53,090 bases of DNA from Chitinophagaceae bacterium (lineage in GTDB: Bacteria; Bacteroidota; Bacteroidia; Chitinophagales; REEL01), in NCBI GenBank assembly GCA_007695095.1, contig REEL01000076.1, positions 1-53,090 on the forward strand, read 5' to 3'. A program made the translations under genes and the position numbers. Positions within the stretch are counted from its first letter, which is position 1. Each line of letters opens with the position of its first letter. Below the pieces are notes generated by a model that searched no databases, was not told the DNA's origin, and saw nothing but the letters and a program-made list of their open reading frames with translations. Positions 1 through 53,090 of this stretch are shown one piece after another.

Positions 1-335
1 AGAAAAAAGATTAAAGAGAAAAGGATGTATTCTCGTTTTTAATAAAGGTTTTTTAGATGAGTTAAGGAGGTTTTTTATACTTTTTTAAAAAGAAGAACTT
101 CCTCCTTTCTGTCATACTGACGTTAGGAAGTATCTCCGTATAAATAGGGAGTCCTCTCACAACATTTTTTATCATAATTTTTCCATTCATCTTCCCCTTG
201 AAATTTGGGTTTTGCTCTCTTGGGACTTGCGCAGCCATTTACAGAGTCTATTAAAATCAAAAAAATAAGATTTATAAAATTGTTATTTTTTTATTAAATT
301 TACAGCTGAATGAAATTAAATTTAACATACGCTAT
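1..335. other. Non-coding left edge with a decayed dispersed-repeat-like segment
   Basis: No convincing gene is seen in these 335 bases. An inverted repeat, AAGGAGG at 64-70 and CCTCCTT at 111-117, is followed by a segment at about 118-170 that resembles the 'GTCAT-TCTGACG-AAGGAAG-ATCTCC' dispersed repeats found between genes in many Bacteroidota. Its two arms (around ATCTCC at 131-138 and GGGAG at 147-151) pair only partly, so the copy looks decayed. The remainder up to the CotH gene is AT-rich and probably carries that gene's promoter, but no clear TAnnTTTG box was found. Confidence 0.4.
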
Positions 336-3300
336 ATGATACATAATCTATTTAAAGTAAGCTTTTTACTTTGTTTTCTAGTTTGCATACAGCCGCTGAA
401 AGCACAACTTTTTATCAATGAATTTTTATCTTCCAATCATGCCGGTATAGAAGATATGTATGGCAATAATGAGGATTGGATAGAAATTTATAATTCCGGT
501 CAATCACCGGTTAATCTTCAGGGATATTACCTTTCAGATGATGAAGATGATAAATTAATGTGGTCCTTCCCGGATACGGTAATCGCTCCCGGAAGTTTTT
601 TAATTGTGTTTGCTTCCGGACATGATATTTTTGAATCGGGAGAAATGCACACCAATTTCAGAATAAGTATTGAAGGTGAACCTTTGTTTTTATCAGACCC
701 TTCCGGTCAACAAATAGATATGGTGCCGGCTCAAAACTTATTAACCGACTATTCATACGGGCGCTATCCTGACGGAGCTGCTCAATGGTACATTATGGGT
801 AATCCCAGCCCTGAAGAGCCAAATAATAATCAATCTAACTATACCGGTATTTTGTCTCCGGCAAATGTGTTGACAGAAGGTGGTTTTTATCAGGACTCTG
901 TGGAAATTCAAATAGCACCGGCTGTCACAGGCAGTGAAATCCGATATACGACCGACGGTACAGAGCCGGATGAAAATTCTCCACTTTATACCGGTCCTTT
1001 TAAATTATACGATCGCTTTGGAGAGCCAAACCAGCATTCTACAATAGTAACATCAACTTTAGGTGGATGGCATGGCTGGGACCCGCCGGCAAGCGAAGTG
1101 TTTAAAGCACATAATTTACGGGTTAAAGTTTTCAAACCGGGCTATGTCCCTTCAGAAGTGGTTCACACCTATTTTATCGACTCCACAGCTAATATGCGTT
1201 ATGATTTACCGGTTTGGTCCATTACGACTAATCATGATAATTTTTTTGGACAGAGTGAGGGATTGTTTATTCCCCAAAATTATCTGAACCGTGGCTTTGA
1301 ATGGGAAAGAGAGGCATTTATAGAGCTTTTTAAAGACGGACAAAAAGTAATTGGACAACATGCGGGAATACGTACTCACGGAGGTGCAAGCCGGCATTAT
1401 CCTCAGAAAACTTTACGTTTGTACGCCAGAAATCTTTATGGAAACTCTCATTTTGAATACCCGTTATTTGGTGATGACCACTTAACCAATGACGGCAGAA
1501 AACAATTAAATCAATTTAAACGCCTGCTACTGAGAAGCTCAGGGAATGATTGGCCTATGACTTTAATCAGAGATGCCGCATTACAAAGCCTTTTGGAAGG
1601 GATAGATATCGATAAACAAGCATACACCCCCTCCGTTGCATTTATAAACGGAGAGTTTTGGGGTATACACAACATTCGGGAAAGACAAGATCGCTTTTAT
1701 ATAGCTACCCATTATGATTTAGACCCCGATAGTGTAGTAATTCTAAAAAGAGACAGAAATACAGGTGTTTATGATTTGAAAGAAGGAGAACCGGGTGATG
1801 AACAGCATTATATTGACATGGAAGCTTTCATAGATAATGAGGATATTACAGACCCGGTGATTTATGAGCAGGTAAAAGAATTGATGGATGTATACAATTT
1901 TATTGATTTTCAGATTGCTCATATCTTTTTTGCAAACAGAGACTGGCCTTCAAATAATAATAAATACTATAGGTACAAAGGGGCTTATGATGAAGACAAT
2001 GACCGGACTGACGGTCGCTGGAGATGGATAGTTTTTGATACTGATTTCAGCTTTGGGTATTCTCAAACGCCACCCTCTCACAATACCTTGGTTTTTGCAA
2101 CCAATGACAGTCATAATTCCTGGCCAAATGCTTCCTGGGCAACTTTCTTACTAAGAAATTTATTAGATAACGAAAGCTTTAAAGTTGCTTTTATTAACAG
2201 GTTTGCCGATCATTTGAATACCCGTTTTAAACCCTCTTTTGTTGAGGCGCGTATAGATTCTTTTCATAATGATTTGGCAAATGTGATTGATGAGCATGTG
2301 AATCGCTGGCAAAGACCATTTTATTGGCAAGGCTCAACCCAAAACATTATTGACTTTGGAAATGTGAGAGCAGGCCATGTGTTTAACCATATACAGAACT
2401 TCTTTAGTTTAGATGAAATTCATACAGTTATTTTGGATGTAGACAATCCGCAAAGGGGTAGTATTAAGTTTAGCACTCTGCAGCATGATGAATATCCCTG
2501 GACAGGTGATTACTTTTCTAATGTTCCTGTATTGTTAAAAGCTATCCCTGAAGACGGTTATGAATTTGTGGAATGGTTGGAGACGGGCGATACTCTTAGT
2601 GAAATGTATGTTTATTTAGATTCGGATACCCAATTCACGGCAGTATTTGAAGCAAAAGTTGCTGCATTCCTGCCGTTTACTTATCCGGCTTTGCATGATG
2701 TTTGTGACAGTGATTATGTTTTTGATTTCTGGCCTCCGAATGCACCGGCACTTACTTATCCTCAAAATATTATGTTTCACACACAGGATTTTACAAATAC
2801 TCCTGATGAACAAACAGAAATGGTTGCTAATTACACCTGTGCGTATGATTTGAACAACCGTCCCCGGATTAATGGCTTAGGAGTTTCCGGATTTTCGTTT
2901 ATAAACACCGGTAATCCCCAAAACAGTGAAACCTGCCTAAGTGAAAACGGTTGGGTAGGCGCTGCTGTTTTAGGTCTCAGTACGGATGCTTGTGAAGATA
3001 TTGAACTATATTTTACAGCCGGTACCGTACAGGAAAACTCAAGGACATATAACCTTCGTTTACAGTATAAATTATCTGAAAATGATGTTTGGCAGGATTT
3101 TGAACCTTTCACGGAATATACCTCTTCATATACATTACATTTTCAGGAATTTGGACCTATACCTTTTCCCGATTATATGGAAAATCAGGATACTGTTTAT
3201 CTGCGCTGGCTGTATTATCAATCTCCTCAGTCGGATGATAGCGGACCACGCGCGCAGGTTCGTATAGATGACATAATAGTTAAGCTGGCTGAAGAACCTC

Positions 3301-3587
3301 AGGATACAATACCGGATAATGATACTGTATCTGTACCTGAAGTAGTGGATTACACAAATGTAACATTATATCCGAACCCTGGAAATAATCAGTTCACGAT
3401 TGATTTACCTTTTGATGACAGTTATTTAATTGATGTAAAAAATGTGCTAGGGCAAAAAATGGCTGAAACTGTTTTTAATGGTTCCCGTTTTGTTCAGAAT
3501 ACAGCAAACTGGCCGGAGGGTATTTACTTTATCAGAATTCAGCATGATGCAGATTTGCCGCCTTTAATTTTTAGGTGGATTAAATAG
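336..3587 (+). CDS. Secreted multidomain CotH-family protein with T9SS sorting domain
   Basis: This is a 1083-residue exported protein, probably displayed on the cell surface. Residues 1-23 form a signal peptide ending LKA. Residues ~24-165 resemble a lamin-tail domain (LFINEFLSSN, then NEDWIEIYN). Residues ~173-285 match the chitobiase C-terminal fold (RYTTDGTEP near 203). Residues ~290-690 are a CotH spore-coat-type kinase-like domain, with RTHGGASR, LLLRSSGNDW, GIHNIRERQDRFY and FDTDFSFGY. A bacterial InlB-like repeat follows near 698-773, then a beta-sandwich region. Residues ~1005-1083 are a type A T9SS sorting domain, beginning VTLYPNPG and ending GIYFIRI. CotH proteins phosphorylate spore-coat proteins in Bacillus; whether this homologue is an active kinase is not known. 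It stands alone, with a 159-base gap before cdaA. Confidence 0.88.
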   Translation: MIHNLFKVSFLLCFLVCIQPLKAQLFINEFLSSNHAGIEDMYGNNEDWIEIYNSGQSPVNLQGYYLSDDEDDKLMWSFPDTVIAPGSFLIVFASGHDIFESGEMHTNFRISIEGEPLFLSDPSGQQIDMVPAQNLLTDYSYGRYPDGAAQWYIMGNPSPEEPNNNQSNYTGILSPANVLTEGGFYQDSVEIQIAPAVTGSEIRYTTDGTEPDENSPLYTGPFKLYDRFGEPNQHSTIVTSTLGGWHGWDPPASEVFKAHNLRVKVFKPGYVPSEVVHTYFIDSTANMRYDLPVWSITTNHDNFFGQSEGLFIPQNYLNRGFEWEREAFIELFKDGQKVIGQHAGIRTHGGASRHYPQKTLRLYARNLYGNSHFEYPLFGDDHLTNDGRKQLNQFKRLLLRSSGNDWPMTLIRDAALQSLLEGIDIDKQAYTPSVAFINGEFWGIHNIRERQDRFYIATHYDLDPDSVVILKRDRNTGVYDLKEGEPGDEQHYIDMEAFIDNEDITDPVIYEQVKELMDVYNFIDFQIAHIFFANRDWPSNNNKYYRYKGAYDEDNDRTDGRWRWIVFDTDFSFGYSQTPPSHNTLVFATNDSHNSWPNASWATFLLRNLLDNESFKVAFINRFADHLNTRFKPSFVEARIDSFHNDLANVIDEHVNRWQRPFYWQGSTQNIIDFGNVRAGHVFNHIQNFFSLDEIHTVILDVDNPQRGSIKFSTLQHDEYPWTGDYFSNVPVLLKAIPEDGYEFVEWLETGDTLSEMYVYLDSDTQFTAVFEAKVAAFLPFTYPALHDVCDSDYVFDFWPPNAPALTYPQNIMFHTQDFTNTPDEQTEMVANYTCAYDLNNRPRINGLGVSGFSFINTGNPQNSETCLSENGWVGAAVLGLSTDACEDIELYFTAGTVQENSRTYNLRLQYKLSENDVWQDFEPFTEYTSSYTLHFQEFGPIPFPDYMENQDTVYLRWLYYQSPQSDDSGPRAQVRIDDIIVKLAEEPQDTIPDNDTVSVPEVVDYTNVTLYPNPGNNQFTIDLPFDDSYLIDVKNVLGQKMAETVFNGSRFVQNTANWPEGIYFIRIQHDADLPPLIFRWIK

Positions 3588-3728
3588 GGGGAGCTAACCT
3601 GTAAGTCCCTGAATTAGGTTGACCATTTTTATAAGATAGGAATTTTTATAAACCTGACTATTTTGAAAAAGAAAACGCTTAAATATTTCTTAAATTTAAC
3701 AGCGTTAATTATATTCAGCTTAAATTTT

Positions 3729-3736
3729 TAGCTTTG
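3729..3736 (+). promoter_or_regulatory. Candidate -7 box for cdaA
   Basis: TAGCTTTG fits the Bacteroidota -7 consensus TAnnTTTG. Transcription from it would begin near 3742, leaving almost no leader before the GTG at 3747 but about 40 bases before the ATG at 3783. No clean -33 TTTG is seen at the usual spacing. Confidence 0.35.
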
Positions 3737-3746
3737 TAAAAAAAAA

Positions 3747-4565
3747 GTGACAGAAATACTCCAATTTATATCGATAGGGTTTATGGAAATCCGTTTACTG
3801 GATATACTGGATATATTTCTGGTAGCCTTGCTAATCTATCAACTTTACCGTCTGCTAAAGGGAAGCCTTGCTTTTTATATTTTTCTTGGTTTGGTTTCTA
3901 TTTATATGATTTACTTTGGTGTGCGGGCACTGAACATGAACTTACTTTCCGGGATTTTAGGACAGTTTATAGATGTAGGGGTTATTTTATTGCTAATTAT
4001 TTTCCAACCGGAAGTGAGAAGGTTCTTGTTAATTATTGGCAGGGGCAGTCACTTCAAGAGAAATAGATGGCTTAAAAAATGGTTTCCCAATAAAATTCAA
4101 ACCGAGGAGGAGCTGGAGTCTTATATTGAAGAAACCTTAAGTGCCATAGCTATTTTTCAAAAAGCAAAAACCGGTTCACTGATAGTTTTTGCAAATACTT
4201 CTAAGCTTCAGTTCTTTGCAAACTCCGGGGTGAAGATTGATGCTGTAATTTCATCAAAACTTTTGGAATCTATATTTGAAAAAAATAGCCCACTGCACGA
4301 TGGGGCGGTAATTATTTCAGAAAATAAAATTATGGCTGCAGGTTGCACTCTGCCGGTATCTGAAAATGAAGACTTGCCTGATAGAGTTGGTGTGAGACAT
4401 AAAGCAGCAGTAGGTATTACTGAACAGAGTGATGCTTTGGCAATAATTGTTTCAGAAGAAAAGGGCACCATTTCTTATGCCCGTGGCGGAAACTTGATTT
4501 TCGACATTAAAATCAGTGATTTACGTACTCTGCTAAGGAAAATTATGGTTGAAGATAGTTTTTAA
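3747..4565 (+). CDS. cdaA: Diadenylate cyclase CdaA (membrane DAC domain)
   Basis: This enzyme makes the second messenger c-di-AMP from two ATP. Three N-terminal membrane helices (about 15-37, 40-59, 70-92) precede a cytosolic DAC (DisA_N) domain at about 120-245. The family signature DGA is present at ~183 (SPLHDGAVII). The second signature reads RHK rather than the usual RHR (GVRHKAAVGITE, ~214-220). The length of 272 residues is typical of CdaA. The first codon is GTG; an in-frame ATG at 3783 (residue 13) is an alternative start, and the promoter-like box just upstream slightly favours it. The gene converges on the TPR lipoprotein with only four bases between them, so no independent terminator is visible. 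The regulator CdaR usually linked in Firmicutes is absent. Confidence 0.9.
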   Translation: MTEILQFISIGFMEIRLLDILDIFLVALLIYQLYRLLKGSLAFYIFLGLVSIYMIYFGVRALNMNLLSGILGQFIDVGVILLLIIFQPEVRRFLLIIGRGSHFKRNRWLKKWFPNKIQTEEELESYIEETLSAIAIFQKAKTGSLIVFANTSKLQFFANSGVKIDAVISSKLLESIFEKNSPLHDGAVIISENKIMAAGCTLPVSENEDLPDRVGVRHKAAVGITEQSDALAIIVSEEKGTISYARGGNLIFDIKISDLRTLLRKIMVEDSF

Positions 4566-4569
4566 AAAT

Positions 4570-5106
4570 CTATTGATTGTCTTGCTGAGATTCCCATAAG
4601 CGAATCATTTCTTCGGGTGATTTACCTAAAAAATTCAGTGAAAATTCAACATCCTTTGTGAGGGGGTGTTCAGGATATACCTCTAAAAAACGATTGTACC
4701 AAAAACGTGCTTCAGAGGTGTCATTTACTTCGTTTTCATATGTAAAGCCTATTAAAAATAAAACCTGAGCACGGTTTTCATAAGTTGGATATTCTGCATA
4801 AGTTCTTTCGTAGGTCCGGGCAGCTAATACCGGATCGCCGGCACTTCGGTGTAAATCTGCCAATCTAAACAAATATTCCGGAGCTATGGAATGATTAGGG
4901 TATTGACTGTAAAAGGCATCATACTTTTCTATTAATTCGTTTCTTATATTTTCTGAAAACTCAAAGCTTAGATTATCTTCAAAAAGTTTATTCTCTAATT
5001 TCGTAATTTCCTCTATTAAAGTGTCTTCTGTTTTCTCTGTTGCTGAACAGGATGTTAAGAAAACAGCAAGCAGACTAATCAGAAAGAAATAATTTTTCCA
5101 ATACAT
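4570..5106 (-). CDS. TPR-containing lipoprotein
   Basis: A 178-residue protein with a lipoprotein signal peptide whose lipobox LTSC puts the acylated cysteine at residue 20. The mature part is mostly helical and carries tetratricopeptide-like repeats at about 60-150, for example PEYLFRLADLHRSAG followed by AARTYERTYAEYP and ARFWYNRFLEVYPEHP. The pattern is like YbgF or BamD-type envelope scaffold proteins, but it is shorter and no specific partner can be named. It is transcribed alone on the minus strand and converges with cdaA. Its function is unknown; a periplasmic scaffolding role is inference from the repeats and lipid anchor. Confidence 0.75.
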   Translation of the reverse strand: MYWKNYFFLISLLAVFLTSCSATEKTEDTLIEEITKLENKLFEDNLSFEFSENIRNELIEKYDAFYSQYPNHSIAPEYLFRLADLHRSAGDPVLAARTYERTYAEYPTYENRAQVLFLIGFTYENEVNDTSEARFWYNRFLEVYPEHPLTKDVEFSLNFLGKSPEEMIRLWESQQDNQ

Positions 5107-5437
5107 AATTTTATTTTATTAGCGGCAAAGTTAGAAAGTTTTAAAATATACACCCTTAAATATGATGTTTAGTAAATGTTCTTTATTTAATTAATGAAAA
5201 TTAGCGGAATTTATTTTAGCAATTTATTTTTTATCGTTGTAATTGACATTTTGCTCTTTCAGGGCTAAGCATTAGCTATTGCAGTAATTATGGGGCTATT
5301 GACCAAAGTTAGACGTGTAATGCCTTTTTAAGGCTTATTCTGGCTATGACAGATATGATATGGCAGCAATAATGTTGAATAAGCTGATATTATAAGTTTT
5401 GGCAACTTCTCTGCAGCCCTGAAAGGGTGTAATAGTT
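5107..5437. other. Non-coding gap with inverted repeat
   Basis: No gene is seen in these 331 bases. An 11-base perfect inverted repeat, CTTTCAGGGCT at 5256-5266 and AGCCCTGAAAG at 5415-5425, brackets about 150 bases. Similar 'CCCTGAAAGGG' motifs edge dispersed intergenic elements in Bacteroidota, so this could be a degenerate copy. The 3' end of rmuC abuts the right arm. Confidence 0.4.
5256..5425. repeat. Inverted repeat pair, possible dispersed element
   Basis: The arms at 5256-5266 and 5415-5425 are perfect reverse complements of 11 bases. The internal ~148 bases carry no open frame of note. A non-autonomous mobile element is possible, but no target-site duplication was recognised, so this remains a structural observation. 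Confidence 0.35.
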
Positions 5438-6754
5438 TTAATCATCTCCTTCATTTTTTTTCGGTAACTTCAATATTTCTTCGGCTTCTTTGGTATCCAG
5501 GGTGCCGATATCTTTCAGCTTCCTGCTCATTACATTGGTGCGGGTGTTTCTCAATTCATCTAAAGACTTAGATGCGGTGTGTAATTGTTTATCCACCTTT
5601 TCTAACTGTTCGCCAAATTTATCAAACTCAGTTTTTACGGCTTCCAGAATTTTCCATACTTCACTGCTTCTTTTTTGCACTGCCAGGGTTCGGAATCCCA
5701 TTTGAAGACTGTTTAAAAGAGCAGAAAGGGTTGTTGGCCCGGTAATGGTTATCCGGTAAGTTCTTTGAAGCTTTTCAAACAAGCCGCTATGCCTCAATAC
5801 TTCTGCATATAAGCCTTCTATGGGTAAAAACATAATGGCAAAGTCTGTAGTGTGAGGCGGATCTATATATTTTGCACTGATTTCTTTAGCAGACAATTCA
5901 ATGCTTTTTATTAATCCTTTTTGAGCAACATCAATTTTTATTTTATCCCCTTCATCATATGCATCCAGTAAAAATTGATAGTTTTCAGTTGGGAATTTTG
6001 AATCTATAGGCATCCAGACACCTTCATCTGCAGCACGGCCCGGTAATTTGACAGCAAATTCCACAAAAGCATGACTACCTTTTTTGGTAGCTACATTTTT
6101 AGAGAACTGATCGGGTGTTAACAGTTGCTCCAGGATATTTTCAAGTTGGTATTCACCCATAACTCCACGGGTTTTTACATTTGATAAAACTCTTTTTAAG
6201 TCGCCAACTCCATTTGCCAGGCTTTGCATTTCACCCAGTCCTTTGTGAACTTGTTCAAGTCGATCACTTACCTGTTTAAAGGATTCCCCCAATCTTTTTT
6301 CAAGTGCAGTCTGCAATTTCTCATCTACGGTTTTTCGCATTTCGGTGAGTTGTTCGTTATTATCCTTACGGATACTTTCAAGGTCTTTTTCCACCCGCTC
6401 ACTAATATCTTTTAGGCGATTCAGAAATCCGATATTCAGCTCTTGCTGCATTTTGTTAAAGTCTTCAAAACGTTCCCTAACGGATTTATTGAGTTTATCG
6501 CTGTTTTCGGCATTGATATTCCCAAATTGGTTCAGTGACTTTGCCAGCTCATCTCTACTCATCTGAGCATATTGAGCAGCTTCTGTCCGGTTTGTTTTCA
6601 TTTCTTCCCGTATGGAACGTTCAATGTCGCTGAGCTTGCTGTTGAGCTGTTGAATAATCTCTTTATTATCAGACTTTTGGTGTTTTTTGCCGAAAAGTAA
6701 ATAGATGATTACTAAAATTAGCAGCAAACAAAAAGAAATTAAAACCTCAGCCAT
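5438..6754 (-). CDS. rmuC: RmuC family protein
   Basis: RmuC proteins are predicted nuclease-fold (PD-D/EXK-like) proteins that limit inversions at short inverted repeats and act in DNA recombination. Here a single N-terminal membrane helix (about 5-21) is followed by a long charged coiled coil (about 25-190). The conserved RmuC domain follows at about 195-420, with KTRGVMGEYQLENIL, LPGRAADEGVWMPIDSKFP and FAIMFLPIEGLYAEVL. The 438-residue length suits the family. The gene is read on the minus strand alone, with an independent divergent neighbour (the LutB-like gene). The identification is firm; the molecular activity of the family is still poorly defined. Confidence 0.93.
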   Translation of the reverse strand: MAEVLISFCLLLILVIIYLLFGKKHQKSDNKEIIQQLNSKLSDIERSIREEMKTNRTEAAQYAQMSRDELAKSLNQFGNINAENSDKLNKSVRERFEDFNKMQQELNIGFLNRLKDISERVEKDLESIRKDNNEQLTEMRKTVDEKLQTALEKRLGESFKQVSDRLEQVHKGLGEMQSLANGVGDLKRVLSNVKTRGVMGEYQLENILEQLLTPDQFSKNVATKKGSHAFVEFAVKLPGRAADEGVWMPIDSKFPTENYQFLLDAYDEGDKIKIDVAQKGLIKSIELSAKEISAKYIDPPHTTDFAIMFLPIEGLYAEVLRHSGLFEKLQRTYRITITGPTTLSALLNSLQMGFRTLAVQKRSSEVWKILEAVKTEFDKFGEQLEKVDKQLHTASKSLDELRNTRTNVMSRKLKDIGTLDTKEAEEILKLPKKNEGDD

Positions 6755-6814
6755 AGTGATTTTTTATTTTAAAAAATTATATGAAAGCATCCCCGGTAAA
6801 TTACAAAAAAATAA

Positions 6815-6848
6815 TTGATAGGATACGCTTGTATTTTTTATATTTTTG
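6815..6848 (+). promoter_or_regulatory. Possible promoter of the LutB-like gene
   Basis: TATTTTTG at 6841-6848 matches the Bacteroidota -7 box, and a TTG lies at 6815-6817. The spacer is 23 bases, a little longer than the usual 19-21, so this is only a moderate match. Confidence 0.4.
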
Positions 6849-6874
6849 CGTATTAAATATTTATTAACAAAGCA

Positions 6875-8104
6875 ATGACTGATTATACTCAAAAAATAAA
6901 GCAAAACTTAAGGGATGCTGTTAATGACAGAGAGAGTTTAAATAAGTCATTTGAAAAGTTAGAGCAATTTTACTTTAAAAGAAAGAATCAACAGTTGAAT
7001 GCCGGTGAAGACCTGAAAGCCAAATCTAAGTATTTGCGCTGGAGATTTTTTGAAAATATGGAAGAGCACTTGCTTCAGTTGGATTCCAAATTTAGTGAAA
7101 GTGGCATTAAACTGCTTTGGAGTGATGATGAGGAAACAGCTATTCAGTTAGTATATAATATACTTAAAAAAAACAACATCACTTATTTTACCGGAGAGGA
7201 CGATTTGTTGCGAAAAGAATTGAAATTAGACGAGCGCTTGCAAAATTTTCATTTTAAACGCATAGCCCCCGACCGCTGGCATACGTTAGCTCATAAGAAT
7301 AGTCAAAAAAATGCACCACTGGAGGAAGCTGCTATAATTACAAGCTGCCGTTTTGTGATATCCGGACAGGGTTTGATCGTCTTGCCTGCAGAATCACCCT
7401 ATCATACTTTAGAAGCAAAAATGAGCCCGGTAAGAATTTTTTTAGTTGGTATAGACCGGATTATGCCTGATATTAAAGAGCTGAATCACTGGATGCGTTT
7501 GTTTTACCAAAACCGGGATTTTACGGACTCACCACCCGATTACAACTTGTTTGGAGGGTTTGGAAAAGAAAATCAGGAAGGTACGGATTATCTGATATTT
7601 CTTAATAACGGGCGCGATAAAGTTTTAGCAGATAAAGATTATAGGGAGGCAATGTATTGTATAGATTGTAAAGCCTGTGAAAAATCTTGCCCGGTGACTA
7701 CTCTCACTGTTAATACAACTGATAATTTGATAGAATCTCCCATTCAAAATATTGTATTCCCCTTAAAAAATGAATTTCCGGCAGCATATTACCTTTCTCA
7801 TACAAGCACTCTCAGCAAGTCAAACACTGATGTATGTCCGGTAGGGATAAATATTGATAAACTAATGCGATTGAGCCGACAGAGATATAAAGAAAACTTT
7901 GGGGAAAGTCTGCAACAAAAATGGGCATATAGCTTTTGGGAGAGAGCAATGTTAAACCCGGTATGGCTTGAGAAATTAAATACCGGTCTGAAATACATCT
8001 TAATGAATATGTTGCTACATCATGTCATGGGTAGTGGATATAAAAAAATGAGCCCGGCACCCAAGTCTTTCCGCCAATTATATAAAGAGAAAAATAAATC
8101 TTAA
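6875..8104 (+). CDS. LUD-domain, LutB-like iron-sulfur protein with a degraded second cluster
   Basis: The protein resembles LutB of the LutABC L-lactate oxidation complex. A LUD domain spans about 65-245 (FVISGQGLIVLPAESPYHTL is typical of the clade), followed by a ferredoxin-like section. The first [4Fe-4S] motif is intact: C262, C265, C268 and C272-P. In the second, only C321-P-V-G remains; the positions expected for the other ligands hold S311, S314 and N317. The protein ends at 409 residues, shorter than many LutB proteins. No LutA (cysteine-rich CCG domain) or LutC gene is near. It may be a single-cluster derivative with a changed role; assignment to lactate oxidation is therefore cautious. 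Confidence 0.8.
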   Translation: MTDYTQKIKQNLRDAVNDRESLNKSFEKLEQFYFKRKNQQLNAGEDLKAKSKYLRWRFFENMEEHLLQLDSKFSESGIKLLWSDDEETAIQLVYNILKKNNITYFTGEDDLLRKELKLDERLQNFHFKRIAPDRWHTLAHKNSQKNAPLEEAAIITSCRFVISGQGLIVLPAESPYHTLEAKMSPVRIFLVGIDRIMPDIKELNHWMRLFYQNRDFTDSPPDYNLFGGFGKENQEGTDYLIFLNNGRDKVLADKDYREAMYCIDCKACEKSCPVTTLTVNTTDNLIESPIQNIVFPLKNEFPAAYYLSHTSTLSKSNTDVCPVGINIDKLMRLSRQRYKENFGESLQQKWAYSFWERAMLNPVWLEKLNTGLKYILMNMLLHHVMGSGYKKMSPAPKSFRQLYKEKNKS

Positions 8105-8194
8105 TTCTGTCGCGTTTTGTAATTAGTTAATTGTCTTATAAAATTAATCATAAAACTAAAAAACCGGTTAAATTTTTGATGTTTTATATTATTA

Positions 8195-8226
8195 TTTGAC
8201 AATTCTTTTAAATCGTTGTATTTTTG
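8195..8226 (+). promoter_or_regulatory. Strong Bacteroidota-type promoter for the orphan lipoprotein
   Basis: TTTG at 8195-8198 and TATTTTTG at 8219-8226 are separated by 20 bases, an exact fit to the TTTG-N19-21-TAnnTTTG consensus. Transcription should begin near 8232. This rules out the upstream TTG at 8224 as a start codon and supports the ATG at 8305. Confidence 0.75.
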
Positions 8227-8304
8227 CATTTTAACAAAACAACTTTTATTCGGCATACTTCTACGCAAAATTTGACTTTTAATTTGAACATTTCTTTTAC
8301 AAAT

Positions 8305-8862
8305 ATGCTTAGAAGTAGCTTATTATTGTGTTTTATCGTCCTACTGTTAGTTTCTTGCTCCAACGAGCGCATAGAGGGTTCGTTCACCAAGGAAGAGCTT
8401 GCCTGGTTGGTTTATGATAAAGGAGATACCGTTGATTTTTACAGTAAAGAATCGGGAGAAATTCAATTTATCGTTACGGAAAAAACTGAGTTACATCAGG
8501 TCTCCAATAAATTCCCTATTGAAGCCGAAGTTTTACTGGAAAGTGATCACCATAATTTAAAGTTTAAGATTTATCTTTTAAAAGATCAGTACTCATTTAA
8601 GCGTTACGTACGATTGAATCATATATACCGTCCGTTAGATTTATTAAAACCTGTTGAAACTAAAAAAATTGAAGGCTTAAACTTTTTTAATGTTTATGAG
8701 ATTGAGGAGAGCAGCAAGGAAGAAACATTTATTCAATCTGCTTCTTTCAACAAACAAAATGGTTTTCTTGAATTTACAGATTCTACCGGAGTAAATTATA
8801 TTCAAAAAAACCTCAGTGAAAGTAATTCTCCATCAGCTTATTATGTTTTATTTGAGAAATAG
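8305..8862 (+). CDS. Uncharacterised lipoprotein
   Basis: The reading frame is open from 8224, but the ATG at 8305 is chosen because the promoter overlaps the earlier TTG and because this start gives a clean lipoprotein signal: MLRSSLLLCF, a hydrophobic stretch, and lipobox LVSC with the lipidated cysteine at residue 18. The mature ~168 residues are rich in charged residues and beta-type pattern, with no domain I recognise. No membrane segment follows the signal. It is expressed from its own strong promoter and has 200-base gaps on both sides, so no operon partner hints at function. It is probably an envelope protein restricted to this lineage. Confidence 0.65.
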   Translation: MLRSSLLLCFIVLLLVSCSNERIEGSFTKEELAWLVYDKGDTVDFYSKESGEIQFIVTEKTELHQVSNKFPIEAEVLLESDHHNLKFKIYLLKDQYSFKRYVRLNHIYRPLDLLKPVETKKIEGLNFFNVYEIEESSKEETFIQSASFNKQNGFLEFTDSTGVNYIQKNLSESNSPSAYYVLFEK

Positions 8863-9073
8863 CTCTCTTTCTTACTGTACTTTTAAACCTGTTTTTCATT
8901 GCCCGAAAAAGTAATTTTAATATTCATTTAATCCTTTAAAATTTTTCTTTCTGTAAAATTGCTTTTATCTTTAAGGCATTATACAATAAGCATATATGAT
9001 GCTGTGGGTTCAGATGTATTTAGTAAAACTATGTGGTAATTTATTTTAAAGTTATAATTTAAAAAAACAAAAA

Positions 9074-10153
9074 ATGAGACAGGCAACAATTTTTCTCTAT
9101 TTATCGGTAATTGTATTTTTTATTTATGTGCCATTAGATGTTGAAGGTCAAAGATTAAGGTTAAACAGACCACATGAAGTCAGAGCAGTTTTTTATAATG
9201 TAGAGAATCTTTTTGATATATATGATGAACCGGGTAAGAATGATGTGATGTTTACGCCGGAAGGCAGAAATAAATGGACAGCTGAACGTTATGAAAAAAA
9301 AGTAAAAGATCTGGGAAAAGTCATCAATGAGATGGGTGGTGACAAGCATCTTGCGCTTATCGGTTTATGTGAAGTTGAAAATATGTTAGTTTTAACAGAC
9401 CTTGCGATGGAAATTTTTGAAAGGGAAAGAGATTTTAGTATTATTCATCGAAATTCAGCGGATGCCCGGGGTATTGATGTGGCGTTAATTTATGACAATC
9501 GATTTTTCACCTTGCTTTCTAAAGAATTTATTGCTGTTGAACCGGAGGAGTTCCCGCAAATGCGTACCCGTGATATTTTATATGCTAAAGGTATTTTATC
9601 CGATGCAGACACGCTGCATGTTTATCTGAATCACTGGTCAAGTCGCAGAGGCGGATTGGCTGAAACAGAACCAAGGAGGGTAGCTGCTGCTGAAATATTA
9701 AGAAGTCACGTAGATGAAGTTTTGGCTCGAAATTCAGCAGCAAATATTTTGATAATGGGGGATTTTAATGACGAACCGGATAATAAAAGTGTTAAAGAAA
9801 CTCTAAGGGCAAAGCCGGTAGAACAGGCTTACGAAGATGGAATGCTCTTCAACCTGGTGTATGACTATGTGCATAGAGAAGATATTGGAACTTATAAATT
9901 CCGTGGAAACTGGAATATGCTCGATCATATGATTGCATCCAGAGGGTTACTTGATGCGGGAAGTCAAATACACATTCCAACAAAAAAGGCTTTAATTTTT
10001 AAAGAAGACTGGCTGTTTACAGAAGATGAACGATTTGGAGGGAAGACAATTTTCAGAACTTACGGAGGGCCTAATTATTTAGGTGGATATAGTGATCATC
10101 TTCCTATTTATACAGACATACAAATTATTCCCACTTCAAGGAGAGGGCGTTAA
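9074..10153 (+). CDS. Exported endonuclease/exonuclease/phosphatase family protein
   Basis: A 359-residue protein with an N-terminal signal or anchor segment (about 1-25) and an EEP (DNase I-like) fold. Motifs in order: VFYNVENLFD near the start of the domain, GLCEVEN (metal-binding Glu), LNHWSSRRGG (His), MGDFNDEP (Asp/Asn) and YSDHLPI near the C-terminus (Asp-His pair). All catalytic motifs look intact, so it should be an active metal-dependent phosphodiesterase or phosphatase. Such exported Bacteroidota members may act on extracellular DNA or phosphorylated lipids or sugars; the substrate cannot be told. Its stop codon lies one base before the ATG of the RmlD-like gene, indicating co-transcription. 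Confidence 0.85.
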   Translation: MRQATIFLYLSVIVFFIYVPLDVEGQRLRLNRPHEVRAVFYNVENLFDIYDEPGKNDVMFTPEGRNKWTAERYEKKVKDLGKVINEMGGDKHLALIGLCEVENMLVLTDLAMEIFERERDFSIIHRNSADARGIDVALIYDNRFFTLLSKEFIAVEPEEFPQMRTRDILYAKGILSDADTLHVYLNHWSSRRGGLAETEPRRVAAAEILRSHVDEVLARNSAANILIMGDFNDEPDNKSVKETLRAKPVEQAYEDGMLFNLVYDYVHREDIGTYKFRGNWNMLDHMIASRGLLDAGSQIHIPTKKALIFKEDWLFTEDERFGGKTIFRTYGGPNYLGGYSDHLPIYTDIQIIPTSRRGR

Positions 10154-10154
10154 A

Positions 10155-11039
10155 ATGAGAATTTTAATAACCGGTGCGTCAGGTATGCTAGGTACAGCAC
10201 TTGTAGAAATGGCGGCTGACAAATATGAAATATTAGCTCAGTTTAATAAAACAGAACCGATAAAGGGAGCAGTTGAATATCTGCAATGTGATTTTAATCA
10301 CGCTGAATTTTTGTTACCCATGTTGAACCGGCTCAAACCGGATGCAGTGATACATTTAGCGGCCATAACTGATACGAATTTTTGTGAAGAAAACCCCGAT
10401 TTTACTTCTAAATTGAATGTGACGGCTGTTTTTATAATTGCTCGATGGTGTGCACAGCAAAGTATTCCTTTTATTTTTACTTCTACTGATCTTGTTTTTG
10501 ACGGTAAAAATCCTCCTTACAGTGAAACATGTGAACAGAATCCATTGATGGTATACGGAGAGCAAAAAGCTATGGCAGAGAAAAAAATACTAAGCATTTA
10601 TCCGGGAGCTCTTATATGCAGGGTGCCTTTAATGTTTGGTTATAAAAATGGCAAACCCGGGGGCTTTTTACGCGGTCTGATAGATACTATTGGAAAAAAA
10701 GAGTATGCCTCTCAGTTTAGGGATGAATACCGCACACCTGTCTACACAAGAAGGGTTGCAAAAGGGATTTTAATCGGTCTGAAAAAAAAATTGAAAGGAT
10801 ATTTACATTTAGGCGGTTCGCAAAGACTTTCCAGATATCATCTGGGTCTTCTTGTTTGTGAAGTGTTTGATTTGGATAGTGTATACAATAAGCCTTCCTG
10901 GTTGAAAGACACTGAGTTGGCTAAAAAAAGACCTTTAGATGTATCCCTTGACAGCGGACTTGCTATTGAAAATGGCTATGACCCCGGGGATTTAAAAGCA
11001 GATTTTATTGATTTAAGAGAAAGACTCCGAATAAATTAA
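10155..11039 (+). CDS. NAD(P)-dependent sugar-nucleotide reductase, RmlD-like SDR
   Basis: The frame is open upstream inside the preceding gene, but the ATG at 10155, one base after that gene's stop and preceded by a purine-rich AGGAGAGG, gives the proper N-terminus MRILITGASGMLG with the Rossmann glycines 7, 10 and 13. Later motifs are HLAAITDTNFCEENP, the STDLVFDG segment and the catalytic Y-G-E-Q-K. This is the extended SDR layout of dTDP-4-dehydrorhamnose reductases. At 294 residues it is the usual length. No rmlABC genes are present, so the true substrate is unproven. Its TAA stop overlaps the opposing stop of the PTPS-family gene. Confidence 0.82.
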   Translation: MRILITGASGMLGTALVEMAADKYEILAQFNKTEPIKGAVEYLQCDFNHAEFLLPMLNRLKPDAVIHLAAITDTNFCEENPDFTSKLNVTAVFIIARWCAQQSIPFIFTSTDLVFDGKNPPYSETCEQNPLMVYGEQKAMAEKKILSIYPGALICRVPLMFGYKNGKPGGFLRGLIDTIGKKEYASQFRDEYRTPVYTRRVAKGILIGLKKKLKGYLHLGGSQRLSRYHLGLLVCEVFDLDSVYNKPSWLKDTELAKKRPLDVSLDSGLAIENGYDPGDLKADFIDLRERLRIN

Positions 11040-11443
11040 ACCGGATATTCTACAAAATTTCTTGGCGTTTCATATAAACGAACCTGTACTTCAAGATTTT
11101 TATCCAATACAGCAGTTAATTTATTATAGATTACCACTGCTATATTTTCGGCTGAAGGAATCAGATTTTTGAATTCTTCGGTGTCTAAATTCAGGTTTTT
11201 ATGGTCAAAAACATCTGTAACCTCTTTTTTTATTACATCTTTTAAAACCTTTAAATCAATTACATAGCCGGTTTCGGGATTGATTTCACCAACAATTTTT
11301 ACGATTAACTCATAATTGTGTCCGTGATAATTATGATTATTGCAAAGGCCAAAAACCTTTTCGTTCTTTTCGTCTGACCACTCAGGATTAAACAAGCGAT
11401 GAGCAGCATTAAAATGAGCTTTTCTGTATACAGCAGCTTTCAT
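11036..11443 (-). CDS. 6-pyruvoyl-tetrahydropterin synthase / 6-carboxytetrahydropterin synthase (PTPS/QueD family)
   Basis: This family converts 7,8-dihydroneopterin triphosphate to 6-pyruvoyl-tetrahydropterin (biopterin route) or to 6-carboxytetrahydropterin (queuosine route). The zinc ligands are H15, H40 and H42 (HFNAAHRL and NYHGHNYEL). The catalytic residues are C34 and D80-H81, and YETPRN near the C-terminus carries the pterin-anchoring Glu. The motif C-N-N-x-N-x-H-G-H-N-Y and the DHKNLN segment resemble animal PTPS more than E. coli QueD. At 135 residues it is complete. Automated annotation commonly names it QueD; tgt is 11 kb away in the window. Which product it makes cannot be settled from sequence. 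Confidence 0.88.
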   Translation of the reverse strand: MKAAVYRKAHFNAAHRLFNPEWSDEKNEKVFGLCNNHNYHGHNYELIVKIVGEINPETGYVIDLKVLKDVIKKEVTDVFDHKNLNLDTEEFKNLIPSAENIAVVIYNKLTAVLDKNLEVQVRLYETPRNFVEYPV

Positions 11444-11607
11444 AATTTTTTATTTAAAAGGGCAAACAGTTGTTTTAGTTGTTTGCTCGCAAGAAGTAAT
11501 TATCAATCTTGCAAACGTAAAATAGCAATTTATGTTTAAAAAAGTAATTGAATTGTGAATTCCGTGAAAATATTCTTTTATTTTAACGAAATAACTTAAT
11601 GTTTAGG

Positions 11608-11615
11608 TAGTTTTG
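11608..11615 (+). promoter_or_regulatory. Candidate -7 box for the glutathione peroxidase gene
   Basis: TAGTTTTG matches TAnnTTTG 18 bases before the ATG at 11633. No good -33 element is visible at the right distance. Confidence 0.4.
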
Positions 11616-11632
11616 TAAAGAAAAGTGAATAA

Positions 11633-12130
11633 ATGGCAGTGAAAAAAAGTATTTATCAATTTCAGATCGAAGGTTTAGATGGTGAGGAAATTGATTTCGG
11701 GCAGTTTAAAGGCAAATTGCTTTTGATAGTCAATACAGCTTCTGAATGTGGATATACTTATCAATATGGCCAGTTACAGGAATTGTACGATATGTTTAAA
11801 GATAAAATCAATATTTTAGGTGTGCCTTCCAATGATTTTGGAAATCAGGAGCCGGGAAAAGAAAGTGAAATACAAGCTTTTTGTGAAAAAAACTTTCAAT
11901 TGAGTTTTCCGGTGACTAAGAAACTTAAAGTATTGGGTGAAGACAGGCATCCACTATATGAATTTTTATGTAATGGAGACTTAAACGGGTTTCAGGATTC
12001 TGAGATGGAATGGAATTTTCAGAAATTTTTGTTTGATGAAAAGGGTAGGTTGTGTGGTGTTTACAGCCCGGCTACCGAACCCAATAGTCCGACTATACTG
12101 GAAGTCCTGACAAAAGAGCCTAAAGTCTGA
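11633..12130 (+). CDS. Glutathione peroxidase family thiol peroxidase
   Basis: A 165-residue cytosolic peroxidase that reduces hydroperoxides. The catalytic Cys is C39 in NTASECGYT, in the position of selenocysteine in animal enzymes. The conserved Gln lies in SNDFGNQEPG, and the Trp-Asn pair in EMEWNFQKF completes the tetrad. Bacterial members of this type normally use thioredoxin rather than glutathione as reductant. The second helix motif FCEKNFQLSFP carries the probable resolving cysteine. The substitution Y-T-Y-Q-Y for the usual F-T-P-Q-Y after the active site is a mild oddity. The gene is followed 51 bases later by holB on the same strand. Confidence 0.93.
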   Translation: MAVKKSIYQFQIEGLDGEEIDFGQFKGKLLLIVNTASECGYTYQYGQLQELYDMFKDKINILGVPSNDFGNQEPGKESEIQAFCEKNFQLSFPVTKKLKVLGEDRHPLYEFLCNGDLNGFQDSEMEWNFQKFLFDEKGRLCGVYSPATEPNSPTILEVLTKEPKV

Positions 12131-12181
12131 TTTTGTACAATTTCTACTGAGTACATATTGTACTGCCCTGTTTTAAAAATT

Positions 12182-13282
12182 ATGATAGGGTTTAATAATA
12201 TTATAGGTCAGCAAAAGCTAAAAGATTATTTGCGTCAAACGGTACGCTCTGAAAGAGTAAGTCATACGCAAATGTTTTTGGGAAGTCCCGGTTATGGAAC
12301 TTTACCAATGGCTATCGCTTTTATTCGCTTTCTGTTATGTCTTGACAAACAGGAAGATGATGCTTGCGGAGTCTGTGATAGTTGTCAAAAAATAAAAAAA
12401 TTAATCCACCCGGATGTTCATTTTATATTTCCCACCGTTCGAACAAAAAGCATGAAGTCTGCTCCTAAGAGTGCTGATTTTATGCATGAATGGCGAAAAG
12501 CTTTATCAGAAAACCCTTATTTGAATGATAAGGAGTGGTTTCGCTATTCGGGAGAAGAAGATAAGCAGGGAAATATTACAGCAGCCGACTGCAACAGTAT
12601 CATACATAAGTTTAATATTCAAAGTTCGGAAAGTGAATTTAAAGTATTGCTTTTATGGATGCCTGCTTACTTAAAAAAAGAAGGAAATATTTTACTGAAG
12701 CTTTTAGAAGAGCCTCCGGAAGGTTCAATATTTGTTTTGATAGCGGAGAGTGAAACGGATGTTTTGCCAACCATTACTTCCCGCTCACAGGTTTTACGCT
12801 TCAGTCGTATAGATGAACAGGCAATTATAGAGGCTTTAGTTAATAAAAAAAATCTCAGCCATTCAGATGCTGCTGATATTGCATTGGCTGCTGAGGGTGA
12901 TTATGCTGAAGCATTGAGAATGTTGGAGACCTCAAATGAAAGCAAGCCGTCGGGTTTTTTAAACTGGTTGAGACTCTGTAAGGAGATGAAAAAACCCGGT
13001 TATCACGATAAGTTAATTGAACTGAATAAATTTATAGATCAGGTGAATTCGTGGGGCAGGGAAGAGCAAAAGAACTTTTTGCAAACCGGATTAGGCTATA
13101 TGAGAAAAATGCTTCCGGGAAAAAATGATGGCTTTATTCCACCTGAGTTAAGGTTCGAACCTGAAAAAATACAGGCAATTAATGAATTGATAAACAAAAA
13201 TTATTATTTTATCGAAAGAAATGCCAACGGAAGGATTTTATTTTTTAATCTTTCTTTGGATATAGAGCGAATTTTAAATTAA
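12182..13282 (+). CDS. holB: DNA polymerase III subunit delta' (clamp loader)
   Basis: The ATG at 12182 is preferred to an upstream in-frame TTG at 12158, because the conserved N-terminus MIGFNNIIGQQKLKDYL begins there. The protein is an AAA+ clamp-loader subunit that helps place the sliding clamp on DNA. The Walker A region reads GSPGYGT without the GK(S/T), as expected for a non-ATPase delta' subunit. A zinc module follows (CGVCDSC). The segment GNILLKLLEEPPEGSIFVLI and the sensor-like TITSRSQVLRF are diagnostic. The 366-residue length is normal. It is the first gene of a run with ricT and gldH, an order seen in many Bacteroidota. Confidence 0.92.
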   Translation: MIGFNNIIGQQKLKDYLRQTVRSERVSHTQMFLGSPGYGTLPMAIAFIRFLLCLDKQEDDACGVCDSCQKIKKLIHPDVHFIFPTVRTKSMKSAPKSADFMHEWRKALSENPYLNDKEWFRYSGEEDKQGNITAADCNSIIHKFNIQSSESEFKVLLLWMPAYLKKEGNILLKLLEEPPEGSIFVLIAESETDVLPTITSRSQVLRFSRIDEQAIIEALVNKKNLSHSDAADIALAAEGDYAEALRMLETSNESKPSGFLNWLRLCKEMKKPGYHDKLIELNKFIDQVNSWGREEQKNFLQTGLGYMRKMLPGKNDGFIPPELRFEPEKIQAINELINKNYYFIERNANGRILFFNLSLDIERILN

Positions 13283-13296
13283 GGAAAAACAATACT

Positions 13297-14451
13297 ATGG
13301 GATGTTCTACATGTGCCACAAAAGATAAAGATGGTCTGCCAAAAGGCTGTAAGAGCAATGGGGATTGCCTGACCGGAGCTTGTAATAAAATGAATGTATT
13401 TGACTGGTTATCTGATTATACTTTCGGAGCAGTTGAGTCAAACAGTTTGTATGAGATAAGCTTTAAAAAAGGAGCCAGAAAAGAATTTTTTAGAAATGAA
13501 AAGGGATTACCGGTAATTACAGGCGATTATGTTGCTGTTGAATCAGACAGCGGATATCATGTAGGAGAGATTACGCTTTCGGGGCCTTTAGTGAAGCTTC
13601 AAATGAAGAAAAAGGGAATAAAAAAAGTGGCTCCGGAAAATTATCCAATGATATTGCGGGAGGCATCTGAAAATGACCTGGCATCTCTTGAAAAAGCCAA
13701 ATCCAGAGAACTGGATATAATGATTCGAAGCAGGGCAATTGCAAGGTCATTAAATCTGGAAATGAAAATTGGAGATGTAGAAGTACAGGCTGATAATAAG
13801 AAGGTAACTTTTTTCTATACGGCTGAAGGTCGGGTAGATTTCAGAGAGCTCATTAAAGTATATGCTAGAGAGTTTCATGCCCGTATAGAAATGAAGCAAA
13901 TTGGCTCCAGGCAGGAAGCCGGACTTATTGGGGGCATAGGCAGCTGTGGCAGGGAACTTTGCTGTTCAACCTGGTTAACAGACTTTAAAACTGTTTCTAC
14001 CGGAGCTGCACGATATCAGAATTTATCTATTAATCAGACAAAATTGTCCGGGCAGTGCGGCCGCTTAAAATGCTGCCTGAATTATGAATTGGATACCTAT
14101 GTGGAGGCCTTAACCTACTTTCCCAAAAAAGCAGAAGTTATTTACACCAAAAAAGGTAAGGCTATCCTCCAGAAAAGTGATATTTTTAAAAAATTGATGT
14201 GGTATTGTTATGAAAATACGACTAAGTTTATTCCATTGGAGGTTGATCAGGTAACAGATTTGTTGGAAAAGCAGAAAAAACGTATAGATATAAACGATTT
14301 AGAATCGGTTGCATTTAAGATAGAAGCTTCTGTAGATATAGAAGTAGAAAGGGAATACAGTGATTTAGTGGGGCAGATTTCGCTGGAATCTTTGGATAAG
14401 AAATCGAAAAAAAGACGTAATAAAAGACGTAAGAAGCCCGGTAAGCGATAA
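13297..14451 (+). CDS. ricT: RicT/YaaT family PSP1-domain protein
   Basis: RicT (YaaT) is part of the RicAFT iron-sulfur complex that controls RNA processing by RNase Y in Bacillus; Bacteroidota carry RicT without obvious partners. The protein has a cysteine-rich N-terminus (C3, C6 and several more Cys before residue 30) not found in the Bacillus protein. The PSP1 domain (about 60-270) contains the diagnostic GGIGSCGRELCC and SGQCGRLKCCLNYE cysteine motifs. The C-terminus is a basic tail of Lys/Arg suited to RNA binding. The length is 384 residues. It starts 14 bases after holB and is followed by gldH 24 bases later, so the three are probably co-transcribed. Confidence 0.9.
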   Translation: MGCSTCATKDKDGLPKGCKSNGDCLTGACNKMNVFDWLSDYTFGAVESNSLYEISFKKGARKEFFRNEKGLPVITGDYVAVESDSGYHVGEITLSGPLVKLQMKKKGIKKVAPENYPMILREASENDLASLEKAKSRELDIMIRSRAIARSLNLEMKIGDVEVQADNKKVTFFYTAEGRVDFRELIKVYAREFHARIEMKQIGSRQEAGLIGGIGSCGRELCCSTWLTDFKTVSTGAARYQNLSINQTKLSGQCGRLKCCLNYELDTYVEALTYFPKKAEVIYTKKGKAILQKSDIFKKLMWYCYENTTKFIPLEVDQVTDLLEKQKKRIDINDLESVAFKIEASVDIEVEREYSDLVGQISLESLDKKSKKRRNKRRKKPGKR

Positions 14452-14475
14452 TTTTTCAGAATTATAAAGACTGTC

Positions 14476-14967
14476 ATGATTAAAAATAAAATGCAGAAAG
14501 CTCATCTTTTCTTTTTGTTTTGCCTGATGATTTTATCAGCCGGCTGTCAACCGGATTATTTTTTTGATAAAACAGAAGAAATTCCGAATGATATATGGAC
14601 TTATGAATATCAGCCTGAGTTTACGGTAGAAATTGAAGATACTATGGCCTTGTATGATATAATGATTAACATTCGCCATACCCGTTTTTATGGCTATAGA
14701 AATCTTTGGGTTTATGTGCATACCCTAATGCCGGATGGGGAAAAACTGGAAAATAAAGTAGAATTGCCTCTTTCAGAACCTAGTGGCAGGTGGTATGGAA
14801 ACTGCTCTGGAGACATTTGTTTTGTGCAGGTGCCTATTCAGATGAAAGCCATTTTTAAAGAGGCCGGCAGCTATACTTTTCGCATACAACAATACATGAG
14901 GGTTCCGGAATTGGAACATATTTTAGGGGTTGGACTTCGCCTGGAAAAGTCAGGGGAAAGGCCATAA
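14476..14967 (+). CDS. gldH: Gliding motility lipoprotein GldH
   Basis: GldH is an outer-membrane-associated lipoprotein needed for gliding in Flavobacterium johnsoniae, and is also kept in many non-gliding Bacteroidota. The 163-residue protein has a lipoprotein signal with lipobox SAGC (Cys near residue 24). The mature domain has the family features NDIWTYEYQPEF, IRHTRFYGYRNLWVY, and SGRWYGNCSGDICF, ending in a beta-rich segment. The alternative start at residue 6 (14491) would also leave a good signal peptide. It sits after holB and ricT, the conserved neighbourhood. No gldA, gldFG or gldKLMN is in the window. Confidence 0.87.
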   Translation: MIKNKMQKAHLFFLFCLMILSAGCQPDYFFDKTEEIPNDIWTYEYQPEFTVEIEDTMALYDIMINIRHTRFYGYRNLWVYVHTLMPDGEKLENKVELPLSEPSGRWYGNCSGDICFVQVPIQMKAIFKEAGSYTFRIQQYMRVPELEHILGVGLRLEKSGERP

Positions 14968-15042
14968 AAAAGCGCAAGTTTTTAATTTAAAACAGAGATT
15001 TTGTATCTTTATAAGGACAGTTAATCTCTTTTTTTAAAATTT

Positions 15043-16317
15043 ATGGAATATATTGTTCTTGCCATACCGGTTTTTTTTCTGTTAATAGGTCTTGAACTGT
15101 TATTCGGTAAGCTGAAAAAGACTTCCTGGTACAGATTTAACGATGCAATAACGAATATCAGCTGTGGTATAGGACAGCAGGTATTAGGTGTATTTTTAAA
15201 AGTGGCTGTTTTTATTGGTTACGTTTGGATTTTTGAACATCTCCGCCTTTTTACTATTCCCGTAAATCTTTTTACCATTTTTATTTTATTTGTAGGGGTA
15301 GATTTTTTCTACTATTGGTTTCATCGTTTAGCACATGAAATCAGTATTTTATGGGGAAGTCACATTGTGCATCATCAAAGTGAGGAATATAATTTAACGG
15401 TTGCTCTAAGGCAGGGATGGGTTCAAAGTGCTTTCAGTTGGGTGTTTTATATTCCACTGGCTTTTATGGGTTTTGATCCATTTGTCTTTTTAGCTGTAAG
15501 TGCATTTCAAACACTTTATCAGTTTTGGATACACACCAGAGCCATTGGTAAGTTGCCCAAAGTTGTAGAATATATTTTTAATACCCCTTCTCATCATAGA
15601 GTTCATCATGGTATCAACCCTAAATATCTAGACAAAAACCACGGTGGTACCCTTATTCTTTTTGACAGAATGTTTGGAACATTTCAGGAAGAAGAGGAGG
15701 AAGTGGTTTATGGTATCACCTCCCAAGCCAAAAGCTGGAATCCTTTGTGGCTGAATTTTGCGTATTGGATTGACTTACTGAAGTTAGTGAGTAAAGGCAG
15801 AAACCTGAAAGATAAATGGCAAATTTTAACAAAACCACCCGGTTGGAAACCTGACTATTTAGGAGGTGTAGAAAAACCGGGAGAAGTGAAGCCGGAAACT
15901 TTTCAAAAATTTGATGTGCAAATACCGGAAAAGGTTAACTATTATGTACTTTTTCAATATGTGATTTTAATAGCGGCCGCTTCCGCCTTTTTATTTTTTG
16001 AATCTCATTTCGGCTGGATAGTGAAAAGCGTAGTTGTTTTATACTTAATTATAACCATAGTATCATTAGGGGGCTTACTGGAAAAAAAACAATGGGCATG
16101 GAAAATGGAGCTTCCCCGCTTAATATTTCCGGTAATAGCAGCTATTTTATTTACCCGAAAAGAAAGTTTTTTTAGCAGCATTACATTTACCGCAGAGATT
16201 CCTTCCTTTTACGTAATATTCCTTATTTTAGGTGTAATTTCCTTTGCACTGATAAGTATATTATGGATAAACGCATTTAGAAACATATTTAAAACCCCTG
16301 ACTTAAGTATAAAATAG
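15043..16317 (+). CDS. AGMO-like membrane hydroxylase (sterol desaturase superfamily), paralogue 1
   Basis: A 424-residue integral membrane di-iron oxygenase. The histidine clusters are H94-RLA-H98, H107-xx-HH (110-111), H184-H185 with H188-H189 (TPSHHRVHHG), plus H164 and H200. The surrounding sequence (SEEYNLTVALRQ, FWIHT, YLDKNHGGTL, LFDRMFGTF) follows alkylglycerol monooxygenase, the tetrahydrobiopterin-dependent enzyme that cleaves ether lipids, more closely than sterol or carotenoid hydroxylases. Four to five N-terminal helices carry the active site, and about three extra C-terminal helices (about 305-415) match the AGMO layout. The second paralogue begins four bases downstream. Substrate and cofactor are inference. 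Confidence 0.85.
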   Translation: MEYIVLAIPVFFLLIGLELLFGKLKKTSWYRFNDAITNISCGIGQQVLGVFLKVAVFIGYVWIFEHLRLFTIPVNLFTIFILFVGVDFFYYWFHRLAHEISILWGSHIVHHQSEEYNLTVALRQGWVQSAFSWVFYIPLAFMGFDPFVFLAVSAFQTLYQFWIHTRAIGKLPKVVEYIFNTPSHHRVHHGINPKYLDKNHGGTLILFDRMFGTFQEEEEEVVYGITSQAKSWNPLWLNFAYWIDLLKLVSKGRNLKDKWQILTKPPGWKPDYLGGVEKPGEVKPETFQKFDVQIPEKVNYYVLFQYVILIAAASAFLFFESHFGWIVKSVVVLYLIITIVSLGGLLEKKQWAWKMELPRLIFPVIAAILFTRKESFFSSITFTAEIPSFYVIFLILGVISFALISILWINAFRNIFKTPDLSIK

Positions 16318-16321
16318 TTGT

Positions 16322-17197
16322 ATGGAGGATCCGATATTGTATGCAATTCCGGTTTTTATAGTATTTATCCTATTAGAATTAGGGATAGCATGGAAAATAA
16401 AAAGAGATGCTTACGAATTAAAGGATAGCGCAGCCAATATTACAATGGGATTGGGTTCTGCTATTATTGGCTTAGGGGTGAAATCAGTTGTTCTGATTCT
16501 TTTTTTAGGTATTTATCAATACCGAATTTTTGATATTGGTTTTCAATGGTGGGCTTGGTTAATACTGCTTTTTGCAGATGATTTTTCATTTTACTGGCAT
16601 CATCGACTAAGTCATCAGATTCGCTTACTTTGGGCTGCACATGTCAATCATCATTCATCTCAGAAATACAACCTCAGCGTAGCTCTTCGTCAAAGTTGGA
16701 CTGAAGTTATCTATAAATATATTTTTTGGATGTGGCTGCCGTTGATAGGATTTCATCCACTGATGGTTATGACGATGATTTCCATAAACTTAATTTATCA
16801 ATTTTTTGTACATACTGAAGTGGTTAAAAAAATGGGAGTATTAGAGTACTTTATGAATACTCCCTCTCACCACAGAGTTCACCATGCAAGTAATATCCGG
16901 TATTTAGATAAAAATCACGCGGGTATATTTATTATTTGGGATAAGTTGTTTGGTACTTTCAGCCCTGAAGATGAAGATGAAAGACCGGTTTATGGAATTA
17001 CCCGAAATATAAATACACATAATCCGCTAAAAATAGCCTCACATGAATTTGCAGATTTGTGGAAAGATGTCCGTAAAGCAGATAATCTGAAAGACAAGAT
17101 TTTGTATATAATAATGCCTCCCGGTTGGTCTCCTGACGGCTCTACACTTACGAGTAATCAGTTAAGGGCTTTGGATAAAAAAGATTCCCGAGTTTAA
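16322..17197 (+). CDS. AGMO-like membrane hydroxylase (sterol desaturase superfamily), paralogue 2
   Basis: This 291-residue paralogue of the preceding gene has the same histidine spacing: H94-RLS-H98, H107-xx-HH (110-111), and TPSHHRVHHASN followed by KNHAG. It lacks the C-terminal helical extension and stops soon after the PPGWSPDG motif shared by both proteins. The four-base gap and matching layout indicate a tandem duplication with later divergence and co-transcription. The sequence FVHTEVV and IIWDKLFGTF is again AGMO-like. The two could hydroxylate different lipids or work as a pair; no experiment-like evidence is in the sequence. Confidence 0.85.
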   Translation: MEDPILYAIPVFIVFILLELGIAWKIKRDAYELKDSAANITMGLGSAIIGLGVKSVVLILFLGIYQYRIFDIGFQWWAWLILLFADDFSFYWHHRLSHQIRLLWAAHVNHHSSQKYNLSVALRQSWTEVIYKYIFWMWLPLIGFHPLMVMTMISINLIYQFFVHTEVVKKMGVLEYFMNTPSHHRVHHASNIRYLDKNHAGIFIIWDKLFGTFSPEDEDERPVYGITRNINTHNPLKIASHEFADLWKDVRKADNLKDKILYIIMPPGWSPDGSTLTSNQLRALDKKDSRV

Positions 17198-17239
17198 ATA
17201 TCTGCTCTGAATTGAGTAGGACAGCATACCTAACATTAG

Positions 17240-17273
17240 ATTGCCACCAACTATCTATAATTGTGTATTTTTG
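17240..17273 (+). promoter_or_regulatory. Promoter for the amino-sugar kinase-murQ pair
   Basis: ATTG at 17240-17243 and TATTTTTG at 17266-17273 are separated by 22 bases, close to the Bacteroidota consensus. Only 10 bases lie between the -7 box and the ATG at 17284, so the leader would be very short. Confidence 0.5.
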
Positions 17274-17283
17274 AAAAAAAAAG

Positions 17284-18129
17284 ATGGGTACTTTAGTTGC
17301 AGATAGTGGTTCTACAAAAACTGACTGGGTTTGGTCGGATGGAAATGAGTATATCAATATGCAATCCCCCGGTTTGAATCCACATTATGTAAAAGGTGAT
17401 TATGTAGAAAATATTTTGCAAAAAAATGTTTTAACAATACTGAAAGATAAGCCTGTTGAAGCTTTGTTTTTTTATGGAGCAGGTTGTGCCGGTGAAGATC
17501 CGGTAAGTGTTTTGGAAACTTCTTTTCACCGTATTTTCAATAAAAATACACAGATTGAAATAAACCATGACTTATTTGGTGCTGCCCGGGCCTTATATGG
17601 CATGAAAAGTGGAATAGCGGCGATATTGGGTACCGGTTCGAGTTCCTGTTTATTTGAAAATGGTGTAATAACTGACAGAATACCATCTCTTGGTTTTACT
17701 ATAGGAGATGAAGGCAGTGCCGGTTACTTTGGAAAAATGTTTCTCAGACATCACTTTTACAGAGACTGGCCCACTGATCTGGCAGAGCATTACAGCAAGC
17801 ATTTTAAATGGTCCCTCAGCGAAGTACAAACTAAAGTATATACCAAACCTATGCCGAACACTTTTGTGGCGTCGCTCGCTAAATATTTATTTGAAAAGAA
17901 AGAACACCCTTTTGTGAATCAGCTTATTTTAAAAGGATTTGAAGAATTTATAGAAATGCATTTGATGAAATACGGAGGAGAAAATAAACTTGCTGCCTTT
18001 GTGGGCAGTCTGGCTTTTTTTAACCGGGATATTTTGAAAGTTGCTTTAGAAAAAAAAGGATTGAAATTGCATAAGATTATTCACCGGCCAATAGAAGATT
18101 TGGTGAGTTTTCACTTAAAACAGCTGTAG
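17284..18129 (+). CDS. BadF/BadG-type amino-sugar kinase (GlcNAc or MurNAc kinase)
   Basis: A 281-residue ASKHA-fold sugar kinase. The phosphate-1 loop is LVADSGSTKTDWVW at residues 3-16, the adenosine/phosphate-2 region includes LGTGSSSCLF, and SLGFTIGDEGSAGYFG is the diagnostic N-acetylglucosamine kinase motif. The next gene is murQ, 30 bases on. A kinase of this family feeding an etherase is the pattern of the muropeptide recycling route in Clostridium (MurK) and of the murTKQ cluster of Tannerella, so MurNAc or GlcNAc is the likely substrate. The choice between them cannot be made from the sequence. No phosphotransferase MurP or transporter gene is adjacent. Confidence 0.85.
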   Translation: MGTLVADSGSTKTDWVWSDGNEYINMQSPGLNPHYVKGDYVENILQKNVLTILKDKPVEALFFYGAGCAGEDPVSVLETSFHRIFNKNTQIEINHDLFGAARALYGMKSGIAAILGTGSSSCLFENGVITDRIPSLGFTIGDEGSAGYFGKMFLRHHFYRDWPTDLAEHYSKHFKWSLSEVQTKVYTKPMPNTFVASLAKYLFEKKEHPFVNQLILKGFEEFIEMHLMKYGGENKLAAFVGSLAFFNRDILKVALEKKGLKLHKIIHRPIEDLVSFHLKQL

Positions 18130-18159
18130 AGTTAAATCAAAGCTTTGAAAATAGAAATC

Positions 18160-18963
18160 ATGAAAAAAATTACAGAATCACCTTCTTTGTATGATAAACT
18201 CGAGCTAAAAAGCAGTGGTGAAATACTAACGGAGATAAACACAGAGGATTTAAAAGTTGCTGCGGCTGTTGGACTTTTAATACCTAAGATTGAAAAATTT
18301 ATAAATGCATTGGAAGACAAAATGCTGGCAGGCGGTAGATTATTTTATATTGGAGCAGGTACCAGCGGCCGTTTGGGTATATTAGATGCCAGTGAGTGTC
18401 CTCCGACATTCGGTGTACCGCATAGTTTAGTTACAGGTATTATTGCCGGCGGAGATCAGGCAATCAGAAAAGCTGTTGAGTTTGCTGAGGATGACTATGA
18501 GCAGGCCTGGAAAGATTTACAATCTTTTGATGTAACTCATTTAGATTCATTAGTTGGTATCGCAGCTTCGGGGACAACCCCATACGTAATTGGAGGGGTG
18601 GAGGCAGCCCGGAAAAATGGCTTGCTAACTGCCTGTATTTGTTGTAATGCAGGTTCTCCATTAGCTGAAAAATCTGAACACCCTCTTGAGGCAATAGTGG
18701 GTCCGGAATATGTAACCGGCAGTACACGGATGAAGTCAGGTACTGCACAAAAAATGATTTTAAATATGATTAGCACAACAGTCATGATAAAGCTAGGTCG
18801 TGTTGAGGGAAATAGAATGGTTGATATGCATTTGTCCAATAAAAAACTGGAGGAAAGAGGAGCTAATATGGTTGCTGAAAAGCTGGGCATTTCTTTCGAA
18901 AAAGCATTTCAATTACTGAAGAAATACGGAAGTGTAAGAAAGGCAGTTCTCTCCGGAAAATAA
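18160..18963 (+). CDS. murQ: N-acetylmuramic acid 6-phosphate etherase
   Basis: MurQ removes the lactyl ether from MurNAc-6-phosphate, giving GlcNAc-6-phosphate and D-lactate in peptidoglycan recycling. The 267-residue SIS-fold protein shows ITESPSLYDKLELKSSGEIL at the start, IGAGTSGRLGILDASECPPTFG with the catalytic Glu, and the second SIS segment VTGSTRMKSGTAQKMILNM. An in-frame TTG at 18145 could add five residues, but the ATG at 18160 is preferred. It follows the amino-sugar kinase closely in one transcription unit. It ends five bases before the opposing hypothetical membrane gene. Confidence 0.95.
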   Translation: MKKITESPSLYDKLELKSSGEILTEINTEDLKVAAAVGLLIPKIEKFINALEDKMLAGGRLFYIGAGTSGRLGILDASECPPTFGVPHSLVTGIIAGGDQAIRKAVEFAEDDYEQAWKDLQSFDVTHLDSLVGIAASGTTPYVIGGVEAARKNGLLTACICCNAGSPLAEKSEHPLEAIVGPEYVTGSTRMKSGTAQKMILNMISTTVMIKLGRVEGNRMVDMHLSNKKLEERGANMVAEKLGISFEKAFQLLKKYGSVRKAVLSGK

Positions 18964-18968
18964 ACGGA

Positions 18969-19520
18969 TTAAGATTTTCTGCGATTTTTATCGTCATCAA
19001 TATCTTTTATCAACATAGCCGGATTCACCCGAAAAAGCTGTTCCTTTTCATTATTAAACCCAAAACAAGCATGAGGTAATTTATTTTTTAATTCTTCCAG
19101 CAATTTATCGTGCTCACTGTCTTTCACCCTGACTTCATCTCCATCCCCGTCCAGAAATCTAAAAAACACAGTTACCATATTTGTAAATTTAATGCCAAAA
19201 GGCATAGGCACCACTCTGTATGTGTATACCCAAACAATTTTTTCAGGATCATTTTTAAGCAGATATGCAACTTTATGATTTGCGGCATTAATCAACCGGG
19301 ATGCATTATAAAACAAGTAAGTGGTAAACCCAAACAATAAGATTGCAATCACTTTTAAAAAAATATTTGTTTGCGGCATTTCCTGCGGAAGATTTTCTGA
19401 CCATCGAAAAAACAACATGCCTGATAAAAAAAGGAATAAAAATCCATACAGGACTTGTTGATTTCGATCCCTCCTTACAGATTGTAAAATTACTTTTTCT
19501 ATGTTTTCAGTCTTTTCCAT
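18969..19520 (-). CDS. Hypothetical two-helix membrane protein
   Basis: The ATG at 19520 is chosen over a TTG at 19538. The 183-residue protein has two membrane helices (about 24-41 and 55-77) separated by a short loop. A cytosolic domain of about 100 residues follows, with WVYTYRVVPMPFGIKFTNMVTVFFRFLDGDGDEV and a Lys/Asp-rich tail ending in DDDKNRRKS. I recognise no family. It lies alone on the minus strand and converges with murQ, so its neighbours do not suggest a role. Confidence 0.6.
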   Translation of the reverse strand: MEKTENIEKVILQSVRRDRNQQVLYGFLFLFLSGMLFFRWSENLPQEMPQTNIFLKVIAILLFGFTTYLFYNASRLINAANHKVAYLLKNDPEKIVWVYTYRVVPMPFGIKFTNMVTVFFRFLDGDGDEVRVKDSEHDKLLEELKNKLPHACFGFNNEKEQLFRVNPAMLIKDIDDDKNRRKS

Positions 19521-20023
19521 GTTCAAATATACGTGCAATTAGTAAGTAATTTAGAATGAAAAAAGTTTAATTTATATTCATAAAAGGAAGAATGCTTTTT
19601 TGAGCACATCCAAATGATTTGAATACCTTTTACATAAAAATAATTTGAACTGTCAATATATTTTTTAGTGTCAAATATTTAAATTTCAACTATGGATTTG
19701 CTGAGAACTTTTTAGACGTTGATGCGTAATAATCTAAGCTTGAAAATGTTTTTGTATTTAGCTAAAAAATGAGTACGGCTGTTGTTTTGATTTTGGGGAT
19801 AGTTTGACTAATCATAGGTCTTTAGGTATATTTAGCCCCTTATTTTTAAAATAAAAAGCAATATAAGGGTGTTTTATCTTAGAATAATAAATAAATAAAA
19901 AACCGTGTACAAGATTAAAACAAATTATTAAATTCACTTGAAAAAGTAAGAGAGATAATTTTTAATTAATAGAATTAGAACGCTGAGGAAAAACATTAGT
20001 TTAGAATACTGAAATAAAACTAT
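19521..20023. other. 503-base non-coding gap
   Basis: No protein or known RNA gene is seen. One weak hairpin is present: CCCTTAT at 19837-19843 pairs with ATAAGGG at 19863-19869, with a further AT palindrome in the loop, followed by a short T-rich run. It could end a transcript read on the plus strand, but the GC content is low. The gap holds the upstream region of both the minus-strand membrane protein and the gene at 20024; no strong TAnnTTTG box with a matching -33 was found. Confidence 0.4.
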
Positions 20024-20599
20024 ATGCATGAATTGGAGCCTTTTTACAGGTGGCGGGAAGCCTATATAGCTGATGAAGATGAGCGTTCACCGTTTTTCGG
20101 GAGAACCTATGACGAGTTTTCATTTCAACAGACAATTTACAATTACTACATACATCCGCAATGGGATGAATTTGGTTCGCCTACCCTGTATCTGAAAATT
20201 TTATACGTAGATTATGAAAACGCTTTTGCTATTATTGAGCTCATAGGTGAATGGAATGACTGCATTAATAATGACATTATGTTTTTAAAAAGAAACATCA
20301 TTGATCTCATTCAAAAAGAAGGAATTAATCAGTTTATCTTATTGGGTGAAAATGTTTTAAATTTTCATGCCTCGGATGATTGCTATTATGAAGAGTGGTT
20401 TGAAGATCTGGCTGACGAAGGGGGGTGGATTGCTTGTTTAAACTTCCGGGACCATGTAATAGATGAAATGCGTTCTGTAAACCTGAACTATTATCTGAAT
20501 TTTGGAGGGCAGTTAAACGATATTAACTGGAGAACCCTTACACCCTTAAAACTATATAAACTGATAGATTTTTTAGTTTTAAAAGCACTTTCCGGATAA
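20024..20599 (+). CDS. Uncharacterised acidic protein
   Basis: A 191-residue soluble protein without signal peptide or membrane helix, rich in Asp, Glu, Trp and Tyr. Readable stretches are PFYRWREAYIADEDERSPF, then TIYNYYIHPQWDEFG, LGENVLNFHASDDCYYEEW and GGWIACLNFRDHV. It looks like a member of a conserved Bacteroidota family of unknown function, but I cannot name a domain. It is transcribed alone and converges with the LptF/G gene with six bases between stops. The coding potential is good because base usage matches the neighbouring genes. Confidence 0.65.
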   Translation: MHELEPFYRWREAYIADEDERSPFFGRTYDEFSFQQTIYNYYIHPQWDEFGSPTLYLKILYVDYENAFAIIELIGEWNDCINNDIMFLKRNIIDLIQKEGINQFILLGENVLNFHASDDCYYEEWFEDLADEGGWIACLNFRDHVIDEMRSVNLNYYLNFGGQLNDINWRTLTPLKLYKLIDFLVLKALSG

Positions 20600-20605
20600 T
20601 GATAT

Positions 20606-21682
20606 TTACTTAGGGGCTCTTATCATAAGAACAATTGCCAGCAGGCCGAAAATTAAATTCGGAATCCAGACACCCAATATAGAAGGCAAATCGCCATTCG
20701 TTGAAAAAGTAGTTGAAAAGCGGATAAATATGATATAAGCAGCACTCAATCCAAGCCCAATGACTATATGCATACCCATACCTCCTCTTATTTTTCTTGA
20801 AGCAATAGAAAATCCGATAAGTGTCATTATAAAAACGGTAAAGGCATCAGCTGTTCGCCGGTAAAGCTCTACTTCATAAAAAGAAACATTATCTGAGCCC
20901 CGCATCACTTCTATATCAATATACTCTCTGAGTTCAGTTGTGTTCATTTCTTCTCTCAAATGCATGCTTTTACTAAGATCTCTGGGGGTAAAATTCAAAA
21001 CAGTATCCATAGACTGACCAAAAATTAATTCTTCGTAGTCATCATGAAAAACCCGGATTGTGTAATTTCTAATTTCCCAATTTTGGTTTTCATTATCCCA
21101 CAGAATTCTGTCCGCTCTAAGCTTTGATTTTAACTCACCGTCTTCAAATTTTTCAAGGGCAAATTTATAGCCGGTGCTGTCTCTACCGGTAAAATTGTCT
21201 ATATACATAAAAACACCTTTGTCTATCTGCATATTTACATTTCGGGTAATTTGCCGGCCATGGCCATAAATGTATTGTCCTTCGAAAGCCAACCTCTCTT
21301 TGTTTGAGTTTGGTACCAGAAAATGATTGGCATACAAAATCAGACCGGAAAAAATGGCGGCAGCAAAAAAATATGGCAAAAGCAAGCGGTAAAAACTGAC
21401 TCCACTGGACAATAGTGCAATAAACTCAGAGTTTGAAGCCATCCTACTGGTAAAAAAAATTACTGCTATGAATACAAATAAGGGACTCAGTAAGGTGAGT
21501 ATGAAGGGAATAAAATTCAAATAGTATTCAAAAATGATTTTATCTATAGAAATATTCTTTGTAACAAATCCGTCGATTTTTTCAGACAGGTCAATTATTA
21601 CAGCTACGGCAGTAAATAGTAATATGGAAAAACTAAAAGTACCTACGAATTTCTTAAATATGTATAAATCAATTTTCTTCAT
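20606..21682 (-). CDS. LptF/LptG family LPS export permease
   Basis: A 358-residue inner-membrane permease of the YjgP/YjgQ family. Such proteins form the transmembrane part of the LptBFG ABC transporter that extracts lipopolysaccharide from the inner membrane. Helices near the N-terminus (about 12-35, 52-75, 97-118) are followed by a periplasmic jellyroll-like domain (about 135-260) and three C-terminal helices, the usual six-helix order. The N-terminal IDLYIFKKFVGTFSFSI is typical. Only one of the two subunits is here and no LptB ATPase is adjacent, so F or G cannot be assigned. It lies 39 bases downstream of tgt, a pairing common in Bacteroidota. Confidence 0.9.
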   Translation of the reverse strand: MKKIDLYIFKKFVGTFSFSILLFTAVAVIIDLSEKIDGFVTKNISIDKIIFEYYLNFIPFILTLLSPLFVFIAVIFFTSRMASNSEFIALLSSGVSFYRLLLPYFFAAAIFSGLILYANHFLVPNSNKERLAFEGQYIYGHGRQITRNVNMQIDKGVFMYIDNFTGRDSTGYKFALEKFEDGELKSKLRADRILWDNENQNWEIRNYTIRVFHDDYEELIFGQSMDTVLNFTPRDLSKSMHLREEMNTTELREYIDIEVMRGSDNVSFYEVELYRRTADAFTVFIMTLIGFSIASRKIRGGMGMHIVIGLGLSAAYIIFIRFSTTFSTNGDLPSILGVWIPNLIFGLLAIVLMIRAPK

Positions 21683-21721
21683 TGTCTTATCTCGCTAAAA
21701 CGGATATTTTTATTTTTCATT

Positions 21722-22852
21722 TTAAAGACGTTGACTTAGCTTTGGAGACAATTTCTTTTTCCACACAGAAAAGTCACCTGTCTCTATTCGTTCACCGGCT
21801 TCCCGAACCAGTGAAAGATAAAAGCTAAGATTGTGTATACTCGCAATTTGCATACCAAGTATTTCATTACTCATAAACAAGTGTCTTAAATACGCTTTTG
21901 TATGAATTCTGCTTGTTGGAGCAATACTTCCGGAATCAATCGGGCTGAAATCCTTTTCCCACTTTTTATTTTTGATATTAATAATTCCATCTTCCGTAAA
22001 AATCATTCCATTACGACCATTTCGGGTTGGCATTACACAATCAAACATATCAATTCCCAGACTTATGGCTTCGAGTATGTTTTGAGGTGTTCCAACGCCC
22101 ATTAAATAGCGGGGTTTGTCTTCCGGTAAAATAGGGCACACAACTTCCAGTGTTTTATACATTTCTTCGGCAGGTTCGCCGACTGAAAGGCCTCCAATTG
22201 CATTGCCGGGTAAATCTCTGGAAGCTATGTATTCGGCCGATTGTCTTCTCAAATCATCATAAGTTCCTCCCTGAACAATAGGGTAGAGACGTTGCTCATA
22301 ACCATATAGCGGTGGTTTAGAATTGAATTGTTTTATGCATCTGTCTAACCAGCGGTGAGTCATTTCCATTGAACTTTTAGCATAAGACTTTTCGCAGGGA
22401 TAAGGAGTACATTCGTCAAAGGCCATGATGATATCAGCGCCAATCTGCCTTTGAATATCCATTACATTTTCCGGTGTAAAAAAGTGTTTGGAGCCGTCTA
22501 TATGTGAACGAAATGTTACTCCCTCTTCTGTTATCTTTCTTTTTTCTGCCAATGAATAAACCTGATAGCCACCGCTGTCGGTTAAAATAGTCTGATCCCA
22601 ACTGTTGAATTTATGTATACCTCCGGCCTCTTGCAGTATTTCCATGCCAGGTCGCAGATATAAATGGTAGGTATTACCCAAAATTACCGGACTTTGGATG
22701 ATTTTTTTCAGTTCTTCAAAATGTACTGCCTTAACGGTTCCGGCAGTGCCAACCGGCATAAAAACCGGTGTTTGTATCTGTCCGTGAGCTGTTTCTATAA
22801 GACCTTTCCGGGCTTTAGATTCTTTATCTTTATGTAATAACTGGAAATGCAT
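21722..22852 (-). CDS. tgt: Queuine tRNA-ribosyltransferase, zinc-cysteine-free form
   Basis: Tgt exchanges guanine at position 34 of GUN-anticodon tRNAs for a queuosine precursor. The 376-residue TIM-barrel protein has the catalytic DSGGYQ (D92 onward) and the nucleophile region MFDCVMPTRNGRNG with D271. The C-terminal zinc site is altered: where E. coli has three cysteines in C-x-C-x2-C, this protein has S309, A311 and S314, although the fourth ligand (H340 in SIHNL) remains. I recall the same cysteine loss in other Bacteroidota Tgt proteins, so it is probably lineage-wide rather than damage. Activity is still expected. It precedes the LptF/G gene on the same strand. Confidence 0.95.
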   Translation of the reverse strand: MHFQLLHKDKESKARKGLIETAHGQIQTPVFMPVGTAGTVKAVHFEELKKIIQSPVILGNTYHLYLRPGMEILQEAGGIHKFNSWDQTILTDSGGYQVYSLAEKRKITEEGVTFRSHIDGSKHFFTPENVMDIQRQIGADIIMAFDECTPYPCEKSYAKSSMEMTHRWLDRCIKQFNSKPPLYGYEQRLYPIVQGGTYDDLRRQSAEYIASRDLPGNAIGGLSVGEPAEEMYKTLEVVCPILPEDKPRYLMGVGTPQNILEAISLGIDMFDCVMPTRNGRNGMIFTEDGIINIKNKKWEKDFSPIDSGSIAPTSRIHTKAYLRHLFMSNEILGMQIASIHNLSFYLSLVREAGERIETGDFSVWKKKLSPKLSQRL

Positions 22853-22980
22853 TTTATGTAGCTGTAGGTTTATCTGTTAAAGAATTATTTATAAACCTTG
22901 CAAATTTACATTTTTAAAATACCATAATTCTCTTAAAAACAGCATTTTTGTCTAACAGTTAGCATTTGAAAATAAGCTGC

Positions 22981-24090
22981 ATGGATTTTATCTTTTATCT
23001 TTTTGTCATTTCTTTTTCTATACTGGTGTTTTATCAAGTTTTTTGGTTTTCTGTGCTGACTTTATATAAAGGGACTTCAGCCAGCATGGCCTCAATCATC
23101 GATGAAACACCAAAAGTGAGTGTGTTGATTTGTGCCAAAAATGAAGCAGATAATCTTCAACAAAACTTGCCGCTCATCTTTTTACAAAAATACCCTGACT
23201 TTGAAGTGATAGTAGTTGATGACCGGTCTACGGATGATACTTATGAAGTGTTAAAAAACTTTGAGTCTAAATATAAACTGTTAAAAATTATCAGGGTTAG
23301 TGATTCCGGCTTAAAGGGGAAGCGCAATGCATTAAAAACCGGACTAGAGCATGTTAACGGTGCTTTTGTTTTGCTTACTGATGCAGATTGCAGCCCGTCA
23401 TCTGAAAATTGGATTCTTTCTATGCTGCAGAGTACCGAAAATTTAACAGCTGATGTAGTGCTCGGGAGCGCGCCTTTAAAAGGGAATAGTTTAGCCGCTG
23501 AATTTCATCGTTTTGAAACGGTTAAAACACTTTTACTCTATCAGTCTGCGGCATTACATAATTTTCCTTATATGGGTGTAGGCAGAAATATGCTTGTAAG
23601 AACCAAAATTTATAAAGAGGCATTTGAAAAAACAGCAAATATTAATGTAATTTCGGGAGACGATGATTTGTTGATTAATCAGCTAAACCCTTCGGTAAAG
23701 GTGAAAATTAATATTAGTGAGGATGCTTTAATGCACAGCAAAGCCGCTGAAACACTTAATCTTTTTTTCAAAAAAAAGCGCAGACATTTGTCTGCCGGAA
23801 ATTTTTATAGTCTAAAGAGTAAACTGTATAATATTTCTTTTGTTGGTAGTCATGTATTGACCTATCTTTCATTCTTTATATTATCTTTTATGAATTATGA
23901 AAAGCTAAATTTGATTTTTTTAATGATGTTTTTTAATTATTTTTCCGGAATCTTGGTTTTTAGTTATATAGCCATAACTTTACATCAAAAGGATTTGATA
24001 AAAAAATATCCGGTATACGACCTTTTATATTCGATATATTTTCTAATTTTAGGAACAACGATGATATGGAAACCACAAAAATGGAACTAA
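22981..24090 (+). CDS. Membrane glycosyltransferase family 2
   Basis: A GT2-type enzyme that transfers a sugar from a nucleotide donor, likely to envelope glycans. After an N-terminal helix (about 3-25), the catalytic domain shows VSVLICAKNEADNLQ, the VVDDRSTDDT motif (donor-binding Asp pair), DADCSPSS (DxD-like) and SGDDDLLINQ followed by KKKRRHLSAG in the acceptor region. Two or three helices at the C-terminus anchor it in the membrane. The ATG at 22981 is chosen; an in-frame TTG at 22966 would add five residues. Its last 25 bases overlap the ATG of the ECF sigma gene, so translation may be coupled. Confidence 0.88.
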   Translation: MDFIFYLFVISFSILVFYQVFWFSVLTLYKGTSASMASIIDETPKVSVLICAKNEADNLQQNLPLIFLQKYPDFEVIVVDDRSTDDTYEVLKNFESKYKLLKIIRVSDSGLKGKRNALKTGLEHVNGAFVLLTDADCSPSSENWILSMLQSTENLTADVVLGSAPLKGNSLAAEFHRFETVKTLLLYQSAALHNFPYMGVGRNMLVRTKIYKEAFEKTANINVISGDDDLLINQLNPSVKVKINISEDALMHSKAAETLNLFFKKKRRHLSAGNFYSLKSKLYNISFVGSHVLTYLSFFILSFMNYEKLNLIFLMMFFNYFSGILVFSYIAITLHQKDLIKKYPVYDLLYSIYFLILGTTMIWKPQKWN

Positions 24091-24689
24091 ACAACAACTT
24101 ATCTGATAAGGCAAAGGAAGATTTAAACTTAGTAATAAGAGCTGTAGAGAAGAACGATCAGTCTGCATATGATGAAATTATGCGCAGATATAAAGACGCT
24201 GTTTTTTTTACGGTATTGAAAATGATTAAGAATAGAGATGATGCTGAAGATTTGACTTTGGATTCTTTTGGTAAGGCGTTTAAAAATATTCATCGTTACA
24301 ATTCAAATTTTGCATTCAGTACCTGGCTGTTTCGAATAGCCACGAATAACTGTATTGATTTCATAAGAAAGAAGAGATTAAATACCTGCTCTTTGGATCA
24401 GCCTATGGATGGAGAACAGGGAGATAATTATACAGTTAATATCCAATCAGAAGCACTTAACCCGGAAGAAGAAGTAATGAAAGACCAGCGGGTGATTTCT
24501 ATTAGGAGTGTAGTGCAAAAGTTAAAACCCAAATATCGTCAGTTAATAGAAATGCGCTATTATGATGAGTTGAGCTATGAAGAAATTGCACAGAAGCTTG
24601 ATTTGCCTTTAGGTACCGTGAAAGCCCAGCTATTCCGGGCTAAGGAATTGTTATCTGCAATGCTTGAAAATGTTCGTTCAAACTTTTAG
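24066..24689 (+). CDS. ECF RNA polymerase sigma factor
   Basis: A 207-residue extracytoplasmic-function sigma-70 factor. Region 2 spans about 35-105 with KMIKNRDDAEDLTLDSFGKAF and STWLFRIATNNCIDFIRKK. Region 4 spans about 145-200 with KPKYRQLIEMRYYDELSYEEIA and LDLPLGTVKAQLFRAKELL, the -35-recognising helix-turn-helix. Its start overlaps the end of the glycosyltransferase gene; the alternative ATG at 24081 (residue 6) is equally possible. No anti-sigma gene follows, since the next gene is rsmG. Its regulon and control are unknown. Confidence 0.93.
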   Translation: METTKMELNNNLSDKAKEDLNLVIRAVEKNDQSAYDEIMRRYKDAVFFTVLKMIKNRDDAEDLTLDSFGKAFKNIHRYNSNFAFSTWLFRIATNNCIDFIRKKRLNTCSLDQPMDGEQGDNYTVNIQSEALNPEEEVMKDQRVISIRSVVQKLKPKYRQLIEMRYYDELSYEEIAQKLDLPLGTVKAQLFRAKELLSAMLENVRSNF

Positions 24690-24703
24690 TAAAATCTATA
24701 TAC

Positions 24704-25351
24704 TTGAAAAAAAAAGAAATTTTACAAAAACATTTCAGCAATAAACTTTCCGGTGAACAAATTGATAAGCTCTTACTTCTGGAAGACTTCTATAAAGAAT
24801 GGAATCAAAAGATTAATTTGGTTTCCAGAAAAGACATAGAATTTTTTTTTGAAAGGCATTTGTTACACTCCTTGTCAATAGCTTCATTATTTCAATTTTT
24901 CAAGGGGCAAAAGGTTTTGGATCTTGGAACCGGAGGCGGATTTCCGGGTATACCGCTTAGTATTTGCTTTCCTGAAACAGAATTTATGCTGGTTGATTCA
25001 ATCCAAAAAAAGATTTCCGTAGTAGAGGCTATTGCTAAAGACTTGAATTTGCAAAATGTAAGCTGGAAACATAGCCGTGTAGAAAGCCTCAAACCACGAA
25101 ATTCTTTCCATACAATCATGAGTAGGGGAGTTGCTCCTATGGAAAAGCAAGTACAGTGGACTTTGTTGCAATTAACCAGAAAGAAACCTGTTTCAGGTCC
25201 TTACGGACTTATCATGTTAAAAGGTGGAAATCTGGAAGAGGAAATTGAAGATTATAAAAAAAGTACCCGAATTTATTCTATAAAAAATATATTTCCGGGC
25301 GATTGGTTTGCCGAAAAGTATGTGCTCCATTGGATGCCTGCAAAGCGCTAA
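24704..25351 (+). CDS. rsmG: 16S rRNA (guanine-527-N7)-methyltransferase RsmG
   Basis: RsmG (GidB) methylates N7 of G527 in 16S rRNA using SAM. The 215-residue protein has the KEWNQKINLVSRKD entry segment, the SAM-binding loop VLDLGTGGGFPGIPL at about 71-85, and RVES followed by SRGVAPMEKQVQW. No ATG is near the proper N-terminus, so TTG at 24704 is the probable start. It is 14 bases downstream of the ECF sigma gene and is likely in the same transcript. It abuts the opposing isoaspartyl peptidase gene with its stop directly next to it. Confidence 0.94.
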   Translation: MKKKEILQKHFSNKLSGEQIDKLLLLEDFYKEWNQKINLVSRKDIEFFFERHLLHSLSIASLFQFFKGQKVLDLGTGGGFPGIPLSICFPETEFMLVDSIQKKISVVEAIAKDLNLQNVSWKHSRVESLKPRNSFHTIMSRGVAPMEKQVQWTLLQLTRKKPVSGPYGLIMLKGGNLEEEIEDYKKSTRIYSIKNIFPGDWFAEKYVLHWMPAKR

Positions 25352-26287
25352 TCAGGAGGTAAAAATATTTATCTCTGTATTTTCTTTTGAAAATGCGTGA
25401 AACATACCTTTTGAATTATAGGGACACTCGATATTTCCTTTATTATCTATTGCGATTAATCCACCGTACCCACCCATATTTACCAAATCTTTTTGAATAA
25501 TCAGATTTGCAGCATCTTTTAAGGTAAATCTTCCGAATTCCATCATGTGAATGAGCCTTGCCGCTGCATTTAAATTCGTAAACGCTTCACCGGTTCCGGT
25601 GCAGGATACGGCAGCATAACCATTTTTAGCATAATTCCCTGCTCCGGGTACACCGGAATCTCCTATTCTTCCGCTCCATTTTCCGGTCATCCCTCCGGTT
25701 GATGTAGCAGCTGCCAGATTTCCTTTAGAATCAAGGGCAACAGCACCCACTGTTCCTTTTTCTTCAACATCTTCTAAATTATGGTCCAGAGCAGCTTCAT
25801 TTGTTTCGAGAGCTTTCTGTAATTGTGTAAATCTGTTTTCTGTTTTAAAGTAATCCTCATCCACAATCTCAATATCATCAAAAAGTGCAGCAAATTCATG
25901 GGCGCTGCTCCCGCAAATAAAATTATGCTTCCCCCAATTCAAAATCTTCTCTGCCAGCCTTATCGGGTTTTTAATTCCCTTGACAGCCGCCAGACTACCG
26001 GATTTTATTTTTTGTCCACACATTACTGAAGCATCCATTTCTATACTTGCATCCTTGGTAAATACAGAACCTCTACCGGCATTAAAAATAGCATTGTTTT
26101 CCATATGCTCAACAGCTAAAATGCTTGCTTCGAGTGCACTTCCGCCATCTTTTAGAACTTTAACAGCAGCTTCTATTGAACTTTTTAATCCATTGAAATA
26201 AGCATTCTGTTTTGCTTTATCAAAATTATCCCAGTTGTAATTACCGGCACCACCATGTATGGCTATAGAATATTTATGTTTTGTCAT
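25352..26287 (-). CDS. Isoaspartyl peptidase / plant-type L-asparaginase
   Basis: An Ntn hydrolase that cleaves isoaspartyl dipeptides and L-asparagine after self-cleavage. The predicted cut lies between G178 and T179 (EEKGTVGAVALD), making T179 the N-terminal nucleophile of the beta subunit. Substrate-binding residues are in GKWSGRIGDSGVPGAGNYA and the GTGEAF segment. The N-terminal IAIHGGAGNY and NNAIFNAGRGSVFT match the family. The length of 311 residues is right. There is no signal peptide, so it should be cytosolic, unlike some relatives. It is 26 bases downstream of pyrB on the same strand and may share its transcript. Confidence 0.94.
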   Translation of the reverse strand: MTKHKYSIAIHGGAGNYNWDNFDKAKQNAYFNGLKSSIEAAVKVLKDGGSALEASILAVEHMENNAIFNAGRGSVFTKDASIEMDASVMCGQKIKSGSLAAVKGIKNPIRLAEKILNWGKHNFICGSSAHEFAALFDDIEIVDEDYFKTENRFTQLQKALETNEAALDHNLEDVEEKGTVGAVALDSKGNLAAATSTGGMTGKWSGRIGDSGVPGAGNYAKNGYAAVSCTGTGEAFTNLNAAARLIHMMEFGRFTLKDAANLIIQKDLVNMGGYGGLIAIDNKGNIECPYNSKGMFHAFSKENTEINIFTS

Positions 26288-26313
26288 TTTAAATTTAGGT
26301 ATTTGACTGAAAA

Positions 26314-27237
26314 TCAGACTTTGCCGGCTAAAAGAAATAAAATAGCCATGCGGATAGCCACTCCGTTTTCAACCTGTTGTAAAATGATAGATTGTTTGCT
26401 GTCAGCAACGTCACTACTCAACTCAACGCCCCTGTTTATAGGCCCGGGGTGCATAATTATAATTTCCTTATTTAATTTATCGAGTATTTCTCTGTTAATA
26501 CCGTAATAAAGAGAATACTCTCTCAAAGACGGGAAATATTGTATGTTTTGTCTTTCAAGTTGTATGCGTAGAACATTCGCAACATCACACCACTGAAGGG
26601 CTTCCATCAGGTTGTATGTAGTTTTAACACCCAGCTCCTCTATAAAAGGGGGTAATAATGTAGGGGGCGAACAAAGCATTACCTCAGCCCCTGATTTCAA
26701 GAGGCAGAAAATATTGGACATGGCAACTCTTGAGTGTTTTATGTCACCAATAATAGCCACTTTCAAACCTTTTACACTGCCTGTTTTTTCACGAATGGAA
26801 TATAAATCAAGCAAAGCCTGAGTCGGATGCTCATTAGTTCCGTCACCGGCATTTATAATGGAAGCATCTATATGATTGGATAAAAAAACAGGAGCCCCGG
26901 GGCTGGAATGTCTCATTACTATCATATCAACTTTCATGGCAAGTATATTCTTAACTGTGTCTATAAGCGTTTCTCCTTTTTTCAGCGAGGAGGTGGAGGA
27001 GGAAAAGTTTAGAACGTCAGCCGATAATCTTTTTTCTGCTATCTCAAAAGAAATGCGGGTTCTGGTACTATTTTCAAAAAAAACATTGGCAATGGTAGTA
27101 TCTCTGAGCGTGGGTACTTTTTTAATAGGTCTGTTGAGGACTTCTTTGAAATTATCAGCGGTTTTAAAAATGAGTTCTATATCTTCTTTTAAAAGATATT
27201 TAATGCCTAAAAGGTGTTTGGTTGAAAGTAAACTCAT
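26314..27237 (-). CDS. pyrB: Aspartate carbamoyltransferase catalytic subunit
   Basis: PyrB joins carbamoyl phosphate to aspartate, the first committed step of pyrimidine synthesis. The carbamoyl-phosphate loop FFENSTRTR (S57-T-R-T-R61), MRHSSPG, DGTNEHPTQALLD and GDIKHSRVAMSN are all present. The 307-residue length is typical. No pyrI regulatory subunit is next to it; pyrR lies directly upstream (seven bases from its stop to the pyrB ATG), so pyrR-pyrB is one operon controlled together. This is the PyrR-linked organisation found in several phyla. Confidence 0.96.
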   Translation of the reverse strand: MSLLSTKHLLGIKYLLKEDIELIFKTADNFKEVLNRPIKKVPTLRDTTIANVFFENSTRTRISFEIAEKRLSADVLNFSSSTSSLKKGETLIDTVKNILAMKVDMIVMRHSSPGAPVFLSNHIDASIINAGDGTNEHPTQALLDLYSIREKTGSVKGLKVAIIGDIKHSRVAMSNIFCLLKSGAEVMLCSPPTLLPPFIEELGVKTTYNLMEALQWCDVANVLRIQLERQNIQYFPSLREYSLYYGINREILDKLNKEIIIMHPGPINRGVELSSDVADSKQSIILQQVENGVAIRMAILFLLAGKV

Positions 27238-27244
27238 TTTTCGG

Positions 27245-27799
27245 TTATTTTTTTAACTTTTTTTCATTAACTAAAGTTACCCGATCTTCTCCGCCGTATT
27301 CAGCCCAGTTAACGACCACTTTTTGCGAGTCTATAGCGTCAACTGTTTTACCGGTATAATTACTTTGAATAGGAAATTCCCTGCTAAACCTTCTGTCTAT
27401 CAAGACTAAAAGTTCTACTTCGGCCGGCCGGCCGAAATCTAAAACAGCATCCATTGCAGCTCTGACGGTACGTCCTGTATATAATACATCATCTATTAAA
27501 ATAATTTTTTTCCCTTCTACCGAAAATTCAATTTCTGTTTCTGAAGGATTTAAGGGCAATGCTTTTCTTCGAAAATCATCTCTGTAAAAGGTGATATCTA
27601 GTTTTCCGTAAGTAATGCTGAGTTCCGGATTTAATTCATTTAAAACAGATACTATTCTATCAGACAACAAGGTGCCACGGGGCTGTATGCCTATAATGGC
27701 GCTATTGGAAAAATCACCATGATTTTCCAGCAATTCATGACACAGCCGCTCTATGGTCAGGTCAAATTTATTTCCGTCTAATAATCGCTTTTTTTGCAT
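27245..27799 (-). CDS. pyrR: Bifunctional pyrimidine operon regulator / uracil phosphoribosyltransferase PyrR
   Basis: PyrR binds pyr mRNA leaders in Firmicutes and also has UPRTase activity. The PRPP-binding signature IILIDDVLYTGRTVRAA lies at residues 99-115 with D103-D104. An Arg/Lys-rich surface (RDDFRRKA) may bind nucleic acid. It is 184 residues long and leads the pyrR-pyrB unit. In Bacteroidota the RNA target is not established, and I see no clear antiterminator stem in the 139-base region upstream. A palindrome is present there instead. Confidence 0.94.
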   Translation of the reverse strand: MQKKRLLDGNKFDLTIERLCHELLENHGDFSNSAIIGIQPRGTLLSDRIVSVLNELNPELSITYGKLDITFYRDDFRRKALPLNPSETEIEFSVEGKKIILIDDVLYTGRTVRAAMDAVLDFGRPAEVELLVLIDRRFSREFPIQSNYTGKTVDAIDSQKVVVNWAEYGGEDRVTLVNEKKLKK

Positions 27800-27829
27800 T
27801 TAAGTAATCTTCTGTTTAAAAAATAATAG

Positions 27830-27848
27830 ATTGCTTTAATAAAGCATT
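27830..27848. promoter_or_regulatory. Palindrome between pyrR and mutS
   Basis: The core TGCTTT-AAT-AAAGCA at 27832-27846 is a perfect inverted repeat with a three-base spacer, extended to ATTGCTTT and AAAGCATT with one mismatch. It lies 31 bases upstream of the pyrR start codon. A nearly identical site precedes the HD/lipid A operon at 52827. A dimeric regulator site is a reasonable inference. Confidence 0.4.
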
Positions 27849-27938
27849 ATTATTTTCGCATAAAGATAAATAACTTTGAACGTATTTTATATCAGGTACT
27901 AAATTGAAATTTTAAAGCTTTACATTTACAAGCTGAAT

Positions 27939-30560
27939 ATGGCAAAATCAAATGAAGGGAAAGAAACGCCTTTAATGAAGCAGTACAACCAGATTAAATC
28001 AAAAAATCCGGATGCATTGCTGTTATTTAGAGTGGGTGATTTTTATGAAACTTTTGGGAAAGATGCAATTATTGCAGCTGATGTATTGGGGATTGTTTTG
28101 ACAAAACGTTCAAACGGTGCAGCTAATGATATGGAATTGGCCGGGTTTCCCTATCATGCATTGGATACTTATTTGCCTAAGCTTATTCGAGCCGGTTACC
28201 GGGTGGCTATTTGCGAGCAGTTGGAGGATCCAAAAACGACCAAAAAGATTGTTAAAAGAGGTGTTACAGAAATGATTACACCCGGCGTGGCTATGAACGA
28301 CCAGATTCTTGACCACAGAAAAAATAATTTTTTAGCTTCAGTATATCTGACTAAAGATATGTCAGGAATAGCATTTCTGGATATTTCTACCGGTGAGTTT
28401 TATGTTTCAGAAGGACCCGACGATTATCTGGACAACCTCTTGCAAAGTTTTCAGCCCTCAGAAGTGATTTTTGCAAAAAGTAAACAAAAGGACTTTAAGG
28501 CCCGCTTTGGGACTAAACATTATACTTATTTCCTGGATGACTGGATTTTTTCTGAAGATTTTGCAAGAGATACATTACTGACCCACTTTGAAACACCTAA
28601 TTTGAAAGGTTATGGAGTGGATGAAATGAAGCTTTCTGTCAGTGCTGCCGGTGCAGCCTTACACTATATTAAGGAAACCAGCCGTACTGCCCTCAGCCAT
28701 ATTAGCAGAATTTCACGGCTTGAAAGAAATAATTCTATGTGGCTCGACAGATTTACTGTCAGAAATCTGGAACTTTTATACCCCACTATGGATGATGGTA
28801 AAAGTTTACTGCAAATAATAGATGCAACTATTTCACCTATGGGTGCCCGCCTAATGAAAAAATGGCTGATGATGCCTCTGCTTGATTTAAAGCAAATATC
28901 TGAAAGACATCTTGTGGTGGATACCTTTGTAAAAGAACCGGATTTAAGCGAATTGCTTGGTAAACAATTGAAGCAAATCGGAGATATAGAGCGTTTAATT
29001 TCTAAAGTTTCAACTGCTAAAATTAACCCCCGTGAGGTAAATCAACTCAGAAGAGCACTTACGGCTTTGAAGCCAATAAAAGATATACTTGAGCAATCTG
29101 AAAATAAAGTACTCAAAAAAATGAGTGATCAGATTCATTTATGTGATTTACTCAGAACTAAAATTGAAGATGAACTGGAAGAAGAGGTTGGAGTACATAT
29201 TAATAAGGGCGGCTTATTTAAAAAAGGGATTAATGAAAATCTCGATAAATTAAGAGAATTGTCGACTTCCGGGAAAGGCTATTTAACGGCACTTCAAAAG
29301 CGTGAAGTGGAGAAAACCGGTATTTCATCTCTTAAAATAGGCTTTAATAATGTTTTTGGTTATTATCTGGAAGTTACTCACAAGCATAAAGATAAAGTCC
29401 CTGAAGACTGGATGAGAAAACAAACTTTAGTCAATGCAGAAAGGTATATAACTCCGGAATTAAAAGAATATGAAGAAAAAATACTGGGTGCTGAGGAAAA
29501 GATAGTGGTTTTGGAAGAAGAGCTTTTTAAAGGACTTGTCAGCTATATGCAGGACTACATAAATGCCATACAGATAAATGCAAATGTAATGGCTCGTTTG
29601 GATTGTTTGCTTTCATTTGCGGATACGGCATCAAAGTATAATTATTGTCGCCCGGAAGTTCATAAAGGTTACGAACTGACAATTAAAGAAGGCCGGCATC
29701 CGGTTATTGAAAGGCAATTGTCAGATGACTCTCCTTTTGTACCAAATGACCTCGATTTGGATAATGAGAATTGTCAGATTATGATGATTACCGGACCGAA
29801 TATGTCGGGTAAGTCTGCTTTATTAAGACAAACTGCCCTGATTACTCTGATGGCTCAAATTGGGAGCTATGTGCCTGCCCGAAAAGCATTAATACCTCTT
29901 ACAGATAAGATTTTTACAAGGGTGGGTGCGTCCGATAATATCTCTACCGGTGAATCAACATTTATGGTTGAAATGCATGAAACGGCGAGTATCCTCAATA
30001 ATATATCTTCAAGAAGTCTGATTTTACTCGATGAAATAGGAAGAGGCACCAGTACTTATGATGGTTTGTCAATAGCCTGGTCAATTGCTGAATACATCCA
30101 TTCAAATGAAATAGCAAGACCAAAAACTTTATTTGCAACGCATTACCATGAGCTCAATGAGCTGGCTGAAAAATTACCCCGGATAAAAAACTTTCATGTA
30201 GCTACTAAAGAGTCCGGTCAAAAAGTTATTTTTCTCAGAAAACTCAAACCGGGTGGCAGTCATCATAGTTTTGGTATACATGTCGCGAAAATGGCCGGAA
30301 TGCCTCCCGAAATTATAAAACGTTCGAAAGAAATTTTGTCCAGACTTGAGGATAAAGCCATTGCTAAAGACATGAAGCAAAAGATAAAGTCAATTCCCGA
30401 CAGCTATCAGCTTAATATATTTCAGGTAGATGACCCCATACTTGAAAAAATACGGGAAGAATTGTCTAATATTGACATAAATAGTCTTACACCAATGGAT
30501 GCACTTATGAAATTGCATGAATTGATAAAGCAGATGAAAGAAAAAGAGGAAGAAGCCTGA
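27939..30560 (+). CDS. mutS: DNA mismatch repair protein MutS
   Basis: MutS recognises mispaired or looped DNA and starts methyl-independent mismatch repair. The mismatch-binding Phe-x-Glu is F35-Y-E37 in RVGDFYETFG. The connector, lever and clamp domains follow without gaps. The ATPase domain has Walker A TGPNMSGKS (near 618-625), LILLDEIGRGTSTYDG (Walker B, near 694) and FATHYHEL. The C-terminal DALMKLHELIKQMKE is the tail of the family. It is 873 residues, full length. It is divergent from pyrR. The YgjV-GNAT gene begins 28 bases after it and is probably co-transcribed. Confidence 0.97.
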   Translation: MAKSNEGKETPLMKQYNQIKSKNPDALLLFRVGDFYETFGKDAIIAADVLGIVLTKRSNGAANDMELAGFPYHALDTYLPKLIRAGYRVAICEQLEDPKTTKKIVKRGVTEMITPGVAMNDQILDHRKNNFLASVYLTKDMSGIAFLDISTGEFYVSEGPDDYLDNLLQSFQPSEVIFAKSKQKDFKARFGTKHYTYFLDDWIFSEDFARDTLLTHFETPNLKGYGVDEMKLSVSAAGAALHYIKETSRTALSHISRISRLERNNSMWLDRFTVRNLELLYPTMDDGKSLLQIIDATISPMGARLMKKWLMMPLLDLKQISERHLVVDTFVKEPDLSELLGKQLKQIGDIERLISKVSTAKINPREVNQLRRALTALKPIKDILEQSENKVLKKMSDQIHLCDLLRTKIEDELEEEVGVHINKGGLFKKGINENLDKLRELSTSGKGYLTALQKREVEKTGISSLKIGFNNVFGYYLEVTHKHKDKVPEDWMRKQTLVNAERYITPELKEYEEKILGAEEKIVVLEEELFKGLVSYMQDYINAIQINANVMARLDCLLSFADTASKYNYCRPEVHKGYELTIKEGRHPVIERQLSDDSPFVPNDLDLDNENCQIMMITGPNMSGKSALLRQTALITLMAQIGSYVPARKALIPLTDKIFTRVGASDNISTGESTFMVEMHETASILNNISSRSLILLDEIGRGTSTYDGLSIAWSIAEYIHSNEIARPKTLFATHYHELNELAEKLPRIKNFHVATKESGQKVIFLRKLKPGGSHHSFGIHVAKMAGMPPEIIKRSKEILSRLEDKAIAKDMKQKIKSIPDSYQLNIFQVDDPILEKIREELSNIDINSLTPMDALMKLHELIKQMKEKEEEA

Positions 30561-30588
30561 TTTTTTTTATGCCCCAAAACACATTTTA

Positions 30589-31218
30589 ATGGAACCACAA
30601 TTGATTTATGAAATTATAGGATATCTGGCGTCTTTATTAGTTGCAATATCTCTTATGATGGCCAATATTTTCCGCTTGAGATTACTGAATATGCTCGGGG
30701 CGATTACTTTCTGTATATATGGAATATTAATAGGTGCCATTCCGGTAGCAGCCATGAATGCCTTTATAGTAGCGATAAATATCTATTATCTCATTAAGAT
30801 GTATAGAAGTAAAGAAGCTTTTCAATTGGTTGAGGTAGATGCAGAGGATGCTTATTTAAAGGTGTTTTTAGATTTTCACAAAGATGAGTTAAAGCCTTTT
30901 TTTACAGATGGGAAGATTGATGTTCAAGCAAATAACTTATATGTTTTTGTATTAAGAGATATGGTTCCTTCCGGCTTGTTAGTAGGTAAAGTGAATCAGG
31001 AAGGTATTTTAAAAGTCAGCATTGACTTTGTGACACCGGCTTACAGGGATTTTAAAACCGGATTTTTCTTTTTTCATAAAAACCTGAAGTTTTTCAGAAA
31101 TAAAAATATTCATACAATCGAAGCAAAAGGTGAAACGAAATCTCACTCAGCATATCTGAAAAAAATGGGATTTGAACCAAAGGGTACTGAGGCGGACGTT
31201 TTTAAGTTAAAGCTATAG
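30589..31218 (+). CDS. YgjV-type membrane domain fused to a GNAT-like domain
   Basis: A 209-residue protein. Residues 1-75 have three to four closely spaced helices in the YgjV inner-membrane pattern (IIGYLASLLVAISLMM, then LLNMLGAITFCIYGILIG). Residues 85-209 look like an acyltransferase-fold (GNAT) domain: NLYVFVLRD, GILKVSIDFVTPAYRDFKTG, and the C-terminal SHSAYLKKMGFEPKG. The acetyl-CoA-binding loop R/Q-x-x-G-x-G/A is not clear, so catalysis is doubtful. It follows mutS by 28 bases; a functional link with repair is not evident. Confidence 0.7.
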   Translation: MEPQLIYEIIGYLASLLVAISLMMANIFRLRLLNMLGAITFCIYGILIGAIPVAAMNAFIVAINIYYLIKMYRSKEAFQLVEVDAEDAYLKVFLDFHKDELKPFFTDGKIDVQANNLYVFVLRDMVPSGLLVGKVNQEGILKVSIDFVTPAYRDFKTGFFFFHKNLKFFRNKNIHTIEAKGETKSHSAYLKKMGFEPKGTEADVFKLKL

Positions 31219-31238
31219 TCCCTGCTTGCTTATTCGTA

Positions 31239-32054
31239 TTACTTTTTAGGAATTACCAGCATGGGTGTTTTCGCATGAAAAGCCATCTTTTTGGATAGAC
31301 TTGAATCAAAAATAGATTGCAAAAGGCTTCTTTTTTCTGAAAATAAGATGATCAAATCGGTAGGATTATCAATAATATAATTTTCAATATCATTTAAAGG
31401 GTCTTTACCTTTTACTGATTTAAACTTAAGTTTATCATAATGATGCCTTCTAATAAGATCTACTCCTGTAGATCCATCTTCAATCATTGAATCCGGCAAT
31501 TGCTCATTAAAAATATGCAATACAGTAATAGAAGGTGTCCAAAGCTTAAATAAACTTAAAATTTCATCTATTTCACTATCCATATTTTTCAAATCTGAGG
31601 CATACAGAATTTCATTAAAAGATAAGTAATTTGAGTCTTCAGGGATTAATAAAACAGGGATTTTAGTGTTTTTAATAACACCGGAAGCATTGGAGCCAAT
31701 TAAGGCTTTCTTCAAGCCCGAAGCTCCTTTAGTTCCCATAACTATCAGGTCGGCCCCAATTTTGCCGGAAAATTCATTGATGGCCATAACCGGATCTCCA
31801 ACACTAAAGTTGCCGTTTATATCGACTTCTCCACTGACTTCAGATTTTACTTCGTCCAGTAGATTATTTAAGTCATTTTGCGTTTCTTTTTCCAAAACAT
31901 CCATCATTTCATTCATCATAGCTATAGAAGAGCCCGGCACATGTATAGATGTGAAAATATAAATACTGCCATTGGTTTTTTTGGCTATTTCAATACCAAA
32001 TTCAATGGCTTTAAGAGAAAATTCAGAAAAGTCTGTAGGAATTAAGATTTTCAT
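31239..32054 (-). CDS. Tandem universal stress protein (UspA family)
   Basis: A 271-residue cytosolic protein with two Usp domains. The first (1-140) starts KILIPTDFSEFSLKA and carries the ATP-binding pattern G-x2-G-x9-G in MGTKGASGLKKALIGSNASG. The second (about 148-271) starts EILYASDL and ends KTPMLVIP. It lacks the clear glycine loop, so it probably does not bind ATP. Such proteins bind nucleotides and respond to starvation or redox stress. It follows the TerB-like gene by nine bases on the same strand, suggesting joint expression. Confidence 0.9.
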   Translation of the reverse strand: MKILIPTDFSEFSLKAIEFGIEIAKKTNGSIYIFTSIHVPGSSIAMMNEMMDVLEKETQNDLNNLLDEVKSEVSGEVDINGNFSVGDPVMAINEFSGKIGADLIVMGTKGASGLKKALIGSNASGVIKNTKIPVLLIPEDSNYLSFNEILYASDLKNMDSEIDEILSLFKLWTPSITVLHIFNEQLPDSMIEDGSTGVDLIRRHHYDKLKFKSVKGKDPLNDIENYIIDNPTDLIILFSEKRSLLQSIFDSSLSKKMAFHAKTPMLVIPKK

Positions 32055-32063
32055 TGCTTTAGT

Positions 32064-32450
32064 TTAATATAAGAGTTTTTCAAGTTTTTCAATAACGGCT
32101 CTTTCCTGTTTGTTTATTCCTCTGTAACTGTCAGCTACCTTTTTGACCAGACTCAAGCTCATGGATTTTCTGGCAGGTGTCATAAATTCAGTATGCTCGT
32201 TAACAAAAGTTTCAAACTCCTTATAGGCTGTTTCTTCTTTTATAAAGCTGTCTTCCAGCGTATCAAATTGAAATTGTACATAAAAGCCAATGTCTGTACC
32301 AAATTCGTCTGTTCCATCTTCGAAGGGGACAATTTCATTGGTGACCATTTCTTCCAGTGCTTTAATTTCTTTCTTTTCTATCACACCATCTGCCTTGGCA
32401 ATTGCAAAAGCCAGATTCCCTAATGCCTCATAAAATTTTTGCTTAACCAT
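32064..32450 (-). CDS. TerB-like domain protein
   Basis: A 128-residue helical protein. The ATG at 32450 is used; an upstream TTG at 32459 would add three residues. The segment ALGNLAFAIAKADGVIEKKEIKAL resembles the TerB/DjlA N-terminal metal-binding helix pair, with acidic residues at the usual spots. The remainder is acidic in the middle and ends VIEKLEKLLY. TerB proteins are linked to stress or tellurite responses, but single-domain forms in Bacteroidota are of unknown role. Adjacent to the universal stress protein. Confidence 0.72.
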   Translation of the reverse strand: MVKQKFYEALGNLAFAIAKADGVIEKKEIKALEEMVTNEIVPFEDGTDEFGTDIGFYVQFQFDTLEDSFIKEETAYKEFETFVNEHTEFMTPARKSMSLSLVKKVADSYRGINKQERAVIEKLEKLLY

Positions 32451-32504
32451 AATGTTCAAACGCTTTTATATAAAATTAATTTTTAATGAAATGTAAATTA
32501 ATTG

Positions 32505-33032
32505 TTAAATTACTTCAACTAATTCGACATCGAATATCAAAACAGTATTCGGAGCGATTAAGTCCCCGGCTCCCTGACTACCGTAAGCAAGAGGTGAAGG
32601 AATAAATAAAGTTGCCTTATCTCCTTCTCTCAGTAATGAAATACCTTCATCCCATCCACTGATTACCATTCCCTGGCCAAGGATAAACTCTATGGGCTCA
32701 TTTCTGCCTTCAGAAGAATCAAAAACGGTTCCATCAAGCAGATAGCCTGTGTAATGAACTCTTACTGTATTGCCCGGTTGAGCCTGAGCGCCTGTACCTT
32801 CTTGCGTAATTTTATAATGCAAGCCGGAAGCCTTTCTGTCCCCAATAATATTACGTTCACGCATGTAATCTTGTATAATTTCTACATCTCTGTCAAGTTG
32901 CGTTTTGGGCTGCTCCGGAGACTCTTGCATAACGGGTCTTTCCGTAGTTTCTTCACGACTACTTCCATTATCTCCACAGGAAATCATAAAAAATAGTAAA
33001 CTTACAAGGCTGAAATAAACGGTAATTCTCAT
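32505..33032 (-). CDS. FKBP-type peptidyl-prolyl isomerase lipoprotein
   Basis: A 175-residue lipoprotein (lipobox MISC, Cys19) with a Ser/Glu-rich linker and an FKBP domain at about 80-175. Active-site segments VRVHYTGYLLDGTVFDSS, IEFILGQGMVISGWDEGISL and PSPLAYGSQGAGDLIAPN are complete, so it should be an active periplasmic or outer-membrane-attached prolyl isomerase. It sits downstream of the DHH gene near ndk, a context that in flavobacteria holds the gliding-related FKBP protein GldI; the sequence itself is closer to generic FKBP than to GldI. It is likely co-transcribed with the DHH gene, 15 bases upstream. Confidence 0.92.
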   Translation of the reverse strand: MRITVYFSLVSLLFFMISCGDNGSSREETTERPVMQESPEQPKTQLDRDVEIIQDYMRERNIIGDRKASGLHYKITQEGTGAQAQPGNTVRVHYTGYLLDGTVFDSSEGRNEPIEFILGQGMVISGWDEGISLLREGDKATLFIPSPLAYGSQGAGDLIAPNTVLIFDVELVEVI

Positions 33033-33047
33033 AACTTTTTGTTTTTA

Positions 33048-34058
33048 TTATAAAGTGTCTAAAATACGAATAAATTTTTGAACAGTCTTTTCTAAACTTA
33101 ATTTTGATTGTCCTCCGGCGGCATTTTTATGCCCTCCTCCTAAAAAATGCTTACGGGCAAAATCATTCACATCAAAATCTTCTATGGAACGAAAAGAAAG
33201 TTTCACCAAATCTTCTCTTTCAATAATTAGGGTAGAAAACTTTATACCCGTCAGCTTGAGGGGGTAATTCACTAAACCTTCAGTGTCACCTATACCCAGC
33301 TCAAACCTATCAATTTCCTCCCGGTTAATAAAAATCATTGCAGCGTTTTTGTCAGGGAAAACTTTCATTTTCTCGGAAATTGAATATCCTAAGAATTTAA
33401 GCCGGTTTTCCGAGTAATTATTATAGATATGATTAAATATTTTGTTACCATTAACGCCGGCATCAAAAAGATTTGCAGCTATTTTAAAAGTCTCAGCTCT
33501 TGTAGAAGGGTATTGAAACATGCCGGTATCCGTTAAAATGCCCGTATATATTGCTTCAGCTACAGAAGTTTCAAATTGGTAATCACTGTCTATCATTAGA
33601 ATCAACTCATAAATTAATTCCGCAGTCGAGCCATATTTGTCATTACAGTATTCGAACTTTGCAAAGTTATCGGGTTCGGGATGATGATCTACCATGATTT
33701 TTGGTGCTTTTGCTCTTGACAGAATAGTTGCTAATTGATTGAGCCTGGCGATACTATTAAAATCTAGACAAAAAATCAGCTCGGCTTCTTCTATTAATCG
33801 AATTGTTTTCTCTCTTTCTGTTTCAAAATTCAGCACATCTTCAACCCCTTTTAAAAAATTAAACTGCTCCGAAAAGGCACTGGGAATAATTACCTGTGGA
33901 AAAAATCCCTTTTTCTTGAGAAATAAAGCAAGTGCGAGTGAAGAACCTATAGCATCTCCATCGGGCCTGTGATGAGTTAAAATCACTATGTTTTTAGATG
34001 CTTGCAATTGTTCTTTAAACTCAGACAAATGGCTTTTTATATTTTTCATTTTTCGCAT
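33048..34058 (-). CDS. DHH/DHHA1 phosphoesterase (NrnA-like)
   Basis: A 336-residue phosphoesterase of the NrnA/bifunctional oligoribonuclease and pAp phosphatase group. Motif I is LTHHRPDGDAIGSSLAL, motif II FCLDFNS, motif III MVDHHPEPDNF (the DHH), and motif IV ILTDTGMFQYP. The C-terminal DHHA1 domain has FGGGHKNAAGG in the form LGGGHKNAAGGQS. Likely substrates are short oligoribonucleotides, pAp or cyclic-di-AMP products such as pApA, interesting because cdaA is present in this window. ATG at 34058 or at 34049 are both possible starts. It is divergent from ndk. Confidence 0.9.
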   Translation of the reverse strand: MRKMKNIKSHLSEFKEQLQASKNIVILTHHRPDGDAIGSSLALALFLKKKGFFPQVIIPSAFSEQFNFLKGVEDVLNFETEREKTIRLIEEAELIFCLDFNSIARLNQLATILSRAKAPKIMVDHHPEPDNFAKFEYCNDKYGSTAELIYELILMIDSDYQFETSVAEAIYTGILTDTGMFQYPSTRAETFKIAANLFDAGVNGNKIFNHIYNNYSENRLKFLGYSISEKMKVFPDKNAAMIFINREEIDRFELGIGDTEGLVNYPLKLTGIKFSTLIIEREDLVKLSFRSIEDFDVNDFARKHFLGGGHKNAAGGQSKLSLEKTVQKFIRILDTL

Positions 34059-34262
34059 TTACTGTTGCTAATCTTGAAAATGTCTTTTTGAATAAAAAGA
34101 ATTCCAAATATTATTATTTATTGTTGAGAATATTTTTTGCAAAAGTAGTAAATATATGAGTTGTATTTTATGATAGATTTCATAAATATTAATTCTTTTT
34201 GCTTTTTTAATTTACCGGTTTAAATCAGATTTAAAAAAAACATTTTAAATTTAGTGTTTTGC

Positions 34263-34294
34263 ATTGTCTATTCTTTTATAAAAAAGTAATTTTG
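34263..34294 (+). promoter_or_regulatory. Promoter of ndk
   Basis: ATTG at 34263-34266 and TAATTTTG at 34287-34294 are separated by 20 bases, a good match to the Bacteroidota consensus. The ATG at 34308 is only 13 bases beyond the -7 box, so the mRNA leader would be very short. Confidence 0.6.
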
Positions 34295-34307
34295 CAAAAA
34301 AATACAA

Positions 34308-34724
34308 ATGAGTAATATTACATTGACAATGATTAAACCCGATGCTTTTGGCAAAGGTTTTACAGGAGCTATCCTAGACAAGATTATAAAAGCAGGTTTT
34401 AAGGTTAAAGCTATGCGTTTATTACAGCTTACCGAAAAAGAAGCCGGTAAATTTTATGCTGTTCATAAGGAAAGACCATTTTATAATGACCTGGTAGGTT
34501 TTATGACTTCCGGACCTATAGTTGCGGCTGTACTTGAAAAAGATAATGCTGTGGATGATTTTAGAAAGCTAATCGGAGCTACGAATCCTGAGCAGGCTGA
34601 AGCTGGTACTATTCGTAAAGAGTTTGCTGAAAGTATTGAGAAAAATGCTGTTCACGGTTCTGATTCTAATGAAAATGCGGCTATTGAGGCTTCATTTTTC
34701 TTTTCAGAGTTAGACAGAGTATAG
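34308..34724 (+). CDS. ndk: Nucleoside diphosphate kinase
   Basis: Ndk moves the gamma phosphate from ATP to other nucleoside diphosphates through a phosphohistidine. The active His is H116 in [12 protein letters not shown]. The N-terminal [12 protein letters not shown], the Kpn-loop region ([15 protein letters not shown]) and [18 protein letters not shown] are all standard. The 138-residue length is complete. It is monocistronic: its own promoter upstream and a hairpin terminator just after it. Confidence 0.97.
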
Positions 34725-34746
34725 GAAAGTTTTAAGAAAATTTGGG

Positions 34747-34785
34747 AAAAGCCTGTGTCTGAAATTCTGAAGATACAGGCTTTTT
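34747..34785. terminator. Bidirectional hairpin terminator
   Basis: GCCTGTGTCT at 34751-34760 pairs with AGATACAGGC at 34771-34780 (ten pairs with one G-T wobble), flanked by AAAA on the left and TTTTT on the right. It can end both ndk transcripts and those of the opposing histidine kinase gene. Confidence 0.85.
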
Positions 34786-34823
34786 CTATATACTTACTAA
34801 ATGGTTATGTGGATTCGATTTTA

Positions 34824-37022
34824 TTAATACTCCTCGTTATGTTCTTTATTTTGGCTTAGATTCTCTGTATTGCTCCTTAAGGTTCTATTTGTAGCTCCAA
34901 ATCCCTCTAATCCCGGTAAATAGAAGTAGAATGTAGATCCCACATTTTTCTCACCTTTAGCCCATATTTCACCTTCGTGTTTTGAAATAATTCTGGCAAC
35001 AGTAGCTAATCCAATACCGGTACCTTTAAAATCTTCCTGGGCGTGTAACCTTTCAAAAGGTTCGAATATACGGTGTGCAAATTCCATATTAAATCCGGCT
35101 CCATTATCTTGTACATACAAAGTGGGTTTTCCCTCAATGATTTTTTTACCAAATACAATTCTGGGGTTTTCTTTATTGTAGGAGTATTTAAAGGCATTAT
35201 TTATTAAATTATCCAAAGCAATCTTTAACAAACGCGCATCTCCTTTAACGATAATATTCTCCTGCATTCTGATAAGATACTTTTTATCAGCATACATGTT
35301 TTGATAGAATTTCATAATTTTCCTGACCTCTTCACTAAGGTCTACCTCTTCAACTATAATTTCCTTACGGGTGATTTTAGATAATTCAAGCAAGTCTTTT
35401 ATCAGGGTAGACATTTTGTCTGTTTCCTTTACGATTTCCGTTAAATATTCTTTAGGTTTATCTTCAAAATCTGCCCCGTATTTTTTTAATAAAAGTTGGG
35501 TGAAGCTTCTGATAAGATTTATCGGGTTTCTAAGGTCATGACTTACGGCAGAGGTGAAAGATTCCAATTCAAGATTGGCTTCTTCAAGTTCTTCGGTACG
35601 TTGTTTAACTCTTTTTTCAAGTGTAAGATTTAACAATCTCATGGCTTGTTCAACTTCCTTTTGTTCAGTGATATCAAAGCGTATAGCCAAAAATTTATAG
35701 GGTTTTTTATTTTCATCCAAAAAAGGAACAATAGTGGTGTCTGCCCAGAAATAATCACCGGATTTGGTTTTGTTTTTCATTACACCTTTCCAGATTTCAC
35801 CATTTTTAATAGTTGACCACATTTTTTTGAAATATAGTTGATCGTGATAATCAGACTTAATTATGCGGTGCGTATTACCAATAAGTTGATCACTTGTATA
35901 GCCCAGGATTTCACAGAACTTATTATTTACATAGGTAATAATACCATTGGGGTCTGTAATGGATACAATAGATGAGTGGTCTAAAGCATATTTTTGCATG
36001 GATAATTCCAGTTCTGCTTTTTTTCTCTCAGAAATATCCCTGAGAACGGTGATTATTTCATAACCCGGTATTTCACTGTCTAAAATTTTTCTGGCACTGG
36101 CTTCAACCCATACACTTTCCCCATTAGCGGTTAATAATTCTACTTCCAGATATCCCTGAGAATCATTGTTTTTTAAACTATTGAAGTAATCAATAACCTT
36201 ATCGATGTTTTCTTCTTTAATAAACTGATAGATATTCTTACCTATAAACGCCTCCATTTCAAAGCCGGTTATCTCAATTATAGCCGGAGAAACAAAATTA
36301 ATAACTGCTTTTTGGTCCATCCGAACGATTGCATCCGTTGAGTTTTCAGCTAATAATCGGTATAGACTTTCACTTTTTCTCAATTTTTCATTGGAGATTG
36401 TCTGCTCGGTAATGTCAGAGACACTTAAACAGACACTGATAACTTCTCTTTTTTCATCAATTACAGGTTGATAAATGATTTCATAATAAATCCATTTATC
36501 ATTTTTATCTTTAAAACGTTTAACTATTTTTAATACTTTCCCGTTAACAGCTCTATTGAAATTTTCCAGAAAAGAATCTTTAAGTTGATCCGGTAGAAAA
36601 GCTAATAAAAGTTCTCCCTTTTTTAATCGGGTGTCCAGCTTTTCCAACCAATACTCGTTTACCAGTTTATTGAAATCCAATATTTTAGCATCAGGTAAAT
36701 CCAGCAAGATATACCCCTGAATAGCACTGTCCAGAATAGCTTTTAGATTACTTCTTGAGACTTTAACATAATGCTCTCTTTTTTGAAGCTCAATCATGCT
36801 TAGTCTAATAAAAAAGTATAGAAACAGACTGGTAACTATTACAATCACAATGCCGCCAAAAATAGAAAACTGAGTTCTCAGAGATGGGTCACTGATTAGA
36901 TATGCCAGAATTAACTCTGAGTATATAATCCACAAAATCCCAAATAGTACATAAGCAATGCTTATATAATATGCTGGTCTTCTAAGTAAGAAAATTGAAA
37001 GTGCTTTGTTTAACACAAGCAA
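34824..37022 (-). CDS. Membrane PAS-domain sensor histidine kinase
   Basis: A 732-residue kinase. Two membrane helices (about 18-43 and 50-73) enclose almost no periplasmic loop. Three PAS domains follow at about 90-205, 217-332 and 343-455, the last two with PAC segments ending RDISERKKAE and FDITEQKE. The phosphoacceptor is H495 in SAVSHDLRNPINL, and the HATPase domain (about 600-710) has NLINNAFKYS, DNGAGFN and GTGIGLA. The start codon is TTG at 37022 (or GTG two codons later), since no ATG is near. No response regulator adjoins it. The signal is probably intracellular (redox, small ligand or membrane state). The C-terminal 25 residues are a low-complexity tail. Confidence 0.93.
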   Translation of the reverse strand: MLVLNKALSIFLLRRPAYYISIAYVLFGILWIIYSELILAYLISDPSLRTQFSIFGGIVIVIVTSLFLYFFIRLSMIELQKREHYVKVSRSNLKAILDSAIQGYILLDLPDAKILDFNKLVNEYWLEKLDTRLKKGELLLAFLPDQLKDSFLENFNRAVNGKVLKIVKRFKDKNDKWIYYEIIYQPVIDEKREVISVCLSVSDITEQTISNEKLRKSESLYRLLAENSTDAIVRMDQKAVINFVSPAIIEITGFEMEAFIGKNIYQFIKEENIDKVIDYFNSLKNNDSQGYLEVELLTANGESVWVEASARKILDSEIPGYEIITVLRDISERKKAELELSMQKYALDHSSIVSITDPNGIITYVNNKFCEILGYTSDQLIGNTHRIIKSDYHDQLYFKKMWSTIKNGEIWKGVMKNKTKSGDYFWADTTIVPFLDENKKPYKFLAIRFDITEQKEVEQAMRLLNLTLEKRVKQRTEELEEANLELESFTSAVSHDLRNPINLIRSFTQLLLKKYGADFEDKPKEYLTEIVKETDKMSTLIKDLLELSKITRKEIIVEEVDLSEEVRKIMKFYQNMYADKKYLIRMQENIIVKGDARLLKIALDNLINNAFKYSYNKENPRIVFGKKIIEGKPTLYVQDNGAGFNMEFAHRIFEPFERLHAQEDFKGTGIGLATVARIISKHEGEIWAKGEKNVGSTFYFYLPGLEGFGATNRTLRSNTENLSQNKEHNEEY

Positions 37023-37325
37023 AAAAAGTTTTTTAAATTATCCGATTCCTGTTAATACATCACAAATATAATAAAAGTCTTATAATTTTTATTCTTTGTT
37101 ATCTATACTGCGAAAAAATAAAGTGCAATTATTACATAGAAAACACTATGTTTTTGTTAAAAATAAAACATTCAATACGTATTTTTTTGTAAAATGTTTA
37201 TGAATAGAAAAGGGAAGAAAACAATTCATTTATTCTTTAGTTTACTTATCAACTTCTGATGGAAGTTGTTAGGAATTACTTTTATTAGTGTTTAAATTTT
37301 AAATTTGACTTCTTAAAATAAAATT
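37023..37325. other. Non-coding gap between the histidine kinase and malic enzyme genes
   Basis: The gap is 303 bases and AT-rich. It holds a perfect 7-base hairpin (CAACTTC 37250-37256, GAAGTTG 37262-37268) and a weak 6-base hairpin ACATAG/CTATGT at 37134-37151. A TAAATTTG box at 37300-37307 may serve the malic enzyme gene. No coding frame is seen. Confidence 0.4.
37250..37268. promoter_or_regulatory. Perfect hairpin upstream of the malic enzyme gene
   Basis: CAACTTC and GAAGTTG are perfect reverse complements around a five-base loop, 57 bases before the ATG and just upstream of the TAAATTTG box. It could be an operator or an accidental palindrome. Confidence 0.3.
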
Positions 37326-39596
37326 ATGACAAAAATTAGCAGACAGGATGCCTTGGATTATCATTCCTCGGGTAGGGCAGGTAAGATTGAAGTTATACCC
37401 TCAAAATCATATAGTTCTCAACGGGATTTATCATTAGCTTATAGTCCGGGAGTAGCAGAGCCCTGCAAGGACATAAGTGAAAATCCGGAAGATGTTTATA
37501 AGTATACTGCCAAAGGAAATTTGGTTGCAGTGATTTCAAACGGAACGGCTGTATTAGGTTTGGGCGATATAGGGCCGGAAGCTTCGAAGCCGGTAATGGA
37601 AGGAAAAGGATTACTCTTCAAAATTTATGCAGATATTGACGTATTTGATATAGAACTAAATGCTTCGGAGGTTGACAGTTTTGTTCATATAGTAAAAGCC
37701 ATGGAGCCTACTTTTGGAGGTATTAATCTGGAGGATATTAAGGCTCCCGAATGTTTTGAAATCGAAGAGAGGCTTAAGAAGGAAATGAATATCCCGGTTA
37801 TGCATGATGACCAGCATGGAACAGCTATTATTTCCGGTGCAGCTTTGTTGAATGCTCTTGAAATAGCCGGTAAAAAGATTGAGGAAGTTAAAGTAGTAAT
37901 TAATGGAGCAGGGGCTTCTGCAATTTCATGTGCTAAGATTTATCTTTCTTTAGGAGCCCGAAAGGAAAACATTATTATGTTGGACAGTAAAGGTGTTTTG
38001 TATGAAAACAGAGATAAAATGGATCGCTTTAAACAGCTTTTTGCGACAAAACGCCCTGAAAGAACTTTAGAAGAAGCCATGAAAGATGCAGATGTTTTTC
38101 TTGGTTTGTCAAAAGGGAATATAGTTACTCAGGATATGTTAAAATCCATGGCAGACAGACCAATTGTCTTTGCTTTGGCTAACCCTGATCCGGAAATTAC
38201 TTATGAGCTTGCATTGGAAGCCCGGGAAGATGTTATTATGGCTACCGGTAGGTCTGATAATCCGAATCAGGTGAATAATGTATTGGGATTTCCCTACATT
38301 TTCAGGGGAGCTTTAGATGTGCGGGCAAATGTTATTAATGAGGAAATGAAAATAGCAGCTGTTTATGCAATTGCTGAGTTGGCTAAAAAAAGTGTGCCGG
38401 AAAGTGTTTTACTGGCCTATAATAAAAGAGATTTACATTTTGGCAAGGAGTATATTATCCCTAAGCCCTCAGACCCGCGTTTAATTACTCAGGTAGCGCC
38501 TGCTGTTGCTAAGGCAGCTATTTCTTCCGGTGTGGCAGCTTCCCCGATTACAGATTGGGAAAAGTATAAGGAGGAGCTTATTAAGCGTCTGGGGTTAGAT
38601 AATAAACTTATTAAAAACATCACCACAAAAGCTAAACAAAAACCCAAGAAAGTGGTCTTTGCAGAGGCAGATAATTTTAAAATCCTGAAAGCTGCTCAAA
38701 TCGTATTAGACGAAGGGATTGCAGAGCCTATTTTATTGGGAGACAGGGATTCGATAAATAAAATTTGTGCAGACCATAAGTTGGAACTGCCGAATGTGCA
38801 ATTGATAGACCCCAGAGAAAAATCAAATCAGGAGTTTAGGAAAGAGTTTGGATACGAATTCTTTCAAAAGCGAAAGCGAAAAGGATTAACCTTATTTGAA
38901 GCTGAAAAATTGATGCGTGATAGAAATCATTTTGGTGCGATGATGGTTAAAAATGGAAGTGCAGATGCTTTAATTTCCGGTCTAACCAGAAATTATGCAA
39001 ATACTATTCGTCCCGCACTTCAAATAATCGGTAAGCAAAAAAATATTAATAAAGTCGCCGGCATGTATATAATGATGGCAAAAAACGGACCCTTATTTTT
39101 TGCAGATGCTACGGTTAATATAACTCCAACAGCTGAAGATTTGCGTGATATTGTAAAACTGACTGTTCAGGCGGTAAAGCAGTTTAATATTACACCCCGA
39201 ATAGCCCTGCTTTCCTACTCAAACTTTGGTTCTTCTGCAAAAGATGAAGAAAGTTTACGCATCCGGAGAGCTCTTGACTTAATTGAAAAAGATAACCCGG
39301 ACCTTGTGGTGGATGGTGAAATGCAGGCCAATATTGCCCTTAATACCAAATTGAGAGATGAAATTTTTTCATTTAATAAATTGAAAGGTAAAAGGGCGAA
39401 TACTTTTATTTTTCCAAACTTGTCTGCGGGAAATATCGCCTACAAATTATTACAGGAACTGGAAGCAGCAGAAGCTATAGGACCCATTTTGCTGGGCATG
39501 GATAAACCGGTGCATATTTTACAGATGGGGAGTTCGGTTCGCGAAATCGTAAATATGGTAACTATAGCTGTAGTAGATGCTCAGGCAAGGGAGTAA
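37326..39596 (+). CDS. maeB: NADP-dependent malic enzyme with phosphotransacetylase-like C-terminus
   Basis: The enzyme decarboxylates malate to pyruvate with NADP reduction. Residues 1 to ~420 are the malic enzyme: [45 protein letters not shown] in the form [14 protein letters not shown], and the dinucleotide loop [14 protein letters not shown]. Residues ~430-756 are a phosphate acetyltransferase-like domain ([37 protein letters not shown]), usually a regulatory module in MaeB proteins that binds acetyl-CoA and sets oligomerisation. The 756-residue length is typical. It is read alone, with folB 85 bases downstream. Confidence 0.96.
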
Positions 39597-39681
39597 ATTT
39601 TTGATACATAAGTTAACATTAAAAATTTAATCTTGTAAAAGTTGATTTATCTTTATTTTCAGACCTCTAATTTTAAAAAAA

Positions 39682-40065
39682 ATGAAGAATATTTATCCAA
39701 AAGAAGGTTTGATAGGGATTACAGGTATGAGGTTCTTTGCCTACCACGGAGTACATCCGATTGAACGCACAAATGGAAATAACTTTATAGTGGATGTGTA
39801 CATTAAAACTGAAATGAGGGTTGCTGTAGAAGAGGATGATCTGGATGGTACCGTAGATTACTCACTGGTATATAAAATCGTCAAGTCTCAAATGCTTTTT
39901 AAATGCAGCTTACTGGAACATTTAGCCGGAAAAATCATAAGCAATATTGTAGAAGAGTTCCCTTATATCTCTCATATTCAGGTTAAAGTAACCAAGGAAA
40001 ACCCACCAATGGAAGGAAATGTTGCTGCAACTTTTGTGGAATTAGAGAAAAAAATTAAAAAGTAA
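39682..40065 (+). CDS. folB: Dihydroneopterin aldolase
   Basis: FolB cleaves 7,8-dihydroneopterin to 6-hydroxymethyl-7,8-dihydropterin and glycolaldehyde in folate synthesis. The 127-residue protein shows the T-fold features GMRFFAYHGVHPIERTNGNNFIVDV, the Tyr of VDYSLVYKI, LLEHLAGKI and VKVTKENPPMEGNV with the conserved Lys. The length and motifs are complete. No other folate gene adjoins it. It is followed by a long non-coding stretch. Confidence 0.95.
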   Translation: MKNIYPKEGLIGITGMRFFAYHGVHPIERTNGNNFIVDVYIKTEMRVAVEEDDLDGTVDYSLVYKIVKSQMLFKCSLLEHLAGKIISNIVEEFPYISHIQVKVTKENPPMEGNVAATFVELEKKIKK

Positions 40066-40750
40066 AGAATATTTTAAAAATCAACTTAACTATATTATAG
40101 GATAAACTTTTCCAAATATTTATTGTAGCTGAGAGTATTGTAAATATATCATTGAAAAATGACTTGTTTATCCATCTCTCTTCTAAAATACTTACTGTTT
40201 ATTTTTACTCAACTTTTGTTTTTTACAGATTTTCAAGTAATTTATTCCTGTAAATCAGACAAATATATTTTCTTCTATTCTATATAACGATACATGCTTT
40301 TTTGTGTTTATGTTTATCAAAAAGTATAAATCCATATTTAGAAATAGTAAAAAAACAATATTTAAATCCAAATTAATCGATCTTAAAATCAAACTAATCT
40401 TTAAATTAAAATTAATATTTTAAACACTTGATTATTAATTGTTTATACTGTTTTGAATAAAAATTCAGCCCGCTGTAATGTAGGTAAGAAAATGGCATTA
40501 ATATTTAAGATTAAATAATGTTTATGTTTTTATTTTGCTGTCTAAAGGATTTTAAAAGCATTTTTTACTGAAAAAAAATTAGGAATCAAATAAATTAACA
40601 AACTAAAGATCTTTTTAAAACCGGATTTTGAAACAGATGATATTTGGGAGATTCAGAAACTATGACTTTTAAACTCTTAAACTTTCAATAAATCTAAAAT
40701 AATAACAATTAACCAAATTATATTTTCACCATTTTTTTAAACTTTTAATT
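40066..40750. other. 685-base non-coding stretch before the secreted protein pair
   Basis: This is the longest gene-free stretch in the window. It is extremely AT-rich and I see no gene, tRNA or convincing hairpin. Segments such as CTTTAAATTAAAATTAAT around 40400 are low-complexity. It probably contains the promoter and a long leader for the FGE-fold gene that begins at 40751, but no clear -33/-7 pair was recognised. Confidence 0.45.
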
Positions 40751-42337
40751 ATGAAAAAAGTATTTACAACTGTAATTGACTTCAATTTAAAGAAGACGCT
40801 TTTTCTTCTTTCGCTTTTTATTTTTTCCGGGATGCTCTATGCAAACAATGTAGAGATAACGGGTATGAGTTATTCCAATACTGATGAAGTTAGTTTTGAT
40901 GTCAGCTGGGACAACAGCTGGCGTAATACAGGAACTCCGGGTAGTACTGAAAACTATGATGGGGTTTGGATTTTTGTCAAATTCAGGGATGCATGTGCAA
41001 AAGACTCTCTTGAGCCATCTACATATTCTCATATGTGGCTGGATACTGACGTGAATGCACATACAGTTCCATCAAATGCAGCAATTGAAATAGGTACAAC
41101 CAATATAGGCGGTACAGATAGGGGTATGGGTGTCTTTATTTACAGAGATACGGATGGTTTTGGTACTTTTTCTGTTAGTAATATTACCTTGAAATGGGAT
41201 CAGCTTGCGCAGGGAGTAAGTGGCACAGACTGGGATATCAAAGTTTTTGCTTTTGAAATGGTATATATACCGGAGGGATCTTTTTATGTAGGGGATGCTT
41301 CTTCTTCAAATTACTTAAAAGATGGGTCTACAACCAGTCCTTTTCTGATTGATTCAGAGAATGCAATAACAATGGGTACTGCTGCCGGTAGTTTAAATCA
41401 GGTAGGTACCAACTTATCCGGTACTTTACCGGCAAATTTTCCTAAGGGATTTGATGCTTTTTGGGTAATGAAATACGAAATAACACAACAGCAATATGTA
41501 GAGTATCTGAATACTCTAAGCCGAACAGATCAGAATAGTGCAGTGGCTACTCCTGTTCCTCCCGGAATTATTTCTATTGCATCTTCTGACAGATATGTAA
41601 TGAGTAGAACTATTTCTCCAAGTTTTAGAAATGGTATTAGAATGCCGGAAACTTTTCACCCTACGCAACCAATTGAATTCTTTAATGACCTTAATTATAA
41701 TGGTATAGAAAATGAAATAAATGACGGGCAAACAATAGCATGTAACTTTATCACAAATGCTCAAATGAGGAGATTTTTAATTTGGTCAGCCTTAAGACCA
41801 ATGAGTGAGCTTGAATTTGAGAAAATTTGCAGAGGCCCGGAATCGGTTTACGGGGGGGTAATTACAAATGAATTGGCCTGGTCTTTAGCCGGCAACATGC
41901 CGGGAACCTTTACTTCTGTAGCCGGAGTTGTTAATTCGGGAGCTCCGGATGAATTGCCTAATAATACGGGAATAGGATTAGTGCACAATTCATCAAATCC
42001 TAACGGTCCTATTAGAGTTGGAGCTACATATACATCGGCAACAGACAGACTTGAAGCAGGTTCTTCTTACTATGGAGTTGCTGACATGAGTGGAAATGTT
42101 TACGAATTTGTAATACGTGTAACAAGTAATAATTCTTTTTCCGGTGCTGTTTATGGAAATGGGGGAATTTCATGGAACAATCCTGCCGGTTGGACTATAC
42201 ATGGCTATAGAGGTGGAGCATTTGGATTTGGTAGTTCTACTGCACACCTTCCAACCTCAAGCCGAGTTTATTCATCAGGTTCTTCAATTCCAACAACATC
42301 AGCTGGCCGAAATACCGGTGGCAGAGGGGCCAGATAA
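40751..42337 (+). CDS. Secreted FGE-sulfatase (SUMF1) fold protein
   Basis: A 528-residue exported protein with an N-terminal signal ending near GMLYA. Residues ~35-175 form a beta-domain of unknown type. Residues ~176-528 have the formylglycine-generating-enzyme fold: MVYIPEGSFYVGD, FWVMKYEITQQQYVEYLN, RPMSELEFEKICRG, VADMSGNVYEFVIR and a final GYRGGAFGFG with GRNTGGRGAR. The cysteine pair used by true FGE oxidases near the C-terminus is absent: the only cysteines after the signal are in DACAKD, TIACNF and EKICRG. It is therefore probably a structural or binding domain. It precedes the 29-residue-repeat protein by 29 bases, suggesting a co-expressed pair. No T9SS tail is visible. Confidence 0.82.
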   Translation: MKKVFTTVIDFNLKKTLFLLSLFIFSGMLYANNVEITGMSYSNTDEVSFDVSWDNSWRNTGTPGSTENYDGVWIFVKFRDACAKDSLEPSTYSHMWLDTDVNAHTVPSNAAIEIGTTNIGGTDRGMGVFIYRDTDGFGTFSVSNITLKWDQLAQGVSGTDWDIKVFAFEMVYIPEGSFYVGDASSSNYLKDGSTTSPFLIDSENAITMGTAAGSLNQVGTNLSGTLPANFPKGFDAFWVMKYEITQQQYVEYLNTLSRTDQNSAVATPVPPGIISIASSDRYVMSRTISPSFRNGIRMPETFHPTQPIEFFNDLNYNGIENEINDGQTIACNFITNAQMRRFLIWSALRPMSELEFEKICRGPESVYGGVITNELAWSLAGNMPGTFTSVAGVVNSGAPDELPNNTGIGLVHNSSNPNGPIRVGATYTSATDRLEAGSSYYGVADMSGNVYEFVIRVTSNNSFSGAVYGNGGISWNNPAGWTIHGYRGGAFGFGSSTAHLPTSSRVYSSGSSIPTTSAGRNTGGRGAR

Positions 42338-42366
42338 TTGTACCTAAGTTTTATTGAAATAAAAGT

Positions 42367-43668
42367 ATGATGACAAGAGCTATTTTATTATTGTTGCTAA
42401 CGGGTTTTACTGCCTTTCAGGGTTTTGCCCAATATACAGGCGGAGATGCTTCGGTATTATCTTCAAAGGCATTGATAGTAACATCTTCTTGTGTAACATT
42501 TGCTTCATCCGATATTTATTCCGGAGGAACGGAAGGTGGTTTTACATCAGCTTCCGTAATTTCAACACCCGTTTGTCAAAATTTTAATTTTACATCTGAT
42601 ATATACAAAGGGGGAACTGGGCAGGGTTTAGCTGTATCCGGTTATTCCCCAGTAGTTAATTGTTCTTCATTCAATTTGATGTCTGATATATACAAAGGAG
42701 GAGCGGGTCAAGGATTAGCTATTTCAGGCTTTTATCCAACTGTGAATTGCGCAACATTCAACTTAGCCTCTGATATTTACAAAGGAGGAGTTGAAGATGG
42801 AGCTGCTGTAAGTGAAATAATCAAAAATATAAATTGTGGTGCCGTAGTTGCAGGTTCTCCTTATAATGGGGGAGATGGTCAGGGATTTGCCTCTTCAGCT
42901 TTTTTTGCTCCGGTAAGCTGTAACAGCTGGGATGTTGTTTCAACTATTTATAAGGGAGGTATTGAAGATGGTTTTTCTTCTGCTTCTTTAATCTCTTATC
43001 CTGCTTGTCCTTCATTTATTGTTTTATCAGACATTTATAAAGGTGGAGTGCAGGATGGAGTTTCGGCCTCAACTGTGATTTCTACCTCGCTATGTCCATT
43101 ATTCAATATTGTGTCCGATATTTATAAAGGGGGAGAAGGGCACGGATCTTATGCGGCTTCACTTCCTATGCATTTAGTCCCGGGGGTTACTATAGATGCC
43201 TCTACCTTGTCTATTTGTGCAGGAGAAACGATTATTTTCACAGCTTTCCCTGTGGCAGGGGGTCTGTTACCGGAATTTGAATGGTTTGTAAATGGGGTTA
43301 GTATAGGTGTAAGCCCGGGAGATTCAATTCAATTAAACAATTTAGTGGATGGAGATGAGATTAATGTTGAATTGACTTCATCTTTAGCTTGTGCCTCACC
43401 AACAGTTGCAATGTCTTCTGCGCTTACAGTCAGTGTAATTACCGTCGCCATTAAAATCTGGAATGGTAGCGTAAGTGATGACTGGCATAACCCCTTGAAT
43501 TGGAATTGTGGAATACCAACTACTTCAGATATTGTTTTTATTCCGGCCTCTCCATCGAATCAACCGATGATTTTTGGGGGTAATACAGGCTATTGTCAAA
43601 ACATTGAATTAGAGGGAGGGGCATCATTGACTATTCAGTCTTCAGGAGTTCTAAATGTAAATCAGTAA
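42367..43668 (+). CDS. Secreted protein with ~29-residue tandem repeats carrying one Cys each
   Basis: A 433-residue exported protein; signal peptide 1-22 ends FQGFAQ. Residues ~48-265 hold eight tandem repeats starting near 48, 77, 106, 135, 164, 192, 221 and 250. The consensus is S-D-I-Y-K-G-G-x2-[QDG]-G-x2-x-S, with a Cys about 22 residues in for most copies. A partial unit (YTGGDASV ... SSC) precedes them. An Ig-like segment with two Cys (SICAGETIIF ... SLACASP) spans ~272-355. The C-terminal ~70 residues begin IKIWNGSVSDDWHNPLNWNCG, a common Bacteroidota surface-protein motif, and stop at LNVNQ. Relatives of that motif usually continue to a T9SS sorting domain, which is missing here. Function is unknown; adhesion is a guess. 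Confidence 0.72.
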   Translation: MMTRAILLLLLTGFTAFQGFAQYTGGDASVLSSKALIVTSSCVTFASSDIYSGGTEGGFTSASVISTPVCQNFNFTSDIYKGGTGQGLAVSGYSPVVNCSSFNLMSDIYKGGAGQGLAISGFYPTVNCATFNLASDIYKGGVEDGAAVSEIIKNINCGAVVAGSPYNGGDGQGFASSAFFAPVSCNSWDVVSTIYKGGIEDGFSSASLISYPACPSFIVLSDIYKGGVQDGVSASTVISTSLCPLFNIVSDIYKGGEGHGSYAASLPMHLVPGVTIDASTLSICAGETIIFTAFPVAGGLLPEFEWFVNGVSIGVSPGDSIQLNNLVDGDEINVELTSSLACASPTVAMSSALTVSVITVAIKIWNGSVSDDWHNPLNWNCGIPTTSDIVFIPASPSNQPMIFGGNTGYCQNIELEGGASLTIQSSGVLNVNQ

Positions 43669-43693
43669 ATTTCTGCGCTTGAAATTCATTTAA

Positions 43694-43718
43694 TTTTACA
43701 CTTTCTGTAAAAAACTAT
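43694..43718 (+). repeat. Direct repeat copy 1 left of tRNA-Cys
   Basis: A segment with core ACTTTCTGTAAAAA that matches the copy at 43967-43990 apart from one substitution and one extra A. A shorter related string (CTTTCTGTAAAA) also occurs near 8950. Confidence 0.5.
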
Positions 43719-43824
43719 TGAATTAAGTACCCGGTTTAGATTTGAGATAAAGCTCCAAAGTCATTTATTAGAAATAAATTAGGATTTTTAAAGAGATAAT
43801 TTTTATCCTTTGATAATAAATACT

Positions 43825-43832
43825 TATTTTTG
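43825..43832 (+). promoter_or_regulatory. -7 box of tRNA-Cys
   Basis: TATTTTTG fits TAnnTTTG and ends 13 bases before the mature tRNA. A TTTG at 43809 is too close to be a normal -33 element, so the upstream half is unclear. Confidence 0.45.
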
Positions 43833-43845
43833 TGCCACTTTAAAA

Positions 43846-43916
43846 GGTCGAGTGGCCGAGTGGCTAGGCAGAGCTCTGCAAAAGCTCGTACAGCGGTTCG
43901 AATCCGCTCTCGACCT
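43846..43916 (+). tRNA. tRNA-Cys (anticodon GCA)
   Basis: The acceptor stem GGTCGAG (43846-43852) pairs with CTCGACC (43909-43915), with T as discriminator base, usual for tRNA-Cys. The anticodon stem GAGCT/AGCTC encloses the loop CTGCAAA with anticodon GCA at 43878-43880. The T arm AGCGG-TTCGAAT-CCGCT is standard. CCA is not encoded. The gene is 71 bases without CCA. Confidence 0.97.
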
Positions 43917-43924
43917 CAAACACT

Positions 43925-43964
43925 AAGCACTGAGTCTTTTTAACAAAAGATTTGGTGCTTTTTT
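43925..43964 (+). terminator. Rho-independent terminator after tRNA-Cys
   Basis: AAGCAC at 43925-43930 pairs with GTGCTT at 43955-43960. The inner TCTTTT and AAAAGA extend the stem with a few G-T wobbles around a TAAC loop, and a T run follows. Confidence 0.75.
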
Positions 43965-43966
43965 GG

Positions 43967-43990
43967 TTTTATACTTTCTGTAAAAACTAT
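43967..43990 (+). repeat. Direct repeat copy 2 right of tRNA-Cys
   Basis: Matches the copy at 43694-43718 with one substitution (C to T) and one deleted A over ~24 bases. It lies just after the tRNA terminator. Confidence 0.5.
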
Positions 43991-44039
43991 ATTTTTATTA
44001 ATTCAGAATAATAAATTTTGTAAATTTCAAGCGAAGTAA

Positions 44040-44570
44040 ATGCACATTATGTTAGGTGAATTCTATGAACTAGATAAAAAGATTATAAAACTAATGGCAA
44101 CCTATGGTTTGCCCGCACTGAGGATTAGTATGGGTGTAGTCTTTTTATGGTTTGGGTTTTTGAAGTTTTTTCCGGGAGTAAGTCCCGCTGAGGAATTAGC
44201 TATACATACCACCGAAATTTTAAGTTTTGGTTTGCTTGATGACCGTACAGCTGTTTTCGTAATTGCGCTTTGGGAGTCAATTATAGGTATAGGACTGATT
44301 TTTAGATTATTCATGCGTTTCACCATATTACTTTTATTTTTACAAATGATAGGAGCCTGTGCGCCTTTAGTGATTTTCCCGGATCAGGTTTTTACTCAGT
44401 TTCCTTATGCTCCTACTCTGGAAGGACAATATATTATTAAGAATATCGTGATAATATGTGCTGCTTTGGTGTTGGGAGCCTCTGTCAGAGGTGGTAGTGT
44501 TTTTCCGGGTTTTGTTCAGAAAAAACTACTTAAAAAAGCAGACGAGAAATCTCAGGATGGTAATTCGTAA
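44040..44570 (+). CDS. DoxX-like membrane protein
   Basis: A 176-residue membrane protein with about four helices (LRISMGVVFLWFGFLKFF, AVFVIALWESIIGIGLIF, FTILLLFLQMIGACAPLV, and IIKNIVIICAALVLG). The order and the W-F-G-F-x-K-F motif in helix 1 fit the DoxX/YkgB superfamily, whose members are implicated in quinone- or thiol-linked redox processes, though the exact role is unknown. The start may be ATG 44040 or the ATG three codons later. It lies 17 bases before the OmpA-family gene on the same strand, so the two are probably co-transcribed. Confidence 0.78.
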   Translation: MHIMLGEFYELDKKIIKLMATYGLPALRISMGVVFLWFGFLKFFPGVSPAEELAIHTTEILSFGLLDDRTAVFVIALWESIIGIGLIFRLFMRFTILLLFLQMIGACAPLVIFPDQVFTQFPYAPTLEGQYIIKNIVIICAALVLGASVRGGSVFPGFVQKKLLKKADEKSQDGNS

Positions 44571-44587
44571 CAATCTAATTTAGTTAA

Positions 44588-46498
44588 ATGACTTTTAAGC
44601 CCGTTTCCTTGTTGATTCTTTTACTTTTTTGTGTTTCTGAAATATTTGCACAAAGAATAACTACTGAAAATGTTCCAAACAGAGCAAAACGTTTTTACAA
44701 TGAAAGTACAGAACATTTAAACTGGGACCGTTATAAAGAAGCTGCGGAAAATCTTGAGAGAGCAGTGAATATATTTTATGAGTTTCCGGAAGCACATTTT
44801 CGTTTGGGGTTCACTTATTTGGAGCTGCATGAATATGAAAAAGCAGCTAAATCATTTGATTATCTGGCAGAAAATTTTCCGGATGTTCATCCGGGTATGT
44901 TTTTTGGTTTGGGGGAAGCTCGTTTTCATTTAAATAAGTTTGATGAAGCAGAAGAAGCCTTTAATCTTTTTTTAGAAAAAGGCCGTCACCGGGGTCAATT
45001 GGAAGAAGCCAAAAAAAGAATTAATAATATAACTTTTGCCAGAGAGGCCATTAAAAATCCGGTTCCTTTTAATCCAATACAGTTAGATGAGCCGGTAAAT
45101 ACCGAACTGTCAGAATACTTTCCGGCTTTAACGGTTGACAGTCGTTTTTTGATTTTTACCCGTATGGATATGGAGGGAAATTTTCCTGTTGAAAACCTTT
45201 ATATAGCGGAAAGAGTTGATAATAAATGGGGGAAGGTATATCCTGTCGGACCACCGGTAAACACCTATGAAAATGAAGGCGCACATTGTATATCACCGGA
45301 TGGAAGATTTATTTTTTTTACAGCCTGTAACAGACCCGGGAATTTAGGGAATTGCGATATTTATGTAGCAGAAAGAAGGGGTGAACGTTGGTCGAGACCT
45401 CAAAATTTAGGACCTGTTGTTAATTCTACTTCCTGGGACGGACACCCTTCCATAAGTCCCGACGGAAGAAAACTATTTTTTAGCAGTACCAGAAGTGGAG
45501 GCTTTGGAGGTCAGGATATTTGGGTAAGCACCCTAAGCGAAAAAGGAGAGTGGCAAAAACCTGAAAATTTAGGTCCTGAAATTAATACATCAGGTGATGA
45601 GCGTACACCTTTTATTCACTTCGACAATCAAACACTTTATTTTGCATCTGACGGTTTACCCGGCATGGGTGGTTTTGATGTTTTTAAAACTCAATACGTA
45701 GATGGTAAGTGGGCAGTGCCGGTAAACTTAGGCTATCCAATAAATTCTGCCGGTAATGATATGGGTTTGTTTGTAAGTGCAACTGCAGATACTGCTTATA
45801 TTGCTTCAGATCGTTTTGGCAAACCGGATTTGCTTGATATTTTTTATTTTGAACTTTATGAGGAAATGAGACCTAATCCAAGTAGCTGGATTAGCGGCAG
45901 GGTTTTGGATAAAGTTACGAGAAAACCGGTTCAGGCAAGTGTTGAAATAAGAAATATAGAAAATGCACAAATGGTTGCAGCAGTTACTTCCGACCCCGCA
46001 GACGGAAGCTTTTTAATAAGTCTGCCATTAGGTGGCAGGTACGCTTATCATGCAAAAGCCGAGAATTACCTTTTTTATTCCGAAAGCTTTGATGTAACTG
46101 ACAGTGATAAAAAAAGTTTTGACTTAGAAATTTTGCTCCCTCCTTTGGATAAGGGAGCTGAAATCGTTTTACGGAATATCTTTTTTGACCATGATAAATA
46201 TGATTTAACAGAACAGTCAACCCTTGAATTGGAATTGTTAGCTGACTTGATGAAGGTTAATCCTGAATTGCATATTGAAATACAGGGACACACAGATAAT
46301 ACAGGTAATGCAGCTTACAATAAAACACTTTCCGAGAAAAGAGCTGAATCAGTCAGGAATTATTTGTTGAAGACCGGAGATATTTCTTCTGAGAGATTAA
46401 CTTATAAAGGCTTTGGGCAGGAAAACCCCATAGCGGATAATTCGACAGAAGAGGGTCGAGCTCAAAACAGACGCACATCTATCAAAATATTAGAATAG
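44588..46498 (+). CDS. OmpA-family protein with TPR and PD40 repeats (PorE-like architecture)
   Basis: A 636-residue exported protein. The signal peptide ends near EIFAQ. TPR-like helices span ~30-145 (PEAHFRLGFTYLELHEYEKAA). WD40-like PD40 beta-propeller repeats span ~170-410, seen as ISPDGRFIFFTACN, ISPDGRKLFFSSTRSGGFGGQD and LYFASDGLPGMGG. A carboxypeptidase-regulatory-like domain follows at ~434-510. The C-terminal OmpA peptidoglycan-binding domain (~523-635) has IQGHTDNTG and the final RAQNRRTSI. This arrangement matches PorE-type proteins of the type IX secretion machinery and related anchors; unlike lipoprotein forms it has no lipobox. Which of these roles applies is uncertain. Confidence 0.85.
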   Translation: MTFKPVSLLILLLFCVSEIFAQRITTENVPNRAKRFYNESTEHLNWDRYKEAAENLERAVNIFYEFPEAHFRLGFTYLELHEYEKAAKSFDYLAENFPDVHPGMFFGLGEARFHLNKFDEAEEAFNLFLEKGRHRGQLEEAKKRINNITFAREAIKNPVPFNPIQLDEPVNTELSEYFPALTVDSRFLIFTRMDMEGNFPVENLYIAERVDNKWGKVYPVGPPVNTYENEGAHCISPDGRFIFFTACNRPGNLGNCDIYVAERRGERWSRPQNLGPVVNSTSWDGHPSISPDGRKLFFSSTRSGGFGGQDIWVSTLSEKGEWQKPENLGPEINTSGDERTPFIHFDNQTLYFASDGLPGMGGFDVFKTQYVDGKWAVPVNLGYPINSAGNDMGLFVSATADTAYIASDRFGKPDLLDIFYFELYEEMRPNPSSWISGRVLDKVTRKPVQASVEIRNIENAQMVAAVTSDPADGSFLISLPLGGRYAYHAKAENYLFYSESFDVTDSDKKSFDLEILLPPLDKGAEIVLRNIFFDHDKYDLTEQSTLELELLADLMKVNPELHIEIQGHTDNTGNAAYNKTLSEKRAESVRNYLLKTGDISSERLTYKGFGQENPIADNSTEEGRAQNRRTSIKILE

Positions 46499-46559
46499 AT
46501 ACTCACTAATTAATTATTTTTGGTAAAATATTTAGACTTTTTGAAAAGTAATAGAGATT

Positions 46560-47660
46560 ATGAATAAAATACCTAAACAGCTATTATTTCTGTTTTCATT
46601 TATCCTTTTTGCTGTTTTTGTATGGTATTTTAATAGTATTTTAATTTATTTAGTAATTGCCTGGATTTTATCATTGATCGGAGAGCCGGTAATGAATTTC
46701 TTTGAAAAACTCAGGTATAAAAAGTTTTATGTACCCCGATTTCTCTCTGCAGCACTTACTATCATCAGCTTCTATCTTGTTTTAATCTTTTTCCTGATGA
46801 TATTTGTCCCATTGGTAGTGAAAGAGGCCCGCTTCTTTACCAATTATAATATAGAAGATATTACATATTTCATTGAAGGTCCGTTGGAAAATTTAGATGA
46901 TTTTTTGAAAACCAATAAGATAAAAGAGGAAGGCTCTCCGACGTCTATTGAATTTTTAGAAAGTGAAATAAGAGGGTTTTTAAACTTTCAAAATGTCAAC
47001 AAAGTACTCACGCAGTTGATAGACATTATTGGGGGGTTCTTTGTTGCTCTCTTTTCCGTCACTTTCATTCTCTTCTTTTTTCTGAAAGACCGGGATTTTT
47101 TCTTTAATATGATATTGATGTTTACCCCTTCCGAATATGAAGGGAGGGTAGCGAATATTTTGAAAAAAGTAAAACTGCTTCTGGTTCGCTATTTTGTGGG
47201 TATTATTATTCAAATTAGTATGATTACAATGCTAATTTCCGGTGGTTTGTATTTTGTAGGAGTTGAAAATCCTTTATTCATAGGTTTGCTGGCCGGAATC
47301 TGGAATATAGTGCCTTATCTGGGGCCATTGATAGGAGCTACTATAGGAGTTATATTGGGATTAAGTGGTTTTGTGGAAAAAGGGGCCATAGAAATAAATT
47401 ATTATATATTAATATTTCAGCTTTTGAGTGTATTTGCTATTGTGCAAATACTGGATAATATCTTGTTTCAGCCTGTAATTTTTTCTAATAGCGTAAAGGC
47501 CCACCCGATGGAAATATTTTTAGTATTGTTAATTGCAGCTACTTTAGCCGGTATAGTGGGAATGATTTTAGCAATTCCTACTTATACAATCTTACGGGTT
47601 ATTTCTAAGGAGTTTTTTAGTGAGTTTAAAGTAATTAAAAAAATTACCCGGCATTTATGA
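46560..47660 (+). CDS. AI-2E family transporter (PerM/YdiK type permease)
   Basis: A 366-residue inner-membrane protein with about seven or eight helices. Family marks are the N-terminal hydrophobic hairpin with YLVIAWILSLIGEPVMNF, the long soluble segment (~95-150), IIGGFFVALFSVTFILFFFLKDRD, and the conserved GLLAGIWNIVPYLGPLIGA followed by ILDNILFQPVIFSNSVKAHP. The substrate is unresolved; members export the AI-2 signal or exchange Na+/H+. It converges on the lone ABC ATPase gene and their last six bases overlap. Confidence 0.92.
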   Translation: MNKIPKQLLFLFSFILFAVFVWYFNSILIYLVIAWILSLIGEPVMNFFEKLRYKKFYVPRFLSAALTIISFYLVLIFFLMIFVPLVVKEARFFTNYNIEDITYFIEGPLENLDDFLKTNKIKEEGSPTSIEFLESEIRGFLNFQNVNKVLTQLIDIIGGFFVALFSVTFILFFFLKDRDFFFNMILMFTPSEYEGRVANILKKVKLLLVRYFVGIIIQISMITMLISGGLYFVGVENPLFIGLLAGIWNIVPYLGPLIGATIGVILGLSGFVEKGAIEINYYILIFQLLSVFAIVQILDNILFQPVIFSNSVKAHPMEIFLVLLIAATLAGIVGMILAIPTYTILRVISKEFFSEFKVIKKITRHL

Positions 47661-48281
47661 TTTATACTTGAGCAGATTCAGTTCATCTGTGCAAAAAGTA
47701 TATTCTCTTTTTTGATTAGAGGCTACAATAACTATTTTCTCTTTGCTAAAATCATTGATTAATTGATGGTACCAGTTTAGGCCGCTTTCGTCAAGGTTGG
47801 TTGCCGGTTCATCTAAGAGTAAGATACTTTTTTCGGCCAGCACAGATAAAATTAGTTTCACCCTTTGAAGCATACCGGAAGAAAAATACCGAAGTTGCTT
47901 ATTTTGATGTTTTTCAAATTTCAAAATATCTGAAATTATCTGTTTGCTGTTTAAATTCTGTTGGTAGGGGATTATTTTTTCCTGAAATTCCAGCATTTCA
48001 AGTAGAGTAAATTCAGAAATCAAGGCCATGTAAGGCGCACAAAAAGCAATTTCTTTATAGATTTCCTTATCAGGAATTGACGGTTTGTTACTTGAAGAGT
48101 AAAAAACCTTACCTGAAGATGGCGTTACTGCTGATGAAATAATTTTCATCAAGGTGCTTTTTCCGGAGCCGTTTGGGCCGGTAATGGCATATGAATTATT
48201 AATATGAAAGTCAAAGGAGATATCTTTAAATATCCATTCTTTTTTAAATTTCTTAGCTATATTTTCTAATTCAATTTTCAT
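47655..48281 (-). CDS. ABC transporter ATP-binding protein without a permease
   Basis: A 208-residue ATPase of the CcmA/ABC-2 importer-exporter size class. Walker A is ITGPNGSGKST, the signature is YFSSGMLQRVK, and Walker B is ILLLDEPATNLDE, so it should hydrolyse ATP. The D-loop and a late switch His are not typical: the position after KIVIVASNQK lacks the usual His. Its ATG lies 11 bases inside the end of lpxA, and no transmembrane partner is in the window. It is the last gene of the lipid A operon. A role in envelope transport is inference from position. Confidence 0.9.
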   Translation of the reverse strand: MKIELENIAKKFKKEWIFKDISFDFHINNSYAITGPNGSGKSTLMKIISSAVTPSSGKVFYSSSNKPSIPDKEIYKEIAFCAPYMALISEFTLLEMLEFQEKIIPYQQNLNSKQIISDILKFEKHQNKQLRYFSSGMLQRVKLILSVLAEKSILLLDEPATNLDESGLNWYHQLINDFSKEKIVIVASNQKREYTFCTDELNLLKYKS

Positions 48282-49065
48282 TTTTGGTAGAGCTGTAGCC
48301 TTTCATAATGCCTCTTACGGAATTTCTTATAAAATGCACGATTTCATCTCTTTCTTCAGTTGCTTCCATCTGGGTTTCTACATAGTTCAGAGCTTTGGAA
48401 ATTGAATAGCCTTTTACAAAAATGGTGCGGTAAATTTCGAGTATTTGATTGATTTTATCAGAGTGAAACCCTCTTCTTCTCAAACCAACAGAATTGACCC
48501 CCACGTATGAAAGGGGTTCTCTGGCAGCTTTAACAAATGGAGGAACATCTTTTCTGATGAGACTTCCACCGGATATAAAGGCATGTTTCCCGATTTTCAC
48601 AAATTGATGCACAGCAGTCAGGCCTCCTAAGATTGCGTATTCATCAATGGTTATATGTCCTGCAAGATTTACATTGTTGGCAAGTATGCAGTGATCTCCA
48701 ATAAAGCAGTCATGAGCAATATGGACATAAGCCATTAAAAGACAATTGTTGCCGACCACTGTTTTGTGGCTGTGTGTCGTACCGCGGTTGACGGTTACAC
48801 ATTCCCGGATGGTTACATTGTCACCAATTTCTACAGTAGTTTCTTCTCCGGAAAATTTGAGATCCTGAGGTATAGCAGAAATAACAGCTCCCGGAAAAAT
48901 TTTACAGTTTTTCCCAATTTTGGCGCCGGGCATAATAGTTACATTCGGACCTATCCAGCTGCCTTCTCCAATTTCTACATTTTTATAAATCGTTACAAAG
49001 GGCTCAATTACGACGTTGTCAGCAATTTTAGCCTGTGGATGTACGTAAGATAGTGGTTGATTCAT
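48271..49065 (-). CDS. lpxA: UDP-N-acetylglucosamine acyltransferase
   Basis: LpxA adds a hydroxyacyl chain from acyl-ACP to UDP-GlcNAc, the first step of lipid A synthesis. The 264-residue protein is a left-handed beta helix of hexapeptide repeats (IADNVVIEPFVTI, IGEGSWIGPNVTI and so on), with the catalytic His in YVHIAHDCFIG and AGHITIDEYAILGG. The C-terminal helical part contains LRRRGFHSDKINQI. The ATG overlaps the last four bases of the LpxC/FabZ gene, a sign of coupled translation. Confidence 0.97.
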   Translation of the reverse strand: MNQPLSYVHPQAKIADNVVIEPFVTIYKNVEIGEGSWIGPNVTIMPGAKIGKNCKIFPGAVISAIPQDLKFSGEETTVEIGDNVTIRECVTVNRGTTHSHKTVVGNNCLLMAYVHIAHDCFIGDHCILANNVNLAGHITIDEYAILGGLTAVHQFVKIGKHAFISGGSLIRKDVPPFVKAAREPLSYVGVNSVGLRRRGFHSDKINQILEIYRTIFVKGYSISKALNYVETQMEATEERDEIVHFIRNSVRGIMKGYSSTKNEN

Positions 49066-50468
49066 AGTTTTTCTTTTCTTACAATTTGGGCAACTAAGTT
49101 TGCTTCTGAAGCAATTTTATTTCCAACAAATGCGGTTCCTTTCATTTCACATATTCCTCTTCGTATAGGACTCAGTAATTCTAGTTTTAGAATGAGGGTA
49201 TCGCCCGGGACTACTTTTGTTTTAAATTTTGCTTTATCTATCATTAAAAAATAAGTATCATAATCCTGTGGATTTTCTACGGTATTCAATACCAGTATGC
49301 CACCTGTTTGAGCCAAAGCTTCTAATTGCAAAACGCCCGGCATAACCGGATTGTTGGGAAAATGACCTTGAAAAAACTCTTCATTAAAAGTCACATTTTT
49401 TATACCTACAACATGTTTTTCTGAAATATCAATTATTTTATCCACTAAGAGAAAAGGGTATTTATGGGGCAAGCTTTTTTCAATATAGCTTATATCATAA
49501 ATAGGTTTTTTATTCGGATCGTATTTAGGGATGGTTACCTTTTTGTTTTTAAGCTTTTCTTTTATGTGATTTTTAATTTTTTTGGCAAAATCAATATTTG
49601 CCTTATGGCCCGGTTTTGAAGCTATGATTTCTGCTTTAAAGTTGTATCCAACCAATGATAAATCACCTACAACGTCCAGCAGTTTATGTCTGGCAGGTTC
49701 ATTGGGGTGAATTAAATCAACATTACTGAGGATTCCTTCTTCTTTAATTTCTATTTTTTTCTGGTTGAAAAGCCCGGAAATACGGTCTAACTCTTCCTCA
49801 GAAACTTTTTTATCGACAATAACAATGGCATTATCCAGACTGCCACCTCTGATGAGGTTATTTTTGAATAGAGCTTCAATCTCATGCAAAAAACAAAATG
49901 TCCGGGATGAGGCAAATTCTTCTTGAAAATGCTCTATGTTATTTAAGTGTGCATATTGATTTCCCAAAGTATTTGATTGATAGTCAATCATTACGGTTAA
50001 TTTATAGCGATCGGAAGGCAATGCTATTAAACGGGCATCTTTTTCCGGGTCATAAAACTCTATAGGGCTATCAATTTCAATAATCAGCTTTTCTTTTTCC
50101 TGGGACTTTAAACCTACGGAAATAAGTGTTTCAGAAAATATTTTAGAGCTGCCGTCGAGGATAGGGATTTCCGGACCATTTACTTCTACCTTTAGATTAT
50201 CTATACCGGCACCGGTAATCGCTGCCATTAAATGTTCTATAGTGCTTATAGTAGTTCCGTTTTTTCCGATAGTGGTTCCCCGGCTTACATCCACAACATT
50301 GTCTACATCAGCTTCAATTACAGGAGAATTTTCAACATCTGTGCGGCTGAATTTTACGCCAAAGTCAACAGGTGCCGGAAGAAAGGTAATTTTAACGGTT
50401 TTGCCGGTATGCAATCCAATCCCCTCGAGGCTGATTTCATGTTTAATAGTTAATTGATTTGTTGGCAT
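49062..50468 (-). CDS. lpxC/fabZ: LpxC-FabZ fusion: UDP-3-O-acyl-GlcNAc deacetylase and hydroxyacyl-ACP dehydratase
   Basis: This fusion is a Bacteroidota hallmark. Residues 1-~305 are the zinc deacetylase LpxC, which commits lipid A synthesis: zinc ligands H79 (IEHLMAAITGAGIDN), H261 and D265 (RHKLLDVVGD), and general acid H288 (KPGHKANI). Residues ~325-468 are FabZ, which dehydrates hydroxyacyl-ACP: H369 (GHFPNNPVMPG) and E383 (LEALAQ). Both halves keep their active residues. The 468-residue length fits the known fusions. Linking the two activities would balance phospholipid and lipid A supply. It overlaps lpxA by four bases and follows lpxD by two bases. Confidence 0.97.
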   Translation of the reverse strand: MPTNQLTIKHEISLEGIGLHTGKTVKITFLPAPVDFGVKFSRTDVENSPVIEADVDNVVDVSRGTTIGKNGTTISTIEHLMAAITGAGIDNLKVEVNGPEIPILDGSSKIFSETLISVGLKSQEKEKLIIEIDSPIEFYDPEKDARLIALPSDRYKLTVMIDYQSNTLGNQYAHLNNIEHFQEEFASSRTFCFLHEIEALFKNNLIRGGSLDNAIVIVDKKVSEEELDRISGLFNQKKIEIKEEGILSNVDLIHPNEPARHKLLDVVGDLSLVGYNFKAEIIASKPGHKANIDFAKKIKNHIKEKLKNKKVTIPKYDPNKKPIYDISYIEKSLPHKYPFLLVDKIIDISEKHVVGIKNVTFNEEFFQGHFPNNPVMPGVLQLEALAQTGGILVLNTVENPQDYDTYFLMIDKAKFKTKVVPGDTLILKLELLSPIRRGICEMKGTAFVGNKIASEANLVAQIVRKEKL

Positions 50469-50470
50469 AT

Positions 50471-51508
50471 TTAGGTCTTTTCGCGAGAATCAGATAATTT
50501 TTCTAATTCAGATACTCTTTTTTCTAATTCGGGTAATTTCTTAAAAATTGCTTGTGCTCTTAAGTTTTCAATATAATCAAAGGCCGGACTTCCGGTTAAG
50601 GCTTTTCCTTCTTTTTTCACTGTTTTAGATACACCACTTTGTGCATTGATTTTTGTAAAAGGGGCAATTGTAATATGTCCGACGAATCCGGCCTGCCCGC
50701 CAATCATACAATTTTTACCAATTTTTGTACTGCCACTCACTCCCGCCTGGGCAGCAATAACAGTGTTTTCACCAATTTCCACATTATGGGCTATCTGTAT
50801 TAAGTTGTCTAATTTACTACCTTTTTTTATAATAGTAGCCCCCAAAGTTCCTTTATCTAAAACGGTATTTGCTCCAACCTCTACATTATCTTCTATAATT
50901 ACATTTCCAACCTGTGGGATTTTGTGAAAACTTCCGTTTGCAAGTGGTGCAAATCCAAATCCATCACTTCCGATTACAGCATTTGCATGTATTATGCAAT
51001 CAGCCCCAATAATCGTATTGTCATATATTTTTACACCCGGGTAAATAATGGTATTGGGTCCGATTTTTACATTTTCACCAATAAATACCTGTGGGAAAAT
51101 TTTTACATTTTCACTAATAGTGGCCGTATTTGAAATGTAGGTAAAGTCTCCAATATAACAGTCTTTAGGAAGCTCAACCTTATTTATTTGCGCATTAGCC
51201 GAGATCCCTTTCTTTTGCTTAATGACTGATTTTGAAAAATGTTCCAGAATCTTACCAAAAGAAAGGTACGGATTGGAACATCTGATGATTACGGCAGGTA
51301 TATTTTCTTTTAAAGAGTAATTATCCGCTATTATAACTATGCCTGCCTTCGTTTTATAGAGCAGGTGTTCGTATTTCAGATTTGCCAGAAAACTTAAATC
51401 AGAATCTGTGGCATTTTCTAATGAAGCAGCGTTTTTTACTACTTTAGTTTTGTCTCCTTCGACTTTGCCTTCTATAAGTGCTGCTATTTCAGATGCTTCT
51501 AATTGCAT
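50471..51508 (-). CDS. lpxD: UDP-3-O-(hydroxyacyl)glucosamine N-acyltransferase
   Basis: LpxD adds the second acyl chain to the lipid A precursor. The ATG at 51508 is preferred over a TTG at 51514. Residues 1-~100 are the uridine-binding domain (SDLSFLANLKYEHLL). Then ~100-310 is a left-handed beta helix of hexapeptide repeats with the catalytic His in LIQIAHNVEIGENTVI, and the C-terminus ends in a coiled helix (FKKLPELEKRVSELEKL). The length is 345 residues. It is 56 bases downstream of the HD gene and two bases before lpxC/fabZ, so all are one operon. Confidence 0.96.
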   Translation of the reverse strand: MQLEASEIAALIEGKVEGDKTKVVKNAASLENATDSDLSFLANLKYEHLLYKTKAGIVIIADNYSLKENIPAVIIRCSNPYLSFGKILEHFSKSVIKQKKGISANAQINKVELPKDCYIGDFTYISNTATISENVKIFPQVFIGENVKIGPNTIIYPGVKIYDNTIIGADCIIHANAVIGSDGFGFAPLANGSFHKIPQVGNVIIEDNVEVGANTVLDKGTLGATIIKKGSKLDNLIQIAHNVEIGENTVIAAQAGVSGSTKIGKNCMIGGQAGFVGHITIAPFTKINAQSGVSKTVKKEGKALTGSPAFDYIENLRAQAIFKKLPELEKRVSELEKLSDSREKT

Positions 51509-51564
51509 GTTCAAAACTAAGAATTATTTTATTATCTCTTTATTCTAAGTGAATAATTTACTCT

Positions 51565-52791
51565 TTAAGTCAATATAAATTTCGGATAGCAAAGGTAATG
51601 TTTAGTAACCGTTGCAGACAAGGTATGGATGTTTAAATGATCACTTGCTTCTGCTATATCTATTAACTGCCCGTTTTTATAAAGAATTTCGATTTTCCCG
51701 CCACTTGGGTTATAAGCATTATTAGTTGTTTTGTCTTTAAAAACAAAGTACTCTGTATCTTCCATAGATATCTTTAGTTTTTCTGCAGTTTTCTTTTTAT
51801 AATTCTCAATAATCTCCGGTTCTATCTTTACAATATCCATTTCAATGTGTAATAAATTTCTGTTTAAAATGCTTTTGCATAACTCAGACAGTACAATGTC
51901 CTTTTCTGTTGTCCATGCTTTAATGTGAGCTTGTATATCAGCATCATCCAATTGGGCAAACTGATTGGCAAATTCCGCATTGTTCAAATCAAATTCATTA
52001 GTCCGGGGTTGTAAAAAATACTGAAATGCTCCGAAAGTAAACAGTTTTTCACCGGCGGAGATTAATTCTTTAGCTCTTTTGAATATCCGGATTAACATTT
52101 GTTCGGCACAAATTACTGTTTTGTGCAAGTAAACCTGCCAGTACATTAACCTTCTTGCTATCAAAAATTTTTCTATGGAATAGATTCCTTTATGCTCCAC
52201 AACCAATTTATCATCAACAACATGCAGCATTTTAATTATACGGTCATATCCTATCACACCTTCATGCACTCCGGTAAAGAAACTGTCTCTGTTTAAATAG
52301 TCCATGCGATCCATGTCTAGCTGACCGGAAACTAAATTATGAAAAAACTTTCTGTGATAAGTACCTGTAAAAATTTCTATGGCAAGCTCAAGACGGTTTT
52401 GAAAATATTTATTCAAAATTTGCATAAAAAACAAAGAAAGCTTTTCATGGGAAGTGTTTGGGATAATGCAGGATTCTAAGGAATGTGAAAAGGGCCCATG
52501 TCCTATATCATGAAGCAATACGGCTATTTTTAAGCCCAGGCTTTCTTCCTCAGAAATATCAACCCCTTTCCATCGGAGCACGTTGATGGCTTGCTCTGAA
52601 AGGTGCATAGCTCCCAGTGCATGGTGGAAGCGGGTATGTAAGGCACCCGGATAAACCAAATCTGTCATTCCCAATTGCCTTATTCTCCTTAATCTTTGAA
52701 AAAAAGGATGTTCGATAATGTCAAAAATTAACTCGTCCGGTATTTTTATAAAACCATATACGGGGTCATTTATAATTTTTCTTTTATTCAA
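51565..52791 (-). CDS. HD-domain phosphohydrolase (dGTPase-like)
   Basis: A 408-residue cytosolic HD hydrolase of the YdhJ/SAMHD1-like group. The metal motif is H56-H57 with H94-D95 (VLLHDIGHGPFSHSLES); a later DMDRMDYLNRDSFFTG carries the last Asp. The opening INDPVYGFIKIPDEL and FFQRLRRIRQLGMTDLVYPGA segments are typical for the clade found upstream of lpxD in Bacteroidota. The substrate is not known; nucleotide triphosphates are likely by homology. The start codon is TTG at 52791, the only suitable start. It leads the lipid A operon. Confidence 0.93.
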   Translation of the reverse strand: MNKRKIINDPVYGFIKIPDELIFDIIEHPFFQRLRRIRQLGMTDLVYPGALHTRFHHALGAMHLSEQAINVLRWKGVDISEEESLGLKIAVLLHDIGHGPFSHSLESCIIPNTSHEKLSLFFMQILNKYFQNRLELAIEIFTGTYHRKFFHNLVSGQLDMDRMDYLNRDSFFTGVHEGVIGYDRIIKMLHVVDDKLVVEHKGIYSIEKFLIARRLMYWQVYLHKTVICAEQMLIRIFKRAKELISAGEKLFTFGAFQYFLQPRTNEFDLNNAEFANQFAQLDDADIQAHIKAWTTEKDIVLSELCKSILNRNLLHIEMDIVKIEPEIIENYKKKTAEKLKISMEDTEYFVFKDKTTNNAYNPSGGKIEILYKNGQLIDIAEASDHLNIHTLSATVTKHYLCYPKFILT

Positions 52792-53090
52792 GGAGTGTTT
52801 TTTTGCAAATTTATAAAAAAGCAGTCAATGCTTTGGGAAAGCATTCAGCATATTCATGTAGTTTTTTTTAAAGTTTGGGACTTTGACTTCGCGCGTCCTG
52901 AATAAAGGCCGCATTCCTTCTGCGAAATGGCTTCTTTAAGGTCTTTAAGCTTGAAGTTTATCCAAAATATAAATAAAAAAGCCTTCCGTGCTGTTAATCG
53001 GGCCTTGAGGGGTTGTCCAATAAAACAAGAAAACCGGAACGCTTAGAATTTGAGAAGAAAATGGACAGAGAACAGCCTCAAACCCCACCG
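52792..53090. other. Non-coding right edge with a palindrome and a GC-richer island
   Basis: These 299 bases hold the upstream region of the lipid A operon. A TAAATTTG box on the minus strand (52813-52806) is the probable -7 element. A perfect palindrome is at 52827-52845. A GC-richer patch at ~52883-52930 starts and ends with TTCGC and GCGAA. After ~53000 a run of GGGGTTGTCC-like sequence and an ATG at 53060 open toward the window edge, but too little is left to call a gene. Confidence 0.4.
52827..52845. promoter_or_regulatory. Perfect palindrome upstream of the HD/lpx operon
   Basis: AATGCTTT-GGG-AAAGCATT is an 8+3+8 perfect inverted repeat, 35 bases before the HD gene start and upstream of its -7 box. 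The half-sites match those of the palindrome before pyrR (TGCTTT and AAAGCA). Confidence 0.45.

Follow-up and report, generated by a model that had tools for sequence, protein, structure and literature searches.

The C-terminal tails of T9SS cargo listed in the available text of one review are of types A, B, and C; the type A C-terminal domain (CTD) is an Ig-like beta-sandwich, and genes for type B proteins tend to cluster with those for PorP/SprF (PMC10202324). A further source treats types A and B together with their shuttles and assigns a type A CTD to RemA itself (PMC12618676), and another deals with short and long tails of the kind known from other species (PMC11969387). In the available portion of the RemA structure report, only the CTDs are described as resolved (PMC10994853). 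Two described systems outside this list of tails are also close to the locus considered here. The PorK/GldK/GldJ proteins are FGE-like hubs, in which a cysteine-free FGE fold, as described for PorK, serves for docking (PMC12421860), and amnionless anchors cubilin by docking one beta-helix to another (PMC6283879). In the open-licence literature we found no description of the C-terminal domain analyzed below, which we term the WNW domain, none of the SUMF1-like/YxGG gene pair to which it belongs here, no new type of T9SS CTD besides the review naming type C, and no paper naming both PorU2 and PorV2.

The window analyzed here is a stretch of 53,090 nucleotides (contig REEL01000076.1) from a Chitinophagaceae bacterium, and its gene at positions 42367 to 43668 encodes a repeat protein that ends in a WNW domain. 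Like the type A CTD (TIGR04183/PF18962), this domain spans some 70 to 75 residues, occupies the extreme C-terminus of unrelated cargo, and takes the same position in homologues, but it has no sequence match to type A and resembles the opening part of a beta-helix. Type B and type C (ChiA-like) CTDs are likewise alternative tails, type B closing two choice-of-anchor L proteins of the same genome; unlike type B genes, however, the four genes of this genome that end in WNW have no PorV-, PorP-, or SprF-type neighbor that we could see by eye (one of them, on C161, lies at a contig end). RemA contains the same domain, there in an internal position: a profile of the tail matches residues 891 to 961 of the 1436 in PDB entry 8gl6_D (E 3e-14). 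Pfam matches at E ≤ 0.01 among 40 terminal tails (profile A6) are to Amnionless in three and to G8 in two, a weak likeness that the window tail does not share, and to our knowledge the beta-helix domain of amnionless is not a C-terminal export tail. Because the profile matches RemA, and a small number of members match Amnionless or G8, we suggest that the WNW tail is the start of a beta-helix. The other gene of the pair, for which the FGE-like hubs offer a model, is not GldK (best partial match 14 bits against a cut-off of 350).

Architecture of the repeat protein

The open reading frame at 42367 to 43668 on the + strand, the second gene of the pair, runs from ATG to TAA and encodes 433 residues for which Pfam, NCBIfam, and PDB sequence searches returned no significant match. 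A signal-peptide-like start (MMTRAILLLLLTGFTAFQGFA; 42367 to 42429, cleavage site placed by eye) leads directly into YxGG units from residue 23, and these give way to an Ig/PKD-like segment. The protein closes with a C-terminal domain of roughly 75 residues, the last of which read LNVNQ. The motif YxGG recurs at residues 23, 51, 80, 109, 138, 166, 195, 224, and 253, giving nine starts at a spacing of 28 to 29 residues. Unit 1 (42433 to 42516) and unit 5 (42778 to 42861) have 28 residues; unit 2 (42517 to 42603), unit 3 (42604 to 42690), unit 4 (42691 to 42777), unit 6 (42862 to 42948), unit 7 (42949 to 43035), and unit 8 (43036 to 43122) have 29; and a partial unit 9 (43123 to 43167) closes the array, all on the + strand. 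Six of the nine starts read SDIY[K/S]GG and the others AQYTGG, GSPYNGG, and STIYKGG. The initial annotation had counted eight copies starting SDIYKGG; the repeats are real and eight of them carry a cysteine, but there are nine starts and only six are of the SDIY[K/S]GG form. Its observation that most units hold one cysteine at a fixed offset holds up well, with a cysteine at unit position 20 in each of units 1 to 8 and none in the partial unit 9.

The periodicity is strong, with 36% identity at an offset of 29 residues, whereas the highest value among 2000 shuffled sequences was 17%. Since seven units compared without gaps are only 42 to 69% identical in DNA, the sequence argues for an old array and against a duplication that is recent or was produced in assembly. 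Structure prediction points to one beta-solenoid coil per unit, in a weak model: AlphaFold2 run on an eight-row alignment gave a mean pLDDT of 56 (model numbering starts at protein residue 21), with ten-residue blocks at 57 to 80 in the repeats (model residues 51 to 150), 59 to 84 in the tail, and 31 to 43 in the PKD part, and units 1 to 4 folded from two rows gave 56.6. Foldseek returned no match in the PDB at E ≤ 0.001. The VIA structure comparison lists beta-helix proteins, the best being the SufB-SufC-SufD chain 5awf_E (Z 11.4, rmsd 4.3, 222 residues aligned), although a Z below about 13 for repeats perhaps reflects a common arrangement only. The structure searches are thus merely compatible with beta-solenoid repeats.

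The Ig/PKD-like domain (approximately 43168 to 43431, + strand), which Pfam leaves unnamed in this protein, was delimited by matches over residues ~266 to 359 to repeats of large proteins in relatives, with which it shares up to 45% identity. The WNW domain, our candidate sorting or anchoring tail, follows at 43441 to 43665 (+ strand; profiles A1 and A6) and contains cysteines 381 and 410. The earlier description, in which a secreted protein of repeats with regular cysteines and an Ig-like segment lacks any known T9SS tail, is borne out, in that Pfam and NCBIfam find no tail: neither type A (TIGR04183/PF18962) nor type B (TIGR04131/PF13585) is matched at E ≤ 1, and an NCBIfam scan, which covers the type C (ChiA) tail only if that library contains a model for it, gave no match for this protein or for the WNW tails. 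The next gene downstream, outside the pair, is a tRNA-Cys (gca) at 43846 to 43917 (+ strand). The window's first large gene ends in a type A CTD at 3366 to 3548, which places ordinary T9SS cargo on this contig as well.

A conserved pair with a SUMF1/FGE-like gene

Immediately upstream, at 40751 to 42337 on the + strand, lies a gene that the initial annotation left out, and with which the window gene forms a pair. Its product of 528 residues has a signal-peptide-like start, ends in GGRGAR, and contains an FGE/SUMF1 domain (PF03781 FGE-sulfatase, 35.4 bits against a cut-off of 23.3); Pfam and NCBIfam recognize no C-terminal sorting tail in it. The same genome encodes a paralogue on contig C62 (32% identity) and a third copy on C118. 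A profile of one repeat unit (A2) found only the window gene at low E-values in this genome, with three more matches at E 0.46 to 0.88 in short frames. It was a three-unit profile (A3) that led to recognition of the gene pair, as it matched in four more genomes of 396, each with a SUMF1-like neighbor.

We assembled 44 SUMF1-like loci from the best matches plus three others and excluded one (L099), whose contig stops 281 bp past gene 1 and whose motif match looks spurious. A YxGG-protein gene adjoins 37 of the remaining 43 SUMF1/FGE-like genes, nearly always downstream and upstream only in G198 and G228; the matched backgrounds are 7 of 213 other open reading frames of the same loci and 35 of 698 in other loci. 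The genes without such a neighbor are those of G097, G115, G145, G075, G127, and G109, two of which have less than 600 bp of room. Judged from these sequences, the pair is common to several families of the order. The 119 units of the partners follow the consensus [YF]-x-G-G-x-G-D-G-aromatic with periods of 20 to 29 residues, and the first unit falls within residues 19 to 36, near the end of the signal peptide, in 25 of 37 partners. The shortest partner seen (L102, 123 residues) has a single unit and ends in a type A tail. At nine loci (L098, L101, L102, L104, L106, L109, L113, L115, and L120) a third gene that by eye resembles a TonB-dependent receptor comes after the pair, and at two more (L118 and L122, from G140 and G120) the partner's units read WxGG and are followed by stretches that look fibronectin-like by eye, with a [YF]PNP motif ahead of the locus end.

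The catalytic and copper cysteine pair of FGE has the motif GGSxxCxxxxC. None of the 43 SUMF1/FGE-like proteins contains it, and because this pair is missing we do not favor FGE catalysis on the repeats by gene 1. Conservation of the pair, absence of the cysteine motif, and the precedent of PorK lead us instead to propose, by analogy, that gene 1 may dock YxGG units through its groove.

The WNW domain as a recurrent protein end

The genome of origin (3.49 Mb in 186 contigs) contains the WNW domain five times. Four copies close their proteins, on C76 (the window contig, ending LNVNQ), C62 (LRVND), C161 (LNVNEP), and C86 (LEIHQ); the fifth, on C88, is internal to a protein that continues to a type A tail by profile. 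Among 396 genomes of the same order, with at most 14 candidates scored per genome, 173 have a WNW profile match at E ≤ 1e-6. Of 143 distinct copies collected, 115 have a stop codon inside the sequence and 28 run off its end, and the stop lies 0 to 9 residues past the domain in 40 of the closed copies, 11 to 12 in 2, 30 to 99 in 7, 100 to 299 in 3, and at least 300 in 63. Terminal copies, 0 to 12 residues before the stop, thus number 42 of 143 and come from 26 genomes of the order, a count that establishes a recurrent form rather than a frequency because the choice of profile and regions was biased toward terminal copies: four terminal copies served to build profile A1, whose matches were taken best first, 19 of 20 initial regions were WNW matches of other genomes hand-picked partly for short frames, and 60 further regions followed the E-value list minus matches already included. 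The PorU2 genes of G198 and G304 supply two more terminal copies beyond the 42.

After removal of near-copies, and with the window stretch included directly, 40 terminal copies share a common end in the alignment, a few residues past the last strand xLxV, and close with the strand pattern LxI..GxxLxV. Among terminal copies, at least two cysteines are present in 32 of 40, against 26 of 93 internal copies. On a tree, terminal copies cluster, with 12 state changes against a shuffled mean of about 35.6 (0 of 500 shuffles as low); the tree rests on only 71 columns, gives good support to 13 of its 128 inner branches, and kept 131 of the 143 copies, rows shorter than 55 residues and those 13 to 99 residues from the stop being dropped. 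Across the phylum, the 30 best loci hold 35 copies, of which 3 are terminal, all from this order, and 25 meet no stop before the locus ends, though they extend for at least 146 residues. Because the terminal copies of this phylum sample are confined to the order, the terminal use of WNW may represent an innovation of the order. Four YxGG partners (L112, L116, L119, and L125, from G043, G243, G391, and G030) add 43 to 73 residues of apparent beta-helix between WNW and their stop codon and have no type A motif.

These comparisons bear directly on the LNVNQ stop, which had been suspected of marking a truncation. Since the proteins of C62, C161, and C86 end at this position, as do 38 copies from 25 other genomes, the sequences argue that the gene is intact and its stop a recurrent natural end. 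Between that stop and the next long open reading frame (44040), the longest other stop-to-stop frame on the + strand has 47 residues, under the 72 positions of a type A tail, which rules out a hidden, frameshifted CTD downstream; a type A search of the genome, with 150 of 246 candidates scored, matched this contig only in the first large gene of the window. Truncation or assembly error, which we rate as a very small chance indeed, could appeal to longer frames in relatives, and the initial annotation had regarded such frames as decisive. They exist, with type A-like ends seen by eye at L036, L038, and L040 and by profile on C88, but truncation does not follow from them, as the shorter end recurs at an identical position elsewhere and no frame of type A length lies downstream. 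We reject it.

Cargo and exchange with known tails

The proteins that end in WNW are otherwise unrelated, as befits a class of sorting domain: the domain occupies the extreme C-terminus of diverse secreted cargo in 42 copies from 26 genomes. In the genome of origin, the C62 protein sets YxGG units amid fibronectin-III-like stretches before a PKD-like domain and its WNW end, and profiles identify choice-of-anchor L in the C161 protein and DUF7948 in the C86 protein. Elsewhere, the domain terminates M1 peptidases (G331, G269, and G150), an M43 peptidase (G143), M12B-like peptidases (G303 and G393), an M23 peptidase (G393), a C10 peptidase (G162), a choice-of-anchor Q protein (G046), a C25-containing PorU2 sortase (G350), and very large proteins in frames of 1373 to 3069 residues (G047, G341, and G020). 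Type A models find nothing at E ≤ 0.01 in the C62, C161, and C86 proteins, and the WNW tails have no NCBIfam match and no Pfam sorting-domain match.

Homologous proteins exchange this end for established ones, each recognized by profile. Of 37 YxGG partners, 18 have a [YF]PNP type A motif close to the end, 7 end with WNW (6 by pattern and that of G198 by eye), and 12 have neither, and the type A profile TIGR04183 matches six of seven partners scanned (C118, L102, L104, L109, L246, and L247, but not L120). Two other choice-of-anchor L proteins of the same genome (C119) score over the cut-off for type B (TIGR04131), whereas that of C161 ends in WNW. Paralogues of PorU2 end in WNW in G350, G069, G198, and G304, and in one of G143 the end is type A (E 4e-13). 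WNW is thus exchangeable with type A among YxGG partners and PorU2 and with type B among choice-of-anchor L proteins.

At four loci (L131, L136, L041, and L043), genes with a terminal WNW lie beside tail-fibre-like genes containing the motif NVGIG; of the NVGIG genes scanned, two have Peptidase_S74 chaperone domains and one has a sub-threshold Fib_succ_major match. A constant neighborhood of this kind was considered and set aside, the motif being found in only 4 of 21 contexts (C62, C86, G047 C43, and G007).

T9SS machinery and PorU2/PorV2

The genome of origin has the T9SS, with SprA at 2747 bits and at least 150 type A matches, and a PorU2 (793 bits) whose own C-terminus is not WNW. PorU2 and PorV2 (NF052324 and NF052325) have putative functions in NCBIfam. 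In four genomes of one genus, the gene order is a PorU2 ending in WNW, PorV2, and a second PorU2 with a different C-terminus (L140:1-10848, from G350 C64; L319; L320; L321), PorV2 being identified by profile in G350 and by eye in the other three. One PorU2 paralogue of G143 (L327:7107-12479) terminates with strands patterned like those of a beta-helix, LEDGAILELKDGLELKLEYE, matches no sorting domain, and adjoins the paralogue of that genome whose type A tail is confirmed by profile.

PorU2 is nearly universal, scoring over the cut-off in 71 of 80 genomes tried. Its co-occurrence with terminal WNW gave p 0.036 with 26 terminal genomes, or 0.14 if the split G331 gene is counted as absent; G304 was then found to have a terminal copy, and with 27 genomes the values become 0.031 and 0.12. 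With PorU2 so common, we do not regard this co-occurrence as decisive; the comparison genomes may also contain terminal copies.

Discussion

We put the probability that the WNW end is a C-terminal sorting or anchoring domain replacing the known T9SS tails at roughly 0.6. The gene pair, the repeats, the natural terminus, the occurrence of the tail on unrelated cargo, and its exchange with types A and B are shown by the sequences. In the mechanism that we propose, the window gene is intact and stands second in a conserved pair of genes for surface proteins. The first gene would supply an exported protein of the FGE fold (SUMF1-like) lacking the catalytic cysteine motif, and gene 2 a secreted protein bearing one to nine YxGGxGDG units, which in most cases begin at the mature N-terminus. 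In the window protein these units probably stack into a beta-solenoid stalk that precedes the PKD-like domain. The gene 2 protein would cross the inner membrane by Sec, and the WNW domain, in place of a type A tail, would direct export and surface holding by the T9SS or its PorU2/PorV2-type branch, with the FGE-like partner perhaps docking the YxGG units in its groove. A fuller version of this proposal, which we offer tentatively and would bet against as a whole, makes WNW an additional class of T9SS sorting signal with a beta-helical instead of an Ig-like fold. Such a signal would be interchangeable with types A and B, its reader would be a PorU2/PorV2 branch whose sortase bears the same tail in one genus, and YxGGxGDG would be the docking tag for the FGE-like partner.

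Several observations speak against a sorting role. Most WNW copies seen are internal, as in RemA, where a role as C-terminal signal is impossible, and a terminal copy could be a structural end cap only. The four terminal genes of this genome show no PorV- or PorP-like neighbor by eye, its own PorU2 ends differently, PorU2 is so widespread that its presence says little, terminal copies in the phylum sample come only from this order, gene 1 has no recognized tail, and the fold models are weak. A minimal beta-helix might alternatively dock end-on to a surface beta-helix as an anchor or oligomer, with export left to some other feature or achieved together with a partner. We consider this unlikely, though it ranks first among the alternatives: the Amnionless and G8 matches among the A6 members and the LxI..GxxLxV strand pattern at the tail end speak for such docking, but it leaves unexplained how proteases and proteins of 2000 residues cross the outer membrane and why WNW trades places with the export signals of types A and B. 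Somewhat less probable still is that the proteins stay periplasmic, having lost a type A tail and kept only the first coil of a beta-helix. The internal copies that continue to type A or type A-like ends (L036, L038, L040, and C88) fit such a history, and the partners that stop 43 to 73 residues past WNW would resemble its intermediate stages. This account, however, requires many losses at the same residue in 26 genomes with the cysteine pair kept in 32 of 40 copies, and it sits poorly with the sequence clusters that terminal copies form, with the four retained by one genome, and with the presence of WNW on peptidases of secreted kinds.

The initial annotation suggested that the regular cysteines could form a disulfide ladder or bind a metal, and a ladder or metal-binding solenoid could then be the point of the array. 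Their identical unit position across eight units is suggestive, and in the weak model with one unit per beta-solenoid coil they would stack. Yet 27 of 37 YxGG partners have no cysteine inside their units, and a fixed cysteine in all or nearly all units is limited to the proteins of C76, G096, C62, and G283. A disulfide ladder is not needed, because few relatives keep regular cysteines; we consider it improbable that the cysteines are the point of these proteins, and a ladder or metal site in the window protein, if present, may be a local decoration.

A sorting or anchoring role for WNW, the reading that we prefer, would matter chiefly for the inventory of surface proteins. Prediction of these proteins in Bacteroidota depends on recognizing type A, B, and C tails, and the Pfam and NCBIfam sorting models miss the WNW ends tried. 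If WNW is a sorting domain, its small size would suit it to reporter fusion, a role would be suggested for the putative PorU2/PorV2 proteins, and its cargo would constitute a new class of T9SS substrates that includes proteases, choice-of-anchor proteins, and very large surface proteins.
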